Positions 1-57,845 of a stretch of DNA of 57,845 nt are shown here, piece by piece. The stretch lies in IMG/VR virus record IMGVR_UViG_3300026518_000668, positions 1 through 57,845 of that record. One strand, given 5' to 3'. Made by a program: the position numbers and the translations under genes. Source of the stretch: a virus. The notes under the pieces were generated by a model that saw nothing but the letters and a program-made list of their open reading frames with translations, was not told the origin of the DNA and ran no database searches. Position 1 is the first letter of the stretch. Each line of letters begins with the position of its first letter.

Positions 1-204
1 GTGACACAAAACCACTACCCCATACGAAAAGGCTTTGCCATAAAGCTGGCCCGCGAATACGTTGCCCGCTTGCTGCTGGACGAAGCCGAGCACGCCCAGG
101 CATTTGACGATGAAGCCATAACTGAGCCCGAACGCCGTGAGGCAATGGCGGAAATCCATCGAATCGGCGCCAGCCTGATACCCAAACACAATGCAGAGCT
201 CTGA
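1..204 (+). CDS. small hypothetical protein at the left edge
   Basis: A 67-residue charged, helix-rich protein that starts with GTG at the first base of the window, so its ribosome-binding site cannot be seen. I do not recognise the family and see no signal peptide or membrane segment. If the molecule is circular, this gene follows the integrase at the right edge in the same direction, which would make it the distal gene of the xis-int unit. It points toward the oppositely oriented late genes. The true start could lie outside the window. Confidence 0.45.
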   Translation: MTQNHYPIRKGFAIKLAREYVARLLLDEAEHAQAFDDEAITEPERREAMAEIHRIGASLIPKHNAEL

Positions 205-438
205 TGGCCGTCCGGATCGCCCCAGCCTAGAAATCCGCTAACCAACGGCTGAACACTTCCTACCGGTCCAAAGCGGTCTCAATGGACGGCCTGTTGTGAT
301 GGAGTTAGCGTTTGCTGGATTCAGCCAGCGACAGAGCGAAAACTGGCAGGCACTATCAGCCGTGCTCTACACGGATGTGGGCAGTATGTCTCTGGCAGTA
401 CCGCCGGTGATGTTTGCAGTACCGGCAACCTCAGACAG

Positions 439-1710
439 TCAGGCCGTCAGCCTCTGGAGGATTGAGGGCGGCAGGGCGCGATTGAAATATACCAACCGTT
501 CTATGTAGCCATTCAAATACAGTGTGCTGGAAATTCCGCCTGTTCCAAGCCACATCCTATAAATCCCCGGGGGGCTATTGTCAGGGAAGGAGGCGGTTTG
601 ACCATCGGCAGCTATATAGTTTGTCGCTCCGGATCTATACGCCATTACTACGGGTTTCTTCACCCCGGCTATCCAAGGAACACCTGCTGCTGCAGATTGA
701 GTTATCGAGGACGCAATACTAAAGCCTCTAGCCCCGCTGCCTCCGTCCATACGTATCAACCGCCGATCATTACCACTGCCAGCATCTGCTTGGGCTATGT
801 AGCCTGTATTATTGTGACCGCTTGAGAGGCAAAAAATGGTGCCCTCTTCTTCGTTATAAAAATTCAAAAAACTTTCGGCATTAATAACTTGACTCTCCCC
901 AGCCACCAACACTGACGAGTTGAGTGTATTGACGAGCGGCTTCTCTTCAGTTCCGGCATAAACACAAGCTCCGTAAAGTAGCAAGCTCTCCCCAACCACG
1001 ACACTGTCGGGGCCAAACCCAAAAGAGACACCAGTTCCAGGATTCACAGGAACAAAGGTGATGATTATTTCCCGCAAACCGGATAAAAGCTGCTTATCAG
1101 ACTTAACTGTTACAGTTCCTGCAGCTGTCGTAATAGTTGATTTCACCCCATTTACTGTTCCCGCCAACTGCGTCTCTAGGCTATTTGAAGTATCCCTGCA
1201 GGTCAGGCGAAACCTACCGGAGCTTCCGGAGCTATAAATACAGCGGACAGTGTAAGAGTCATTGCCAGATAAAAAAGTGGCAAGCAACCGGTTCCAAGTC
1301 CCTCCGGTACTCTCCACATACACAGGCGTAAACTGGCCCACTTTTCCTCCGTATGGAGTTCTGGTTGCCCCTGATACCAGCCAAGCTGAGTTAGTCGGGT
1401 CAAACGAATAATGGTTTAGGCAGGTATAAGCGTTCCAAACCTGATTACCGACAACCTCCCCAGTAACAGGATCAAATGCCCGAATCATTTCGTTAGCCCC
1501 GGCGGTTTGCAGAACTCCCGAGCTATCAAAGTAAGTCCGCCCAGCCGGTGCTGAGTAGTTATTGACTATATCTGACCAAGGCTTCTCAACTAAAACCCCA
1601 CTGTCGAGTGCGCGATAACGGTCATTGCGATAATCCAAGTCCAGCGCGATGGCATCTGCAATCGGGTTAGCATCAAGCACCCGGCTACACATCGGTTGCC
1701 AGGCACTCAT
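439..1710 (-). CDS. tail-fibre / receptor-binding protein, C-terminal gene of the late operon
   Basis: A 423-residue protein rich in Ser, Gly, Thr and aromatic residues, as expected for a beta-rich tail appendage. It ends in a stretch like YLNGYIERLVYFNRAL, a C-terminus common in phage tail proteins with concanavalin/LamG-like sugar-binding folds. The N-terminus contains a YRNDRYRALD segment. Its ATG overlaps the stop of the preceding 97-residue gene by ATGA, so translation is coupled. It is the last gene of the leftward late block, which fits a receptor-binding role. The local GC content is lower than upstream, as is common in exchangeable host-range genes. The role is inferred; the fold was not tested. 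Confidence 0.6.
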   Translation of the reverse strand: MSAWQPMCSRVLDANPIADAIALDLDYRNDRYRALDSGVLVEKPWSDIVNNYSAPAGRTYFDSSGVLQTAGANEMIRAFDPVTGEVVGNQVWNAYTCLNHYSFDPTNSAWLVSGATRTPYGGKVGQFTPVYVESTGGTWNRLLATFLSGNDSYTVRCIYSSGSSGRFRLTCRDTSNSLETQLAGTVNGVKSTITTAAGTVTVKSDKQLLSGLREIIITFVPVNPGTGVSFGFGPDSVVVGESLLLYGACVYAGTEEKPLVNTLNSSVLVAGESQVINAESFLNFYNEEEGTIFCLSSGHNNTGYIAQADAGSGNDRRLIRMDGGSGARGFSIASSITQSAAAGVPWIAGVKKPVVMAYRSGATNYIAADGQTASFPDNSPPGIYRMWLGTGGISSTLYLNGYIERLVYFNRALPPSILQRLTA

Positions 1711-2000
1711 TGCGCAAGCCCCGCCGCTGTGAAGTGAAGCCCGGCGGCATCCGCTTTGATCTGCAGCTGGCTGGCTGCGGAGACCGGCAGTGCTTTGATG
1801 TCCAGCTTGAGCGCGTCACCGGCAGGCACCAGTTGGGCGCCCGCTATCTCTGCGGCGCCCAGCCGCACCTGTACCAGCTTGTCATTGAGCATGTCTGTAT
1901 TGGTGACAATGATGCTGGTCACGTCAGCAGGCACCTGCACCAACGGGGTCCAGGTATCCGGGGTATAAGCGGTCAGAGACCAGGCAGTCGAAGTGCTCAT
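1707..2000 (-). CDS. small tail-associated structural protein
   Basis: A 97-residue protein with alternating hydrophobic and polar residues suggesting a small beta sandwich. It has no cysteines, signal peptide or membrane helix. Its start overlaps the stop of the upstream fibre gene by 4 bases, and its stop overlaps the start of the terminal fibre gene, so the three are translated as a coupled set. Small proteins in this position often connect or cap fibres. I do not recognise a named family. Confidence 0.55.
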   Translation of the reverse strand: MSTSTAWSLTAYTPDTWTPLVQVPADVTSIIVTNTDMLNDKLVQVRLGAAEIAGAQLVPAGDALKLDIKALPVSAASQLQIKADAAGLHFTAAGLAQ

Positions 2001-3001
2001 GCAGTGTGTACCCCGTAGGCCAGTTTCAATTCAAGGTCGCGAGCGGACTGCAGCGCGGCCAGTTTGTTCTTTTCGTCAGTGGTGAAGTCCTCAGTGCTCA
2101 GGCCCTTCCCAACCACCTTGTCGACTTTCAAATCCAGCCCGGCCTGCTGCGGACCACTGATCGGCTTGCTGGCATCGGGCGTGTTATCCACTTGGCCCAG
2201 CCCAACGTCATCAGCGGTGGTGGACCGAGCGCGCAGGTTCACGTAGTCGCCATTGGTGGCGGCCTTGCTGTCCAGGGCAGGCTGCAGGCCGGCGATGTTG
2301 CTGATACCCAGATTCTGCAGGTCTTCCCGGTTCTGCTCGATGAAGTCGACAACCTCCTGCAAGCTGTCGAGGTTGATGTTGTCGGACTCCAGCAGCGTCT
2401 GGATGTTGTCGATCAGCTCTTTGAGCACACGCCCCTGATTGGCCGACAGCGGCTTGGTAGCGTCCGCTGATTCCAGCTGATCGAGCACATCCGACACGTC
2501 CACCTTGAGCGCCAGAGCAGCAGCCTGCGCGGTGCTGACCGGCTTGGCCATGTCGCTGGTGTTGTCTGCGCTGCCCAGGCCTACGTCTGCCTTGGTTATC
2601 GCCACGTCACCGGTGCGGCCTTGTACACTCTGCACAGGCGCTGCCGCCGCAGCCTGCGCTGGCGTGGTGCGACTGGCCACCAGAGCATCTGTTTCTGGCT
2701 TGGTGTATCGCTCAGCCAGTCCAGCCGCCACGCCGGCGGCAAACGCGTCGTAGCTGGCCTGATCAACCTTCAGCCCCAGCCGGGCCATCAAATCCAACTG
2801 ATCGGTAATCTCACCCTGAATCGTGCCCCAGGGCCGGTCGATCACACCGGCGTCAATCTCGGTGCCGCCTTCGATAGTCAGAATCAGGTGGCCATCGGCT
2901 CCGACCGAAGCAGCAGTAATAGTCGGCCCCACCCTGCCCCGCATGCCGGCGCGAATAACCCGGCGCTCCGGGCCCTGCTTCACTGCAATGACACGGCTCA
3001 T
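1997..3001 (-). CDS. tail fibre protein with phage fibre repeats
   Basis: A 334-residue fibre. The middle carries repeated signatures of the type ADVGLGxADNT and DDVGLGQVDNTPD (near residues 140 and 265) followed by KPVS/KPIS, a hallmark of phage tail-fibre repeats. An acidic helical stretch lies between (LLESDNINLDSLQEVVDF). The C-terminus is short and helical. It starts 4 bases inside the preceding 197-residue gene. It may form a trimeric shaft to which the terminal 423-residue protein adds a tip; that assembly is inference. Confidence 0.75.
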   Translation of the reverse strand: MSRVIAVKQGPERRVIRAGMRGRVGPTITAASVGADGHLILTIEGGTEIDAGVIDRPWGTIQGEITDQLDLMARLGLKVDQASYDAFAAGVAAGLAERYTKPETDALVASRTTPAQAAAAAPVQSVQGRTGDVAITKADVGLGSADNTSDMAKPVSTAQAAALALKVDVSDVLDQLESADATKPLSANQGRVLKELIDNIQTLLESDNINLDSLQEVVDFIEQNREDLQNLGISNIAGLQPALDSKAATNGDYVNLRARSTTADDVGLGQVDNTPDASKPISGPQQAGLDLKVDKVVGKGLSTEDFTTDEKNKLAALQSARDLELKLAYGVHTA

Positions 3002-3591
3002 TCTGTCACCTCAGCAGTAATCTCGAAGGGGCTCACACCGACCAGCGCAAACACGTTGCCGGCCGGGTCGATGACCTCGGCGTCCCACACACCGACCATA
3101 GGCTTCAGCTGCTTGGCCGCGGCCTCGTCCAGCTTCAGAGTGAATGAGTGCTCTGCCGGGTCAACGATGATCAGGCCATCGGGGTTCTGGGCGGCGTCAG
3201 AGTGGAAGGTCAGAATGGCGCTGTCGTCGCCAACGCGCCGGCGCAGGGTTGCCCGGGCAGACCAGCCGGTGATGTCCTGGGGGGTTGGATACCGGACATG
3301 GCCACCGGCCGACCACTGGTGGCGCCAGCACGAACCCACAAGGTCGTTTATCTCGATGGTGTCGTCGTCGATCACCGTGGCCAGGTAGTCGCCGTTCAGC
3401 TCGTCAGGCCGTCTCACGCACTGGATCGTCACCGGCCATCCGTCCGGAATACCGTGGCCCGGCACACTTAACCGCACCGGCGCCAGCGACGGCACAGCGA
3501 CGATATCGCAGTAGGTGAAGTGGTCTTCGGCGTACTGCAGGGCGAACTCAAGGGTCTTGCCCTGGTAAATGGTCAGCGGTATCTCGATCAT
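2998..3591 (-). CDS. tail/baseplate-associated phage protein
   Basis: A 197-residue protein that starts with a strand-rich segment (IPLTIYQGKTLEFALQY) and contains DITGWSARATLRRR near residue 105. This pattern is typical of N-terminal domains of phage appendage proteins that precede fibre genes. It lies between the lysis cassette and the fibre genes and overlaps both neighbours by 4 bases. The C-terminal third resembles a second beta domain. Function is inferred from position and sequence style; it could be a fibre-attachment protein. Confidence 0.55.
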   Translation of the reverse strand: MIEIPLTIYQGKTLEFALQYAEDHFTYCDIVAVPSLAPVRLSVPGHGIPDGWPVTIQCVRRPDELNGDYLATVIDDDTIEINDLVGSCWRHQWSAGGHVRYPTPQDITGWSARATLRRRVGDDSAILTFHSDAAQNPDGLIIVDPAEHSFTLKLDEAAAKQLKPMVGVWDAEVIDPAGNVFALVGVSPFEITAEVTE

Positions 3592-4076
3592 TCAGGCTCA
3601 CCCACAAGTCGACAACTGCGATGCAGCAGGAACAGCGCGTCCTGCAGCCCTTTTATTTGTGCTCGCTGTGCGCGGAGTCCAGCTTGTAGGGCTGGATAAG
3701 CTCGTTCAGCAGCGGCTGTAAGTCTTGGGGTTCCTGCATCAGCGCCGGATCCAGCGCCCCCGGCCTCACCGTCGTGCTCACAGGTGGCTGCGATACGCAG
3801 CCCGCAAGCACCAGTAGCAAGGCACTCATACAGATCCTCACGGTTTTTTTCGGCACTGGTCTTCTCCTGTAGGTAGGTGCTGGCGATCGCCGCCTGATCC
3901 TCTGTCAGCTCGCGCTGAAGGCGCAGGGTGGTTCGCAGCGATGCCGCCTGGGCGGCAGCCTGCTGAGCCTTGTCGGTCATCTGAGCCAGGTCTGCCCCAA
4001 CGGCGTTGAGCCGCAACGCGGTCAGCACCAGCAGCATCGCCAGCGCCCCGGCCACCCCAAGCAGAACCCGATTCAT
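3588..4076 (-). CDS. Rz: i-spanin (Rz-like)
   Basis: A 162-residue protein with one N-terminal membrane anchor (LLGVAGALAMLLVLTAL) followed by a long Ala/Gln-rich coiled-coil region, the layout of the inner-membrane spanin. The o-spanin gene is embedded in a different frame inside it. I chose the ATG at 4076, which overlaps the endolysin stop by ATGA and has GGAG about 7 bases upstream, over a GTG 15 bases earlier. It would bridge to the outer-membrane lipoprotein and disrupt the outer membrane after endolysin acts. Confidence 0.85.
   Translation of the reverse strand: MNRVLLGVAGALAMLLVLTALRLNAVGADLAQMTDKAQQAAAQAASLRTTLRLQRELTEDQAAIASTYLQEKTSAEKNREDLYECLATGACGLRIAATCEHDGEAGGAGSGADAGTPRLTAAAERAYPALQAGLRAQRAQIKGLQDALFLLHRSCRLVGEPE
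3653..3856 (-). CDS. Rz1: o-spanin lipoprotein (Rz1-like), nested in Rz
   Basis: A 67-residue lipoprotein read in another frame wholly inside the Rz gene. It has a short signal peptide ending in the lipobox LAGC (Cys at about residue 19), followed by a Pro-rich mature part, as in Rz1 proteins. Translation probably starts at GTG 3856, since AGGAG lies 7 bases upstream. The embedded arrangement is the classical lambda-type Rz/Rz1 architecture. The mature lipoprotein would sit in the outer membrane and pair with the i-spanin. Confidence 0.85.
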   Translation of the reverse strand: MPKKTVRICMSALLLVLAGCVSQPPVSTTVRPGALDPALMQEPQDLQPLLNELIQPYKLDSAHSEHK

Positions 4077-4594
4077 TGGGCGCTCCGGCACATCTCATGC
4101 CGCTCCAGCTGTCGTGTCCAGACGCCCCAGCAACGCCGGTTCGGCTGGCCGTTGACCAAGGTTGAGCAGTCGTAGCCGCCCGCCTTCCGCCAGCGCAGTA
4201 GCGCGTCGCAGGCCTGAACGTAGTTGCCGGCCAACAGCTCGCGCCGCATGCTCGATGCCCGCCAGTTGCCGATCCCGTACTGCCCAACAAAGTCCAAGTA
4301 CAGGTCGTACTCTTCCTGATACAGCTCCACACCCGGCAGTGATGCCCGAAAGCGCACCTCGTCCTGGCTCATCAGGTTGCGCGCCAGTTGCTCGCCCCGC
4401 GCGCGCGTAATGGGCTGGTCCGTCATCCTGACAGGTGTGCCGTCCTCGTAGCGGGTTGAACCATGGCCAATTGTGGGCACGTCACCCTGGGTTGGAATCA
4501 CAGGGGCCGGGGTAAACCCTTCGGACGCGATCCAGCCCATGAAGCCGGCCGCGCTGATTGTCAGCGCGCCGATGTACGTGCGCGCCCGGTTCAT
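4073..4594 (-). CDS. endolysin, GH24 lysozyme with signal-anchor N-terminus
   Basis: A 173-residue lysozyme that cleaves peptidoglycan glycan strands. The N-terminal hydrophobic helix (IGALTISAAGFMGWIA) looks like a signal-anchor-release segment. It leads directly into the catalytic Glu (E25 in SEGF), then GDVPTIGHGST with D38 and the T41/T47 threonines, the variant GH24 active-site motif. The usual C-terminal RRCWGVWTRQLER segment is present. I chose ATG 4594, with AGGTG about 8 bases upstream, over a GTG three codons earlier. It overlaps the holin gene upstream and the Rz gene downstream. Confidence 0.88.
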   Translation of the reverse strand: MNRARTYIGALTISAAGFMGWIASEGFTPAPVIPTQGDVPTIGHGSTRYEDGTPVRMTDQPITRARGEQLARNLMSQDEVRFRASLPGVELYQEEYDLYLDFVGQYGIGNWRASSMRRELLAGNYVQACDALLRWRKAGGYDCSTLVNGQPNRRCWGVWTRQLERHEMCRSAQ

Positions 4595-4884
4595 AGCTCG
4601 CACCTGTCATGCAGGGCGGCAATCCGGGCCGCGCTTTCCGCCGTCTCCCGCGCTGTTCTGGCCGCACTCTCTGCAGCCTCGCGCTTATCACGGCGGTGGT
4701 TGAAGTAGACGTTGAAGCCGAGGCCAATGAACGCGATGAGCACACTGGCCCAGCCGATCCAGTTGACCTGTGCCAAATACCCCACGATCCCTGTCACGGC
4801 GCCTCCCCAGGTAGCTTTGCTGGACACAGACACAACAACGCCCTCAACGACACTCTCCTGAACATGCCCAACGTGGTTGCCCAT
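4591..4884 (-). CDS. holin
   Basis: A 97-residue membrane protein with two hydrophobic stretches (about residues 27-42 and 46-60, including WIGWASVLIAFIGLGFNVYF). A basic, charged C-terminal tail rich in Arg and Glu follows. That size and layout match class II/T7-like phage holins. It directly precedes and overlaps the endolysin gene. It would set lysis timing and, with a signal-anchor endolysin, may act as a pinholin. The holin role is strongly supported by context; the subclass is uncertain. Confidence 0.8.
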   Translation of the reverse strand: MGNHVGHVQESVVEGVVVSVSSKATWGGAVTGIVGYLAQVNWIGWASVLIAFIGLGFNVYFNHRRDKREAAESAARTARETAESAARIAALHDRCEL

Positions 4885-4893
4885 GTACTTCCC

Positions 4894-5553
4894 CTACAAA
4901 AAAAACGCCCGGTTATGGTGGTCGGTGTCCTCGCGCGTCAGGCGGCGCAGGTCGGAGTCGGGGCGCTCGCCGAAGTACCGCGTGAATAGCCGCTCGGCAT
5001 CCACCGCACGGCCCAAGTCCATCGTTTCGGAGTCAGGTACCGAGTACGCGCGCTTCAGCGCCCAATACACCAGGTAGGAATGGTGGGCCTGATGAATTTC
5101 GGGTTTCGAGCGGTCCGGCCTGAGCGGCAGCCGATAGCCTTCCAGCTTCAGCTCACCGTTGCAGATCGGCGTGGGTACCACGCGCACGCTGGTCTCGCTC
5201 TGCACCAGGTAGCGCGGCAAATCCACCCGCTCGCGCCAGTCCGGCATAATCCCGTCGAGTGCCTCCGTGCTCTTCAGCGCCAGCCGCTCACGTTGACTAC
5301 TGCCCTGTGCCACCCAGCCGATATGGTCCAGCTCAAAGAGCGATGGGTGCAGCGGATACACCGACACACCGGCATCAATCTTGATGATGCAGACCGTCTG
5401 GTCATCAGCTACGTGCAGCAGGCGGCCACGAATCGCAGCCTCGTCCTCGGCCTCTTTCAGCCAGCGGAGCACGTCTTCGCTGTCGAACAGGTACGGCGCC
5501 ACCGTATCCTGTGTCGACACCCGAAAATCATGCTCCAGCTCGCCCCAGTCCAT
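4894..5553 (-). CDS. phage adaptor / head-tail connector-like protein
   Basis: A 219-residue protein that begins with a helical segment (FDSEDVLRWLKEAEDEAAIRGRLL) typical of phage adaptor proteins that bind below the portal. A mixed beta region follows with conserved-looking HQAHHSYLVYWALKRAYS near residue 160 and a GERP motif near the end. It shares one base with the upstream RyR-domain gene (ATG and TGA overlap). Family assignment rests on sequence style and location between structural and lysis genes, so the role is moderately supported. Confidence 0.55.
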   Translation of the reverse strand: MDWGELEHDFRVSTQDTVAPYLFDSEDVLRWLKEAEDEAAIRGRLLHVADDQTVCIIKIDAGVSVYPLHPSLFELDHIGWVAQGSSQRERLALKSTEALDGIMPDWRERVDLPRYLVQSETSVRVVPTPICNGELKLEGYRLPLRPDRSKPEIHQAHHSYLVYWALKRAYSVPDSETMDLGRAVDAERLFTRYFGERPDSDLRRLTREDTDHHNRAFFL

Positions 5554-6404
5554 CAGACCAACCCGTACTGATCGACCATGCCAATGACCTGGCGGCGCAG
5601 CTCATCAACCTTCTGAGCCTGGTCCAGCTTCTGCCGGTAGTTGTTCATGGCGTAGTCAGTCAGCGCCTTCTTGGTCATCAGGCCGATCTGTTGTCGCACG
5701 TCCTGCAGAGCTGTCTCGTCCTTTTGCTCGAGCTCCTGCTTCGCCTTGGCCTTGGCCAACAGCTCAGCGGTGTCGTCGGCGGATTCATCCGCAGCCGGCT
5801 CGTCTGCCGCTGGAATGGCAACAGCCGCCGCGGCCTTGAACTGATCGGCATGCCGCAGGAACTTACGGCCGATGTCCGTCGGCATGTAGCGGACCTGGTT
5901 ACGCTCGAAAGTCAGGCCAGTGCCGTACAGGTGGTCGGTGAATGTCGGCTTGCGGCCAATGTACTTCACGCCAACCTGCCCCACGGGGGCACCCGTCAGC
6001 GCGGCGCCAGCCTCCTTCGGCAGGTTGGCCAGCGCCTGCGCAACAGCCTCGTCCGCATCCGGCAGGTCTTTCAGCGCATGCACAACGCCACGGAACAGGT
6101 AGTCCTTGGACTTCTGCTCGATCGACAGCTCGTCATAGGGCAAACAGCACGGGTGCTGCTTCTTCTCCGCGTCTTTAACCTCGCCATACGTCCAGCCGTC
6201 AGCCAGCTTCTGGGCCAGCCAGCTTTCATGCGACTGCTCAGGGGTGGCATTCGGGTTAGCCAGGTGCATTTCCACGCCAGCAACAGCGGACTTCTTCTGC
6301 CAGTCCGGGGCGTCCTCCCAGCTGGGCTGCGAGTCGTCGCCAATCGACATGCAGTAAGCGAGATTGATCATGTGCGCGACGCGCGCGATCACAAGCACGT
6401 TCAT
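5553..6404 (-). CDS. RyR-domain phage protein
   Basis: A 283-residue protein. Residues about 6-105 match the ryanodine-receptor (RyR) repeat domain: ARVAHMINLAYC, DDSQPSWEDAPDWQ, HLANPNATPEQSHESWL and GWTYGEVKD are its signature blocks. The rest is an Ala/Glu-rich linker and a helical C-terminus. RyR domains are known in many phages, mostly as small-ligand or regulatory modules of unknown target. This one sits between a capsid-associated gene and the adaptor gene. Whether it is a virion part or an intracellular effector is open. Confidence 0.8.
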   Translation of the reverse strand: MNVLVIARVAHMINLAYCMSIGDDSQPSWEDAPDWQKKSAVAGVEMHLANPNATPEQSHESWLAQKLADGWTYGEVKDAEKKQHPCCLPYDELSIEQKSKDYLFRGVVHALKDLPDADEAVAQALANLPKEAGAALTGAPVGQVGVKYIGRKPTFTDHLYGTGLTFERNQVRYMPTDIGRKFLRHADQFKAAAAVAIPAADEPAADESADDTAELLAKAKAKQELEQKDETALQDVRQQIGLMTKKALTDYAMNNYRQKLDQAQKVDELRRQVIGMVDQYGLV

Positions 6405-6419
6405 AAGTGGTGCTCCAGA

Positions 6420-6454
6420 GAAAGGGATAAGAGAAAGGGGCCGGAGCCCCTTTC
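6420..6454 (-). terminator. terminator after the decoration-type gene
   Basis: GAAAGGGGC / GCCCCTTTC stem with a 4-base loop (6433-6454), then T-rich sequence on the minus strand. Lies between the 160-residue and RyR genes. Confidence 0.65.
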
Positions 6455-6463
6455 GTCACCGGC

Positions 6464-6946
6464 TCAGCGCGGGCCTTGCAGCTCGCCGATCACCAGCACG
6501 TCGATCTGACTCACCTTGGCGTTATCCTCAACGGCCGTGGTCAGGACCAGACGGGCAGGCTTCGGCAGGGTCACCAACGCCTTGGCGGTATTCGCACGCA
6601 GTCGCGCAGCGGTCGCCAGGTTCAGGCCGGCACCGAAGTAGCCCGGGTCCTGCGGCACCTCGGCACTGTCCACACCGTCCTCGTACAGAAAGCCCAGAGA
6701 GCCGGTGATGGTGGCGGTCATGCCGGTGCTGATCAGCACCGAAGCATCGTCCAGGCGCATGCCCGCGGGCAGCGGGCCCAGGTCGACAACATCACCCGAA
6801 GCAATGGCGGCACCAGAGTTGGAGTTCTCAGCAGCACCAGCGGCATTGGTTTTCAGTTTGAAAGCCAGGGTGGTGGTGTTGCCATAAGCGCCAGCAGCAC
6901 CGCCGAACTGGCGGTTGCCAAACTGATCGATCTTTACGTTGGCCAT
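6464..6946 (-). CDS. capsid-associated / decoration-type structural protein
   Basis: A 160-residue Ala/Gly/Thr-rich beta protein encoded just downstream of the major capsid gene, the usual slot for a decoration or minor head protein. It starts MANVKIDQFGNRQ and has a GGCC-AAGGAGG-like leader upstream. It lacks cysteines and a signal peptide. A strong hairpin terminator (6420-6454) follows the stop codon, so this gene ends a transcript segment. Function is inferred from position and composition. Confidence 0.6.
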   Translation of the reverse strand: MANVKIDQFGNRQFGGAAGAYGNTTTLAFKLKTNAAGAAENSNSGAAIASGDVVDLGPLPAGMRLDDASVLISTGMTATITGSLGFLYEDGVDSAEVPQDPGYFGAGLNLATAARLRANTAKALVTLPKPARLVLTTAVEDNAKVSQIDVLVIGELQGPR

Positions 6947-7003
6947 GAGCGGCCTCCTTAACTTGGTTGCGAGAAGGCTGGCCGGGGGTGCCGGCCAGTC
7001 AGA

Positions 7004-8296
7004 TCAGCTACGCGGCTTGCGAATCGGCACAGCGGTATCGATGACGGTTGCGCCGTAATCGGTGAACTCGGTCCCGCGGCCCGTATCGACCGCAAAGCGG
7101 ATCTTGGAGATACCGCGAATAGCACCAATCAGCCCCTCGACCTTGTCGCCGTGATCAAGCTCCTTCTCACTCCAGAAGAACGGCATCTTGGACTTGCGGT
7201 GCGCTGCCAGCGCTTCTGCCACCGCCTGACCACCCAGCAGAATGGAACGGTCGATGGCGAAGTTGTCACCAAAGCTGTCAGGCACGACACAGGAGCTTTC
7301 GGCTTCACTGTCGTAAGCGGTGCAGTAGCGGATGGTGTCGCCCTTGTAGAAGCGAATCGGCTTCGGCATCTTGACGATAAGCACGCCATTCCACAGACCA
7401 ACCTCGCCCAGGAACAGGGGGTGCCCCTTGGCCTGCTGAGCACGCGCCATGGCGCTGGCTTGCAGCTGACGGAAGTTCGGATCAGCAGCAAACAAGTTGT
7501 ACTGGGTCGAAGAAACCAGCAGCACGCGTAGCGGCGAATCCGTTGCGGCCGCATCACCTTCAAAGTGAACAGGCGGCGGAGGCAGCGCGATATCGTCGAT
7601 AAAGCTGCGAATACCATCCACGGTATCCATCTTCAGCAGATCAGTGGTCGCCAGGTCGATTTCACCAGCGTTAACACCAAACTCCTGAATACCGTTACCA
7701 CCGTCAGCCATGAAGTGACGGTTCTTGGTCGGGGCTTTTACGCGGTTGACCATGATCTTGGCAAAATCAGGGTGCGTCTCCACCGGCACCTTCCACTCGA
7801 TGTTGTCTTGATAGCCGCGCGCACCTGCCATGTGAACCAACAGCGACTGGTCAACATAGGCGTCCATCTTAGCCTGAGCCACCGGGCGTCCCAGACGGCG
7901 GAAATCCGCAGGGCTGCGAACTTCGGTCATGGTGTCGCCGAGGTCAACCGGGAAGCGCGCCTGGTTCACGCGCAGCTTGTCCTCAGACAGCTTCATGCCA
8001 ACGCCACGGCCCTCGGCATACTCGCTACCCATGATCGGGTAACCGCCAGTGGGGTTGAGCAGGTGAAAAGTCACCTCTTCACCCTTGCCCTTCCCAAGAT
8101 CCTGGCAACGGACAATCGGCATATGCTGGGTGGACTGTTTGCGCAAAGTCGCCTCAGCGCCCTTGGTGCCCTTCGGCATCTTGCCGGTCAGGCGGTTCAG
8201 CGTGGTGTTGCGCTGAGTATGAGTAGCGAACAGGCCTGCGGCCTGATCGACCATAGCCTTCGGATCACCGTAAGCCATGTGGGTTTTGTCAGTCAT
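7004..8296 (-). CDS. major capsid protein, N4 gp56 / DUF4043-like
   Basis: A 430-residue protein matching the style of the N4 gp56/DUF4043 capsid family. The early block GKMPKGTKGAE, the GRGVGMKLSEDKLRVNQ stretch near residue 95, RSPADFRRLGRPVAQAK near 127 and the late LLGGQAVAEALAAHRKSK segment are typical. Length is normal for the family. It lies directly downstream of the scaffold gene and upstream of a decoration-type protein. It would form the icosahedral shell. A portal of P22 type paired with this capsid is unusual but fits other short-tailed phages with giant virion proteins. Confidence 0.82.
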   Translation of the reverse strand: MTDKTHMAYGDPKAMVDQAAGLFATHTQRNTTLNRLTGKMPKGTKGAEATLRKQSTQHMPIVRCQDLGKGKGEEVTFHLLNPTGGYPIMGSEYAEGRGVGMKLSEDKLRVNQARFPVDLGDTMTEVRSPADFRRLGRPVAQAKMDAYVDQSLLVHMAGARGYQDNIEWKVPVETHPDFAKIMVNRVKAPTKNRHFMADGGNGIQEFGVNAGEIDLATTDLLKMDTVDGIRSFIDDIALPPPPVHFEGDAAATDSPLRVLLVSSTQYNLFAADPNFRQLQASAMARAQQAKGHPLFLGEVGLWNGVLIVKMPKPIRFYKGDTIRYCTAYDSEAESSCVVPDSFGDNFAIDRSILLGGQAVAEALAAHRKSKMPFFWSEKELDHGDKVEGLIGAIRGISKIRFAVDTGRGTEFTDYGATVIDTAVPIRKPRS

Positions 8297-8322
8297 AGCG
8301 TTCTCCAGCTATTGGCGGGCCG

Positions 8323-9393
8323 TCACAGGCTCCGATTCAAGTACGCTTCAATCTGCTCGGGCGACATGTCCTCCATCGCCTCAAGCCGATCAGCAGGGCT
8401 CATGCTGTCCAGCGCTTCAGTTCGGCTGCCCGGTCCCAGCTTGCCACCCGGAATATCCGAGAGGCTCGCCGGGACGGACGGCTTCACATTCGCGATAGCC
8501 GCTTTGGCCTTGTCCCGCACATCGCCTTCCTGGGCATCGCCGGACGCGGCCTGAGACTTGCCAGTGGCCTGCTTGAAGTCGTCAAACAGCTCAACAACAT
8601 CCTTTGCAGTGCCGTTATCGAGAACGTCACGGTAAGCGGCGCGGACAGCGCCAGGGCGAGCGTTAATCCAGTCATCAAGCTCCTTGCTATCAACCAGAGA
8701 ATCCGCGTCAGGGTGCGCCTCCAAGATGGTCTTGAAGTGCTGCTCCTGAGCGGCCAACTCACCCTTCTGCTGGATCGGCTCAAATCGCTTCTCCAGCTCA
8801 GCAAGGCGGTCGTTAAAGGCCTTATCCAGACCGGTAAACTTCTCCTGAATAAGGCTGCCAATACCCTTCACCAACGCCTCTTCCGAGAAGTCACCGAAGA
8901 TGTTCGGGTCAATACCGGCGTCCATCGCCTGTTGTGCTGCATCCAGCAGCTTGTCTTGCCCCGTTGGCGCCTCGCCGTTGTCCGCACGCTCCTGAGCGGC
9001 AGCCCGCAGCTTGTCCATTTCTGCATTGGCTGCATCCAGTTGCTCCTGCAGTTGCGCGGCTTGCTGCTTGCTTGTCGCCGCAGCCTCCCGCGCATCCACC
9101 AGCTTCTGGAATGCGATGGTGTGCTTACCGTCTTTGGCCTGAATAACCGCGTTGTCGGCGTTTAGCTCCGACTCGTCCGGCTCCTGGGCCTGGCCTGCAT
9201 CACCCTCACCGCCATCTACCGCTTGGCTTGCTGGCTCCGCTTCAAGGGTGGCGTCGGGCTCGCCACCTGGTTCCGGCGTATCACCACCGGTATCGCCCTC
9301 GTCGGCCAACTCCAAGAGTCGGGCCGCTTGTTCGGCTGTCAGCTCGCCGCTTGTCTCGAACTGCTGGTAAATCTCATCTGTTTCAGTTGCCAT
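8323..9393 (-). CDS. capsid scaffolding protein
   Basis: A 356-residue, very acidic protein with a disordered Gly/Glu/Asp-rich N-terminus, a coiled coil at about residues 95-140 rich in Gln, Ala and Lys, and a short helical C-terminus (SPEQIEAYLNRSL) suited to capsid binding. It lies immediately upstream of the capsid gene. I chose the ATG at 9393 (MATETDEIYQ, with GGCGGGA upstream) because the extra 41 codons of the open frame look non-coding and overlap the control region. It directs procapsid assembly and is then lost or cleaved. Confidence 0.8.
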   Translation of the reverse strand: MATETDEIYQQFETSGELTAEQAARLLELADEGDTGGDTPEPGGEPDATLEAEPASQAVDGGEGDAGQAQEPDESELNADNAVIQAKDGKHTIAFQKLVDAREAAATSKQQAAQLQEQLDAANAEMDKLRAAAQERADNGEAPTGQDKLLDAAQQAMDAGIDPNIFGDFSEEALVKGIGSLIQEKFTGLDKAFNDRLAELEKRFEPIQQKGELAAQEQHFKTILEAHPDADSLVDSKELDDWINARPGAVRAAYRDVLDNGTAKDVVELFDDFKQATGKSQAASGDAQEGDVRDKAKAAIANVKPSVPASLSDIPGGKLGPGSRTEALDSMSPADRLEAMEDMSPEQIEAYLNRSL

Positions 9394-9494
9394 AGTTTTC
9401 CCGCCACATATCGCCGTAGCCGCCAAAAGGGATTCAACGAAAACCCGGTTCGGGTTCGTGCAAGGGAATGGTCGTGCAGGAAGGAAAAACGCTC

Positions 9495-9510
9495 TAACCC
9501 TACAGGGGGT
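9495..9510 (-). promoter_or_regulatory. late motif copy 1 (before scaffold)
   Basis: ACCCCCTGTAGGGTTA on the minus strand, 101 bases before the scaffold start and just after a terminator. Confidence 0.6.
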
Positions 9511-9543
9511 CGGCAAAAAGAAAGGGGCCAGAACTGGCCCCTT
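9511..9543 (-). terminator. terminator after the giant polyvalent gene
   Basis: 10-bp stem AAGGGGCCAG / CTGGCCCCTT with a 2-base loop (9522-9543), followed on the minus strand by TCTTTTTG. Directly precedes a copy of the late motif. Confidence 0.8.
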
Positions 9544-9549
9544 GTGGTG

Positions 9550-12500
9550 CTACTGCTCGCTGCGCAGATACTCCAATCGGCGATCAATCAGGATGCCGTC
9601 AGCCGCCCTCTCCTGGTTCGACTCCCGGGTGTTCACCGACCGAATCAGCGCGCTGTTAGTGATCCGCACTGCTGGGTAGCGCTTGTTGAAGTCTGCAATG
9701 CGCTCCCTGATCCCCGGCAATGCCTCGGTGTCGCCGGTGCGCACGGCCAGCGCGTAGCGGTTGAACAGATACTGGCGCTCACCCTTGATCCGCATCTCTG
9801 CGTTCTTCAGCGCGTTGTTCTGGTCGTAGCGCTGCGCAATGTGCGCCGGCATGAACCCAAGGGCCTGCGCCAGCACACCCCACCCGCCAACCTCATCCAG
9901 CAGCGAGTAGCCGTTGAGCGATTGCACGCCCTCTTCCGAATACCGGACGGCCCGCAACAAGTCTTTGCCGGCCTTGGGTAGCATCGTTTCAAAGCCGCGC
10001 ATCACATGGCCTTCGCCCATCATGCTTGCCCCGGTAAAGGCGTTGGCCACCATGGCCGGGGCAGCGCCCAGCACCTGTTCTACCCAGTACACATAGGCAT
10101 CACGGCCTTCCACCTCACGGTTTGGCGAGAAGAACCAGAGGTGTCCCATACCAATCCGGTCTGTCAGGTTCAGGTCTGCCAGCGTACCCGGCGCGCCCTT
10201 GAAGAACGCCGCGGCAACATCCTCACCCAGCGCTTCGGTCACCGCCCGCTTGATCTTGTCCTCTGCAGTCCAAGGGTCGTCGTCATCGTCCAGGGCGTTC
10301 AGCAGCAACAGCAACGCCTGAGCGCCAGGCACGCCCAGCATGCCGGCCATCAAGGCAAACATGCCGTAGATACCAGCCAGCCGGCGCTTGGCCTCCGCCC
10401 GCAGCTCAGGGGATTCCCCCTTGAGCGACTGCCGGATATCGATAACCAAGCGAGACAGCATGTTGACGCTGTGCTGGCGGAACACCAGAAGCACCTTGGC
10501 AGTATCGCTCTGCATGAAGCGCGCGCGGTTACCGCTGGAGTAGTCGAAGTGGATAGTCCACGTCAGGTCAGCAGCCTCGTTGATAGCGTCCGCGTGCGAG
10601 CGGCCAGCGCCTCGGGCCATGCGATACGCAGCGATCGAGGTAACCTCCCGGTTGTATCGCTCCGCATTATGGAAAGCCCAACTGATGATCCCCATCAGCT
10701 TATGGCGCACTGGGCTGTACTCGGCGCCGGTTTCGCCAACCCCGGCAAGGTCATGGGCCTGCGTCTTGTCGATCAAGCCAAGCCGCATGAACTCGGCAAA
10801 GGCCTCCTGTTCCTCTCCAGTCAGCGCCCGCTCAAGATGGCCCTTACCCTTGATAAAGTCTCGCGACGCCTTCAGCAGCTCAGTCATCGCCTTGGCTTCG
10901 CTCTTGTAGCGCGCGCCCAGCACCGGCACGCCCAGCATGAACGTCTGGGTGGTGTTCACCATGGCCGCCGCCGGCGTAATGCCCAGTTGGTAGGTGAACG
11001 CAGCCGAGGTAATGGTTTGCGCAACCCGGCTGCCTTTCGGGTTCATCACCCACTCATGGCGCCGGCGCAGCTCATTGGCGATGGTCATCGCATCCACCGG
11101 GTCGGTGGCCGCCTGGGCCTGCTCTTCCACCACATCAACCAGCTCGTTCATTTCCAGGCTGTGCTTCAGTCGAGCGATCTGATAAGACGAATGGAACATC
11201 GAGCTGGCAAAGGCCCGCAGCGCATCATCGCTGTAGCCGCTCACCTTCTTCCGGTGAATAAAGCCCTTGCGCATCGAGAAGTCAGGCAACGTATCCAGAT
11301 AGAGTTGGTAAACCTGATCGGCAATCTCATCGGCATTGGGCAGGCGAGACACCAGATCCTGAATATCCGACACAAAGCCAACATCAACGGCGCCCTCCAG
11401 CTCCTGCTTGATCGACTTACGGCCAACCTTCACCTTCATGTCGGGATACTTCGCCCGCATCTGCTCGGCAGCGTCCTCCATCGCCGCCGCCGACTCGAAC
11501 ATGCTGAACGACACCAGCTTCTCACCGTCACGCAGCGCCACAAAATAATCGCCAAAGCGCTTCAGAGGAAAATACGGCTCATCAATGCGCATGCTCTCAA
11601 ACTTCTGCCGCAGCAACAGTACCTTCGACGTAGTCCCGGCCTCTGCCGCCCGCATACGGCCCCGGTACCGCTTCTCCGCAGCATCAATCGCTTCCTGCAG
11701 ATCGTCCCCGGTTAGCTCATCCCGGGCTTGAGTAATCTCGGCGTTGCGCTCCCGGCGCGCCCGGCGCTTGGAAAACTCGACGCTACGGATTACGTTCTGC
11801 TCGATCGCGCTCTCCAGCGTCTGGATCTGCTCCTGATACGCATCGCGCACCTCGTTGAACAGCACCTGCTGCTCTGCTGGCAACGCCTCAAAGCGCTTAC
11901 GCAGCATCTGGTACTTCACCCTGTCAGCCTCATCCTTGCGCGGCTTGCTGGGGTCAATGCCCTCAACCGTAGCGTCGTGCATCAGTTGATCCAGTGCGCG
12001 ATCGGCAGTAACGCCTTTACCCAGCAGCGCCTTGGCCTTGTCGCCCAACGCGCCGGAGGTCAGACGCTGCTTGAGCCAGGCCTGAGCAATGGCATCGTAT
12101 TTGGTGTGCATCTCGTTGCGATCGGCATCCATGGCCCGCTTCTGATCCATATAACCATCAAGGGCAGTCATCCCCTTGGGCGCAAAGTCGCGCAGATACA
12201 TCAGCGGCAGTGCGCCAAGGCCCGCTGGTTTAAGGTCGGCCAGCTTGCCCCGCAGCATCTTGGTCAGGCTCTGCCCCAACGCTGAGCTCGCAATGCCTCG
12301 CGGAATGTTGGATGGCGCCAGGCTGAAGCGAATATCAGGGTTATCTGACTCAAGGTCAGAACTGCCCAGCTCATTCCCGGGCTGCAAGGCACTGTCCACG
12401 TAAAAGGCGGGGCCGGCGTCATTGCGCGCGCTATCAGTTGCCACAGCTGCCTGGCGTGCACGGCGCAACACCAGCGCCAAGTCGGCGGCATCGAGCGTTG

Positions 12501-15500
12501 CCAGCTCGTCGTATCCCTTACGGCGGAACCAGTCACGTACCAGCGCATACCACTCCTGCAGCACGCGCTTGAGGCTACCGGTTGATTCGGCCATATGCGC
12601 CAGCAGCTCGTCCATGATCAACGCACCGCGCTGCCGGTTGGTCAGCCTGTCGTCGTTGAGCGCGCCGGTAATGTAGTGGTCGATGTTAAAGCCCTGTGCC
12701 TGGGCAATGGCCTGCACGCCCTTGATGCCGCCAACCTTCGGCAGCATGCGCACCAGGTGCGACTCCAGGTCCTTGCCATAGCGCTGACGCAGGCCATAAT
12801 GGGCGTAGAATTCATGGAAGATAGCGCGCTCCACATCGCGCTCAGTCGCAAACCGACGGTCAACCAAGTAGGTCTTACCACGCCAATGAACCGCCTTCAC
12901 ATCGCCTGGCAGCGCGCCCTGCGCCGCAGCCGCATCCTTAATCGCCTGCGGCAGCTCTTCCCAGGTCGCGAACACAAAACGACTGGCCACGGTGGGTTCT
13001 GTTACAAGCCGAATGGCGACCTGCTCTACATCCCCCCGGCTGAGCGTGTTGCTGACAGCCCCAGCACCAACCGGCCGGCGGGAGAATAGCGCCACCCCAC
13101 CCTCCTGCTCGCGCGTCTCAACCGTCGCAAACAGCTTGTCGAATGCTTCGCTCACCGGGCCCTGCTCGTCAGGGGTCAAATACGGATAACGCTCAGGCGA
13201 GCGTGAAAACTCTTCCAGCGTCGTGACATTGGCCAGGTAGTCATTACGCGCGCCCTGATCGGCCAGCTTGGCAATAACGTAGGTTTCGAAGGAGCGCGCC
13301 CCGCGCTCGATAATCTGCGACCAGTAGCCTCCCGGCGTCTTGTCTAGAGAGCTCGCACGGATCCGCATCGGCGAGTTATCCAGCGTCTCAACCAGCTCTG
13401 CAAAGGCGCGCTCCACTTCCGGTCTTACGCCTTCAGGGTGCGACGGGGCCGGGTGCCAGGCAGCCGGGTCGTAATACGCCGCCGTCGGGTGGTTCTGGTG
13501 GTACCGGTTCAGCGTAGCCAGGGTGATTGGCTTGCCCCGTCCAGACGTGTGCACATACAGTGGCTCTGGCCGGTACGTGACAAAGTTGTTTCTCAGGTAC
13601 TCGTTCTGCGCCGCTTTGCCGCGGCCCTTCATCGGCACCTCACCACCACGCTTGCGCGAAAAGTAGTTGTCCAGCGCATGAAACCACTCATGTGCCAGGC
13701 TGCCGGCGCCCTTCGTTTTGGTCAGGTTGATAACCACCTGGTCTGGCTCAAAGTGAGCAGCAGCCCACCCGCCCTTACCGCGCGAGCCAAACCCGATACC
13801 CAGCGTACCCTCAAGGCTGAGCGCCTTCGGTGGCACACCCACGACGCCCGCCAGATCCATAAAGGCGTCAAAGGCCTCATTCAGCATGCCCTGGCGTTCA
13901 CGCCCTCCCTTACCCTGGCCAACCCAGTTGCCAAACTCGACACCACGAAAGCCAAACGCCTCCAGAAACTGCTCTGGCGTCACGTCCTGGCCTTCGCGGT
14001 AGTCCTCGCCCACCCTGGGTGCATTGGACCGGCGCCGGGTATCGCTACGGGTCACGTTGTCGCGGTTCTTCACCGCCTCCCAGGCTTCGACCAACTGAGC
14101 ATGGTTGTCCTGCAGATAGGCCTTGGCAGCGTTAACGTCGTCAAAGTCCTTGAGGTGGCGCTTTTCCTTGTCACCGTCCTTGATGATGAACGCCCGACCA
14201 GTGTAAGCGCTGCTGTAGATCGCAAACTTCATTTCCTGCGTAGGCGCGGAATCAGGCGCAAGGACCTTCTTGATGTCGGGCAACGCACTGTCCATCGCGT
14301 CATGCCCACGGAACACCTGCCGGCGCTTATCGATTTCCACCTCAAACCACGACCCCGGCACCATTTCACCGTTCTCGCTGTACCGGCCAGTTCGGTGCTC
14401 AACCCGCCCCACACGCGGCCACTGCGAGCGCTCTACGGCTGCCAGCAACTCAACCTTGTTGGCAAATGAGCGCAGTGCTGGGCTTGCCTTGCGCAGCTCA
14501 GCAAGCGACACGTCAGCACCCAGCGACGCCAGATGACCCAGGGTCAAACGTGCCTCTTTGATCTTGGTTACCCACCGCTGCACCTTGTAAGCAACACGCG
14601 GCTTCGCCGGAATCTCAGACCGCAAAGCCCAATACGCAGCAGCGTGGAAAGGGTCATCAATCTTGTCGATTTCACCCTTCGGCCAAAGCTCGCTCAGGGT
14701 GCTGGCGGCAATGGCTTCATCGTCCATGCTCTCAAGCCGGTCACGCACAGAGCGAAGCTCGTCCTTACGCGCGCCGCCCAGCTTCTCCCCGGCATCCTCA
14801 ACAGCCTCCGGCTCCTTGGCCGCCACCTTCGGCTTGGCAGGTGGTTTTGATGCCGGTGCAGGTGCAGGCGCGGTAGCCTCGGCAGGCGCAGGCGTAGCCG
14901 GGGGCTCAGCCGGCGATTCCTGCTGCGGCTGTGGTTCGGTGTCGGTGGCTTGCTCAGTAGATACGGCGTCCTGGTCAGGCTCGGTGTCAACTTCGCGTGG
15001 GGCCTGCTCAGCGCCATCTTCAGCCGCCTGTTGAGCCGGCGCGACCGGCTCCGCCGCCGTCGCTTCGGGGGGCTGGCTAGCTTCTGGCTCTGGCTCTGGC
15101 TCAACACTCTGAACGGGCGGCGCCGCCTCGGTCGCACCGTCAGCCAGCTCTGAACTCGGGAACTCACGGGCCAAAGGCAACAACTGCTCGATCGGCGCGT
15201 TCAGCCGAATCGCCTTTACCACTTCACCTGCATCGCGCTTAGCCATCCACTGATGGTGGCCATCAAGCACATAACCATCCGCAGACACCAAAATCGAGCG
15301 ATCGCCGCCCTCAAATTTCTTGGCCCGGGCCACCTTCTTGCGCGAGAACTCGGCCTGGGTTGGCCGCAGCTCAGCAGCAGGCATTTCAGTCTGCTCATGG
15401 CCCACGTCGCGGGCCTTGAGAAAATTCACCATCGCGCCCCGGTGCTCGGCCTTGATTTGCGGCATTTCCGCGCGGGGAATCTGTAGCGTGCCCGACTCAG

Positions 15501-17241
15501 GGGTGAAGCGCGCCCAATCGCCATCGATATCGGCGCCAGCAATGGAAGTAACCGCCTCTTGAGGCGCGCCGGCAGGTGCTGCAGGCAGCGGCAAAGCAGA
15601 CTGCTGTGGAGGTGGCACATCTGCCTGCGCGGCAGCGGTGTTCTGCGGTGCCGGGGTAGACGCTGCCGGGACAACGCCTTTCACCACCCCAATTTGCCGG
15701 CGCACCTGCTCCAGTTCGGCCATAGCCTTAAGGCGCTCAGCCGTAACCACGGCATTCCAGCCGTTCTTGTCACCCTGAATAGTCAAATAGGCAACGCGGT
15801 TGCTCAGGTCCGTTTCGTTCTGCCACAAGGCATGGAGCTGCCGTGCGCGGCGGGCCTTGTCCACCAGTGCCGGTTCAGCCTCAGTGTTCTCTGCGGATTC
15901 AGGTGTGCTCGCCTCAGCTTCGGCCCCTTCAAGCTCACCAGGTGCGTCAACGTCGGTTGCCTGCTCCGCAGTTTGCGGCAGAGCAGCGGGCGACCGCGCC
16001 GCAGCAGCAGTAAGGCTGCTGGTACTTTCCTGTCGCTCCGGCAAGGTGCCTGGCGCTGCGCTATCTTCAGCCTCTGCTGCCAGGCTCTGGGCTGCCCTAG
16101 ACAGTGCACCATTTGCAGGGTCCGGCAATTCCACCGGTTCCGGGTTCGGATTCTCAGGTGTAGCCATTGGGCGAACCCGAGTCCGGCCAGCAGTCCAAGC
16201 GGCCTCGGCACCGCTCTGGACCATCGCAAGGAACGACTCAAGCACAGCATCGGTAACATCGCCCTGCCCCGTTGCCGCCATTTCGCCCAGGTATTCACCA
16301 ACGCCCTCGCCGCTGCTTTCCACCGCCAGCAGCACACCACCTTGAGTCGCTTTGCGCCCAAGAGTGTTCACCGACTCAAGGGCAGATTCTTGAGCAGCCT
16401 TAACCGCGGAACTGATCTCTGGCACTTCGCGGGCAGCCAGCACCGCTGCCTGGTCAGCAACATCGATACCGTTGTCGATCAACACCCGGCGTGTGGCAGA
16501 CTCCATTGCCGCCTGCGCCGGCCGCATCATGGCTTTGCTGACTACGCCGCCGATACCCAGAGTTGCGGCGTCAACAGCAGTGATGACACCACCCTTTACC
16601 GCGCCTTCACTCCGGGCTGCCGCCAGCTCTTCCGGGGTAACCTCGCCGTCAGCACCTGCGCTCAGCGCCCGGCTACCCGTTTCCAGCGCAGTGTTACCCA
16701 GGAACAGACCAGCAAGCCCGCCCAGCACACCACCCACAGCAGCACCAACACCGGTACCAAGAACAGGAATCACCGATCCAAGCGCCGCACCACCAGCAGC
16801 GCCAAGCTTCATACCGGCCCACCCGGCACCCAAGGTCACAGCAGCATTGGGGGCATTCTCTGCGACAGCCAGCCCGGCACCAGTCGGCTCATCAGCAATG
16901 GCGCCACCAACAGCCTTTACGCTGTCCCACAGGCCAGCTTCTTCACCAGACTCATCAGCAGCAGCTTGGGCCCGGCTGTCCACGGCGTCATAAAAGCTGG
17001 TGAGCCTGGCATCGCGTGGTGCCGCGCGCTGATCATCGGCAGCCTCAACCAACTCCGCCGTGTCACCCTGATAGGCGTCGACAGCAGCGCCCACAGAGCG
17101 AAAGCTGTTCTTCGCGCCTTCTTTGATGGTGCCAAGCAATCCAACGTCTGTTCTCGGGATATCGTCAAAAGGCCCTGCGGCCTTTTGCTCGGGCGCCTCG
17201 CTCTGGGCACTGCTTTTTAGATCATCGAACAGACCAGACAT
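9550..17241 (-). CDS. giant polyvalent virion protein with ParB-like, LPD, metallopeptidase-like and PLxRFG regions
   Basis: A 2563-residue multidomain protein. Visible regions: a Gly/Ala-rich hydrophobic stretch at about 125-190; a ParB-like nuclease-type segment near 645-690 with DGHHQW; a long Pro/Glu/Ala linker at about 700-830; an LPD5-like region at about 890-1040; an LPD1-like region with the zincin motif HEWFHALDNY near 1185; a second HE-x3-H site (HEFYAHYG) near 1477; the PLKRFG form of the PLxRFG motif near 1890; and a helical LPD38-like C-terminal region from about 2130. Such polyvalent proteins are thought to enter the host with phage DNA. Start ATG 17241 has GAGGTGG in front. It is the largest gene here, with its own promoter-like motif and terminators on both sides. 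Confidence 0.85.
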   Translation of the reverse strand: MSGLFDDLKSSAQSEAPEQKAAGPFDDIPRTDVGLLGTIKEGAKNSFRSVGAAVDAYQGDTAELVEAADDQRAAPRDARLTSFYDAVDSRAQAAADESGEEAGLWDSVKAVGGAIADEPTGAGLAVAENAPNAAVTLGAGWAGMKLGAAGGAALGSVIPVLGTGVGAAVGGVLGGLAGLFLGNTALETGSRALSAGADGEVTPEELAAARSEGAVKGGVITAVDAATLGIGGVVSKAMMRPAQAAMESATRRVLIDNGIDVADQAAVLAAREVPEISSAVKAAQESALESVNTLGRKATQGGVLLAVESSGEGVGEYLGEMAATGQGDVTDAVLESFLAMVQSGAEAAWTAGRTRVRPMATPENPNPEPVELPDPANGALSRAAQSLAAEAEDSAAPGTLPERQESTSSLTAAAARSPAALPQTAEQATDVDAPGELEGAEAEASTPESAENTEAEPALVDKARRARQLHALWQNETDLSNRVAYLTIQGDKNGWNAVVTAERLKAMAELEQVRRQIGVVKGVVPAASTPAPQNTAAAQADVPPPQQSALPLPAAPAGAPQEAVTSIAGADIDGDWARFTPESGTLQIPRAEMPQIKAEHRGAMVNFLKARDVGHEQTEMPAAELRPTQAEFSRKKVARAKKFEGGDRSILVSADGYVLDGHHQWMAKRDAGEVVKAIRLNAPIEQLLPLAREFPSSELADGATEAAPPVQSVEPEPEPEASQPPEATAAEPVAPAQQAAEDGAEQAPREVDTEPDQDAVSTEQATDTEPQPQQESPAEPPATPAPAEATAPAPAPASKPPAKPKVAAKEPEAVEDAGEKLGGARKDELRSVRDRLESMDDEAIAASTLSELWPKGEIDKIDDPFHAAAYWALRSEIPAKPRVAYKVQRWVTKIKEARLTLGHLASLGADVSLAELRKASPALRSFANKVELLAAVERSQWPRVGRVEHRTGRYSENGEMVPGSWFEVEIDKRRQVFRGHDAMDSALPDIKKVLAPDSAPTQEMKFAIYSSAYTGRAFIIKDGDKEKRHLKDFDDVNAAKAYLQDNHAQLVEAWEAVKNRDNVTRSDTRRRSNAPRVGEDYREGQDVTPEQFLEAFGFRGVEFGNWVGQGKGGRERQGMLNEAFDAFMDLAGVVGVPPKALSLEGTLGIGFGSRGKGGWAAAHFEPDQVVINLTKTKGAGSLAHEWFHALDNYFSRKRGGEVPMKGRGKAAQNEYLRNNFVTYRPEPLYVHTSGRGKPITLATLNRYHQNHPTAAYYDPAAWHPAPSHPEGVRPEVERAFAELVETLDNSPMRIRASSLDKTPGGYWSQIIERGARSFETYVIAKLADQGARNDYLANVTTLEEFSRSPERYPYLTPDEQGPVSEAFDKLFATVETREQEGGVALFSRRPVGAGAVSNTLSRGDVEQVAIRLVTEPTVASRFVFATWEELPQAIKDAAAAQGALPGDVKAVHWRGKTYLVDRRFATERDVERAIFHEFYAHYGLRQRYGKDLESHLVRMLPKVGGIKGVQAIAQAQGFNIDHYITGALNDDRLTNRQRGALIMDELLAHMAESTGSLKRVLQEWYALVRDWFRRKGYDELATLDAADLALVLRRARQAAVATDSARNDAGPAFYVDSALQPGNELGSSDLESDNPDIRFSLAPSNIPRGIASSALGQSLTKMLRGKLADLKPAGLGALPLMYLRDFAPKGMTALDGYMDQKRAMDADRNEMHTKYDAIAQAWLKQRLTSGALGDKAKALLGKGVTADRALDQLMHDATVEGIDPSKPRKDEADRVKYQMLRKRFEALPAEQQVLFNEVRDAYQEQIQTLESAIEQNVIRSVEFSKRRARRERNAEITQARDELTGDDLQEAIDAAEKRYRGRMRAAEAGTTSKVLLLRQKFESMRIDEPYFPLKRFGDYFVALRDGEKLVSFSMFESAAAMEDAAEQMRAKYPDMKVKVGRKSIKQELEGAVDVGFVSDIQDLVSRLPNADEIADQVYQLYLDTLPDFSMRKGFIHRKKVSGYSDDALRAFASSMFHSSYQIARLKHSLEMNELVDVVEEQAQAATDPVDAMTIANELRRRHEWVMNPKGSRVAQTITSAAFTYQLGITPAAAMVNTTQTFMLGVPVLGARYKSEAKAMTELLKASRDFIKGKGHLERALTGEEQEAFAEFMRLGLIDKTQAHDLAGVGETGAEYSPVRHKLMGIISWAFHNAERYNREVTSIAAYRMARGAGRSHADAINEAADLTWTIHFDYSSGNRARFMQSDTAKVLLVFRQHSVNMLSRLVIDIRQSLKGESPELRAEAKRRLAGIYGMFALMAGMLGVPGAQALLLLLNALDDDDDPWTAEDKIKRAVTEALGEDVAAAFFKGAPGTLADLNLTDRIGMGHLWFFSPNREVEGRDAYVYWVEQVLGAAPAMVANAFTGASMMGEGHVMRGFETMLPKAGKDLLRAVRYSEEGVQSLNGYSLLDEVGGWGVLAQALGFMPAHIAQRYDQNNALKNAEMRIKGERQYLFNRYALAVRTGDTEALPGIRERIADFNKRYPAVRITNSALIRSVNTRESNQERAADGILIDRRLEYLRSEQ

Positions 17242-17297
17242 AACCACCTCACCAGATCAACTGTCTGGCGAGTGTGTTTTTCAACGATGGGAATGGC

Positions 17298-17313
17298 TAA
17301 CCCTACAGGGGGA
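17298..17313 (-). promoter_or_regulatory. late motif copy 2 (before the giant gene)
   Basis: TCCCCCTGTAGGGTTA on the minus strand, 56 bases before the giant gene's ATG, downstream of a terminator. Confidence 0.6.
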
Positions 17314-17349
17314 TGGGCAGCAGCCCATCAAAGGGGAGCGCCCAAAGGC

Positions 17350-17367
17350 CTTGCAATCAATTGCAAG
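17350..17367. promoter_or_regulatory. 18-bp inverted repeat upstream of the giant gene
   Basis: CTTGCAAT-CA-ATTGCAAG, a perfect 8-bp dyad between the terminator and late motif 2. Could be a regulator binding site. Confidence 0.4.
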
Positions 17368-17374
17368 CAGGCAC

Positions 17375-17403
17375 AAAAAAGCCCGCTCTGGGCGGGCTTT
17401 TTC
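17375..17403. terminator. bidirectional terminator below the toxin-antitoxin pair
   Basis: A run of A, GCCCGC (17381-17386), short loop, GCGGGC (17392-17397), run of T. Works in both directions: after the leftward antitoxin gene, and against rightward antisense transcripts. Confidence 0.82.
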
Positions 17404-17416
17404 TTGTCGTCGAGGA

Positions 17417-17749
17417 TCAAGCGTGACGACGAAGAAACTCATTCACAGGAACGGTGCTTTCCGTTTCGTTATCCTGCTCGTCTGCCTCAATTTCTCGCAG
17501 GCGCTGACTCAAGATCATCTTGAGCTCGGACTGCACAAAACGATTGAGCAGGTCGCGGATCATTGGCTGATAGCCAATGCCATGATGATTCGCAATGGCT
17601 TTCAGGCCATGAATCAATTTTTTCTGAAGGCGAATTGAGATCAGCTGCAGCTCCAGCGCGTCATCTACTTCTTGCGCATCTACAGGGGAAACCGCTACTG
17701 AATCCGCGTCTTGCCCCAGTTCGCCTGATTCCCAAGCTTCTGTGTTCAT
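17417..17749 (-). CDS. BrnA/CopG-like antitoxin (ribbon-helix-helix)
   Basis: A 110-residue protein with an acidic N-terminus and a central segment (LISIRLQKKLIHGLKAIANHHG then YQPMIRDLLNRFV) with the strand-helix-helix pattern of CopG/BrnA DNA-binding antitoxins. It lies just after a BrnT-like toxin gene, the usual toxin-first order. ATG 17749 is preferred over one 24 bases upstream because a GAGAGAG purine run precedes it. It would neutralise the toxin and repress the shared promoter, probably at the TGTATATACA dyads. A terminator follows at 17375-17403. Confidence 0.75.
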   Translation of the reverse strand: MNTEAWESGELGQDADSVAVSPVDAQEVDDALELQLISIRLQKKLIHGLKAIANHHGIGYQPMIRDLLNRFVQSELKMILSQRLREIEADEQDNETESTVPVNEFLRRHA

Positions 17750-17801
17750 TTTTTCTCTCTCACGATTATTCATGCCGCTTGTTAGCGTCCACCCAAGGCC
17801 A

Positions 17802-18077
17802 TCAGCCGTGTGCGTTGTATATCGCTAACTCTTTGGGGTTCGGATCATAAGCTGTTTTTAGGTAAACCTTTCCAGCTTTGAACACAAAGGCCACTTTTAG
17901 TTTCCGGCCACGATTCGTCTCTGCGACGAACCACTGAGTTGGCGGGTTTGTTACGTGGTCTTCTCTAGCATCGATAAGAAATTTGCCCGTACGGTTCAGA
18001 AAGCATTGCTCTACCTCCGCAGGGGTGACGCCATGCTTATCCTTAAGCTTTGTGGCAATTTGGTCGGATATGATCAT
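17802..18077 (-). CDS. BrnT-like toxin (often annotated ADP-ribosyl-dinitrogen-reductase hydrolase)
   Basis: A 91-residue protein with the pattern VTPAEVEQCFLNRTG, then PPTQWFVAETNRGRKLKVAF and VYLKTAYDPN. I recognise this compact family as frequently misannotated as a dinitrogen-reductase hydrolase; it belongs with BrnT/RelE-like RNase toxins. It is followed 52 bases later by a ribbon-helix-helix gene, giving a toxin-antitoxin pair. Its promoter, TTGAAT-N17-TACTAT, and two TGTATATACA dyads lie upstream. RNase activity is inferred from the family, not shown here. Confidence 0.7.
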   Translation of the reverse strand: MIISDQIATKLKDKHGVTPAEVEQCFLNRTGKFLIDAREDHVTNPPTQWFVAETNRGRKLKVAFVFKAGKVYLKTAYDPNPKELAIYNAHG

Positions 18078-18101
18078 GCAGCGTACAATTCGTCCTTGGT
18101 T

Positions 18102-18165
18102 TGTATATACAGATAGTATGCGCTACGTTGCGCAAATTCAATGCTTCGTTGCATATGTATATACA
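18102..18165 (-). promoter_or_regulatory. promoter and operators of the toxin-antitoxin pair
   Basis: On the minus strand TTGAAT (18136-18141), 17 bases, TACTAT (18113-18118). Two perfect TGTATATACA palindromes flank it, at 18102-18111 (transcription start) and 18156-18165 (upstream of the -35), 54 bases apart. Typical autoregulation by a ribbon-helix-helix antitoxin. Confidence 0.68.
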
Positions 18166-18310
18166 GAATCCGACGACCTGTACCTGTAAAGCGACCAGCG
18201 AGCCTATGGCAGTTACCCGACTACGATCAGTCCCCAAAAGCGCGGATTGTGCGTCAGTGCTTCCCACCCCATCCTGGCCCTTGAAGCGCCATCTTCAATG
18301 ATGTCGTCTC

Positions 18311-18826
18311 TCACTCGGCTGGGTCTTGGCCTTCTTTAAACTCGATTCGGTGCTGCTTGAGCTGATCGGGGATCTCAAGCTTATCGATGCTTTGGGCCGT
18401 CACTCCAAAATGCCGCGCATCTGCAGCCATATCAGTATCGTTAGTCAGAATACTTCTCGCGCCGTTAGCCTTTGCGATCGCGATAATTTGTCTATCAACC
18501 TTCACCGCCTGCCGAGGGCGACCAGCAACCTTGCGGCCGATAAGCATTGCAGTCTCTATAGCTGCTTTTTTGTCGTAAGGCAGGAAACGAAAGGCCGTAG
18601 AGCTGAACAAGGCAACAGCGTTGGCTTTCTCAGTGCTGGTGATACCCGCCATAAACTCGGCAAACACCGGTGCCGGTATACCGATAGGCTCACGTCTTTT
18701 CCGCATGTCCTGCAGGAGTCCCTCAACGCGAAGCTCATCTTCAGCGGTGAGACGTTTCCCAAAATATAGCGCTAGAACATTCGTATCCCAGACGACCAAG
18801 CTCACCCCCTGCGAATCTTGGCGCAA
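18311..18826 (-). CDS. PIN-domain ribonuclease
   Basis: A 171-residue PIN nuclease. The acidic catalytic set is visible: WDTNV near residue 13, FAEF near 60, KVDRQIIAIAK near 125 and TNDTDM near 140. VapC-type toxins and related metal-dependent RNases have this layout. Its start overlaps the end of the 244-residue gene upstream by 25 bases, so the pair is translationally coupled. No short VapB-like antitoxin is adjacent; the partner is much larger than an antitoxin. It may be a two-gene defence or interference module carried as cargo. Confidence 0.75.
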   Translation of the reverse strand: MRQDSQGVSLVVWDTNVLALYFGKRLTAEDELRVEGLLQDMRKRREPIGIPAPVFAEFMAGITSTEKANAVALFSSTAFRFLPYDKKAAIETAMLIGRKVAGRPRQAVKVDRQIIAIAKANGARSILTNDTDMAADARHFGVTAQSIDKLEIPDQLKQHRIEFKEGQDPAE

Positions 18827-19536
18827 GTTTCTTCAACATCGCCACCACCACCCCAGTCCGTCGACAGCTGCGACATAAGCGTGAGCGCGTCATCCCAGTC
18901 GTCAGCGAGCTCCCTGAAGGAACGAACTATCAGCCGGTCCAGAACCCATTTCCCGCCCGGGAGACGAGACCAATAGCCTTTCCCACTAACCTCAATGAGG
19001 TCTCCTAGGTAGTATGCTGAGATCTCTTTGGCCAGCTCGCGGCCTTTGACAGTGCAGTTGTAGTGGATGCCATCGCTGCCGGTAAGCGTCAACGGAATGG
19101 TGTCGTCTCTTCCGCCAATTTTTATCACTTGACCAACGATGCTGGTCTCATCATCCATCGTGATGGCTTCTTGAGGCTTGCGTGCACCGCCAGGAAAAGG
19201 AATAACAACGGTGCCCTCAGGGTTTTTTAATTCCCCCCGCTTCCCGTCTTGAGATAACAGCTCATTGATTCGGCTCAGAGACTCCACAGCCTCTTTCGGC
19301 GCCGAGGTCGCACCAGCGATAGCCAGTCGAGTACGCGCCTTAACCGCTGGGGCTACATCTTCCTCCACCCACACACGCAGTGCAGCGCTGCCCTTAACAA
19401 CCTTGTCGAAATGCACCTTTTCTGAATGCCCAAGGAGCTTGGACATTTCTGCCAAATAAAGCGCAAGCCGAGACAGCGGCAGGCTCGATGGCGAGCTACC
19501 GATGATCCTCAATGTGTAGGCATTTGGCTTTTTCAT
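18802..19536 (-). CDS. uncharacterised partner of the PIN nuclease
   Basis: A 244-residue protein that I do not recognise. The N-terminus (YTLRIIGSSPSSLPLSRLALYLAEMSKLLG) resembles a segment seen in proteins next to PIN genes. The C-terminal half contains a beta-rich GRDDTIPLTLTGSDG stretch and ends with an acidic DWDDALTLMSQL region. No signal peptide or membrane segment is seen. It precedes and overlaps the PIN gene, implying a joint function such as target recognition or inhibition. A strong inverted repeat (19595-19631) lies in the divergent control region upstream. Confidence 0.6.
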   Translation of the reverse strand: MKKPNAYTLRIIGSSPSSLPLSRLALYLAEMSKLLGHSEKVHFDKVVKGSAALRVWVEEDVAPAVKARTRLAIAGATSAPKEAVESLSRINELLSQDGKRGELKNPEGTVVIPFPGGARKPQEAITMDDETSIVGQVIKIGGRDDTIPLTLTGSDGIHYNCTVKGRELAKEISAYYLGDLIEVSGKGYWSRLPGGKWVLDRLIVRSFRELADDWDDALTLMSQLSTDWGGGGDVEETCAKIRRG

Positions 19537-19594
19537 AGGGCTATTGTGGAGCAGCCTGGGCCGTTTGGGTAGATAAGCCAGCCAAATTATTCAG

Positions 19595-19631
19595 TCAGGG
19601 CGGGAGTCCTCAAATAGTACTCCCGCCCTGA
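19595..19631. repeat. strong 13-bp inverted repeat between divergent cargo genes
   Basis: TCAGGGCGGGAGT pairs perfectly with ACTCCCGCCCTGA across an 11-base loop. It lies upstream of both the PIN module (leftward) and the secreted-protein gene (rightward). No clear T-run follows, so it may be an operator or insulator rather than a terminator. Confidence 0.6.
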
Positions 19632-19695
19632 GGGCGCCTTGCCGAGGGACACACTCCAAGGCATGCTGTCCGCAGTCAGCCAGGAACGGATACCA

Positions 19696-20382
19696 ATGAA
19701 AGCGACCACCTTACTTTTGCTTACCTGCCTTGCCCCAGCCGCACTCGCTCAATCCCTGACCGTTGAGCAATTCGTAGCGGCAGAGGTGGCCGATACCAAC
19801 GCCAAACTGCAGCAGTACGGGCAGCCACAGCCCGGCGTCCACACATTCCCGGCCGTCGCAGATGGCGACACCATCATCTATCGCTTTGGTGTGCCAGCGG
19901 CAAACCACTTCCCAGCATCAGGCTACCCTGACCAGATGCGCGACCTGAAAGCAGCCATGCTGCCAGAGGTGTGCGGCATCCTGCAGGCCAGTGGGCACTA
20001 TCGCGACGGTCTGCAGATGCAGTACGAGTATGAAACGGGTGACGCCCAGCCGATGGGTAGCTTCGTCATCAACAAGCGGGCCTGTGACAATTATGCTGAC
20101 AACAACGCTGCAACCTGCATGATCGAGCAGCTCGCCCCCATCAATAACGACTCAGCAGCCAGAGCGGCAGTACGTGTCTGCACGACCCAGCACCCAGGCG
20201 GGCTAGACAGCGTGCCCCAGGGTATCGGTCGTCTGCTTGCCCACTACTCATCGGGCGATGAGTGCACAGTGAAAAACGGCAGCGATACCCCAAGTGAGGT
20301 CGCTGCCGTGAACATCAGAAGGGCCTGCAATAAGCTGTACAACCCAAGCTCTGGCCTGTTTGACGATCTAATCCCCAACTAG
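19696..20382 (+). CDS. secreted protein moron with signal peptide
   Basis: A 228-residue protein with a clear signal peptide (MKATTLLLLTCLAPAALA, cleavage after ALA). Six mature-part cysteines suggest disulphides and a periplasmic or extracellular location. ATG 19696 has AGGAACGG about 7 bases upstream. It is the only plus-strand gene inside the leftward late region, and its stop overlaps that of the convergent 603-residue gene. This is the arrangement of a lysogenic-conversion cargo gene expressed from the prophage. I do not recognise the fold; a role in host envelope change or exclusion is inference. Confidence 0.7.
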   Translation: MKATTLLLLTCLAPAALAQSLTVEQFVAAEVADTNAKLQQYGQPQPGVHTFPAVADGDTIIYRFGVPAANHFPASGYPDQMRDLKAAMLPEVCGILQASGHYRDGLQMQYEYETGDAQPMGSFVINKRACDNYADNNAATCMIEQLAPINNDSAARAAVRVCTTQHPGGLDSVPQGIGRLLAHYSSGDECTVKNGSDTPSEVAAVNIRRACNKLYNPSSGLFDDLIPN

Positions 20383-22190
20383 ATGGGCGAGAGGCCGAAT
20401 TGAGCCAGTCGCTGGTTGACCGCTTCCCTGGGCGCACCTTCGCTGATCGCCTTTTCCGCGTCGGCAATCACCTGTTCCCTGGTCATCCCTTGCGGTAGGG
20501 ACGGGATACCCGGCGGCTCGCCACTCACATACTCACCGGTTGTCACGTCGACCAAGCGGTTACCAAGCACCGGCTTGCCATCCGAATCAGTGCCGTACTG
20601 CACGCTCTCGGACTGGTATCGATCACCCGCACCCACTGTCAGCGCCATGTACTGACGCCGCGCCTCCATACGCTCAGGCACAGAGGCTTGGGTGTCCATC
20701 ATCTGATCGCGTAGGCTGCGCAGCTTGTCACGGTCTTCTGTGGCCACCTTCCGGTCATCCTCAGCCCACTGCTGCTGCAGTGCCAGACGCTCCTGCTCGC
20801 GCTCGGCATTCCGGTTCGCAATCTGCTGCTGCCGGCCCTGATCCAAGCGCTGCTGGCCCTCTGCAACAACACGTTGGTGCTGCTGGCTACGCTCTGCAGC
20901 CTGGGCGCTGTCACGCTCATTCATACGCCGGTTGATTAGGCCTTGCACGCCACGGGCACCCGAGTTGCGCACCACAGTCAGATAGTTGGGGTTGCTGTTC
21001 TCAAGCCGGGTCTGGCGCATTTCCTGTACCGCTCGGCGGTTACTCTCCATTGCTCGAGCACCGTCACCCTCGCCTGCCACAGACAGACCGCCGCTCCCAT
21101 CGCCCATGCGGCCAGCTCGAAAACCAAAGCCCCGGGCTGACTCAAGCGCTTCGCCGCGGTCAGAGAACTCCATCACCCCATCGGCGTTGCGCCGGCCGGC
21201 AACACCTGCCACGCCTGTCATACCCCAGCCCCGTGCTTCAGGGTTGGCCGGCGCCGTTGCCGCACTATCGGTACTTGCCTGGCCTGCGGTGCTGGTATCA
21301 GCCTGCGCCGCCTGCTGGTCTGCTGCTGCAGGATCGGTTGCGGCCACTCGTTCCGGGTCACCCCGGCGAATGCCCGGATAACCCAGCCGGGGAGCCAAAC
21401 CACGGGTCAACGTCCGCCGGCTGGTGTCCTCAGCAAACCGGTTCGCAGCCTCGGCCTGTTCCGGGTTCTGGCGCACAAAACGCTGCGCAGCACGTTGGCG
21501 CTCACCCGCACCGTAGTCAGGCAAGTTGCTATCAAAGGTTGTGCTGCCGGTGGCCAGCCCTGCCACCCCGCGCGGCACAACCGTCGCAGCGCCCAGCACC
21601 TTCTCTGCCGCACCCTTATAAAAGCCACCAACGTTATCCGCAGCATTATTCAGCGCCTCGCGGTTACGCTCCACGTTCGCGGCATAGCCGGCCAAAGGCT
21701 TGGCGCCGAGGCCGGGGCTTTGGCTGTCCTGCGACCCCTGCATTGCCTTGCGACTGGCGTCATTGTTCACGTTAAAGCCATAGCTGTTGGGCTTTTCCTC
21801 GTCCTCACCTACCAGCCCACCATCGGCAAAGAAGGTCTCAGGCCGCTTGCGCTGAGACTCCGGCTTAAAGCCGTAGCCTGCCGGCTGGTGAGTGGCATCA
21901 CGCACCTGGTCAAGCACCGCAGCGCCGATCTGGTGTACAGCCTCCGGCGGCAACTCCATCTCGCCATTGCTCACGTTGACCCGGCGCATACCAAATCCCT
22001 TGGCCTGTTGAGCCTCTTGTGGCGCCTGCTTTTTCTGAGCGCGCGCCGTAGGCCCAAAGCCCAAGGCTGTAGTGCTATCAGCCGGCATCACATAGCTGCC
22101 GTCGGGCATGTCCTTCTGGATCGAATCCGACGTACCGGTGCCCGGGCCTTTGATCAGCTTCGGCTTGGCTGGCTTCTTCATTCCGTACAT
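20379..22190 (-). CDS. large Gln/Ala-rich virion or ejection-type protein
   Basis: A 603-residue protein with low-complexity, Gly/Gln/Arg/Ala-rich sequence. Near residues 430-500 it carries a long charged coiled-coil stretch (QQHQRVVAEGQQRLDQGRQ and after). The repeated GFGxR/GYGF/GWGM dipeptide-rich patches along its length are notable. ATG 22190 has GTGGAGA upstream; the frame extends another 12 codons. It precedes the cargo island and the giant gene. Composition resembles internal or ejection proteins of short-tailed phages; that role is inferred. Confidence 0.55.
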   Translation of the reverse strand: MYGMKKPAKPKLIKGPGTGTSDSIQKDMPDGSYVMPADSTTALGFGPTARAQKKQAPQEAQQAKGFGMRRVNVSNGEMELPPEAVHQIGAAVLDQVRDATHQPAGYGFKPESQRKRPETFFADGGLVGEDEEKPNSYGFNVNNDASRKAMQGSQDSQSPGLGAKPLAGYAANVERNREALNNAADNVGGFYKGAAEKVLGAATVVPRGVAGLATGSTTFDSNLPDYGAGERQRAAQRFVRQNPEQAEAANRFAEDTSRRTLTRGLAPRLGYPGIRRGDPERVAATDPAAADQQAAQADTSTAGQASTDSAATAPANPEARGWGMTGVAGVAGRRNADGVMEFSDRGEALESARGFGFRAGRMGDGSGGLSVAGEGDGARAMESNRRAVQEMRQTRLENSNPNYLTVVRNSGARGVQGLINRRMNERDSAQAAERSQQHQRVVAEGQQRLDQGRQQQIANRNAEREQERLALQQQWAEDDRKVATEDRDKLRSLRDQMMDTQASVPERMEARRQYMALTVGAGDRYQSESVQYGTDSDGKPVLGNRLVDVTTGEYVSGEPPGIPSLPQGMTREQVIADAEKAISEGAPREAVNQRLAQFGLSPI

Positions 22191-22245
22191 GGTGGTTTCT
22201 CCACAGTGTTCATGCCCAATCGTCAACGCCTCCGCGTTTGCTATC

Positions 22246-22261
22246 CAACCCTACAGGTTGT
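22246..22261 (-). promoter_or_regulatory. late motif copy 3 (before the 603-residue gene)
   Basis: ACAACCTGTAGGGTTG on the minus strand, 55 bases before the ATG at 22190. Conserves CCTGTAGGGTT exactly. Confidence 0.55.
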
Positions 22262-22262
22262 T

Positions 22263-23207
22263 TCAGCTCAGCGGCCCGCTGTACAGCTCTGCCTGCAGCG
22301 AGCTCTGGGCGTTGGCAGCAGCGCTGGATGCATCGGCGAATGCTGCAGCGGCAGCAGCAAGAGCACGGTTCTGCCCTGACCGTACCTCACCTTCCTGCAG
22401 CCGATTCTTGCTGGAGGCCGCCTGGGCATCTGCTTTGCCAGAAGCCGCCCTCAACCGCAGCTCTTCAAACCCCAGCTCCACGTTGTAATAACTGGATAGC
22501 GCACTGGTGAGCGCGGCATAGGCCTGCGCCTTCGCCCTGGCAATGTCGGTGTTCTGCTTGAGCACGTCAGACCACTGGTTGTAGAAGCTGGCCAGCGCCT
22601 GCAGCATGCTGGTTCTCAGCTGGCCGGCCAGCTGCGCCGCAAACTTCGCCAGCTCGACCTTGATTTCACCATCACGGATCATCTGGGTTCGGTTCACCTC
22701 TGCAATGGCGTCACTCGCCCGGATGTCGGCATTGGTCATCGCAGCGATGGCCGCCCCAGGCGGAGCATGAAAACCACGCAACGAGTAACCTGCCCGGATC
22801 TGGGCTTTCTCGCTGTCCGCTGTCCGATAGGCACGGTCCCGCGCCGCGTGAATCACGCCCTCATGCACGTCGTTTGGCAGCCCAAAAGGCTCTGAGCCAG
22901 ACAAAATCCCATCCACCCATGCATCGGGCTGGCTGACAACCGCGCTTTGAAGGTTCGGAAAGAACTTGGCCAGCCACTTGTCTGTTTCAGCATCGAGAAA
23001 CGCCCGCGCCGCGCCGCTGGTATCCGTTGCCAGCAAATCGCCAATCGACGGCGGTGGCTGAATAGTCGGTTTGGTCGGCTGGTAGTTGAAATCAACATTT
23101 GTCGAACCCGGCACATAGCTACCAATGCGGTTTGCCAGCGACTGCGCGCGGCCAAGAGCATCCCCAGCAAACTCCTGCAGGAAGGACTGGCTCGATTCAA
23201 TTCCCAT
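22263..23207 (-). CDS. helical internal-virion-type protein
   Basis: A 314-residue, largely alpha-helical protein, Ala/Gln/Asn-rich from residue 150 onward, resembling ejection-channel or internal virion proteins of short-tailed phages. ATG 23207 has AGAGGTG 7 bases upstream; the frame starts five codons earlier without a good site. It lies between the tail block and the 603-residue low-complexity protein. No named domain is recognised. A late motif begins right at its stop codon. Confidence 0.5.
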   Translation of the reverse strand: MGIESSQSFLQEFAGDALGRAQSLANRIGSYVPGSTNVDFNYQPTKPTIQPPPSIGDLLATDTSGAARAFLDAETDKWLAKFFPNLQSAVVSQPDAWVDGILSGSEPFGLPNDVHEGVIHAARDRAYRTADSEKAQIRAGYSLRGFHAPPGAAIAAMTNADIRASDAIAEVNRTQMIRDGEIKVELAKFAAQLAGQLRTSMLQALASFYNQWSDVLKQNTDIARAKAQAYAALTSALSSYYNVELGFEELRLRAASGKADAQAASSKNRLQEGEVRSGQNRALAAAAAAFADASSAAANAQSSLQAELYSGPLS

Positions 23208-23273
23208 AGACACCTCTTGCAACCGTTACACGCAGCTCAGCTTGATGTGCAGCATCCGCGTATTGATAAAACA

Positions 23274-23987
23274 TCATTCCCAGATCACCAGCGACACGGG
23301 AATGTCAGATCCGATAGGTGGCAGAGAAGCGTCCCCACTCTCTCCCCCAAACAGGTATGCCCATGCACCAGGTGCGATCTGCTGAACGCCGTAAAAGATC
23401 ACAGGCATCAACGTGTGATTGAGCAATAGAAGCCCGCCGGAGTAATTCAGCCGTTCTTCAGGGTCGCTTGGCGCCGACAAGCCAACCTCAACCGATACGG
23501 CGCCCTCGCTGGAGTACGCCGACAGCCCCATCGCCTCCAGTCCGGCCAGCGTTGGTGGGGTGAGTGTGCCAACCTCAGCACCCAGCGCAGGGTTAATGTA
23601 GGCCGGTGTTCCACCGCCACCATCGCCGGCATTCAGCACAGAAAGCAGTCCTTCCGGCACATCAAGCTCCAGCTCAATCGCCGCTGAATCGATGACCTCG
23701 CGGGCACGTTGCAGGCCCGTCCAAAATCGCAATTCAGGAAGAGGCGGAGCCCAATAGCCAATCCGCCAAGGCGACTCGCCAACATCGTCGTTGGGCGACA
23801 AATGCCCAAGCAAGTCTTCGCCACCTACGCGGTCCGGCGGCGCCACCACAGAGACCCCCTCAACAGCCTCGGCCGAGGCAACAAAGGAAGACTCTCGCCA
23901 GTAGCTGGCGTGAGCGTTGGCATACCCGGTGAAGGTCTGATACACGACGCCGTTCTTAACAAAAATCAGGCTCATACAGGGACCCAC
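23274..23987 (-). CDS. tail-block structural protein
   Basis: A 237-residue beta-rich protein (VVYQTFTGYANAHASYWRE near the start, then Gly/Pro-rich loops). It overlaps the 261-residue gene upstream by 16 bases. It contains a FLLNHTLMPVIFYG-like segment (LLLLNHTLMPVIFYG) near residue 195. The absence of a signal peptide or membrane helix fits a virion part. I do not recognise the family; role inferred from the tail-block context. Confidence 0.5.
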   Translation of the reverse strand: MGPCMSLIFVKNGVVYQTFTGYANAHASYWRESSFVASAEAVEGVSVVAPPDRVGGEDLLGHLSPNDDVGESPWRIGYWAPPLPELRFWTGLQRAREVIDSAAIELELDVPEGLLSVLNAGDGGGGTPAYINPALGAEVGTLTPPTLAGLEAMGLSAYSSEGAVSVEVGLSAPSDPEERLNYSGGLLLLNHTLMPVIFYGVQQIAPGAWAYLFGGESGDASLPPIGSDIPVSLVIWE

Positions 23988-24757
23988 GCATAACAGGGTG
24001 TCAGCATAATGCTGGACAGCGGGTAGGCCAGAGCGAACTCGGCGCCTCGATGCCCAAGCACGGACTCTGACCCAGCAGCCGGCTCGTACTGATACAGCTC
24101 CTGCCTTATGGTTATCTCATCGCCTGGCGAGAACGGGTCGCTTAGCACTACCGCATTCGCCACCTCGGCGTTGAGCACGCTGAACGACACCGCGTACTTC
24201 CCGGCATGTTCGCCCTCAATGAAGATGCCAACACTCTCGATCGCCAACTTGTCGTTGGCATAAACCTCGCTCCAGGTTGTCACGCCCTTGGGTGATGGCA
24301 GCGTTGCAAGGTCCATATCCTGCACAGCCACCAACTGGTCCTCCGGTGCGTAGCTCAACAGCGTTCTCGCATCAGCAACCAGGGTGAGGCCCGGCGCAGC
24401 GCAGTAGCGGATATTACCGTTGGCAAGTGTGGCGACATGCCGGAGCGCACCACCATGCGGCGCATAAAACAGGTGGTTGGGGCCTGCCTGATCAATGGCA
24501 TTGGTCCAGGTCCACATACCGTCCGAGTTGGCTGATCCCCCGGCACCAATGTCTGAGGTGGTGTACGTGATGCCCTCGTCTTCAAAATCCAGCGGATACG
24601 ACTGAACATCCATCACCGGTAGCGGATTGAGCACTTCACCGGTCGTGAAGTCCGATACCACCCTTTTGATCGGGCTGACCTGCTCACGCCACCCCTGCCA
24701 TGTTTTTGCCCGTTCCACGTAGAGTATTCGAGCGTAGTTTCGACCTAAGAACGCCAC
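23972..24757 (-). CDS. tail-block structural protein
   Basis: A 261-residue protein (LGRNYARILYVERAKTWQGW near the start) with many aromatic residues in a beta-strand pattern, as in tail hub or spike proteins. It overlaps both neighbours (by 13 and 16 bases), showing translational coupling with the 624- and 237-residue proteins. No named family is recognised. The conserved order of these coupled genes suggests that they assemble together. Confidence 0.5.
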   Translation of the reverse strand: MAFLGRNYARILYVERAKTWQGWREQVSPIKRVVSDFTTGEVLNPLPVMDVQSYPLDFEDEGITYTTSDIGAGGSANSDGMWTWTNAIDQAGPNHLFYAPHGGALRHVATLANGNIRYCAAPGLTLVADARTLLSYAPEDQLVAVQDMDLATLPSPKGVTTWSEVYANDKLAIESVGIFIEGEHAGKYAVSFSVLNAEVANAVVLSDPFSPGDEITIRQELYQYEPAAGSESVLGHRGAEFALAYPLSSIMLTPCYAWVPV

Positions 24758-26619
24758 AGCTGCCCCTCCTTCGGTACATGCAGGCCATTACCGGCATACG
24801 CGCAGCCGCGGCCCGGGCCCACAGACTCATGCAGGGTTTCCCAAGTCCACCCGCTATCAAAGCTGATCACCAGCTTGCCTTTTCCCGGGCGACCGCTTCG
24901 GGTGCCTTCGTTGTAACCACCGATCAATACCGCCTTGCCGTCGTCATCACGCTGAATCACACAGATACGGCTCCACATCACGGTGTCACGCAGCGGGTTC
25001 GTGGGTCTTGACCACATACGGCCTCGCAGCTCGCAGGCCCCGGTGTAAATGTTCACGGCCGCAAACTGCCCGGCATGACGCTCTGCCAGACTCGGCGCAA
25101 CAGGAAACCCGATCCAGCCCGCGCCGATATGCGCGGCCAGCCCACGCAACATTGGTTCAGCAAATGGCTGCTGTTCCAGGTCGGTGCTTTGATCAAAATC
25201 AGACACAGTCTTCTCAATCGGTAGGCGCCATGCAGGGCGAGCCACAACGGATACCTCACCGGTTTCTGATACCAACGCCAGGCGGTTACCAGCCAAGAAG
25301 GGGTTGACCATGTACACAACCCCATCAACCTCATCCCCCCCAACAAACCAGCACACACTGCGGCCGGCATCGTGCCCCAGCGGCAGCTCAACAATCTCGC
25401 CCGCACGGGTAACCAGCAGCGTGCCGAAGTGCCATTCCTGATCATCAAGAACGGCGTGCGGCACGGTCATGACGCCGCCAAAGGATTTACAGGGCCTGTT
25501 GAACCCATTGGGCTGCCAGCGGATGATCACGTCGGTCCCATCGAGATAGAAAGGTCTGCGCAATGGGTCGCTTGAGTTGCGCGGGTCGTAGATCCGTGGC
25601 GCATCCAGCACCTCCGCGACATCGTTCCCCTCAGCGTCAACGAAAGAGCGCATGCGCATCACACACAATGAGCGAGCCCCGCCAACGTCAAACGGCGTTG
25701 ATGGTGGCGTGGTTGCCCAGAAGCAGATGTTCCAGGTCAAGCCATCGACCGCGCTCACAACATCGCCCTCGGCCCATGGAGCCGCGATTCCCTGACCGAC
25801 CGTATCGCCCGGCATAGTGAAAAATGAGATGCCCTCGTAGGCTGGGTCAGACCGATCGATAACGGAGGCAATGAGCAGGCCAGAAGGCAGACGCCCTTGG
25901 AGCCATTCGCTGTCGAACTCCAAGCCTGGCCGTCCTGCAGTGTGGGCAGCGACACTCGGTAACGCTGCCACATCCACTTCATCCAGCATCTGCGCATACT
26001 GCAGGTCGCAGACATCGAGGGTGTAAACAGCCAGCTTGTCCACGTCCTCAGTTGTGAAGGGGTAAAGGTCAGAGGTGTTCTGATTTGTGAAGGTAGGGCG
26101 ATAACCAGTTCGACCGAAGACGGCCAACGAATTGTGCATTGTCATGCCATGGTCATCGTACTGATATGCTCCATAGCCCACTGACGACAACGCGACATTG
26201 CCGATCTTTGCGCGACGTAACACCCGGAGCTCTGACGCCTCAGACTCCAACGGTGGCGAACCCGCAGATGCCCAGTGAAGACGATCCCGCGCTACCGCAA
26301 CAAAGACGCCCTGCAGCCCATGACGTGGGTCACCCGCTTGCGGCTTGGACTGGTAACCAAAAAACGCGCCTTCGTAGCCATAGAACTCCTGCGCCCCTCT
26401 ATCACCAGCAACAGGATTGGGGCCAAACACGAACAAACGCCCGACAGGGTCAATCACCGTCGCTTTACGGTTCTCCCCTACTCGGCGCCCCTCAACGATG
26501 TAGCCATCCAGTATTTCACGGCGCACGCCCACACTCAGCTGGATAGACAGCGCCAAGGCCTTGGCTCGCTGCAGCAGCCGCGCACCGCCGATTGAGTCGC
26601 TTCGTAGTGAGCACCTCAT
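24745..26619 (-). CDS. large tail-block structural protein
   Basis: A 624-residue protein, beta-rich throughout, with repeated VxVxARPAW, FGPNPVAGD and WATTPPSTPF type loops suggestive of a beta-propeller or jelly-roll assembly. The start codon overlaps the stop of the 679-residue gene (ATGA). No membrane segments. It is among the largest proteins of the tail block and could be a tail hub or spike. I do not recognise a named domain. Confidence 0.5.
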   Translation of the reverse strand: MRCSLRSDSIGGARLLQRAKALALSIQLSVGVRREILDGYIVEGRRVGENRKATVIDPVGRLFVFGPNPVAGDRGAQEFYGYEGAFFGYQSKPQAGDPRHGLQGVFVAVARDRLHWASAGSPPLESEASELRVLRRAKIGNVALSSVGYGAYQYDDHGMTMHNSLAVFGRTGYRPTFTNQNTSDLYPFTTEDVDKLAVYTLDVCDLQYAQMLDEVDVAALPSVAAHTAGRPGLEFDSEWLQGRLPSGLLIASVIDRSDPAYEGISFFTMPGDTVGQGIAAPWAEGDVVSAVDGLTWNICFWATTPPSTPFDVGGARSLCVMRMRSFVDAEGNDVAEVLDAPRIYDPRNSSDPLRRPFYLDGTDVIIRWQPNGFNRPCKSFGGVMTVPHAVLDDQEWHFGTLLVTRAGEIVELPLGHDAGRSVCWFVGGDEVDGVVYMVNPFLAGNRLALVSETGEVSVVARPAWRLPIEKTVSDFDQSTDLEQQPFAEPMLRGLAAHIGAGWIGFPVAPSLAERHAGQFAAVNIYTGACELRGRMWSRPTNPLRDTVMWSRICVIQRDDDGKAVLIGGYNEGTRSGRPGKGKLVISFDSGWTWETLHESVGPGRGCAYAGNGLHVPKEGQLWRS

Positions 26620-28655
26620 CTTCCCGGCCTCAAGCGGCGCTGACTCACACCAACTTCAATCTCGACATTGTCCAGATCCGCATAGGCAGCATCGACCAGC
26701 TCCAGGCGCAACCGCCAGTGACGAGCCGTGACGCCCTTGGCGGTGCGTGCACGCCGCTCAACACCATCGCCAACGGCCTTGTAGATCGCCTCCTTGCCGT
26801 CGTCACCGGTAACCCGCAGATACACCTCGCCATCGGTGGCAATGCCTGCGTACACGCTGTTGATCCGCTTACTACGTGCCGTGCCAAAGTCCGAAGCGCC
26901 AAAATCGATCATTGCGTTGATCGTTTCGCCGTCATCACCCTCGACGCCCAAGCGATAGAGCCCAGCATCAGTGATGGCATAGGTTTCTCCGCCCATACGG
27001 GCGAACTGCGTGAATCCGAAGTTGCGGTATTCACTCAAGGCGCCGGTAACCGCGTTCACCGCGTACTGCAGCGCCTCGCGCCGGGCATCTGCGGCGCTAC
27101 CGCTTACGCGCAGACGCTCTTCGATAGCCATCTGCACGATGTACGACAGCGGCACATCGGCGTGAACGCCAACAAATTCCTCAATCTCAAAGTTGACGAC
27201 GAGGAACACGTCAACGAACTCGCCCACCCGCAACGACTCAGCCACAACAAATAGTGCGCCGCCCTGCAGGATGATCTGGTCATGAGCGACTACTACCCGC
27301 CCCGCGTCCATCATCCACGACGGCATGTATTGCCACCAGTTGGTACCCTGATAGCTGGTTGCTGCAGGCCCAACGCCGCCCATCACAAAGCGTTCCGAGC
27401 CTTTGCCTGCGCAGCCAGCTGACCCGGCACCCTGCATACGACGCAGTACCTTCAAGCGGCCAACCCCGCTGCCGGCTGGAAAGACGCCGAGCCCTTGGGT
27501 AGGCAGGGCCTCTTCCCGATTAAGGCGCCCCAGGCCTTGGGCTGGCGGCAGTTTCCCACGGCCAAACATCGGCTTAGCGGTAGCAGTGACGCCCATCATG
27601 CCCATACCGCCGGCCCCCAGGCCTCCATATCCGTAGGCATTGACGCCCCCGGAGACCAGCCCGTCCCCGTCGACGTAAACAAAGCCTGTCGACTCAGCTA
27701 CCGCGTTAAAGACAGATGTTGTGCCCACGGCATAGACCGCATGGGCGGCTGCCTCGGACTTCGCCTGCAAAGAACAAACGCCGCCTGTCAGCGCCTGACC
27801 ATTCAGCTGAACCAGAGCCAGAGACTCAAGCGCCACCTGCGCCACGCCACCGGCATCCTCGGCAAAAGCGGTCACAACGTATAGCGCAGCGGTGCCGCCC
27901 GTTTCGTGGTACGCCCCAATAATGGGTTCGTCCACAAAGTCGACCATCGAGTACAGCGTCACATCACCGTAGGCCTTGCCTGCTACCGGTACCGCGGAGT
28001 CATAAACGACGACATCATCAACCAGCATCCGAACACCGCCTTCACGGCGAACCAAGCGAACAACAGCCCCCACTGGCTGCTCGGCAGCAACATCACGGCC
28101 ATGCTCCACCGGGGTAATACCCGACGGCCTGGCAACCAGTGCGTGCGAAGCGTGGCCATAGCTATGGTCAAAGGCACCATCGGACAACCCGACAGATACA
28201 CCGTACGACGTCAGGGGCAGACGCACCTGAAAGTAGCTGCCGGCCGGCACCGGCTTGATGCTCCGTGCGCCACCGTTCCACCCGTTATTCTCATGGATAT
28301 CAACCCGTCCAGGGATGCCAGGGACAGCTGCTCTCGCCGGATAACAGACTTGCACCTCTTGGTAGGTCGGTATGCGCCTGGAAGGCCTGGACATATCAAC
28401 CATCCACCCGATCAGTTGCTTTACCGGCTGCCCGTACTGGTCATAGCGGGTCTCGTAAACAGGCGTCACATTGCCGCCGCCAAAATCCATATTGACGTCA
28501 GTACCGATCGCGGACACGAAAAACGGGCCACCACCCGAGCTGCGTTCATAGCCGGATATCAGCAATGTCATCTCGCAGAACGCGGGCCTCGCCGGAATGG
28601 CCGACACCGCCGGCACATATGTGAGAACCGGCTGCTTTTGCAGTCGGTTAGCCAT
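26616..28655 (-). CDS. large tail-block structural protein with Gly/Met-rich middle
   Basis: A 679-residue protein. The N-terminal third is beta-rich with many Pro/Gly turns. A Gly/Met/Tyr-rich segment around residues 340-365 (GYGGLGAGGMGMMGV) separates it from a C-terminal half with GLGVFPAG and FALDxx-like repeats. This middle could be a flexible hinge. It is translationally coupled to the next gene. Such multi-domain proteins usually form tail hubs or spikes; the assignment is inference. Confidence 0.5.
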   Translation of the reverse strand: MANRLQKQPVLTYVPAVSAIPARPAFCEMTLLISGYERSSGGGPFFVSAIGTDVNMDFGGGNVTPVYETRYDQYGQPVKQLIGWMVDMSRPSRRIPTYQEVQVCYPARAAVPGIPGRVDIHENNGWNGGARSIKPVPAGSYFQVRLPLTSYGVSVGLSDGAFDHSYGHASHALVARPSGITPVEHGRDVAAEQPVGAVVRLVRREGGVRMLVDDVVVYDSAVPVAGKAYGDVTLYSMVDFVDEPIIGAYHETGGTAALYVVTAFAEDAGGVAQVALESLALVQLNGQALTGGVCSLQAKSEAAAHAVYAVGTTSVFNAVAESTGFVYVDGDGLVSGGVNAYGYGGLGAGGMGMMGVTATAKPMFGRGKLPPAQGLGRLNREEALPTQGLGVFPAGSGVGRLKVLRRMQGAGSAGCAGKGSERFVMGGVGPAATSYQGTNWWQYMPSWMMDAGRVVVAHDQIILQGGALFVVAESLRVGEFVDVFLVVNFEIEEFVGVHADVPLSYIVQMAIEERLRVSGSAADARREALQYAVNAVTGALSEYRNFGFTQFARMGGETYAITDAGLYRLGVEGDDGETINAMIDFGASDFGTARSKRINSVYAGIATDGEVYLRVTGDDGKEAIYKAVGDGVERRARTAKGVTARHWRLRLELVDAAYADLDNVEIEVGVSQRRLRPGR

Positions 28656-28657
28656 TC

Positions 28658-29101
28658 TCAGACGTACTCGATCAGGGCAATGGCGAAGTACTCAAGAACA
28701 CGGGTCTCGCCCAGCTCAATGAGGGTCGTGCTGACGACGATATCCGCACCAGGCCCGCCAACCGTGGCTTGAACCCGCACCGACTCAGTTCCGCCTGAGC
28801 CAGTGTCGCCTGGCTTTTCGAGACGCATGAACGTCATGGTCCCACCAGCGACGGCGTCACCAGTCCAAATCTCGCTGAGCGCCTTCTTCAAGGTCGCGCC
28901 TTCCGCGTTGGCTTCAAACGTCAAGTTGCCGCCTACACTCGTCTTCAGCTCCAGCAGCAATGTGTTGCCAGACAGCGCCGAATCAGAGGACGCCGGCACA
29001 GGCCCAGAGTAGAACCGAGCAACACACCCATCCAGAATGCTCTTGAGTGAACCGCTTACCGCCTGCTGCCGGCGCAGCTCGGTTGAAAATTTGAAAGCCA
29101 T
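28658..29101 (-). CDS. small tail structural protein
   Basis: A 147-residue protein (AFKFSTELRRQQAVSGSLKS at the start) with a beta-rich C-terminus. ATG 29101 has GAGGTG 8 bases upstream; the frame begins three codons earlier. It lies 2 bases before the 679-residue gene in the same strand and is part of the tail block. No family is recognised. It could be a connector or cap between hub proteins. Confidence 0.5.
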   Translation of the reverse strand: MAFKFSTELRRQQAVSGSLKSILDGCVARFYSGPVPASSDSALSGNTLLLELKTSVGGNLTFEANAEGATLKKALSEIWTGDAVAGGTMTFMRLEKPGDTGSGGTESVRVQATVGGPGADIVVSTTLIELGETRVLEYFAIALIEYV

Positions 29102-29102
29102 A

Positions 29103-29495
29103 TCAAACACCTCGCACTTTGATCATCCCGGCGGGCATTGAAATGATGCCCCCTTCGACAACCGGAATCGGTACCGGCAACGCAGCAATGGCCAGGCACT
29201 CACCAGATGCACCGTCGCGAATTGTGTAGTGGGTAGCGGTGTAGTCCGCAGCAGCAGAAGCCGCAGGGAACACCACGTCTGCGGTGCTTGCGCCCTCCCA
29301 GTAAGCCCCCTGATCAGACGCAGCGAAGGTAACGGCCTGTCGCGCATAATTGCCGTCCACCACCTCATTGGCATCACCGGTGCCCGGGTTACCGGCGTGC
29401 AGCGCGATCACCCAACTGTTTGGGCGCGCGGCAACGGCGTCGCCGGTGTAGAAGTGTTTGATGTACTGCTCGCTGCCGTGCTTACTGGCTGCCAT
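29103..29495 (-). CDS. tail-fibre-type structural protein
   Basis: A 130-residue protein with the pattern WVIALHAGNPGTGDANEV followed by NYARQAVTF and a C-terminal SMPAGMIKVRGV. I recognise this layout from short phage structural proteins often called tail fibre proteins. It is separated from its neighbours by only a few bases, consistent with a tight translational unit. Function is inferred from family resemblance. Confidence 0.55.
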   Translation of the reverse strand: MAASKHGSEQYIKHFYTGDAVAARPNSWVIALHAGNPGTGDANEVVDGNYARQAVTFAASDQGAYWEGASTADVVFPAASAAADYTATHYTIRDGASGECLAIAALPVPIPVVEGGIISMPAGMIKVRGV

Positions 29496-29505
29496 GTCAG
29501 GGCCC

Positions 29506-30018
29506 TCAGATCGAATCGACGGGAATGTAGGTCAGCGACGCGGCCGCCTCGGACGTTTGGCCAGCCTCCACCGGCTTGGGTGAGGCAAAGCGCACGCACG
29601 ACAGGATTCGGCCGCTGCCGCTGCCCTTGGTGCTCTCCGAGACGAGAAACGCGCCCAGAATCGTGGCGTTCTGCTGGAAGGTGAACTGCGCCTTGTTGCC
29701 ATCGTTGTGGTAGGCATCCGCGCCATTGAAGGTGCGCACCCACAGCGGCCTTGTTGCCTGGCTGTAGCCGGCGAACTCACCCATATTGATCGGGATGTCA
29801 GTCGCCTTGGTCGAGTTGGTCGGCGAGTAGTTACCGGTAAACAGGCCGATGTAGAAGCTGCTGATCGGCGACATATCGCCAAACGGCGCAAGCAGCAGAA
29901 ACGCCAGGCCTTCTGCCGGGATCAGGTTGTGCTTCTGCTCGCGCTCAATGGGCTGGCCAGCAGCGTCAAGGATGCTGAAGTCCCAGACGAAGCCGTTGAT
30001 GCCTACGCCTGCTTTCAT
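29506..30018 (-). CDS. tail-block structural protein
   Basis: A 170-residue protein (GVGINGFVWDFSILDAAGQP near the start) with an aromatic-rich beta core and PLWVRTFNGADAY near residue 90. It ends 11 bases before the 130-residue gene and its start overlaps the 389-residue gene's stop by 4 bases. No cysteines or signal peptide. It resembles small virion proteins but no named family was recognised. Confidence 0.5.
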   Translation of the reverse strand: MKAGVGINGFVWDFSILDAAGQPIEREQKHNLIPAEGLAFLLLAPFGDMSPISSFYIGLFTGNYSPTNSTKATDIPINMGEFAGYSQATRPLWVRTFNGADAYHNDGNKAQFTFQQNATILGAFLVSESTKGSGSGRILSCVRFASPKPVEAGQTSEAAASLTYIPVDSI

Positions 30019-31184
30019 TGGATAACCTCCAGGTCGATATGGTCAGCCGAGCGCAGGCCAGAGCCGCTGACCCCGCCTTGCATGGTGGTGACAACCATCT
30101 GGTTGCCGTTGTGCTCCAGCAGCCCAGCGGCGCCCCGTGGCGCGGTCAGGGGTGCATAGCTTTGTCGGTTGGGTAGCTCAACGCTCCCGTCGGCACGGCC
30201 AATCACTTGGCCGTAGCGGCTGAACCACGCCACAGAGCCGTCAGGCAACGTCAGCTCAGTGCCAGCGATGCCGCCGAACTCCAGCACCGTGCGGCTGGTC
30301 ATGTCAGGCCCGCCCAGGCCGGTGATGAAATAGGTCTTGTCCGCACAAACGAAAATCCCGCCCTCTACGCTGGCCAGCAGCGTGACGGGCGCCGGGAACG
30401 GGATGTAGTCAGATTCGGGGTTGTGCAGATGCGGCCACATAGGGTGCGTGTGGTACAGAAACTTGCCCTGGGCGCCGACGATCAGCGCCTGATGGCTGAT
30501 CAGGTGCTCGCAGAACGGCAGGCTGTAGAGCCCAGCCGTCTCAAGCCGTGCTGAGTCATCGAGGATGCGCGGCGGGATCTTGTTTGTGCCGTAGGCAATG
30601 CCTTGGTGATACAGCGTCAGGCCGTTGGGCGTGCTGCAGTACAGCCGGCAGTCGCGCGCATCGTCCACATTGACCCGAATCGCCTGGCCCTCACCCACGC
30701 TGATAATCGCGGGCTGGCAGCCAGATTCAACACCAGCCTCAACCGCGGTCACCGCCACCTTGTAGATGCCAGGGCGCATATTGCCCGCCTCAACACCTAC
30801 GTCGAACGCCGGCGCAGGTACTGCCCAAGCGCGACGGTTCTCGCCAATACGCACGCTATCGGCCACGGTGTTCAGGAACAGCTCTCCCGCATGCCAGACC
30901 GCAGCAACAGGGCCATCAGCAACAGCACCCAGCAGGGTTTCGCCAACCGGCGTGACCTTAATCAGCTGGTCAGCAACAATCAGCGCCAAGGCATCACCGC
31001 CCATCTCAAACACCGCGCGCGTATCGGCCTCTTCGCGCACCGGCTCAAAGCCCGCCCGCAACTCAGCCTTGCCACCAGCCGTAAAGTCGACATTGATTGC
31101 CTCAACAACGGCGCCTTCCGGGAGCCGCTCGGCCTTGGCAATGTTGTTGCTGCCGGTGAATGTGTTTCTGCGCTTGATATCCAC
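30015..31184 (-). CDS. tail hub / DNA-stabilisation-like beta-propeller protein
   Basis: A 389-residue protein whose N-terminal NTFTGSNNIAKAERLPEGA and INVDFTAGGKAELRAGF patterns resemble phage proteins with a beta-propeller-type fold that close the portal. Repeated short strands with G-x-V and aromatic motifs occur throughout. It lies directly downstream of the portal gene, the slot occupied in P22-type phages by head-completion and stabilisation proteins. A late motif lies 58 bases upstream of its start. The specific role is inferred. Confidence 0.55.
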   Translation of the reverse strand: MDIKRRNTFTGSNNIAKAERLPEGAVVEAINVDFTAGGKAELRAGFEPVREEADTRAVFEMGGDALALIVADQLIKVTPVGETLLGAVADGPVAAVWHAGELFLNTVADSVRIGENRRAWAVPAPAFDVGVEAGNMRPGIYKVAVTAVEAGVESGCQPAIISVGEGQAIRVNVDDARDCRLYCSTPNGLTLYHQGIAYGTNKIPPRILDDSARLETAGLYSLPFCEHLISHQALIVGAQGKFLYHTHPMWPHLHNPESDYIPFPAPVTLLASVEGGIFVCADKTYFITGLGGPDMTSRTVLEFGGIAGTELTLPDGSVAWFSRYGQVIGRADGSVELPNRQSYAPLTAPRGAAGLLEHNGNQMVVTTMQGGVSGSGLRSADHIDLEVIQ

Positions 31185-31242
31185 GAACCTACCGCCACAG
31201 GGTTGCTATGGCGGCAGTGTCCGGGCCGGGCGTGGTCGGCGC

Positions 31243-31258
31243 TAACCCTACAGGGGGT
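31243..31258 (-). promoter_or_regulatory. late motif copy 4 (before the 389-residue gene)
   Basis: ACCCCCTGTAGGGTTA, identical to copy 1, 58 bases before the 389-residue gene and touching the portal stop codon. Confidence 0.6.
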
Positions 31259-33522
31259 CACGGCAGGTTGTCGGTAGTCCTCTGCGTTTCGATGCCATCC
31301 ATGCCGCTGCCAGCCTGCTGCGCAACTGGTGGGAACTGAGGGCTGGTGTTGCCCTGCACATCCGGCCTGCCCTCACCCTGAACGTAAGGATCCTTCATCT
31401 GCACTGCCGCAGTTTCGGCAGCGGTCGGGAAATTCGGATCATCGCCGGCCGGCGTTGGCGCCTGGTATCCGGCAGACTGCATAACCGCATCAGCCACAGG
31501 CGCGATCTGCGGCATCTGGGCAATCTGAGCCCCGCTTTGCATGGCGCTGTAGGCCGCCTGCACGCCAATAAGCACCGCCTCGCGCCGAATCTTCTCGATT
31601 TCCGCATCGGTCTTGCCTTCCTTGATGTCCAGCTCGCGCATTTTCAGCTCTGCATTGCTGTTGGCCAGGGCCTGCTTGACCGCCTCGGCAATGCGCGCCT
31701 CGATCTGCTCTGGGGTGGCCTGCTCGCCAGCCGCCCTGATCGCCTCGACCACGTCCTTCTTGAATGGCACGTCCATGAGCGACACCAAGAACGGCACAAT
31801 CGCAGCCTGGTAGTTCTCCGGCAGGCTCTTGGCGGTTTCCGACAGGGCCGACAGCTGTTGCGCTCGGTAGCTGTTGGTGCTGGGCACGTCCTCAAGCGAC
31901 ACCTTCAGGCGAGTGCGCTGCAGGTCGTTCGACAGGTAGGTATACCCAGCCTCATCGCGCTCTGGCCTGTTCAGCACCACCACACGATCAGCACGCACCG
32001 CGTCGCCTTCAATGATGATGTTCTGCTGCTTTTCGCCCATATCTTCAACAATCATGGCGGTCAGCAGCTCACCGACCATAGACCGTGCCGCGCGAAAGTT
32101 GTCCATCATGCGGCCCAGTGCCTGGTTGGACTGCTCGACCTGTGTCGCCTCCTGCACACCAGAGCGCGCGGTACCCTCCTTACCCATGAACCCGGCAGTA
32201 ACGGCGCTGACACGCTGAATCGAGCTGCGGTTGTCCTGCATCAGCTGGAACTGCTGTTCATTCAATGCAAAGTCCCGCTTAACCTCGAACCGTGCACCCT
32301 GACGCGCCATGTGCTCAGCATTTAGAACAATGTCCGCGTCCACCCTGCCGATCTGCGAGCGGAACTGCGCATCGGTCATATCAACAGCGCCCTTGGTTCG
32401 CTCAGTGCGCACCGCAGACATCCCCCAGCGCAGCTTACTGATCCCACTGTTCAAACTGTCCTGCGGGTAGATCATTCCACGGACATACCCATACGGGATT
32501 CTTGTGCCGTCCTCACGGAAACCAAAGAACGGCACATACGGGAAGTGACGATGGGTGTAGGGTGATTTGCCCTCATACAGCTTGTGGGGCCCAAGCCAAT
32601 AGGAACGGAACACCCGGGCCACCACCGCAAAGAAATACTCCACGCTGTTTGAGGCAACGGCAACCTGGTGCTTGAGGTTGTTTTCGTCGTACTCAACAAC
32701 ACGGCCATCCGGCGCTCGCATCACCAACACCTCTTCCCAGCGGCGATACCAGAGCTCCGCCAGGCACACCTTGCGGGTCGTCGGGTTGTACCAGCGCTCT
32801 TCAGCAATAGTCCATGCACGCCCATCAGCCCAGGTATTTTGCAGCCCGGTACTGGTACCACCGTCACCGCCTTCAAGTGACTGCTGCGCCCACCAATCAG
32901 CACCATGTGTGCCCAGGGCCATGATCAGCTGCTTGTGGTCGGGGAATCGGCTGGCAATACGTCCTGGCTCCAGCCAACGCTGCCGGCGCAGCCATCGCGC
33001 ATCCGACAAGTCATCCTCAAGGGCCTGCATATCCCAGTGAATCTCGTTGCGGTGCACACCACTGCAGCGGTACGGGTACTTAAACGGGTCGCTCTCGCGG
33101 CTCACCTCAACCCAGCCGAGCCCCACGGCGATCTGAGGCCGGAATGCGTCCGAGCAGGCGCGGTCGGCCTTCGAGTGCCGTTCTGCCTGGTTCAGCCTGT
33201 AACTGATCGCATCGGCAACGTCCTGGCCGCCCGGGTCACCGTCAGGGGTTACCCGCCAATCAGTGCGGGTTCTGGTCTCATAGCCCTGAATCGACAGCAG
33301 CGCTGGGCCTACCAAGTCCTCCACCGCAGGCGGAATGCCCAGCGCCCGCTGTCGGCGCAGCAACTCCGAGTCCAGCTGGTTGCCGTCGGCATAATCCATT
33401 TCCTTGTCGGCGATCGTGCGCCAGTGCGGCTGCTCTTCGATCTCCTCCATGATCGCGGTGTACTCATCCAGCGTCATCGGGCCGGAACACTGCAGGGGAT
33501 CATATTCGTGCTGGGTATCCAT
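31258..33522 (-). CDS. portal protein, P22-like
   Basis: A 754-residue protein matching the P22-type portal family. The N-terminal HWRTIADKEMDYADGNQL stretch, then RTRTDWRVTPDGD near residue 90, and a long helical, Gln-rich C-terminus (barrel or crown) are typical. ATG 33522 (MDTQHEYD) has GAGG about 6 bases upstream, and that GAGG overlaps the TerL stop codon, so reinitiation is likely. It forms the dodecameric DNA gateway of the head. Length and gene order (terS-terL-portal) are normal. Confidence 0.88.
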   Translation of the reverse strand: MDTQHEYDPLQCSGPMTLDEYTAIMEEIEEQPHWRTIADKEMDYADGNQLDSELLRRQRALGIPPAVEDLVGPALLSIQGYETRTRTDWRVTPDGDPGGQDVADAISYRLNQAERHSKADRACSDAFRPQIAVGLGWVEVSRESDPFKYPYRCSGVHRNEIHWDMQALEDDLSDARWLRRQRWLEPGRIASRFPDHKQLIMALGTHGADWWAQQSLEGGDGGTSTGLQNTWADGRAWTIAEERWYNPTTRKVCLAELWYRRWEEVLVMRAPDGRVVEYDENNLKHQVAVASNSVEYFFAVVARVFRSYWLGPHKLYEGKSPYTHRHFPYVPFFGFREDGTRIPYGYVRGMIYPQDSLNSGISKLRWGMSAVRTERTKGAVDMTDAQFRSQIGRVDADIVLNAEHMARQGARFEVKRDFALNEQQFQLMQDNRSSIQRVSAVTAGFMGKEGTARSGVQEATQVEQSNQALGRMMDNFRAARSMVGELLTAMIVEDMGEKQQNIIIEGDAVRADRVVVLNRPERDEAGYTYLSNDLQRTRLKVSLEDVPSTNSYRAQQLSALSETAKSLPENYQAAIVPFLVSLMDVPFKKDVVEAIRAAGEQATPEQIEARIAEAVKQALANSNAELKMRELDIKEGKTDAEIEKIRREAVLIGVQAAYSAMQSGAQIAQMPQIAPVADAVMQSAGYQAPTPAGDDPNFPTAAETAAVQMKDPYVQGEGRPDVQGNTSPQFPPVAQQAGSGMDGIETQRTTDNLP

Positions 33523-33530
33523 GGTGGTCC

Positions 33531-34811
33531 TCATGTGCGCCAATCAGGCGCCTCTGGCTCTTCGTAACTGGGTTCCATCGTGCTGGGCATGATCGCGACG
33601 GCCTGGCCAACGTAACGGAACATATCGGCACCGTGGCTGTACTCGTCATGCAACGGGCCCATTGGCTCGTTCGTCTGGGTGTGTAATGCGCGGCGATAGC
33701 GTTTCAGGCACTCAACCAACCTGCCGGTCTTGTCCTTATCGAAGTAGCACCTAGGGAAGATCATGCGCACAGCCTTGATGCCTTCCTCAACACTGGTCTG
33801 TGCCAGCACATAGGGGTTGCGGCCCATTTCGCGCAGCAGCTCTTCGGTGCTCTTGCCGGTCTGAAAGTTGCGGGTTCGCCCGTCGTGCGGCAAATAGTCT
33901 GTCCCCCATCGAAAGGGGCGCTTTTCCATCTCGGCAACGTACCAGTCCAATGTGCGGTGGCTGTCCTCGATGTAGTCGATGATGCGGATGTCCTGCGGGC
34001 CACGCTGCACAAAGCCAATCGTCATCGCATCGTTCCAGCCCAGATCCCAGACGGTGTGCACAGGCAAGGTCGGGTCGTATGGCACGCGCTGGATACGCTT
34101 GTCAGCCAGCAGCGCCTCAAGTTCGTGCCGGTAGATCGCACCGGCAGCCACGGTGCGCGGCTTGCCTTCCCAGATGTGCTCATAGTCCTCTTTGCTCATG
34201 GTGCGCTTGGCCTTCAAGCGCTCCTGGTTAAGAACCTCCGGGAACCATGGGTTGTCACGCCAGTTGATTTCGCAAACCCAGGTGTCATCGCTCGCGGACC
34301 CAATGAACCGGACGTAGGTCTCGTCCGTGTCCATATCCGGGTTCAGGGTCAGCCAGATTTCACTGCCGTCTTTACGGATCGTCGGGGTGAGCACGTCCCA
34401 CGACTTCTTGCTGACGCCGTGAGCCTCTTCGACCCAAACAACGTCAACGCCTTCAAACGACTTGATCGAGTCGACCGTGTGCGACTGCAAACCCGTGAAC
34501 AGAAAAAGCGTGCCGTTCGCGCCACGAATCTCGGTGTCCAGCACCTCGTAGAACTCGGTCAGGCCCAGCTTGATGATGTAGTCCTTCAGCAGCCGGTGCA
34601 CCGAGTCACGCATCGACTTCTGAATCTCGCGCGCACACAGAATGCGCAGCGGCTTGCGGGCGCCCATATCGAGCAGCACCTGAGCAACGCCATGTGACTT
34701 ACCGCCACCGCGGCCGCCGTGCATCACCTTGTAGCGGCAGGGCTCGTAAAGCGGGGCCAGCTTGAATGGCAGGTTCAGGTCCAGCTCAAGCGGTTGGACG
34801 AAGGCCGTCAT
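33531..34811 (-). CDS. terL: terminase large subunit
   Basis: A 426-residue DNA-packaging motor. Walker A is GGRGGGKS near residue 38, Walker B is DVVWVEEA near 125, and nuclease-domain acidic motifs are visible at VWDLGWND near 250 and DEYSHGADMFRY near the C-terminus. It starts inside the last codons of terS (overlap of 4 bases) and ends just before the portal. The full set of ATPase and nuclease motifs shows it is intact. Headful-type packaging is plausible given the P22-type portal, but this is inference. Confidence 0.92.
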   Translation of the reverse strand: MTAFVQPLELDLNLPFKLAPLYEPCRYKVMHGGRGGGKSHGVAQVLLDMGARKPLRILCAREIQKSMRDSVHRLLKDYIIKLGLTEFYEVLDTEIRGANGTLFLFTGLQSHTVDSIKSFEGVDVVWVEEAHGVSKKSWDVLTPTIRKDGSEIWLTLNPDMDTDETYVRFIGSASDDTWVCEINWRDNPWFPEVLNQERLKAKRTMSKEDYEHIWEGKPRTVAAGAIYRHELEALLADKRIQRVPYDPTLPVHTVWDLGWNDAMTIGFVQRGPQDIRIIDYIEDSHRTLDWYVAEMEKRPFRWGTDYLPHDGRTRNFQTGKSTEELLREMGRNPYVLAQTSVEEGIKAVRMIFPRCYFDKDKTGRLVECLKRYRRALHTQTNEPMGPLHDEYSHGADMFRYVGQAVAIMPSTMEPSYEEPEAPDWRT

Positions 34812-35386
34812 TCCTCATCGTCCTTCCGCTCAGGGGGCCGTACAAACGTGACCCTGCTGTGCACCTCGATCGCACCACCATTTGCACCAGTGTGCTCCTG
34901 CGTCACCTTATCGCCGTAACGCTTGGGGGCCATCTTGCTGGCCAGCCACTTCCGCGCGTCGACTCTCAGCCGGCTGCGGGCAATGTGGTCGTGGTCGATG
35001 AACGAGTTTCCGTCTTCGTCCTGATAGTTGTCATTGCTGCCGTCATCCGCAATCTGAAGTATCTCTTCGGCCAGCTTGTCGGCCTGAGCCTCGCGCGCGC
35101 GCGCGTATTGCTCTCGAAATTCGGCATTAGAATCGTCAGCCAGCCATCGCATCACAGTACCCAGCGCAGGCATCGTTTCGCTCTTGCAGATGCTGCGTAG
35201 GCTCAGCCCTTCTGCAATGCCAGTGCATATCGATAAAGCCAGGGCGTTGGTATAGGCGCTGGGTCGTCCCTTCTTCCGCACGCGCGGCTTTGCACCAGCC
35301 CTGCCTGCTGCTGGTGGCTTCTTCTTGCTGGATGCGGCTTTACCGCTTGGGGGAGTCTTGGCCATGCCGGGGAGTGTTCCCGGCAT
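34808..35386 (-). CDS. terS: terminase small subunit (Sf6-type)
   Basis: A DNA-recognition subunit of 192 residues, or 185 if translation starts at the ATG at 35365 (MAKTPPSGK). A Lys/Pro-rich N-terminal tail precedes a helix-turn-helix region (YTNALALSICTGIAEGLSLRSICKSE), and RVDARKWLASKMAPKRYGDK near residue 150 is a classic small-terminase motif. The two ATGs lie on opposite arms of a 9-bp inverted repeat (35363-35387), and neither has a clear ribosome-binding site. A copy of the late motif lies 13-34 bases upstream, which supports a late start here. Confidence 0.85.
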   Translation of the reverse strand: MPGTLPGMAKTPPSGKAASSKKKPPAAGRAGAKPRVRKKGRPSAYTNALALSICTGIAEGLSLRSICKSETMPALGTVMRWLADDSNAEFREQYARAREAQADKLAEEILQIADDGSNDNYQDEDGNSFIDHDHIARSRLRVDARKWLASKMAPKRYGDKVTQEHTGANGGAIEVHSRVTFVRPPERKDDEE

Positions 35387-35387
35387 G
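35363..35387. repeat. inverted repeat over the two possible terS starts
   Basis: CATGCCGGG / CCCGGCATG with a 7-base loop. Both candidate start codons lie in the arms, so the hairpin could limit translation of terS. Confidence 0.55.
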
Positions 35388-35399
35388 CCGTGTGGGGTC

Positions 35400-35415
35400 G
35401 AACTCTACAAGGGGT
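35400..35415 (-). promoter_or_regulatory. late motif copy 5 (before terS)
   Basis: ACCCCTTGTAGAGTTC on the minus strand, the most divergent copy, 13-34 bases before terS. It lies at the head of the late block. Confidence 0.45.
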
Positions 35416-35926
35416 CAGCGACCCCGCAGGACTGGCCTTGAATGTCCAAACCGAGCTGCATTTCATTGTCACCCTTCAGCTCGGACCGTAGCCCACGTAC
35501 TTCACGCTCAAGCCTGCGGATCTTTGCAGCCAGCTCGGTGACCATCACTCCGGCTTGGTTGCCCAGTTCAATCTGAGTCGCCTGCAGCGCCCGAGCACCC
35601 AGCATTGCACCGAGTGTCCTGGCTTCCTTCGGGGTCAAGTGCAACACCTCATCGCCAATGTCGAGCACAACGGTGCCGTCGGGCAGTTCGGTGTGGCTTA
35701 TCTGCCGTGCCGGCTTGTGTGGTGCCAATGGCATGTATACGCCACGCTCAACGCGCACCAGGCGCCCATCGCCAACCAGCACCTTCAGCCGATCATCAAT
35801 GATCCCCGGCTTAAGGCCGGTGTGCTGCGCCAAAGAGTCACGGGTAACCAGCTGTTCCAAGTTATGCAGCTCTTCAGCGGCTTCCAGAATCAGGTTGGAG
35901 CTCGTCCGCCGATCATCATGTGCCAT
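35405..35926 (-). CDS. winged-helix transcriptional regulator, candidate late activator
   Basis: A 173-residue protein with an N-terminal helix-turn-helix (LVTRDSLAQHTGLKPGIIDDRLKVLV) and a wing-like strand (GRLVRVERGVYMPL), then a helical C-terminus with Leu-heptads (LAAKIRRLEREVRGLRSEL) suited to dimerisation. ATG 35926 has GGGGA upstream. It is the last gene before the terminase genes. That position and the DNA-binding fold make it the best candidate to control the late operon, perhaps through the five-copy motif. This is inference. Confidence 0.65.
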   Translation of the reverse strand: MAHDDRRTSSNLILEAAEELHNLEQLVTRDSLAQHTGLKPGIIDDRLKVLVGDGRLVRVERGVYMPLAPHKPARQISHTELPDGTVVLDIGDEVLHLTPKEARTLGAMLGARALQATQIELGNQAGVMVTELAAKIRRLEREVRGLRSELKGDNEMQLGLDIQGQSCGVADPL

Positions 35927-35973
35927 TGTGTGGTCCCCTTTTGTTCTGCAACCCAAGGCGTTCAATGCCCAAC

Positions 35974-36261
35974 TCAGTCACCGGTACGGTGGCCGCCAAC
36001 CCCATCACGCGGATGGTCCTGATAATCACGCTCCGGCCCCAACACATGCCCGCGGCGGATCAATGCCTGCTCCAGCAGGTCAGTACGCTGCAACGCAACA
36101 CTCAGCAGGCGCCCAACCTGCTGCGCGGTAGCCGGCTGGTCTCCATCAAGCCAGCCAATTCCATCGCAACGGGTGCAATCCAGGTCAAAGAAAACGCCCC
36201 GCGTCGTACCCTGCCCCACGCACACCTCGCACGGCTGCAGGAATCCATTGCCTTGCGTCAT
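35974..36261 (-). CDS. small zinc-ribbon protein, DnaJ-type cysteine motif
   Basis: A 95-residue protein with two CxxCxGxG-like knuckles (CEVCVGQG and CTRCDGIG, 14 residues apart), the DnaJ-type zinc ribbon. The rest is charged and helical. It lies in the early-left operon and shares a base with the upstream 64-residue gene. Such small zinc ribbons in phage early regions sometimes act in transcription control; the role here is unknown. Confidence 0.6.
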   Translation of the reverse strand: MTQGNGFLQPCEVCVGQGTTRGVFFDLDCTRCDGIGWLDGDQPATAQQVGRLLSVALQRTDLLEQALIRRGHVLGPERDYQDHPRDGVGGHRTGD

Positions 36262-36455
36262 CAGCCCTGCTCCCGGTGCTTTGTTACGCAGGTGTCCAAT
36301 TCGCCAGCGTCAGGACTCACAAACATCGCCCCATTGTCCGGGCTGGTCACAATGAACGACTCACCACCAGCCATAGACGAAACCTCCTTGCGGTAGCCAT
36401 CCGGTGTCATCCAGGCAACAGGCTGCCAATCCACTTGCTCAGTCAAAATACTCAT
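36261..36455 (-). CDS. small hypothetical protein
   Basis: A 64-residue protein (LTEQVDWQPVAWMTPDGYR) of the small beta type common in Pseudomonas phage early operons. It overlaps the DUF1064 nuclease gene by 17 bases upstream and abuts the zinc-ribbon gene downstream, so it is translationally embedded in the operon. No known family was recognised; a few conserved aromatic residues suggest a folded domain. Confidence 0.55.
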   Translation of the reverse strand: MSILTEQVDWQPVAWMTPDGYRKEVSSMAGGESFIVTSPDNGAMFVSPDAGELDTCVTKHREQG

Positions 36456-36882
36456 ACTCCCAGCCGCCCTTCGACTTCTTCACCGCGATGAACCGAAACG
36501 GGTACTGATCTGCGGCAACCTTGATCTTCACCCGGGCGTCGTCGGTCCAAACGCCTTTCACTTCATGTATCTCCAGCAGCCCGTCAGCGCGCATCACGTT
36601 GTAATCCGCCGTGTAAAACGTCTTGTCTGCCAGGCGCAACTTGATGCCCTCAAACCGGTACCAAAGAATCTCCCCTGCCGTCAGCAGCAGCTGCAGGTGA
36701 TGCCCATACGCGGTTTCGGTCTTGTTTTTCTGACCCTGTTTGAGCCGCCCCAAGGCCTGCATTCGGCTCTTGGCATTCGCTGCCGGCCGGCGTCCTGGCG
36801 ACCGCGCACCGCCACCTTTCACCGTCGTTCTGCGCAAAACTTCATCCTCTACCTGTAGAAATGCAGCTTTCGGCTGTATCAC
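36439..36882 (-). CDS. DUF1064 phage nuclease-like protein
   Basis: A 147-residue protein with the DUF1064 pattern: NKTETAYGHHLQLLL, WYRFEGIKLRLADKTFYTADYNV, EIHEVKGVWTDDARVKIKVAA and a C-terminal FRFIAVKK. The FYTADYNV-xxx-EIHEVKG block carries the D-x(n)-E-x-K type nuclease residues. It is probably a structure-specific nuclease of recombination or late packaging. Its 5' end overlaps the internal integrase by 41 bases. A TTG start slightly downstream, with GAGGA ahead, is also possible. Confidence 0.78.
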   Translation of the reverse strand: MIQPKAAFLQVEDEVLRRTTVKGGGARSPGRRPAANAKSRMQALGRLKQGQKNKTETAYGHHLQLLLTAGEILWYRFEGIKLRLADKTFYTADYNVMRADGLLEIHEVKGVWTDDARVKIKVAADQYPFRFIAVKKSKGGWEYEYFD

Positions 36883-37852
36883 CCGCCACTACTGGGCTAG
36901 CCGGGTTTTGCAGAAATGCAGGAACAGCTACTTTTGCACCATGTGCGTCAGCAAATCCCAGTTCATCCAGCCGCGCATGCCACCGCTCCAACGCCTCCCG
37001 GCGCCGTGCCAGATCATCCCGGGTCAGGTAGGTTTCCACGGTCACCCCAAGTGAATGGTTCAGCAAGCGCTCGGCTACCGCATGGTCAATGCCAATGTCC
37101 GATAGGCTGTCGCGCATCAGCTTGCGCAGGTCGTGGCTCGTCCACGCCCGGTTGCTGATCCCACGCAGCAGCGCATGCCCGCTTGATGGCGACATAGGCC
37201 CACCACCACGCACCGCAAACATCCAGGTAGCTTTGCGCGCGCTCGGCAGCGCCTCCCGGTACCGCTGCAGCAGGGCCAGGGCCTGCGGAGTCACAGGTAG
37301 CAGGTGCTCACGCTTGCTCTTCGTGTTGCTCGCCGGTATCACCCACATACGCTGGTCCAGCGATACATGCCCCCACTCCGCCAGCAGCGTCTCGGTTATC
37401 CGCGTGCCATGGGCCAGCATCATCAGCGGCAGCATCGCTTTGGGAGGGTCATCGGTGAACGCCCGCACCAGCAGCTCCACCAGGTGCGGCAGGTCAATGC
37501 GTGACAGCTGGGCCGGCTTCGGCGGCAGCTTGCCCTTGTAGAAATCACGGAAGGTCGTACCAGCCAGCGGGTTACCATCAATACGCCCCTGCCGCTCAGC
37601 CATTCGAAATGCCTGGCCAAGCCCCTGCAGCGCCTTCTGGATGGTCCTTGGCTTCAGCACCTCATGCAGCGGAAACACCAGCTGATCATCCATCAGCACC
37701 CGGGTTACCTTGCCGATACGCACCTTCCCAATCGCCGGGATAACGTGCTTGCGCATCAGGCTGCGCATGCTGCGTTGGTACGACGCAGACTTGGTCCTGT
37801 CCGCCTCGATCCGCGAAAGCCACCAGGTGACCACATCCCCAACAGTGCGCAT
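36842..37852 (-). CDS. second tyrosine recombinase, inside the replication module
   Basis: A 336-residue tyrosine recombinase with the full catalytic set visible: Arg I in THGTRITETLL, HxxR in HDLRKLMRD, a second His in LLNHSLG and the nucleophile Tyr in ETYLTRDD. ATG 37852 follows GAGG 7 bases away. It sits between the P-like replication gene and the DUF1064 nuclease, far from the xis/int unit at the other end. In lambdoid phages this slot often holds Holliday-junction resolvases, so a role in replication-intermediate resolution is plausible. The window thus encodes two intact tyrosine recombinases. Confidence 0.82.
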   Translation of the reverse strand: MRTVGDVVTWWLSRIEADRTKSASYQRSMRSLMRKHVIPAIGKVRIGKVTRVLMDDQLVFPLHEVLKPRTIQKALQGLGQAFRMAERQGRIDGNPLAGTTFRDFYKGKLPPKPAQLSRIDLPHLVELLVRAFTDDPPKAMLPLMMLAHGTRITETLLAEWGHVSLDQRMWVIPASNTKSKREHLLPVTPQALALLQRYREALPSARKATWMFAVRGGGPMSPSSGHALLRGISNRAWTSHDLRKLMRDSLSDIGIDHAVAERLLNHSLGVTVETYLTRDDLARRREALERWHARLDELGFADAHGAKVAVPAFLQNPASPVVAGDTAESCISTGRG

Positions 37853-37862
37853 AAGCCTCGCC

Positions 37863-38006
37863 TCAGCCAACGTAAACCTCCAGTAACCTGTGCCCGCCAA
37901 ATCGGTCGACGCAGCCAGCAATGACCTGCTCCAGCGTCGCGCCCGCCATGTAGATCGCCGTACCGCCAGAGCCATCCACCAAGCGGAACCTGAAGCGCTT
38001 GCTCAC
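37863..38006 (-). CDS. very small phage protein between P and the recombinase
   Basis: A 47-codon reading frame starting at GTG 38006 right next to the P gene stop, and ending 10 bases before the recombinase ATG. The product begins MSKRFRFRLVDGSGG and ends with RFGGHRLLEVYV, a pattern seen in small phage proteins of about 50 residues. GAG/GGTG purines lie close upstream. It is packed into the operon with almost no spacing, supporting translation. An alternative GTG start lies 15 bases earlier. Confidence 0.5.
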   Translation of the reverse strand: MSKRFRFRLVDGSGGTAIYMAGATLEQVIAGCVDRFGGHRLLEVYVG

Positions 38007-38007
38007 C

Positions 38008-38694
38008 TCACGCGCCACCGGCCAGAGTCGCCCTCAACGCACAAATCGCTTGGCGACCCTTCTCCGGATCCGCCAGTTTCGGCAGCGCCTTCTGGTCAGG
38101 CGGGGGCGCATCTGCCAGCACCACACCGTTCAGCAGCTGCTTCTGCACGTCGCGGTAGGCCTTCTCAAACCGCTCCCGCGACACATCCCCAGGCAGGCGC
38201 AGCAGCTTGTCCCGGCCGCACGCCAGCGCAGCGTGATAGATCGCCTTGTGGCTCCAAACCGCAGATCCGATGAACGCCGGGTGGGAGTTGCGCACAGCCT
38301 CCTGAAACGCAAGCCCCACGCCGGGCAATCCAAGCTCCTGCGGATCAGGCCAGCACCACTCCATGAACTCCCCCATCGCCGGCAAAAACGCAGCGGCGCG
38401 GCCGGTCCTGGCGCGGCAAACCTGCTTGCCCCGCTCAATCTGCTCAACACGCGTGATGCCGGCCTCCATGAACGCCTTGGTCCAGTTGCGCTTGGCGGTC
38501 TTCATCGCAGCAGCATCACCCCAGTCCCTGCGCCAGGCTGAGCAAATCGCCTGCAGGTCCGCAAACAGGTCGTTGACCACCTCGATGGTGCCATCGTCCA
38601 GCTTTGCCGGTTTCTGCGCGTCAGGGGCCGCAAGCGGGCCTTGCGGCCTGATCGTAGACACAGCTCCGCGCAGCAATTCGTCAGTCGGTTTCAT
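38008..38694 (-). CDS. replication protein P-like (helicase loader)
   Basis: A 228-residue protein with the lambda P-family layout: DGTIEVVNDLFADLQAICSAW, NWTKAFMEAGITR, MGEFMEWCWPDPQELGLP and HPAFIGSAVWSHKAIYHAAL are family-typical blocks. ATG 38694 (MKPTDELLRG) is chosen over a longer frame that overlaps the O-like gene. It would load the host DnaB helicase onto the origin bound by the O-like protein upstream. It lies directly downstream of that gene. Confidence 0.85.
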   Translation of the reverse strand: MKPTDELLRGAVSTIRPQGPLAAPDAQKPAKLDDGTIEVVNDLFADLQAICSAWRRDWGDAAAMKTAKRNWTKAFMEAGITRVEQIERGKQVCRARTGRAAAFLPAMGEFMEWCWPDPQELGLPGVGLAFQEAVRNSHPAFIGSAVWSHKAIYHAALACGRDKLLRLPGDVSRERFEKAYRDVQKQLLNGVVLADAPPPDQKALPKLADPEKGRQAICALRATLAGGA

Positions 38695-38698
38695 GCTG

Positions 38699-39430
38699 TC
38701 ACCCCTCTTCCGCCCAGGACTTGTCGTGCACATCGGGGTCGCCGGCACTGCCCGCAGCAGGCCCCCGCCCGCCTCGCTTGGCGTGTTGCTGATCTCGGCG
38801 CACCCAGGCAACCAGCAGGCCCACAAACTGGGCCGGCGTTTTCATTTCGCCCTTGGCGTGGTGGTAAATCACGAACGGAGACAGGGCCTCGTCGGTGAAC
38901 AGGTCCGGGCTCATGCCGGCACGGCCCGCGTAAGCGGCAAGGAGGTCTGGCGGGGGTTTCCACTCCAGCGGCATCGAGAACGGCGCCCCTATAGAGAGAG
39001 ATATATCTATCTCTTCTCTAGGTAACGCGGTTTCTGCTGCGTCGCTAACGCTGGGCGCGTTACCTTTTGCGTTAGCTTTACCGTTAGTGGTTTTGTGATT
39101 TGCTACGCGCCGCGCCGTTAAAGCTCTATTTTTCGCGGACTTACCGTTGTGTCGGATAAAGTTGGGCAGCGATATCAAATCACCGTCATCATCCATCCAA
39201 CCAACGGCAACCATGTGCTCGCAGAAGCGCTCAACGCCAACCAGCCGATTAAGCAATTTTTTGGTAACGCTCGGAGCGTTACCATTTTTCGTCTGCTGAT
39301 CGAACCAACCCCACACGCGCAGCAGCTTGCCCAGCACCGCGTCAATGTCGATGTCAGCCAGATCCGCAATCTGGCACACCTCAGGCTTGTCCAGGGTAGC
39401 AAGCTCAAACTTAATCCAGTCACCCGCCAT
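38699..39430 (-). CDS. replication initiation protein, O/DnaT-like
   Basis: A 243-residue protein (MAGDWIKFELATLDKPEV) with a winged-helix-like N-terminal half, a low-complexity linker that encodes GNAPSV twice, and a C-terminal WKPPPDLLAAYAGRAGM region. The linker DNA carries repeated GGTAACGC/GCGTTACC sites. This mirrors lambda, where the origin iterons lie inside O. ATG 39430 has AGGCGG upstream. It lies between cII and the P-like gene, the usual O position. Confidence 0.75.
   Translation of the reverse strand: MAGDWIKFELATLDKPEVCQIADLADIDIDAVLGKLLRVWGWFDQQTKNGNAPSVTKKLLNRLVGVERFCEHMVAVGWMDDDGDLISLPNFIRHNGKSAKNRALTARRVANHKTTNGKANAKGNAPSVSDAAETALPREEIDISLSIGAPFSMPLEWKPPPDLLAAYAGRAGMSPDLFTDEALSPFVIYHHAKGEMKTPAQFVGLLVAWVRRDQQHAKRGGRGPAAGSAGDPDVHDKSWAEEG
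39021..39283. other. putative replication origin with iteron-like repeats
   Basis: Inside the O-like gene: GGTAACGC (39021), GCTAACGC (39044), GCGTTACC (39057), GCGTTAGC (39069), then GGTAACGC/GCGTTACC (39263-39283). Two of these form 21-bp inverted pairs (39044-39064 and 39263-39283) that encode the repeated GNAPSV peptide. AT-rich runs flank the second pair. Resembles lambda ori within O. Confidence 0.5.
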
Positions 39431-39480
39431 GGCGCGCACCGCCTGGCTTACAGCCAGTCAGCCCGCTATCCCTGCGTGTA

Positions 39481-39509
39481 TTGATGAATACCCAAGTAGA
39501 AGACATAAT
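39481..39509 (+). promoter_or_regulatory. promoter of an oop-like small RNA
   Basis: TTGATG (39481-39486), 17-base spacer, CATAAT (39504-39509) on the plus strand, opposite to the cII-O operon. Transcription would start near 39516. Confidence 0.55.
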
Positions 39510-39515
39510 GAAGCC

Positions 39516-39567
39516 TCAGTATGCAGCCCCGGCAGGGTCCCCACCCTTAATGCCGGGGTTTTTTATT
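39516..39567 (+). ncRNA. oop-like small RNA between cII and O
   Basis: A predicted RNA of about 52 bases, from a good promoter to a strong terminator: CCCCGGCA (39527-39534) pairs with TGCCGGGG (39551-39558), with an inner GGGT/ACCC stem, then TTTTTTATT. Its position and direction match lambda oop RNA, which lies between cII and O and is antisense to the operon. Unlike lambda, it stops about 38 bases short of the cII coding end. Confidence 0.55.
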
Positions 39568-39604
39568 GTCTGTGCGTTACCACCTGATCAGCCGGCAGGC
39601 GCAC

Positions 39605-40042
39605 CTAGTCAGGGGTCAGCTCTCCCACGTGCAGCGACGCCTCAAGCCCATCCAGGCTGTGCCGCGCCTCTCCAAGCTCCTTGGTAATTTCGCGCCGCTC
39701 GCTGCCGCTGATATGCCCATCGCTCAGCGCATCGGCAACCGCTCGCGTCACGTCCGCAATCTCGGCGCTCATATGCACAAACGCCTGGGCCAGGCCCTGA
39801 GCGGCGGGCTTATCCTTGGCTACCAGCTCAAAGCCAAACTCAGCGGCCAGCGCGGCAAGCGGACGCATGTCTTTGCTATGCACCAGAATCTGCAGGAACT
39901 GCTCAAAGTTCAGCCGGTGGCTGTCGTCGTTAGGGTTAGCGCGATTCAGCAGGCTGGTATGGCTGGTGCCCATCTGATGGGCCAGTTGCTTCGGGCCTGC
40001 TTCCAAGACGGTTTCGTGAACCGCTCTGTGCACTTCTTCCAT
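39605..40042 (-). CDS. regulatory protein CII-like
   Basis: A 145-residue protein with the phage CII family pattern: VHETVLEAGPKQLAHQMGTSHTSLLNRANP near the N-terminus is the helix-turn-helix, followed by the HRLNFEQFLQILVHS segment. It follows cro in the early-left operon. GAGG lies about 10 bases upstream of the start. In related phages CII activates the establishment promoter of cI; such a role is expected here. It is slightly longer than lambda CII. Confidence 0.82.
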   Translation of the reverse strand: MEEVHRAVHETVLEAGPKQLAHQMGTSHTSLLNRANPNDDSHRLNFEQFLQILVHSKDMRPLAALAAEFGFELVAKDKPAAQGLAQAFVHMSAEIADVTRAVADALSDGHISGSERREITKELGEARHSLDGLEASLHVGELTPD

Positions 40043-40108
40043 CGTCGGGAAACCTCGTTGGTTTTGTCGTGGCGGCGCGGCGAAAGCCCTGCCACCATCT
40101 AATTCGTG

Positions 40109-40309
40109 TCAGGCAGCCTGAGTTTTCTTGTTCGAGGGAAATGGCCGAAGCTCTTTCGCCTCAAGCGTTCCGTCATCGTGCTCGGTAACCAAAATCGTTC
40201 GGCCCGACTTGATCGCCTTAGTGATTGCCGGGGAAGACACCCCAAGCAAACGAGCCACCTCGGATTGATTCCGATCCACCACAAGCTCGTTCAGCGTGAC
40301 TTGCTTCAT
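40109..40309 (-). CDS. Cro-like repressor
   Basis: A 66-residue Cro-type protein (MKQVTLNELVVDRNQSEVAR then LLGVSSPAITKAIKSGR as the helix-turn-helix). ATG 40309 has AGGAAGGG ahead; the frame extends ten codons without a good site. It is the first gene of the leftward operon, under a promoter TTGATA-N17-TAACAT covered by two operator dyads. It should oppose CI and favour lytic growth. Confidence 0.85.
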   Translation of the reverse strand: MKQVTLNELVVDRNQSEVARLLGVSSPAITKAIKSGRTILVTEHDDGTLEAKELRPFPSNKKTQAA

Positions 40310-40340
40310 TGGCCCTTCCTCTGAATGGTCCTCCTGCAAG

Positions 40341-40369
40341 ATGTTAATCAGCGGTTATGTTTTTATCAA
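40341..40369 (-). promoter_or_regulatory. PR-like promoter for cro
   Basis: On the minus strand TTGATA (40364-40369), 17-base spacer, TAACAT (40341-40346): near-consensus. Transcription would start near 40334 and run into cro. Operator A lies between the boxes and operator B touches the -35, so CI or Cro binding would block it. Confidence 0.75.
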
Positions 40370-40405
40370 TACCGGCGGTTTCTTCTTTTTATTAACCATT
40401 GGTTA
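40345..40405. promoter_or_regulatory. operator cluster OR: three 13-bp dyads
   Basis: Three related dyads: TAATCAGCGGTTA (centre 40351), ATACCGGCGGTTT (centre 40375) and the perfect palindrome TAACCATTGGTTA (centre 40399). Centres are exactly 24 bases apart, the classical spacing of cooperative repressor sites between cro and cI. Confidence 0.8.
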
Positions 40406-40409
40406 TAGA
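40381..40409 (+). promoter_or_regulatory. PRM-like promoter for cI, probably leaderless
   Basis: A TATAGA -10 at 40404-40409 places the start 2-9 bases before the ATG at 40418, leaving no room for a ribosome-binding site; none is visible. The -35 region (TCTTCT) is weak, as expected for a promoter that needs activation. Confidence 0.55.
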
Positions 40410-40417
40410 TTTGCCCC

Positions 40418-41167
40418 ATGACCAAGAAACGCCCACTACCGCCAGACCGAGCAGCCGAGTGCGATGCTGCGCACGAACTCTTTTTGGCCAAAAAGAAACA
40501 ACTGGGCCTTAGCCAAAGATCACTGGCCGAGGTGGCCGGGATTACACCTGCGGCAGTGAACCTCTATTTCAAGGGCGTCAACGCGCTGAACGTGCAGTTC
40601 GCCGCGGTGCTGGCGAGTGAACTGCGCTCGCCAATTGAGAGCTTCAGTCCAAGGCTTGCCAGGGAGGCAGAAATGATCAGCAAGGCAGTTAACTCAACCG
40701 GCAACGTAATAACCGCAGACTTCACCAAAAAGGCGCTGCGCGACGGTGAGCTGCACATCACGCAGTACGACCTGCGGGCCGCCATGGGCGGCGGCCAGTT
40801 ACCGGCCGACTATCTGGAAGTGCTGCGGGAGGTCACCATCCACCGCTCGTTCTTCGAGGCAGCGGGAGTCAGCTACTCAAGCGCATCCAAGTTGGCGTTG
40901 GTCACAGGGTGGGGCCAGAGCATGGAAGGCACCATCAATCATGGCGACCCGGTGTTCGTTGACTACGGCGTCACGTCGTTTGTCTCCGATGGCGTGTACC
41001 TGTTCACCTGGGACAACCTCGCCTACATCAAGCGTGTCCAGAAGATCAGCAAAACTGAGCTGAAAATCATCTCGGATAACCGCAACCATGACCCCTTCGT
41101 CGTCAATGCTGAAGACGTGACCTTTCACGCCCGGGCAATCATGGTCTGGAACGGCAAGAAGCTCTGA
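40418..41167 (+). CDS. CI-like repressor, HTH plus S24 peptidase
   Basis: A 249-residue repressor. The N-terminal helix-turn-helix is LGLSQRSLAEVAGITPAAVNLYF. The C-terminal LexA/CI-type domain has the catalytic Ser in GWGQSMEG (near residue 170) and Lys in LAYIKRV (near 207). I do not see the usual Ala-Gly cleavage pair in the linker, where AAMGGG is the nearest segment. No ribosome-binding site lies before ATG 40418, and a TATAGA -10 is so close that the mRNA is likely leaderless, as in lambda PRM. It should repress both operator clusters. Confidence 0.88.
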   Translation: MTKKRPLPPDRAAECDAAHELFLAKKKQLGLSQRSLAEVAGITPAAVNLYFKGVNALNVQFAAVLASELRSPIESFSPRLAREAEMISKAVNSTGNVITADFTKKALRDGELHITQYDLRAAMGGGQLPADYLEVLREVTIHRSFFEAAGVSYSSASKLALVTGWGQSMEGTINHGDPVFVDYGVTSFVSDGVYLFTWDNLAYIKRVQKISKTELKIISDNRNHDPFVVNAEDVTFHARAIMVWNGKKL

Positions 41168-41193
41168 CGCTGAAGCCTACAAGGAGGTAGTAG

Positions 41194-41607
41194 ATGGGCT
41201 TTTTCTCAAGTCTATTTAGGGGCACCAAAGGCTTTGCGGCTGCGACGAACGCCCTGTTAGCTGAACACATGCTGCCAACCCTTACGGAAGCCCAAGGGGA
41301 TGACATTCGCGAGCAGATCGCCTACATCCTCTCAGCGGGCGGCGGTATGCACATGGATCGCGAACAGGTCTACATCCAGTTCAACTCGCTTCCGCGCGTG
41401 ATGCAGCTCAACCTCATCGCCCTGGCTCTGAATGACCTTGGCGTAAGCCCGCCATTCAAAGGCGAGTTCTGGCATGAAGTCAGAAACCCTTTCTTGCCGA
41501 ATATTTACAACCCCAGCGACTTTGAGGCGGTGCAGAGCCGCCTGTCCCACCAGCATGGAATCCACTTTCACTTGCCCGTAGAGCCGATACACTTCATGGA
41601 TATCTGA
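41194..41607 (+). CDS. hypothetical protein co-transcribed with cI
   Basis: A 137-residue protein (FFSSLFRGTKGFAAATNALL near the start) with a hydrophobic, helical N-terminus but no clear signal peptide. CTACAAGGAGG supplies a strong ribosome-binding site. It follows cI by 26 bases and is ended by a strong terminator (41665-41690), so it is expressed in the lysogen. Its position matches lambda rexAB, genes between the immunity repressor and the second operator. Superinfection exclusion is a plausible but untested role. Confidence 0.6.
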   Translation: MGFFSSLFRGTKGFAAATNALLAEHMLPTLTEAQGDDIREQIAYILSAGGGMHMDREQVYIQFNSLPRVMQLNLIALALNDLGVSPPFKGEFWHEVRNPFLPNIYNPSDFEAVQSRLSHQHGIHFHLPVEPIHFMDI

Positions 41608-41664
41608 TGCTCAGCTACCACTCAAAAGCGAACCGCCTGCCCGGCTAATCTCGCTACACGCCCC

Positions 41665-41690
41665 AAGCCCGCCCAAGCGGGCTTTTTTTT
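41665..41690 (+). terminator. terminator after the cI operon
   Basis: AAGCCCGC / GCGGGCTT stem with a 4-base loop followed by a run of T. Ends cI and the 137-residue gene before the second operator cluster. Confidence 0.88.
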
Positions 41691-41742
41691 GCCCGCCATT
41701 CCAGCCGCCCTGCGGCTTTTCTTTGCGCCCGCAAAATTAAAT

Positions 41743-41779
41743 TAACCATCGGTATTGACTGATAAAATACCGGCGGTTA
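41743..41779. promoter_or_regulatory. operator cluster OL: two 13-bp dyads
   Basis: TAACCATCGGTAT (centre 41749) and ATACCGGCGGTTA (centre 41773), again exactly 24 bases apart and with the same consensus (TAACCR-N-YGGTTA) as the cro/cI sites. They cover the rightward promoter below. Confidence 0.78.
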
Positions 41780-41783
41780 ATGT
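41755..41783 (+). promoter_or_regulatory. PL-like promoter for the rightward early operon
   Basis: TTGACT (41755-41760), 17-base spacer, TAATGT (41778-41783). The geometry relative to its two operators is identical to that of the cro promoter: one dyad centred 6 bases before the -35, the other 18 bases after the -35 start. It should drive 42.8-57.8 kb. Confidence 0.75.
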
Positions 41784-41820
41784 TTATTCCACGCCAGCAC
41801 ACCGGCCAGGGCCAGACCCG

Positions 41821-41867
41821 CCGCTCTTTCAAAACCTGGAACCCCATGCCGGTCACTGGTAACCGGC
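41821..41867 (+). promoter_or_regulatory. nut-like site: boxA plus hairpin in the right operon leader
   Basis: CGCTCTTT at 41822-41829 matches the boxA consensus, and 18 bases later GCCGGT-N8-ACCGGC (41848-41867) forms a perfect 6-bp stem with an 8-base loop, like boxB. It lies about 30-75 bases after the predicted start, where antitermination sites sit. A terminator at 44559 inside the operon makes antitermination useful. Confidence 0.45.
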
Positions 41868-42203
41868 CTGCTCAATGTTTTGCTGACGCATCTGGAATCA
41901 GCGGACAAAGGGTTGCACTGCTAACGCTCCCTGGCGGTACTCCTCAGAACGGAGTGCATCACCGCTAACAGCAGACAGGCCGAACAGCTTGCAGTGAGGA
42001 CAAAAATCATCGCCCAAGCGCAGGTGGCGGGTAACAGCGCAAGGCAACAAGACTGTGGCGCCCGGCATGCCGACGCAGCGGTTTATATGACAACCAGAAG
42101 AAAGGCCCGCAGGTGGTAGAAGCCCAGTAGGCGACTGCGGGAAGCAACGACGAATCACTGAGCAGCCTTCTTGCGAGGGCTGCTTGGGATGAAATCGGAG
42201 TAG
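41868..42203 (+). other. leader region without a convincing gene
   Basis: Together with the promoter and nut-like site this forms a gene-free stretch of about 600 bases (41608-42203). Apart from those elements I see no reading frame with a ribosome-binding site and no strong hairpin. Confidence 0.5.
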
Positions 42204-42725
42204 TTAGTGGCGCTTTCCGAGCCCTGGGGCGCCGCCCGGCAAGAGCGTCACATCCGTATATTCAGTGTCAGATCTGGACCGGAAAGCGGCATCTAGCGCG
42301 CGTGAACGGCTCAAGCACTTCGGGCACAGGTTCGAAAGCCGCAGTATTTCCTCTGGGTTATCAAGAGGCACGCCGCAGTCATTGCAGTGCGTGACATGAG
42401 CACCAGAGCGCCCTGATGCTTGGCGCCGTTGGACTCGCTCAGTCACCAACTTCGCAGCCTGCTTTTTGCTGAGTGGCTTTGCTGAGGTAGCACTGGTCTT
42501 CGGCCTTTTGACCTTGCGCTTCTTCCCTACTCGTCTTGGCGCAACCTCGGTCGGCTCACCGGCAACCAGCGTCATTTTGACTTTCTCGCGGCTACTGTCT
42601 TTTTGGCCGCCAAGCACCCGCTTGAGCTCACCAATCAGGTTCAGTACCGCCGGGTTCACCGGCTCCTCTTCCTGCTGCATTCGAGCTTTCAACTCGCGCA
42701 AAACCTCAAGGTTCTTGGCATCCAT
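42204..42725 (-). CDS. basic zinc-finger protein on the opposite strand of the right operon leader
   Basis: A 173-residue protein. Residues 60-100 are very basic (RRVGKKRKVKRPK), and the C-terminal third carries a CNDC-x18-CPKC zinc-binding pattern. ATG 42725 has AAGGAA upstream. It is encoded against the direction of the rightward operon, between its promoter/leader and the Gp49 gene. It may bind nucleic acid. No family is recognised. It could be a lysogen-expressed cargo or regulator. Confidence 0.6.
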   Translation of the reverse strand: MDAKNLEVLRELKARMQQEEEPVNPAVLNLIGELKRVLGGQKDSSREKVKMTLVAGEPTEVAPRRVGKKRKVKRPKTSATSAKPLSKKQAAKLVTERVQRRQASGRSGAHVTHCNDCGVPLDNPEEILRLSNLCPKCLSRSRALDAAFRSRSDTEYTDVTLLPGGAPGLGKRH

Positions 42726-42805
42726 TCACCGCAGTTCCTTTCGTAGTCATCCATCCACGGAGACTAGCAAACCAGTGGCACCAGAGCCACGCACAGGAGA
42801 ACGAC

Positions 42806-43198
42806 ATGAGCGACGAAACAATCGAGCAAGAGATTCAACGCAAGGGGCTCAATGCTCCGCGTATCACGCCCGCCGATATCGAAGCGAACATCATCGCCGA
42901 GACGTGCTTCACGGCTGCTGAGGGCGGTATTGGCGCATGCCGCACGCACGGCGACGTGTATCAAGGCGCGGGTCAGATTCATCACGAATCACTCGGGCTG
43001 CTGACCATCTGCGTGCTGGTGCTACGCAATGGCTTCACCGTAACCGGTGAATCTGCCTGCGCCAGCCCCGAGAACTTCGATGAGCAGATCGGCCGCAAAA
43101 TCGCACGCGAGAACGCCGTACAGAAGATATGGCCGCTGATGGGCTATGGCCTACGCAATCGCTTGGCTGAAGAAGCAACCTTCGGCGCTTCTGCCTGA
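42806..43198 (+). CDS. Gp49-family phage protein
   Basis: A 130-residue protein with the N4 Gp49/Sf6 Gp66 family signature: NAPRITPADIEANI, LGLLTICVLVLRNGFTV-TGESAC and KIARENAVQKIWPLMGYG are diagnostic blocks. It is common in early regions of short-tailed and temperate phages and its function is unknown. ATG 42806 has GGAGAA ahead. It is the first plus-strand gene of the right operon after the leader. Confidence 0.85.
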   Translation: MSDETIEQEIQRKGLNAPRITPADIEANIIAETCFTAAEGGIGACRTHGDVYQGAGQIHHESLGLLTICVLVLRNGFTVTGESACASPENFDEQIGRKIARENAVQKIWPLMGYGLRNRLAEEATFGASA

Positions 43199-43256
43199 CT
43201 TCCTCATGCCGCTTCACTGAGGCGGCATCGCGAAACCATACAGGGAGTGCAAAACC

Positions 43257-43490
43257 ATGTTCGAAGGTATTCAACACAACTCAAGCGCAGACGGCATTAC
43301 CTGCGCGAGCTATAGCGCCGACGGCGTCTACGGATGGGTCAGCTTTCATGTCAGCGAAAACCGCAGCTCGGTTGCCAGCAAGCTAGGGCCAGACGATGCG
43401 TTCCGCGAGTGCGCGGCCAGTCATTTTTACGGTCGCGTGGTCGGCAAATTTATGGTGAGAGTCACCGACGAGGTCAGCGACTACTCATAG
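43257..43490 (+). CDS. small hypothetical protein
   Basis: A 77-residue protein (MFEGIQHNSSADGITCASYS) with an AGGGAG ribosome-binding site. It has no signal peptide, cysteine pairs or known motif. It lies between the Gp49 and CsrA genes in the right operon. The sequence suggests a small beta domain. It is probably a real early phage gene but the function is unknown. Confidence 0.55.
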   Translation: MFEGIQHNSSADGITCASYSADGVYGWVSFHVSENRSSVASKLGPDDAFRECAASHFYGRVVGKFMVRVTDEVSDYS

Positions 43491-43561
43491 GCGCCAAAGA
43501 GCAGTCTTCCTCATGTGCCTGATAACCCGGGTACATCGGGAAGCAACCAAGGAGAAAGGAA

Positions 43562-43750
43562 ATGCTCGCACTCACACGCAACACCGGCCAGAAAATCATC
43601 ATCAAAACCGCCCATGAAACCATCGAGGTGATGGTTCTCGGCATCAACTCCCGCACCCAGGTCCGCCTGGGCGTCGACGCACCACCCCACGTCACTATCG
43701 ACCGCGAAGAAATCGCAGAAAGGAAACGCGCAGGCGTGCCCAGACGATAG
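43562..43750 (+). CDS. csrA-like: CsrA/RsmA-like post-transcriptional regulator
   Basis: A 62-residue CsrA family protein: MLALTRNTGQKIII at the start, VMVLGINSRTQVRLGVDAP in the middle and the conserved Arg in IDREEI. Length and core motifs are normal for CsrA, which binds GGA-containing mRNA leaders and changes translation. A strong AAGGAGAAAGG site precedes it. Phage CsrA homologues are known but rare. This one could retune the host carbon-storage, biofilm and motility regulon on infection or induction. Confidence 0.88.
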   Translation: MLALTRNTGQKIIIKTAHETIEVMVLGINSRTQVRLGVDAPPHVTIDREEIAERKRAGVPRR

Positions 43751-43811
43751 CGCACCCGCCAAGGTGTGCCTCATTTGGGGCGCATCAGGGTGACCCAACA
43801 GGAGAACAGCA

Positions 43812-44387
43812 ATGTGGACATTCCCGCTTTTTCAAGCGCTCGCATCCTTCGAGCAGCCCCCGGCAAGGGCTAGGGCAACCAACAGCCGCCCGCTTTCCCG
43901 TCACCACCGCAATCCGAAAGATCCGCACCAAGCGGCGCGAATCAAAGCCGCCCAGATGAAGCGCTCTCGCAAAGAAGAGCGCCGCTGTTTAACGACAGCA
44001 AAGAGCTTCCTCAACAACCCGACGATCCTGCGCGTGCTGCCACTCAGTCCACTCTCGCCAATGGAGCAAATGGATCAAGAGATCGCCGCCAAGATAAAGG
44101 AGGTTGGTCTCAGAGAGCGAGCAGTGATGCGCCAAGTTCGCGGCCTTGTCCGGCGGCGTGTTTATGCGGACATCGTGAAGTACATGCACGAAGACTCGGA
44201 TTGGGTCGGTGATCTGCGAATTGACGAAAGCCCCGGCGGCGAAGAAGTCGATCTGAACGAATACGCCTTCAAGCGAGCTTACATTCACCAAACCGTCAAC
44301 GGCGGTTATTCCGGCGATGACTATGCGGGCCATATCTGGATACCGCTGAATGCAGGCAAGTACCTGCACTTTCACTACAACTGTTGA
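43812..44387 (+). CDS. hypothetical early protein with basic N-terminus
   Basis: A 191-residue protein with a Lys/Arg/His-rich N-terminal 65 residues and a helical, then beta, C-terminus (LRERAVMRQVRGLVRRRVYADIVK). An AGGAGA site precedes ATG 43812. The basic N-terminus suggests nucleic-acid binding. A terminator (44559-44584) follows after a 170-base gap. No family was recognised. Confidence 0.5.
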   Translation: MWTFPLFQALASFEQPPARARATNSRPLSRHHRNPKDPHQAARIKAAQMKRSRKEERRCLTTAKSFLNNPTILRVLPLSPLSPMEQMDQEIAAKIKEVGLRERAVMRQVRGLVRRRVYADIVKYMHEDSDWVGDLRIDESPGGEEVDLNEYAFKRAYIHQTVNGGYSGDDYAGHIWIPLNAGKYLHFHYNC

Positions 44388-44558
44388 TCTACCGGCCCCA
44401 GCAGCGGCACTGCTGGGCATCGGAGTGCGTTCTGAGTAGTTGCTGAGGTCGAGTGCACAAATTGCCGGGTGGCACCGGTAGCCGCAAACAGACACCTGCA
44501 GCAATAGCCAGTTCACACCCCGATGCTCCTTGCATCGTTGCGTTTCGTTACGGCTATT

Positions 44559-44584
44559 AACCCCGCTTCGGCGGGGTTCTTTTT
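44559..44584 (+). terminator. terminator inside the right operon
   Basis: AACCCCGC-TTCG-GCGGGGTT with a TTCG tetraloop, then CTTTTT. Textbook intrinsic terminator between the 191- and 60-residue genes, implying antitermination or a second promoter. Confidence 0.88.
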
Positions 44585-44653
44585 CCAGCCAAATTATGCA
44601 AACGCCGGCGTTATATCCCCCCTCTTCATCAATGCAAAACCAACGGAGTGACC

Positions 44654-44836
44654 ATGCAAAGAGAGCCCATCGTGATTGAAAAGGCCGGGCGCCGCGTGCT
44701 GCCCTCATCCCCCCAAAATGGTGACTTTTTCCACCTCCGCATGGGGTCTGCCATCGTCGGCTGGGCCACCACGCCGGCGCTGGCCAACGCGAAGAAAACG
44801 CGCCTTGAGCGCGCCATGGCCGGAGGTCACCCATGA
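44654..44836 (+). CDS. small hypothetical protein
   Basis: A 60-residue protein (MQREPIVIEKAGRRVLPSSP) starting at ATG 44654 with CGGAG 7 bases ahead. Its stop overlaps the start of the DUF4406 gene. Small and positively charged at the C-terminus. It follows a terminator, so it needs antitermination or its own promoter; I see no clear promoter between 44585 and 44650. Confidence 0.5.
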   Translation: MQREPIVIEKAGRRVLPSSPQNGDFFHLRMGSAIVGWATTPALANAKKTRLERAMAGGHP

Positions 44837-45231
44837 CGCGCAGACAAATGCCCGTTGCCTACATTGCCGGCCCATACCGTGGCGCCAACCGGGAGGCAGT
44901 CGAGCTGAACATACAAGCCGCCCGGGCAGTTGGCCTGCTGGCTGCACGCCGCGGTTGGGCGCCAATCATCCCGCACGCCAACACCGGCCATCTTGACGGC
45001 GCATACCCCGCCCTCGGCGACGACTTCTGGCTCGACGCAACAATGGCGTTGCTGCGCTGCTCAGACGTCCTCGTCCTGTGCCCGGGCTGGAGTGGTTCAG
45101 CCGGCACGCTGGATGAAATCGAAGAAGCCAAACGCCTCGGTAAAGAGATATTCAACACCATCGACCAACTCCCCACCGGCATCGAATGGCTGGAGCTTGA
45201 ACTGCTCCAGAGCGATCCGGCCGACCAATAA
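44833..45231 (+). CDS. DUF4406 nucleoside-deoxyribosyltransferase-like protein
   Basis: A 132-residue protein with the DUF4406/nucleoside 2-deoxyribosyltransferase pattern: VAYIAGPYRGANREAV near the N-terminus, IIPHANTGHL, a DFWLDATMALLRCSDVLVLCPGW region and SAGTLDEIEEAKRLGK. It is likely involved in nucleotide metabolism or salvage. It overlaps the 60-residue gene by 4 bases and precedes rdgC. Confidence 0.8.
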   Translation: MTRRQMPVAYIAGPYRGANREAVELNIQAARAVGLLAARRGWAPIIPHANTGHLDGAYPALGDDFWLDATMALLRCSDVLVLCPGWSGSAGTLDEIEEAKRLGKEIFNTIDQLPTGIEWLELELLQSDPADQ

Positions 45232-45260
45232 CCCGCATACCAGCACACCGGAGTTCAACC

Positions 45261-46178
45261 ATGTGGTTCAAAAATATCCTGCTGTACCGCTTCACCCAGG
45301 CCATCCCCTTCAGCCTTGATGAGCTGATTGCAGCCCTGCAGCAAAAGCCAGCCCGCGAATGCGCAAGCCAAGAGACACACACCCTCGGCTGGACAACCCC
45401 GTTCGGACGCCACTCCGTCAACCTGGTGCAGGTAGCCGCCGGCTTCTGGCTGGTTGCCATGCAGAAAGAAGAGCGCATCCTGCCAGGCCACGTCGTGAAA
45501 GACGCCCTCGACGCCAAGATCGCCGATATCGAAGAGCGCGACGCCCGCAAGGTGTACAAAAAAGAGCGCGACACCCTGAAAGACGAAATCGTCATGCAAC
45601 TGCTGCCGCGCGCCTTCACCCGCACACAGACCACCTTTGCACTGATCAGCGCCACTGACGGCTGGATCGCGGTCGACACCAGCACCTGGAAGCGCGCAGA
45701 GGACTTGCTGAGCCTGCTGCGCGAGTGCACCGGCACCCTGCCCGTTCGCCCAATGAACGTGAAGGCGCCACCCGCCACCAGCATGACGCAGTGGGTCAAA
45801 GACAACCAAGCACCCGCCTCCCTGCAGATCGGCGACAACTGCGAGCTGACCGACACCAGCGAAGACGGCGGGCAAGTCCGCTGTAAACATCAGGATCTGG
45901 GCAGCGACGAGATTCAGCTACACCTGAGCGCCGGCAAACAGGTCACCCAGCTTGATCTGCGCTGGGGCGACAAACTCAACTTCATGCTGACCGACCGCAT
46001 GGTAATCAAGCGCCTGCGCTTCGATGCCCTGGTTATCGACGAAGCCAACGATCAGGCAGGCGACGACATGGCCAGCGAGCTGGACGCCAGCCTGACCATT
46101 ATGGGCGGCACCTTGCAGCAGTTCATCCCCGCGCTGTGCAATGCGCTGGGCGGCGAAGACCAGCCTGCTGGAATCTGA
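45261..46178 (+). CDS. rdgC: RdgC-like recombination-associated protein
   Basis: A 305-residue protein of the RdgC family: MWFKNILLYRF at the start, FGRHSVNLVQ, ERDARKVYKKERDTLKDEIVMQLLPRAF and MTQWVKDNQAP are family-typical. RdgC binds DNA as a ring and influences RecA-dependent recombination. ACCGGAG precedes the start. Phage copies are known and may modulate recombination during replication or packaging. It is a full-length homologue. Confidence 0.88.
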   Translation: MWFKNILLYRFTQAIPFSLDELIAALQQKPARECASQETHTLGWTTPFGRHSVNLVQVAAGFWLVAMQKEERILPGHVVKDALDAKIADIEERDARKVYKKERDTLKDEIVMQLLPRAFTRTQTTFALISATDGWIAVDTSTWKRAEDLLSLLRECTGTLPVRPMNVKAPPATSMTQWVKDNQAPASLQIGDNCELTDTSEDGGQVRCKHQDLGSDEIQLHLSAGKQVTQLDLRWGDKLNFMLTDRMVIKRLRFDALVIDEANDQAGDDMASELDASLTIMGGTLQQFIPALCNALGGEDQPAGI

Positions 46179-46187
46179 GGTGCCGCT

Positions 46188-46679
46188 ATGTTTCGTCCGA
46201 CTATCGATAACGCACGGGCAGACGACCTGGCGGGCAAGATCGCAGCATTCGAAGCGGCCGGCGGCGCAATCCAAGTCAGCGCGCCCGCTACCTTCGTGCC
46301 TCGCCCGCCACGTAAAGAGCCCAAACGCAAACCGCAGCCCAAGAGCACCCGCCGAGAAGCTGCGCACATCACGCGGTACCGGAAAATTGGACCGGACCTG
46401 ATCGAGCTATTCGACAAGCGCGGGCTGACGATCGCGCAAATCTGCGTCGAAACAGGCGAAGGCAAGCGCTTCGTCAGCAACTGCCTGCAATTTTTCGGCT
46501 ACGACACATCGATCAACCGCGGTCGCAAAGACGTAGCTGAAAAGGAGCTAGGTCGCCAACTGGCGGACATGGCCAAGTCCAGATACACCCTGCGCTACGC
46601 CGCCCAGTGCCTCGACATCACCGAGAAGCGCGCAGACTTGCTTGCTCGCCGACTTCACCTCACATTCCGGCGCGCCTGA
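46188..46679 (+). CDS. putative DNA-binding early protein
   Basis: A 163-residue protein with a basic Pro/Arg/Lys-rich segment around residues 40-58 (RPPRKEPKRKPQPKSTRR) and a helix-turn-helix-like segment (IELFDKRGLTIAQICVETGEGKRFVSN). It follows rdgC by 10 bases with GAGGTG ahead. A DNA-binding role is inferred; no family was recognised. Confidence 0.55.
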   Translation: MFRPTIDNARADDLAGKIAAFEAAGGAIQVSAPATFVPRPPRKEPKRKPQPKSTRREAAHITRYRKIGPDLIELFDKRGLTIAQICVETGEGKRFVSNCLQFFGYDTSINRGRKDVAEKELGRQLADMAKSRYTLRYAAQCLDITEKRADLLARRLHLTFRRA

Positions 46680-46722
46680 CCAGCATCGTTCACGCGCCAG
46701 CAACCAACCCCAAGGAAGCATT

Positions 46723-47412
46723 ATGTCTACCGACAAAGCCAGAATTTTGGAGAAGATTCGCAAGTGCATGGCGCTTGGCTCTTCGGGAAATGAGCACGAA
46801 GCCGCTGCAGGCATGCGCCAGGCTCGCAAGCTCATGGAGAAATACGGACTCACAGCTGAGCACGTTGAGCTCTCAGAGCTGGGTACCGAGCGAGTTAACT
46901 CAGCGCACGCGAATCCGCCGCTCTGGGCGGCAGCGCTTCAGAACATCTGCGCCAGAGCCTTCCAATGCACGGCCTACACGGCCAGGTACCGCGTTATTTT
47001 TGTTGGGCAAGCAGAAAGCGCAAAGATCGCCGGATACACCTATGAGGTGCTGATGCGCCAGATCAAGCAGGCCCGCAAGCACTTTCTGGCGCAACGCGTG
47101 CCTGAGTGGTGGACGCCGTCCAAAAAGAAGAAAGTCGCACAGGGTTACTGCGAAGGTTGGGTGATGGCCGTGAAGGAGAAGGTCAACGAGTTCGCCGGCC
47201 CAGCCAGCAAAGAGCGCGAGGCGAAGCATGACCAGTTTCTACGTGAAGTAATGACGATGAAGCTGAAAGAGGCCAAGCCTAAAAAATCAGCAGTAGAAAC
47301 CGACCGCAACGCCCGAACTGCGGCCTACATGGGTGCAAACGATGGCGAAAAGGTCCAGCTCCATCACGCGATGAACGGGGCAGAGCAAGCCCCGCTGTTG
47401 GAACAGCTATGA
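46723..47412 (+). CDS. DUF2786-type phage protein
   Basis: A 229-residue protein: an N-terminal DUF2786 region (RILEKIRKCMALGSSGNEHEA then RKLMEKYGLTAEHV) and a longer C-terminal domain with FVGQAESAKIAGYTYEVL and a Lys-rich tail. ATG 46723 has AAGGAAG upstream; the open frame starts earlier without signal. Commonly found in phage and plasmid early regions; function unknown. Confidence 0.75.
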   Translation: MSTDKARILEKIRKCMALGSSGNEHEAAAGMRQARKLMEKYGLTAEHVELSELGTERVNSAHANPPLWAAALQNICARAFQCTAYTARYRVIFVGQAESAKIAGYTYEVLMRQIKQARKHFLAQRVPEWWTPSKKKKVAQGYCEGWVMAVKEKVNEFAGPASKEREAKHDQFLREVMTMKLKEAKPKKSAVETDRNARTAAYMGANDGEKVQLHHAMNGAEQAPLLEQL

Positions 47413-47480
47413 AGCCGCCCGAGTATATGAAGCGACAGGGTATTGAAGATGCCGGAGCGACTACAAGCCTAGATCGGTAA
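47409..47480 (+). CDS. short open frame, possible remnant next to a moron
   Basis: A 23-codon frame whose ATG overlaps the stop of the DUF2786 gene (ATGA), giving MKPPEYMKRQGIEDAGATTS and a TAA stop 9 bases before the convergent membrane-protein gene. It is either a very small coupled peptide or the truncated front of a gene cut by insertion of the membrane-protein moron. Too short to decide. Confidence 0.25.
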   Translation: MKPPEYMKRQGIEDAGATTSLDR

Positions 47481-47488
47481 GTTCATCG

Positions 47489-48121
47489 TCAGAGCTTTCG
47501 CATTTCTTTCAGCTCGGACTCAATTATTGAGGCGGCACCTTTTAATTTGCGATCCCATGTCGCTGAGTGCTCTTTCACAATTGCATCGAAGCCATAAATG
47601 TTCGGCACCGTGGTGCTCGCAGCATTTAGTTTCCTGTCAATCATCTCGACAAATTCGTCCACTCGCTTCGGGGTCATGTCCATCATTTTGCTGCTCACGA
47701 AGCTTTCGCATTTCTGACAGCACGCCCGATATTGCAGCCTTGCGCTTGCAACATCTAGCGGCGTTTGCTCTCGGTCGATCTTTGAAGTGGTTATCGCAAA
47801 AATATTGTCAGGCTCGCCAGGGAAAATCCTGTCAGCCCACTTGGCGCCGTATACCTGGAAAAGATCATTAGCCTGCTCGAGGCCGGAAAGCGCTGCGCGC
47901 AGCTCCTGCAAGGAGTCGAACTCACGTTCGAAGATGATCTGACGGCGCCAAGCCTGTGCCGTACTCCAAGCAGTCAGAGCGACGCTAACAGCTGCGATGG
48001 CAGAAGCGTAGTCAGCAATAGAGTCGTTTAGCTGCACAGAGCCTGCAGCGGCTAATCCAACGAGCACCCCTGCAGCGAGCAGCAACCCACCGCAGCTAAA
48101 ACCATACCAGTCCTTACGCAT
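47489..48121 (-). CDS. membrane-protein moron
   Basis: A 210-residue protein with two N-terminal membrane helices (FSCGGLLLAAGVLVGLAAAG and IADYASAIAAVSVALTAW) followed by a charged helical cytoplasmic domain with an RACCQKCE cysteine cluster near residue 130. It runs against the right operon, between the DUF2786 and 72-residue genes. The opposite orientation and lower GC suggest lysogen-expressed cargo, perhaps a superinfection-exclusion protein. ATG 48121 is chosen because the upstream frame overlaps the next gene's leader. Confidence 0.55.
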   Translation of the reverse strand: MRKDWYGFSCGGLLLAAGVLVGLAAAGSVQLNDSIADYASAIAAVSVALTAWSTAQAWRRQIIFEREFDSLQELRAALSGLEQANDLFQVYGAKWADRIFPGEPDNIFAITTSKIDREQTPLDVASARLQYRACCQKCESFVSSKMMDMTPKRVDEFVEMIDRKLNAASTTVPNIYGFDAIVKEHSATWDRKLKGAASIIESELKEMRKL

Positions 48122-48172
48122 ACACCCTCCCCATTCTTGGGCGAGTATGCCACGCCTGTTCCAGAGGTAACC

Positions 48173-48391
48173 ATGACCCGCGAAGAAGCGTATGAAGAGG
48201 TCGCGCGGCTTGCAGCCGAGCACGCCCTGATAGCTCAGGGCTTCGGCGGCGTTCTCACCATTGTTCACCCCAGCACTCAGCGTCAGCATGGCATTGAAGA
48301 GAAATGCCTGTTCCTAGCAGGACAGGGTCCGCAGCCGGCGCCTCTCGCCCAGACCAAGCCCGGGGACGAAGAGCAGCGTTCACTTTTCTAA
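48173..48391 (+). CDS. small hypothetical protein upstream of the methyltransferase
   Basis: A 72-residue protein (MTREEAYEEVARLAAEHAL) with an Ala/Glu-rich helical first half. CAGAGGT lies about 8 bases before ATG 48173. It precedes the first methyltransferase gene by 12 bases in the same operon. I recognise the general pattern from other Pseudomonas-type phages but have no named function. Confidence 0.55.
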   Translation: MTREEAYEEVARLAAEHALIAQGFGGVLTIVHPSTQRQHGIEEKCLFLAGQGPQPAPLAQTKPGDEEQRSLF

Positions 48392-48403
48392 CCGAGGCAG
48401 CCA

Positions 48404-49570
48404 ATGAACCACCAGATACTGATCGGCGACTGCATCGACATGATGCGCACCCTGCCGGATGAGAGCGTGCACACCTGTATCACAAGCCCACCCTATTTCG
48501 GCCTACGGGATTACGGAGTGGATGGGCAGATTGGGCTGGAACAATCGCCCGCCGAGTTCATCCAGCGCCTGGTTGAGGTGTTTCGTGAGGTGCGCCGAGT
48601 GTTGCGCAAAGACGGTACGGCTTGGGTGAACATGGGTGACAGCTATGCCGGCAGCTGGGGCGGGCATGGTCATGACGACATGGGGATCGGTGTATCGGCT
48701 CTGAGTCAGCGACAAGTGATGGCCAGTCGGCGCAAGGACAAGAAGGTAGGACATTACGGCTTCAAACCTAAGGACTTGATGGGAATGCCTTGGCGCCTGG
48801 CTTTCGCTCTGCAGGACGATGGCTGGTATCTGCGGCAGGACATCATCTGGCACAAACCAAACCCAATGCCAGAGAGCACCAAAGACCGTTGCACAAAGGC
48901 GCACGAATATCTCTTCCTACTGAGCAAAAGTCGGCGCTACTACTACGACAACGATGCCATCAGAGAGCCATCCAACATGAGCGGTGGCAGCACGCGTCCC
49001 ACCAATGGTGTTGGATGGGGTCACGGCACCGATGCCAAGAAACGAAATCGTGAGCGGGTCACTGTGCCGAAAGGCTGGGACACCAGCACCGGCGAAGGCG
49101 GACACGGCGGCTATCACAAGGACGGTGCAGCGCGAGGCAGCAAGCGAAACAGCTTTGCCAGGGAATCGAAGTACAGCGCTGGTGAACATGGCCAGAAAGC
49201 TCAGCATCGCCCCGACCGAGCCGATGTTGACTATAGCGAGACCCGCAACAAGCGCAGCGTCTGGACAGTGGCCACCCACGCATTCAAAGAAGCCCATTTC
49301 GCAACCTTCCCGCCCGACCTGATACGCCCTTGCGTGTTGGCTGGTTCACCGCGCGGTGGCGTGGTGCTGGATCCGTTCGGCGGCGCCGGTACCACAGGTC
49401 TTGTAGCAATGCAGGAAGGTCGCCGGTCGATCCTTTGTGAACTCAACCCAGAATACGCCGCAATGGCGCGCGCCCGGCTAGATAAAGCGTGGATCGAAGG
49501 CGCGGCACAGATGGACATTCTGATGGATATGCCGGCACCGGACCAACCCAAGTCTGCCCAGTCAGCATGA
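48404..49570 (+). CDS. DNA methyltransferase, N4-cytosine/N6-adenine type
   Basis: A 388-residue amino-methyltransferase. Motif IV is TSPPYFGLRDYG near residue 28 and motif I is DPFGGAGTTGLVAM near 325, so the catalytic motif precedes the AdoMet motif: a beta-type order. TSPPY is common in N4-cytosine enzymes. A region of about 100 residues in the middle, Arg/Gly-rich, could be the target-recognition part. No restriction endonuclease is adjacent, so it likely protects phage DNA or alters gene control. Confidence 0.88.
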   Translation: MNHQILIGDCIDMMRTLPDESVHTCITSPPYFGLRDYGVDGQIGLEQSPAEFIQRLVEVFREVRRVLRKDGTAWVNMGDSYAGSWGGHGHDDMGIGVSALSQRQVMASRRKDKKVGHYGFKPKDLMGMPWRLAFALQDDGWYLRQDIIWHKPNPMPESTKDRCTKAHEYLFLLSKSRRYYYDNDAIREPSNMSGGSTRPTNGVGWGHGTDAKKRNRERVTVPKGWDTSTGEGGHGGYHKDGAARGSKRNSFARESKYSAGEHGQKAQHRPDRADVDYSETRNKRSVWTVATHAFKEAHFATFPPDLIRPCVLAGSPRGGVVLDPFGGAGTTGLVAMQEGRRSILCELNPEYAAMARARLDKAWIEGAAQMDILMDMPAPDQPKSAQSA

Positions 49571-49641
49571 ACGCCAATCACTCGGAGCTTAAGCGCCCGG
49601 GCCCTGACATCGTCCCGCCGGCGCGACACGCCACCGCATAA
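49567..49641 (+). CDS. possible 24-codon peptide between the methyltransferases
   Basis: A short frame whose ATG overlaps the methyltransferase stop codon by ATGA and ends with TAA 22 bases before the C5-methyltransferase start. The product starts MNANHSELKRPGPDIV. It may be a coupling peptide or chance. No independent support. Confidence 0.25.
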   Translation: MNANHSELKRPGPDIVPPARHATA

Positions 49642-49663
49642 CCCCTTCCCCGAGGTAACCCAC

Positions 49664-51317
49664 ATGACCATCGACTACGGATCGGTGTGCAGCGGCATCG
49701 AGTCGGTGTCGGTTGCAGTGCACCCGCTCGGCTGGACGCCTACATGGTTCTCCGAGATTGAACCGTTCCCCTCCGCGGTGCTGGCACACCGGTTTCCCGA
49801 GGTGCCGAACCACGGCGACATGACGCTGCTGCCGGCCAAGGTTTTGACCGGTGCGATCCCTGCGCCAAGCCTGCTGGTTGGCGGCACACCATGCCAAGCG
49901 TTCTCCGTTGCAGGCATGCGCGCCGGCCTCGAAGACCCGCGCGGCAAACTCACTATCAAGTTCGTGGAGCTCGCAGATGCAATTGACCATGTTCGAACAG
50001 CCCGAGGCGATGACGAGTGCGTCGTCTGGTGGGAAAACGTCCCCGGTGTCCTCAGCGACAAAGGCAATGCGTTTGGCTGCTTCCTCGGTGCCCTGGTGGG
50101 CGAATCCTCAGCGCTACAGCCGTCAGGGGGAAGATGGACGGACGCTGGTTGTGTGTATGGACCCGAAAGAACAGCAGCATGGCGGGTGCTGGATGCCCAA
50201 TATTTCGGCCTGGCCCAACGACGCCGCCGTGTGTTCGTTGTCGCAAGTGCTCGAAGAGGGTTCGATCCCGCAGCGGTACTCTTTGAGTCCGAAGGCCTGC
50301 GCAGGGATACTCCGCCGCGCCGAGGCGAGGGGCAAGACATTGCCGGAACAGTTACTGCGAGCCTTGGTCGCCGTGGCGGAGCGCCAGACTGCGCAAGCAC
50401 ACCCGGACAGCTCCAGCCAGTCACCTGCATGGCACACGGACAGGGGGGGGGGGGGGGCAGAAATAGCCGAGGGCAGAAGCCCGACGCTGACCTGCAACCA
50501 CGAGGCTCCGATAGTCGTCCACGGAACCCAAGACCCTGATGTCCGAAGAGATCAGGCGCATACGCTCGGAAGAAACAACGGCGCAGAAAATGCCGTACTG
50601 ACCGTATCTCTGCGTGGTCGCGAGGGTGGGGCTACCGCAGAGCTTGGCGATGATGTTGCCGGATGCCTGCGGGCCTCCTCCGGAGGGGGAGACAAACCGC
50701 ACGTCTTAGCTCCCATCGCCTTCAGTTGCAAAGACCACGCGGCCGACGCCGGAGAGCTTTCACCCACCCTGCGCGCGATGGGTCATGGGGATAGTCACGC
50801 CAATGCTGGTGGGCAGGTTGCTGTATGCGTTACCGGTGAAATCACCCACACCCTCAAGGCAGAGGGCTTTGACGCCAGCGAAGATGGCACCGGACGCGGG
50901 CAGCCGATCGTCACGCACGCCATCCAAGCAGGCGCACTTCGGACCAACCCGGCAAGCGGCCCGGACGGGGTCGGAGTTCAAGCGGATCATGCTTACACCC
51001 TGGAAGCTCGCTCCGAGGTGCAAGCAATCCAGAGCGCTAGCGCTGTGCGAAGACTTACGCCCAGGGAGTGTGAGCGCCTACAGGGCTTCCCTGACGACTG
51101 GACGTTAATTCCGTTTGGACGGGTCATCCGCCCAGAGAAGCTTGACGTCGACTTCGCCAAGTACCTGATGCGCGGCGGCTCGATGACTTTTGAGCAGTGC
51201 CTGGAAGCTGCCGCCGACGGCCCGCGCTACAAAGCGATCGGCAATAGCAAAGCCGTTTTCTGCGTCCGCTGGATCGCACGACGCATCGACAACCACATTC
51301 AGAGGCTGAATCCATGA
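49664..51317 (+). CDS. C5-cytosine DNA methyltransferase interrupted at a G15 tract
   Basis: As read, the frame from ATG 49664 (GAGG ahead) stops at 50539 after 291 residues, and the C-terminal part continues in another frame to 51317. The N-terminal part has motif I (YGSVCSGIES), the catalytic PCQ loop (GGTPCQAFSVAG), ENV (WWENVPGV) and motif VIII (QRRRRVFVVAS). The C-terminal part has motif IX (RRLTPRECERLQGFPDDW) and motif X (YKAIGNSKAVFCV). The break falls exactly in a run of 15 G at 50443-50457; with 14 G the two parts join into one 550-residue enzyme. The variable region contains degenerate TL-x-A repeats of about 25-30 residues. This could be phase variation or a sequencing length error. 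Confidence 0.85.
50443..50457 (+). repeat. poly-G tract of 15 inside the C5 methyltransferase
   Basis: A run of fifteen G residues within the coding frame. Codon phase upstream and downstream differs by one, so removing one base (or adding two) restores the complete enzyme. Long homopolymers are classic slipped-strand switches in restriction-modification genes. Confidence 0.95.
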
Positions 51318-51508
51318 CCACCCAACTCACAGCCCGGCCAGCAGAGCCGCGCGTTCACGTCCATGCGGATAGCTGGATGACAGAGGCAGAGCTTGCCGAG
51401 TTCTGGCACGCCCTGCAGCAGCGGCTAAACGATGCGCGCCACGCAATGCAGGACAACAGCGTCTTTGACCCCGTCGGCATCGACAGCGAGGGCGGCAGCC
51501 ATGACTGA
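51314..51508 (+). CDS. small hypothetical protein
   Basis: A 64-residue protein (VHADSWMTEAELAEFWHALQ) starting in an ATGA overlap with the methyltransferase stop and overlapping the next gene by 8 bases. Helical and acidic at its end. It is tightly coupled in the operon but has no recognised family. Confidence 0.5.
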   Translation: MTTQLTARPAEPRVHVHADSWMTEAELAEFWHALQQRLNDARHAMQDNSVFDPVGIDSEGGSHD

Positions 51509-52790
51509 GAGAGAAACCACGCTGCGCATCATCAAGCAGGAGCTGATCGACACCCGCAAGCAGGACGACGAATGCCAGTTCGGCATAGCTCTGGGCACGA
51601 TCTATCTTGCTGTATCGCTCAACCTCATCACCAACAGGGAGCTGCACCGCCTCAACAAGCTGGCCCTGAATGCTTCCGTGCATGCCAAGATTCAGCGACA
51701 CCAGCACGGTGCAGTGATCCTCGGAAAGCGCATCACCGAGTTTCAGCGCACCAATAGCCTCGCCGGGCTGCTCGACGGCATTTCCCCTCCCGCAGACGAG
51801 GCGTTTCAGCAGCGCGTCCAAGCGTGGATGCTGGAGTGCTTTGGGTCGGCTATCGCTGCCGACAGAGCCGAGCGCAATCATCGCTTCCTTGAAGAGGCCC
51901 TCGAGCTTGTGCAGTCGCTTGGCTGCAGTGCTGATGAGGCCCACCGGCTGGTTGACTACGTCTACGGGCGCCCGACCGGTGAGCCGGTACAAGAGGCCGG
52001 CGGCGTAATGGTTACCCTGGCCGCCCTGTGCGCGGCGAGCGAACTGGACATGGCCGAGGCCGGCGAGCGAGAGCTGACCCGCATCAGCCAGCCTGAGACC
52101 ATGCTGCGTATCCGCGAAAAGCAGCGCAAAAAGCCCGCGATGTCGCCGCTTCCCGGTGTTTACCCGGAGCGCGCAGCGCCTGTCCAGCAGGCCGGCGGCT
52201 TGGGAGTAGTCAACCGGGAGTTTACAACTGCCCAAGATGCTGCGGTTCTGCTCGAGGCTCCGGACTGGCTGCTTGAAATGGCCGAGCAAATGCGCGATCA
52301 GCCCACGCGCTCGACCGCCCACCCGTTTTGGCAGGTGCGATGCAAGCGGCATCTTCCGACAGCTGAAGGCTATAACGACAGCCACTATGAAGTTGTTGGT
52401 GATGAAGGGGTGGTTTGGCGATCGATCGACCCGATCAAAGGGCTTATCGATCATCTACTGGAAAACCATGAAGAGTGGTGCCGCCGCTGGGCAGAAGACC
52501 ACGACCACATGGAAGACTGCTCTACCGTGGCAGAGGCGATCGAGTCATTCTTTGATGCATCTGAAGGTGAGCTTCCTGACGGGCTTACATCCGTATTTGT
52601 GCAGGAAGTGGAAGAAGTTGTAACTACCCACCTCACACTGGCCGATGCTGAATGGTTCATCAAGCGCAAGCAGCACGACTATCCGCCTCTGTACACCTAC
52701 GTTGAGTCGGCCTACTGGTCTCCGCAGATGCGGCAGCTTCAGGACTGGATTATCAGCCTGGCCAGCCAGAACGGGGGTGCAACATCATGA
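51501..52790 (+). CDS. MazG-like domain fusion protein
   Basis: A 429-residue protein starting at ATG 51501 with GAGGGCGG ahead. Around residues 130-190 a MazG-like nucleotide pyrophosphohydrolase core is visible (RNHRFLEEALELVQSLG with the EEALE metal motif, DYVYGRPTGEPVQEAGGVMV). N- and C-terminal regions are separate; the C-terminus ends with AEWFIKRKQHDYPPLYTYVE. MazG-like enzymes clear abnormal or alarmone nucleotides. The fusion may couple that activity to another early function. Confidence 0.7.
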   Translation: MTERETTLRIIKQELIDTRKQDDECQFGIALGTIYLAVSLNLITNRELHRLNKLALNASVHAKIQRHQHGAVILGKRITEFQRTNSLAGLLDGISPPADEAFQQRVQAWMLECFGSAIAADRAERNHRFLEEALELVQSLGCSADEAHRLVDYVYGRPTGEPVQEAGGVMVTLAALCAASELDMAEAGERELTRISQPETMLRIREKQRKKPAMSPLPGVYPERAAPVQQAGGLGVVNREFTTAQDAAVLLEAPDWLLEMAEQMRDQPTRSTAHPFWQVRCKRHLPTAEGYNDSHYEVVGDEGVVWRSIDPIKGLIDHLLENHEEWCRRWAEDHDHMEDCSTVAEAIESFFDASEGELPDGLTSVFVQEVEEVVTTHLTLADAEWFIKRKQHDYPPLYTYVESAYWSPQMRQLQDWIISLASQNGGATS

Positions 52791-53152
52791 CGCCGTCAGA
52801 GTTCCGCGCAGAGCTAATCAAGATCATGCCCGGCTACAAGTGGGTGGTGCGCCGATCATCAAGCAAAAAATACTTGCTCGCGACTGGCACGCAGTCAAGC
52901 GGGAGCAACCGCCTCTCCACGCTACAGGTTGAGCGCCAAGACAGCCTAGATGGCAGCAGCAGGCAGCACTATGAGGTCAGGAGCGCAGGCTACGGAAGAC
53001 GTGCGGCATGGCTGCACGCCACCAGCGGCGCAACGCTCGCCCAGGCGTTGCGTAATCTTCAGAACCACTACGAGCGAAAAGCTGCGACGTACAGAAGTCA
53101 TGCGATCGACCTAGCCAATGGCCGCAAGCAAAGCGGAGGACAAGTATCATGA
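52787..53152 (+). CDS. small hypothetical early protein
   Basis: A 121-residue basic protein (TPSEFRAELIKIMPGYKWVV) with a beta-rich core. Its start overlaps the MazG-fusion stop and its own stop overlaps the next gene's start, so it is translationally coupled. No family recognised; charged composition fits a nucleic-acid- or protein-interacting accessory. Confidence 0.5.
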   Translation: MTPSEFRAELIKIMPGYKWVVRRSSSKKYLLATGTQSSGSNRLSTLQVERQDSLDGSSRQHYEVRSAGYGRRAAWLHATSGATLAQALRNLQNHYERKAATYRSHAIDLANGRKQSGGQVS

Positions 53153-53409
53153 ACGAGCACCTATCAGAATTGGCCAGCAAATGCCAAGGCGTCGCCCACT
53201 GCCTTACCTACAACGATGACACATCGCAATCTGATGCGAAAAAGACACTGCTGGCGGCTTCTCACGCACTCGATGGAGAGTCTATTCGCGTACATAAGAA
53301 GCGCGATGGCTTGCTGATCATCAATGCCCGCGGCAAGTGTCGGTTCCTTACCTTGCGCGAACGGCTAGCGATATGGCTGCTGCGCGGCAAGACCGAGGTG
53401 CGTCCATGA
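53149..53409 (+). CDS. small hypothetical early protein
   Basis: An 86-residue protein (LSELASKCQGVAHCLTYNDD near the start) with a basic C-terminus (RFLTLRERLAIWLLRGK). Overlaps both neighbours by about 4 bases. It has two cysteines but no zinc motif. Function unknown. Confidence 0.5.
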   Translation: MNEHLSELASKCQGVAHCLTYNDDTSQSDAKKTLLAASHALDGESIRVHKKRDGLLIINARGKCRFLTLRERLAIWLLRGKTEVRP

Positions 53410-53921
53410 GTAACTCTGAGGTGGTGCGTTATCACGCACTTGGCGGAATGATTCCGCTGGAATGGGGAGTTGGAAAGGGTATTTACGTCCGCGCTGACGA
53501 TTACGACGCGCTGGAAGCGGCGGTCAAAGACCCTGAAAAGGTATTCCTCAACATGAAGCGCGGCGCCATTGCCACCCCAAGCGTCAGGCTATGGTCGAAG
53601 CTGTTTGGCGAAGTGCTGAACGATGACGACGCACGTCTGATTGAGATAGCGCGGCTTCGGGAGCGTTTAGCAGAACTGGAAGCTGCCATCGTCGAGCGCG
53701 ATGCAGCTATCGAGGACTTCTCAGGCACAGCAGTGCAGAACGGCATGGAGTGCGACCGGCTACGCGATCAGTGCGCTGGATATGAGGCGCGGATTAAGCG
53801 GCTTGAGGAAGCGCTGCGGGACATCGCTGGCAAGCATCACCATAGCGCAAGCGCGGGCGAGTACTTCGCGAAAGTGGCGCGCAAAGCCCTAGCCCATCAG
53901 GGCCAGGAGGGTGAGTCATGA
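53406..53921 (+). CDS. coiled-coil hypothetical protein
   Basis: A 171-residue protein starting at ATG 53406 overlapping the preceding TGA. A beta-like N-terminal part is followed by a long coiled coil at about residues 80-145 (IARLRERLAELEAAIVERD; IKRLEEALRDIAG). Similar coiled proteins are common in Pseudomonas phage early operons. Function unknown. Confidence 0.5.
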   Translation: MSNSEVVRYHALGGMIPLEWGVGKGIYVRADDYDALEAAVKDPEKVFLNMKRGAIATPSVRLWSKLFGEVLNDDDARLIEIARLRERLAELEAAIVERDAAIEDFSGTAVQNGMECDRLRDQCAGYEARIKRLEEALRDIAGKHHHSASAGEYFAKVARKALAHQGQEGES

Positions 53922-54376
53922 GCGGCCCAAAGCGTCCACCCATTGAGCCGCGCGACTACCTCCACGGCATCAACGTCGTCGACATTGGCGACCTCAGAGT
54001 CGCCCGTGGCAAGACACGCCGAGAGCATTCTGCGTGCCGGCACCTGCGCCTTAACTACGACGAAGAAGAACGCCGGATCTACTGCAGCGACTGCGAGAGC
54101 GACGTTGAACCTTTCGATGCATTCATGACCGTGGTTCACAGCTGGCGGGCAATGACCGGCAGGCTGGAGGCGCGCCGCAAATCGATTGAAGAGGCTGAGC
54201 AGTTCACGCTGATCAGTCGGGCCACCAAAGAGCTCGACAAGGTGTGGCGCAAGCGCCGCCAGGTGCCCTGCTGCCCAAGCTGCAACGCAGGGCTGCTACC
54301 GGAAGACTTCGCCAGCGGCATCACCTCTACCCAGTCCGCAGACATTGAGCGTGCAAAGCGCAAGCGCCAGCAGTAA
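53918..54376 (+). CDS. hypothetical protein with two Cys pairs
   Basis: A 152-residue protein with a CRHL...CSDC pattern at about residues 41-60 and a CCPSC knuckle near 127, suggesting a zinc-binding fold. A helical segment lies between. It overlaps the upstream gene by 4 bases. Function unknown. Confidence 0.55.
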   Translation: MSGPKRPPIEPRDYLHGINVVDIGDLRVARGKTRREHSACRHLRLNYDEEERRIYCSDCESDVEPFDAFMTVVHSWRAMTGRLEARRKSIEEAEQFTLISRATKELDKVWRKRRQVPCCPSCNAGLLPEDFASGITSTQSADIERAKRKRQQ

Positions 54377-54443
54377 CTCCACCCAGCCCTAACGGGCTAC
54401 CCCAAACCCTTTCAAGCATCCGGCACCGCCGGAGGGAGCACCT

Positions 54444-54854
54444 ATGTCTGAAGCAACCGAAGTCAAAACCCCTGCAGATCAACTGATGGAACAAGTGCAG
54501 GTGTATGCATCCGCCTGGGCCTTGGTTGGCGGCCCATTTGATCAGGGCAACGCCCTTGAACTCGCCGAAGAAGAGAAAGAAGCAACGCGGGACATGATTG
54601 AAGACCTGATCGAGCAGAAGGACGATCAGCTCAACGGCATCGCCGAGTGCGTCCAGCAGTTGATCGACTGGCACGGGGGGCGGGTCGAGCAAGTCGACAA
54701 GCTGCTGGAGCACGCCAAGGACGGGAATACCATCGCCCTGGGCGACGATAAAAACATCACACTGGATGCGGCGTCGGCATACGGAATGCGAATCGGGCTT
54801 TCCCTCGCTAAACACTTCCTCGGCAAGCTGCCAATCACACTGACCCGTAACTGA
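54444..54854 (+). CDS. hypothetical acidic early protein
   Basis: A 136-residue acidic, helical protein (LMEQVQVYASAWALVGGPFD) with a clear CGGAGGGAG site. No domain recognised. It stands in a run of small right-operon genes. It could be a small inhibitor, but no evidence decides this. Confidence 0.5.
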   Translation: MSEATEVKTPADQLMEQVQVYASAWALVGGPFDQGNALELAEEEKEATRDMIEDLIEQKDDQLNGIAECVQQLIDWHGGRVEQVDKLLEHAKDGNTIALGDDKNITLDAASAYGMRIGLSLAKHFLGKLPITLTRN

Positions 54855-54880
54855 CCACTGTTCCGCCGGGAGGCATGACC

Positions 54881-55426
54881 ATGCGAATCACAGAATCAAC
54901 AGTCACCAAGCTGGTCATCGATCAGCTTGAAGCCTTGGACCCGATCACAGTGATTGCCGAGGATCTGGAGCCGCGCAAAGGCAAGATCACTGTCAGCTGC
55001 TACGGCAAAAGCTGGACAGCATATTGGGGCGGCATGGGCTCAGACTCGATTGCGCAGTTCTTCTGCAGCTGCGACCCCGCCTACATCATCGGCTACTTTG
55101 CCCCGAACCTGGGCAGCACGAAGTTCAGCGGCCTTGCGCTGTCTAAGCTCGCGCGCCGCGAGGTAGTGAAACAGCGGCGCCGTTGGGACATTGACAGCAA
55201 CGAGGCACGCCAGCTGTTCGATGAGGCCGACACCCTGGCCGAGTACGAAACCCTCGAAGCGGTGTATCACTGCCATCAAGAGACGATGACGTTGCTATTC
55301 GGGGATGAATGGTGGCACGGGCTGCATGAAGCCACCGAGCCGAACAGCGACTACGAGTACCTGTGCCGGATCATCAGGGCCGTCCAGCAGGCACTGGCCA
55401 CCACGATTGATAAAACAGCGGCGTAG
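54881..55426 (+). CDS. conserved-style phage early protein
   Basis: A 181-residue protein (VIAEDLEPRKGKITVSCYGK, then SWTAYWGGMGSDSIAQFFCS) that I recognise as a frequent hypothetical in Pseudomonas-type phages. ATG 54881, with GGGAGG about 7 bases away, is favoured over an ATG two codons earlier. Its 3' end is duplicated 1.03 kb downstream (direct repeat 55384-55447 / 56417-56479). Confidence 0.65.
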   Translation: MRITESTVTKLVIDQLEALDPITVIAEDLEPRKGKITVSCYGKSWTAYWGGMGSDSIAQFFCSCDPAYIIGYFAPNLGSTKFSGLALSKLARREVVKQRRRWDIDSNEARQLFDEADTLAEYETLEAVYHCHQETMTLLFGDEWWHGLHEATEPNSDYEYLCRIIRAVQQALATTIDKTAA

Positions 55427-55447
55427 CCGGGAGGCGGACGGAAATGG
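55384..55447 (+). repeat. direct repeat, left copy, flanking the membrane moron
   Basis: The end of the 181-residue gene, its stop and the following GCCGGGAGG leader, ending at ATG 55444. Nearly identical to 56417-56479. An ATG after this copy starts a frame that runs into the moron, likely the cut front of an older gene. Confidence 0.8.
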
Positions 55448-55482
55448 AGCCGCCAACAGCAAACGAGCCTAATGCCCTGCCC

Positions 55483-56286
55483 CTACATGGAGTCGCCACC
55501 CGGCTTGCGTATTGGCGTATCAGCGTCAAGGAACTCATTAAACCTGACTCGCGAAACTCCAACAATTTCACCGGAAGACTTTGGCAAAAGATAGGTCGTA
55601 CCATCGAACTGACCGTTGGCATAGCCTCCAAGAACTAGGTTATCACCATATCCCGCGAGGATCGCCACGTCTTTTTCGCCAAGCTTAAAAACATAAAAAC
55701 TCTGCTTCCACTTTGCTGCGGCAACACCTGCACCACGAACAAAAAAGACAATAGCAATTAGCGACAAAATCAAAAAAAACTTAGCAATAACTTTATCCGC
55801 AGGGCCTGGCTGACTTCTTTCAGGCTTTGAGCTCTCGCGATCAGGAACTTCATCTAATTTAGCCATTTCCTCCCAAGCCCCATTCCACCCGTACTTTGGC
55901 ACATTTAATAAATAGGCGACTAAGCAAAAAACTACAGCTACTGCAGTGCATAGCAAAGCCACGTTAACGATATCACGACGAAACCCGGATAACAGAGCGA
56001 TGAACATCAAAAGAAGCGGCCCAATCATGAACATGGCAAGGGCTTTATGCGTTCTTTTCTCTGAAGAACCCAGACGAAAAACAGTCTCCATATATATGTA
56101 AAACGGAAACAAAACCAGCACAAGCCCAAACATAGCCAACACAGTAGACTTAAGATCAATCTCAATAAAGTCAGAAGAATACCCAAACGCTTCGGCATAA
56201 CCAAACTCAAACGCCAGCGCGCAAATAAAAGACACCACTGGTATCAAACTTAATATCACTGCCTCTTTCTCAATAAAGTTTTTCAT
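55483..56286 (-). CDS. multi-pass membrane moron, low GC
   Basis: A 267-residue protein with about five membrane segments (for example ILSLIPVVSFICALAFEF, TVLAMFGLVLVLFPFYIYM, ALAMFMIGPLLLMFIALLSG, NVALLCTAVAVVFCLVAYLL, FFLILSLIAIVFFV) and a C-terminal beta-rich tail. The coding region is clearly more AT-rich than its neighbours and is on the opposite strand, between 63-bp direct repeats. This strongly suggests a recently acquired cargo gene. A role such as superinfection exclusion is inference. Confidence 0.65.
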   Translation of the reverse strand: MKNFIEKEAVILSLIPVVSFICALAFEFGYAEAFGYSSDFIEIDLKSTVLAMFGLVLVLFPFYIYMETVFRLGSSEKRTHKALAMFMIGPLLLMFIALLSGFRRDIVNVALLCTAVAVVFCLVAYLLNVPKYGWNGAWEEMAKLDEVPDRESSKPERSQPGPADKVIAKFFLILSLIAIVFFVRGAGVAAAKWKQSFYVFKLGEKDVAILAGYGDNLVLGGYANGQFDGTTYLLPKSSGEIVGVSRVRFNEFLDADTPIRKPGGDSM

Positions 56287-56416
56287 TTCAATTCTTGTCC
56301 CTAACCCTAAATCTCACCAAGCAAGTTCGCGAACCTGACTGTACGCAAACGACTTCTAGTAATCCGAAGTAAATCCGAATAATCCAGGAATCATATCCTA
56401 TGGCAACCAACGCCAA

Positions 56417-56479
56417 CCAGCAGGAACTGGCCACCATGATTGATAAAACAGAGGCATAGCCGGGAGGTATTACAAATGG
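56417..56479 (+). repeat. direct repeat, right copy, flanking the membrane moron
   Basis: Near-copy of 55384-55447, differing at about four positions up to the GCCGGGAGG ribosome-binding site and diverging just before the xis ATG. Marks the other end of the inserted segment. Confidence 0.8.
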
Positions 56480-56709
56480 CAAAAGTCATTACGCATAACA
56501 GTATCAACATGCCCCGGCTGATGGAGGCCGGGGAGTACCGCAAGCTGCGCTATGCTGGGAAGGAGCCCAGCTTGCAGAAGCTGAAAAAGTGGATCGACGA
56601 GGGTGTCGTTGTGGGCGAGATTAAGGGTGGCGTGTACTTCGTGGATCTGCAGGCCGAGTTGCTGGGGTCCGATGACGAGCTGCTGGCCAAGATGGTTCAG
56701 GTGGCGTAA
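56476..56709 (+). CDS. xis: excisionase-like protein
   Basis: A 77-residue protein (MAKVITHNSINMPRLMEAGEYRK) with a helix-turn-helix/winged pattern (EPSLQKLKKWIDEGVVVGEI) typical of Xis-type DNA-bending factors. ATG 56476 has GGGAGGT about 8 bases upstream. Its TAA overlaps the integrase ATG (TAATG), so the two are coupled. It would direct the integrase toward excision. Confidence 0.75.
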   Translation: MAKVITHNSINMPRLMEAGEYRKLRYAGKEPSLQKLKKWIDEGVVVGEIKGGVYFVDLQAELLGSDDELLAKMVQVA

Positions 56710-57845
56710 TGGCTCCCCGCAAACGCACGGTCACAAATCGGGACCTGCCCCCGAACCTGTACCCAAACGGCAAATACTGGCAGTACCGCAACCCTATCAC
56801 TGGAAAGAAGACCAGCATCAATCGGCCACTGGCCGATGCCATCAAGTTAGCCCGGGCGGCGAACGCCAAGTTATTGCCGCTGGCCGCCGATGAAAAGCTG
56901 TTACGGGCAATCACCGGAGAGCAGGCGCCTACAGTGCAGCACCTGATCGAGCGGTTCGATATCGAGTGGCTTGCCGGCCGCAAGCTGGCCGAGTCTACGC
57001 GCAAAGAAATCCGCATCAAGCTCGCCCGGTACATCAAGGAGCTCGGCAAGCGCATGATCGGGCAGCTTGACGTGCTCGCCATGGCTGAATACCTCGACCA
57101 GTTCCAGAACAACGCCTACACAAAGCACCGCGGCTTGTGGGTACAGGTGTGCGCGTTTGGCGTGGCCAAGGGCCTGATGGAGCGCAACGTGGCCGAGCTG
57201 ACCCTGGTTAAGAAGGAGGCCGAGAAGGTGCGCCGGCGCCACACCAAAGAGGGCGTCGAGAAGATATTGGCAGCCGACACCACCCCGCCCTGGCTGAAAC
57301 TGGCGATTCGGCTGGCCCTCCTGTCGTTGCAGCGCCGCGAGGACTTGGTCACATGGGAGCGGTCAGCCGTCGACCTGGAGGCAAATACCATCAGGCTAAG
57401 CCCGGGCAAGACCGAAAACTACACCAGCCCCATCCACCTTGAGATTGAAATGGGGGCCGACCTGCGCCAGGTGGTGCGCGAGTGCATGGCGGTGCCGATC
57501 GCAAGCCCGTTCCTGCTGTGCTACCGCCCCAGGGCGCGCAAGCGCGAGCAAATCGAAGCCAAGGCGCACTGGTCTGCCATTACGGATGACTACCTGACCA
57601 AAGAGTTCGCCAAAGCCAGAGACGCCTGCCGCGCCTACGACGACATTGCCGAAAAGCGGGCCCGCCCATCAGTGCACGAACTGCGGGCGCTGGGTGCCTG
57701 GCTGTACGAGCAGCAGGGTTTCCCGGGTGAGTATGTGCAGGCTCTGATGGGGCATGCTGACGGCAAGATGACGACCTACTACCAGAGTGGTCACGGCGAG
57801 CAGCAGGTCGAATACGTGAGGGTATCTGCAGGGTTAAAACTTTAA
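56709..57845 (+). CDS. int: tyrosine integrase
   Basis: A 378-residue integrase with an Arm-type N-terminus (NLYPNGKYWQYRNPITGKKT), a core-binding region and a catalytic domain. Arg I lies in LLSLQRREDLVTWE, HELRALG contains the HxxR motif, LMGHADGKMT carries the second His, and YYQSG carries the Tyr nucleophile. The stop codon is the last base of the window, so the attachment site must lie beyond or across the circle junction. It is intact and co-expressed with xis. Confidence 0.9.
   Translation: MAPRKRTVTNRDLPPNLYPNGKYWQYRNPITGKKTSINRPLADAIKLARAANAKLLPLAADEKLLRAITGEQAPTVQHLIERFDIEWLAGRKLAESTRKEIRIKLARYIKELGKRMIGQLDVLAMAEYLDQFQNNAYTKHRGLWVQVCAFGVAKGLMERNVAELTLVKKEAEKVRRRHTKEGVEKILAADTTPPWLKLAIRLALLSLQRREDLVTWERSAVDLEANTIRLSPGKTENYTSPIHLEIEMGADLRQVVRECMAVPIASPFLLCYRPRARKREQIEAKAHWSAITDDYLTKEFAKARDACRAYDDIAEKRARPSVHELRALGAWLYEQQGFPGEYVQALMGHADGKMTTYYQSGHGEQQVEYVRVSAGLKL

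Follow-up and report, generated by a model that had tools for sequence, protein, structure and literature searches.

Allelic evidence for probable phase variation at a poly-G tract in a modular phage C5 methyltransferase gene with a conserved nested frame

The window, a virus record assembled to 57,845 bases, contains a C5-cytosine methyltransferase gene (49664-51317) whose reading frame is interrupted at a run of 15 G. Comparison with relatives suggests that the break probably reflects phase variation by strand slippage in a prophage methyltransferase whose target region is a shuffled set of several modules, and this is the best explanation that we can offer. Judged from its conservation among homologues, a second frame nested in the methyltransferase core (frame b) is very probably a real protein-coding gene. 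Phase-variable methyltransferases are a known class, and what would be new here is their placement in temperate phages, in a modular C5 enzyme and together with an overlapping conserved gene. The features discussed are collected in Table 1.

Table 1. Positions of the methyltransferase gene parts, the nested frame and selected phage genes in the window
Feature	Position	Strand	Basis
CI-like repressor	40418..41167	+	PF00717, PF01381, phrog_4
N4/N6 DNA methyltransferase, intact	48404..49570	+	PF01555 E=2e-50; phrog_67
Frame a, C5-cytosine methyltransferase core, motifs I-VIII, 291 codons	49664..50539	+	PF00145, phrog_116
GGAG Shine-Dalgarno-like site, 7 bases 5' of ATG 49977	49966..49969	+	sequence
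Nested frame b, +1 to the core, 446 codons at G15	49977..51317	+	ATG 49977, stop 51317
Conserved C-terminal domain of frame b (SLSQVLE..IP..Y.LSPKACAGILRRAE.RGK.LP..L..AL)	50238..50381	+	near-invariant columns; predicted helices
G15 tract, frame break	50443-50457	+	sequence; G6/G7/G8 at same codon in L082/L165/L083
C-terminal half: variable-region modules, then motifs IX and X	50460..51317	+	phrog_26324 E=2.8e-70
Motif IX region (RRLTPRECERLQGFPD)	51024..51107	+	PF00145 profile positions 269-295
Lambda-type integrase	56709..57845	+	PF00589, PF09003

The broken frame and its tract-length alleles

The core of the enzyme is encoded by frame a, which terminates 82 bases past the tract and has homologues of 60-98% identity. 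Its translation contains the motifs PCQAF, WENVPG and QRRRRVFV, and residues 7-195, covering motifs I-VIII, match the Pfam DNA_methylase profile (E=2.5e-22), with a further match to phrog_116 at E=1.6e-57. The C-terminal half is out of frame with this core and in frame with nested frame b; it shows its own PF00145 match (E=2.6e-6) and a motif X that reads GNSKAV. Motifs IX and X of the window allele lie in another frame and are not on the same polypeptide as the core. They are on one chain with the core in the relative L083 and in 116 of 125 homologues. When the predicted model of the in-frame L083 protein was used as a Foldseek query it matched M.HhaI, M.HaeIII and DNMT1, with the variable region of the model not resolved.

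The frame breaks exactly at the G15 tract, with the two halves in different frames, as had been described initially. Elsewhere in the window no homopolymer is longer than 8, and base composition predicts only about 2e-4 runs of G15. The core and the C-terminal half are joined only when the tract length is 2 mod 3, so that G14 gives a predicted protein of 550 aa, the length that the initial annotation had given for one base fewer, and G17 one of 551 aa. The count of 15 in the window could differ by one base as a result of assembly.

Close relatives carry four different lengths at this one codon, G15 in the window, G6 in L082, G7 in L165 and G8 in L083. Specifically, L082, on a 467-kb contig of P. 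abyssi MT5, is out of frame at G6 and encodes a protein 98% identical to that of the window 5' of the tract; the size of its contig suggests that it is presumably a prophage in Pseudomonas abyssi. L165, a 40-kb virus contig, is also out of frame, in the phase opposite to that of L082, and L083, from a Pseudomonadaceae metagenome-assembled genome (MAG), has a single frame of 502 aa. The tract begins 779 bases from the start codon in three of the alleles and 773 bases from it in L083. Thus a long simple-sequence tract lies within the reading frame and its length varies among relatives with both in-frame and out-of-frame outcomes, which is the pattern of phase-variable genes. Farther homologues have a MAHGQGGAEI module with mixed or interrupted glycine codons (GGC/GGT) that is in frame. 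Since these distant mixed-codon homologues stay in frame, the pure tract appears to have arisen by silent drift and to have been altered in length later. No further carriers of the window tract were found among 399 Pseudomonadaceae genomes and viral contigs, and L268, picked up by a pattern match to the downstream flank, proved unrelated. The evidence at this site consists of four alleles, three of them out of frame, of which L082 and L165 might be plain losses since G6 and G7 slip far less than G15.

A second G tract has arisen independently in a compact sister subfamily of 313 aa, within a stretch that reads HPTLTAQGGG. This stretch is usually coded GGGGGAGG or similar, and such interrupted alleles are in frame, a figure that is partly conditioned because the second pattern scan admitted in-frame-compatible lengths only. 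Five contigs carry pure-G alleles at this second site, three of which (G7, G9 and G10) are out of frame and two of which (both G8) are in frame. Across the 125 homologues, where the unconditioned count of intact reading frames is 116, frames are broken in 4 of 8 that have G/C runs of at least 8 versus 5 of 117 that do not (Fisher p=8e-4). In the variable region, runs of this kind are about 6-fold more frequent than expected (8 versus 1.4; p=2e-5); both p-values are only approximate since the homologues are phylogenetically non-independent. Three homologues (L017, L112 and L117) have frames broken away from any tract. L117, which has a G8 run, was excluded from the tract evidence as its frame is already lost 5' of that run.

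In regards to the variable region (50300-51040 in the window), comparison among homologues L002-L161 revealed a mosaic of at least 7 exchangeable modules that occur in 41 module orders, with 10 module pairs found in both orders. The window string is ABCDEF, that of L165 is ABGDEF and that of L082 is ABGEF, and module content differs even between relatives that are 94-98% identical. Every module contains a T-L pair. Consecutive exchangeable modules in the variable region are the layout of multispecific phage C5 methyltransferases, and by analogy with these the modules would recognize DNA targets. When the C-terminal halves of the three out-of-frame alleles were compared, there were no stops and 68 synonymous versus 14 nonsynonymous differences (dN/dS 0.044, range 0.037-0.056). 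These values indicate purifying selection, although the modules of this half are exchangeable and part of the low dN/dS may stem from recent acquisition from in-frame donors.

From these alleles we infer slippage as the mutational route. The variable region of this temperate phage enzyme would be an array of exchangeable target-recognition-like modules, the first of which contains the pure G tract (Q-G-G-A codons drifted to CAGGGGGGGGCA) that would slip at replication. Lengths of 2 mod 3, such as G8 in L083 and 14 or 17 in the window, would yield a single full-length enzyme (methylation ON), whereas other lengths would cut off the core ahead of motifs IX-X (OFF), leaving the prophage or virion population a mix of methylating and non-methylating members. 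The core would double as template for a nested frame b protein made from its own ATG and ribosome-binding site, and at 0 mod 3, as in the window, the C-terminal half would be read as an extension of frame b. Switching of methyltransferases by poly-G tracts is established, for example at a G9 tract in a type III methyltransferase gene of H. pylori (PMC12003011). The slipped-strand switch proposed in the initial annotation is well supported by the varied lengths at two sites, but that account holds only in part and had overlooked frame b, the C-terminal half fused to it and the module array.

A conserved frame nested in the core

The conserved part of frame b itself covers approximately 49977-50400 (about 140 codons) and in the window it is fused through the tract to the C-terminal half. 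Relative to a null in which synonymous codons of frame a were resampled, frame b is open in 145 of 146 homologues versus a mean of 42 expected (maximum 57 in 200 runs), with 1 stop observed where 184 are expected. Its ATG is present in 140 of the 146 (51 expected), a GGAG precedes this ATG in 113, and its length is 135-151 codons in most homologues; 5' of the ATG the same +1 frame is open in none of the 146. The identity of fourfold third bases of frame a is 33-49% over most of the region 5' of the ATG (0.43) and rises to 78-95% inside the overlap at 50204-50338. Frame b thus combines openness beyond expectation with suppressed synonymous change in the host frame, two marks of an overlapping gene. 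Similarity is also somewhat raised in the +2 frame, as third-base constraint of any kind would do, but that frame contains 450 stops. Constraint at the RNA level is a less likely cause of the conservation, as the signal is specific to this frame in its openness, its start, its ribosome-binding site and its length. As a candidate for a conserved overlapping gene, frame b ranks among the clearest that we could test. AlphaFold predicted disorder in the N-terminal half and a C-terminal domain of two helices, with confidence only over the last approximately 50 residues (helices at pLDDT 70-85), and a Foldseek search of this model against the PDB returned no significant match.

Frame b is also kept in phages of Vibrio, in P1, and in phages of Mycobacterium and gut Firmicutes (homologues L179, L180, L181, L183, L184, L186 and L187). 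The similarity of its protein between the window and distant phages exceeds the null in 7 of 9 comparisons (z=3.6-10), including Vibrio (8.0), Terrisporobacter (5.0), P1 (4.9), Mycobacterium (4.4) and Ruminococcus (4.1), with weaker values for Caulobacter (2.8) and Streptococcus (1.4). The control stretch 5' of the frame b ATG gave z values near 0 (TC7 2.5).

None of the 10 annotated records that we examined lists frame b as a gene of its own. It lies within genes as well known as P1 dmt, and we found no mention of the nested gene in the open-access literature. Profile searches of frame b gave no match in Pfam or NCBIfam and, for the window copy, no significant match in PHROGs; one other member matched phrog_16143 (E=3.7e-4). 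The only methyltransferase profile matches came from a misframed row (L162) of one alignment (A1) and were disregarded. In the Faecalibacterium phage FP_Toutatis (L178 2126-2731), frame a runs into frame b in one open frame, so that an annotated methyltransferase CDS closes with the end of frame b and the half with motifs IX-X is a separate gene, a natural break unlike the G tract. The C5 methyltransferase is likewise annotated as two genes in the Omegavirus-type Mycobacterium phages Porcelain (L181 2062-3262) and Schatzie (L182). The first methyltransferase part of Schatzie contains an inserted HNH endonuclease, for which the annotators fixed no boundaries.

Alternative readings of the out-of-frame alleles

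The tract phase determines what the C-terminal half is joined to, the core at 2 mod 3, frame b at 0 mod 3 and neither at 1 mod 3. The frame b-joined product is 446 aa in the window and 383 aa in L082, while the C-terminal half of L165 is joined to neither. The state called OFF could therefore be a two-chain enzyme, as the 0 mod 3 layout matches the splits of known enzymes: the variable region is where M.AquI is divided, with motifs I-VIII on one chain and IX-X on the other, and fragments of M.SssI complement best if the cut falls after motif VIII and ahead of the target domain (PMC3404938). Frame a would then supply motifs I-VIII, a second chain started at the nested ATG would supply frame b, the modules and motifs IX-X, and the tract would toggle between a one-chain and a two-chain enzyme with only the third phase truly null. 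Frame b is continuous with motif IX in the window (G15), in L082 (G6), and in L039 and L128, the conserved nested ATG and GGAG give the C-terminal half a built-in start, and Porcelain has the same enzyme as two annotated genes. However, selection for the b-joined phase is not apparent, with four tract-broken alleles joined to frame b and three joined to neither (L165 at G7, L272 at G10 and L273 at G7, the latter two assigned from tract phase), and in almost every homologue that reads in frame, frame b stops short of the C-terminal half. The lack of phase bias among these seven alleles places such an enzyme below plain ON/OFF switching, and we regard it as unlikely.

A broader proposal, that the tract is a three-way frame switch over a dual-coding gene, giving the C-terminal half to the core, to frame b or to neither, and that frame b is an unrecognized conserved gene which overlaps the C5 methyltransferases of phages that infect Proteobacteria, Actinobacteria and Firmicutes, is as a whole rather doubtful. 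Under it the frame b-joined product may be a two-chain or a re-targeted enzyme.

The initial annotation had offered a simple sequencing error as its alternative, with the true allele in frame. A G15 run is hard to call and the window is an assembled record, but the easily sequenced G6 and G7 alleles, which come from independent assemblies, do not read in frame either, and the different site in five other contigs behaves alike. A homopolymer error is thus disfavored and seems improbable to us. Still less probable is decay of the gene, in which the frameshift was an irreversible loss and the C-terminal half is still open by recent luck. This would suit the fact that just one of the four alleles at the site is unbroken and that three homologues are broken away from any tract; against it, the great majority of homologues are intact, both halves are open and conserved in all three broken alleles, and the window keeps a pure G tract that is 7 longer than needed. 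Long homopolymers can promote polymerase and ribosome slippage, a general background that would allow some full-length enzyme to be made if the ribosome underwent programmed frameshifting, or the polymerase slipped in transcription, at the G run. However, the shift required at G15 and G6 is in one direction, that at G7 is in the other and L083 requires none, so that no single programmed shift fits all relatives and this mechanism is very improbable as a common one.

Known systems and phage context

Slipped-strand phase variation, the reading that we prefer, has its nearest likeness in the poly-G methyltransferases of Helicobacter, Campylobacter and Neisseria (phasevarions; H. pylori HPK5 G9, PMC12003011), which share with the window an uninterrupted G tract within the methyltransferase reading frame, in-frame and out-of-frame lengths among relatives and a truncated product when out of frame. 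The window differs from these in that the enzyme is of the C5 type and belongs to a temperate phage of Pseudomonas-type background with no linked restriction enzyme seen, in that a nested gene overlaps the core, and in that switching is inferred from alleles of relatives. In module layout the window enzyme also resembles those of the Bacillus subtilis phages SPR, phi3T and rho11s (Trautner et al. 1996, as cited in PMC12707154), which are multispecific and likewise have a phage C5 core with consecutive exchangeable modules in the variable region; the window is unlike them in having a slippage tract inside the array. Among the split enzymes M.AquI and M.EcoHK31I (PMC3404938), it is the division of M.AquI that the window matches at G15, with motifs I-VIII in one part and the rest of the variable region and motifs IX-X in the other, and the second part of the window enzyme begins in an overlapping frame. 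Unlike in these two enzymes, the split in the window is set by tract length and is not fixed, most homologues are one chain, and any two-part activity is putative. Finally, the Dmt protein of phage P1 has a homologous C5 core (57.6% identity) in which frame b is open too, but it has a Dam domain after the C5 part and no G tract.

Methyltransferases that switch through homopolymers are known from bacterial chromosomes. The comparative data would extend such switching to temperate phages, where it would have arisen on two independent occasions, in an enzyme made of shuffled modules that resemble target-recognition units. Were this so, a prophage would vary its methylation in occurrence and in target alike, which would matter for evading host restriction and for the expression of host genes.

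That the phage is temperate, as stated initially, is borne out by its CI-like repressor and lambda-type integrase, and the record also encodes a terminase and a portal. The N4/N6 gene (48404-49570, +) lies directly 5' of the C5 gene, so that the phage has two DNA methyltransferases in tandem. There are also two distinct integrase genes in the record (36842-37975, -, and 56709-57845, +), one of which sits between terminase and helicase-loader genes. In addition, a protein of 2565 aa (9550-17247, -) contains the large polyvalent protein domains LPD39, LPD5 and LPD1.
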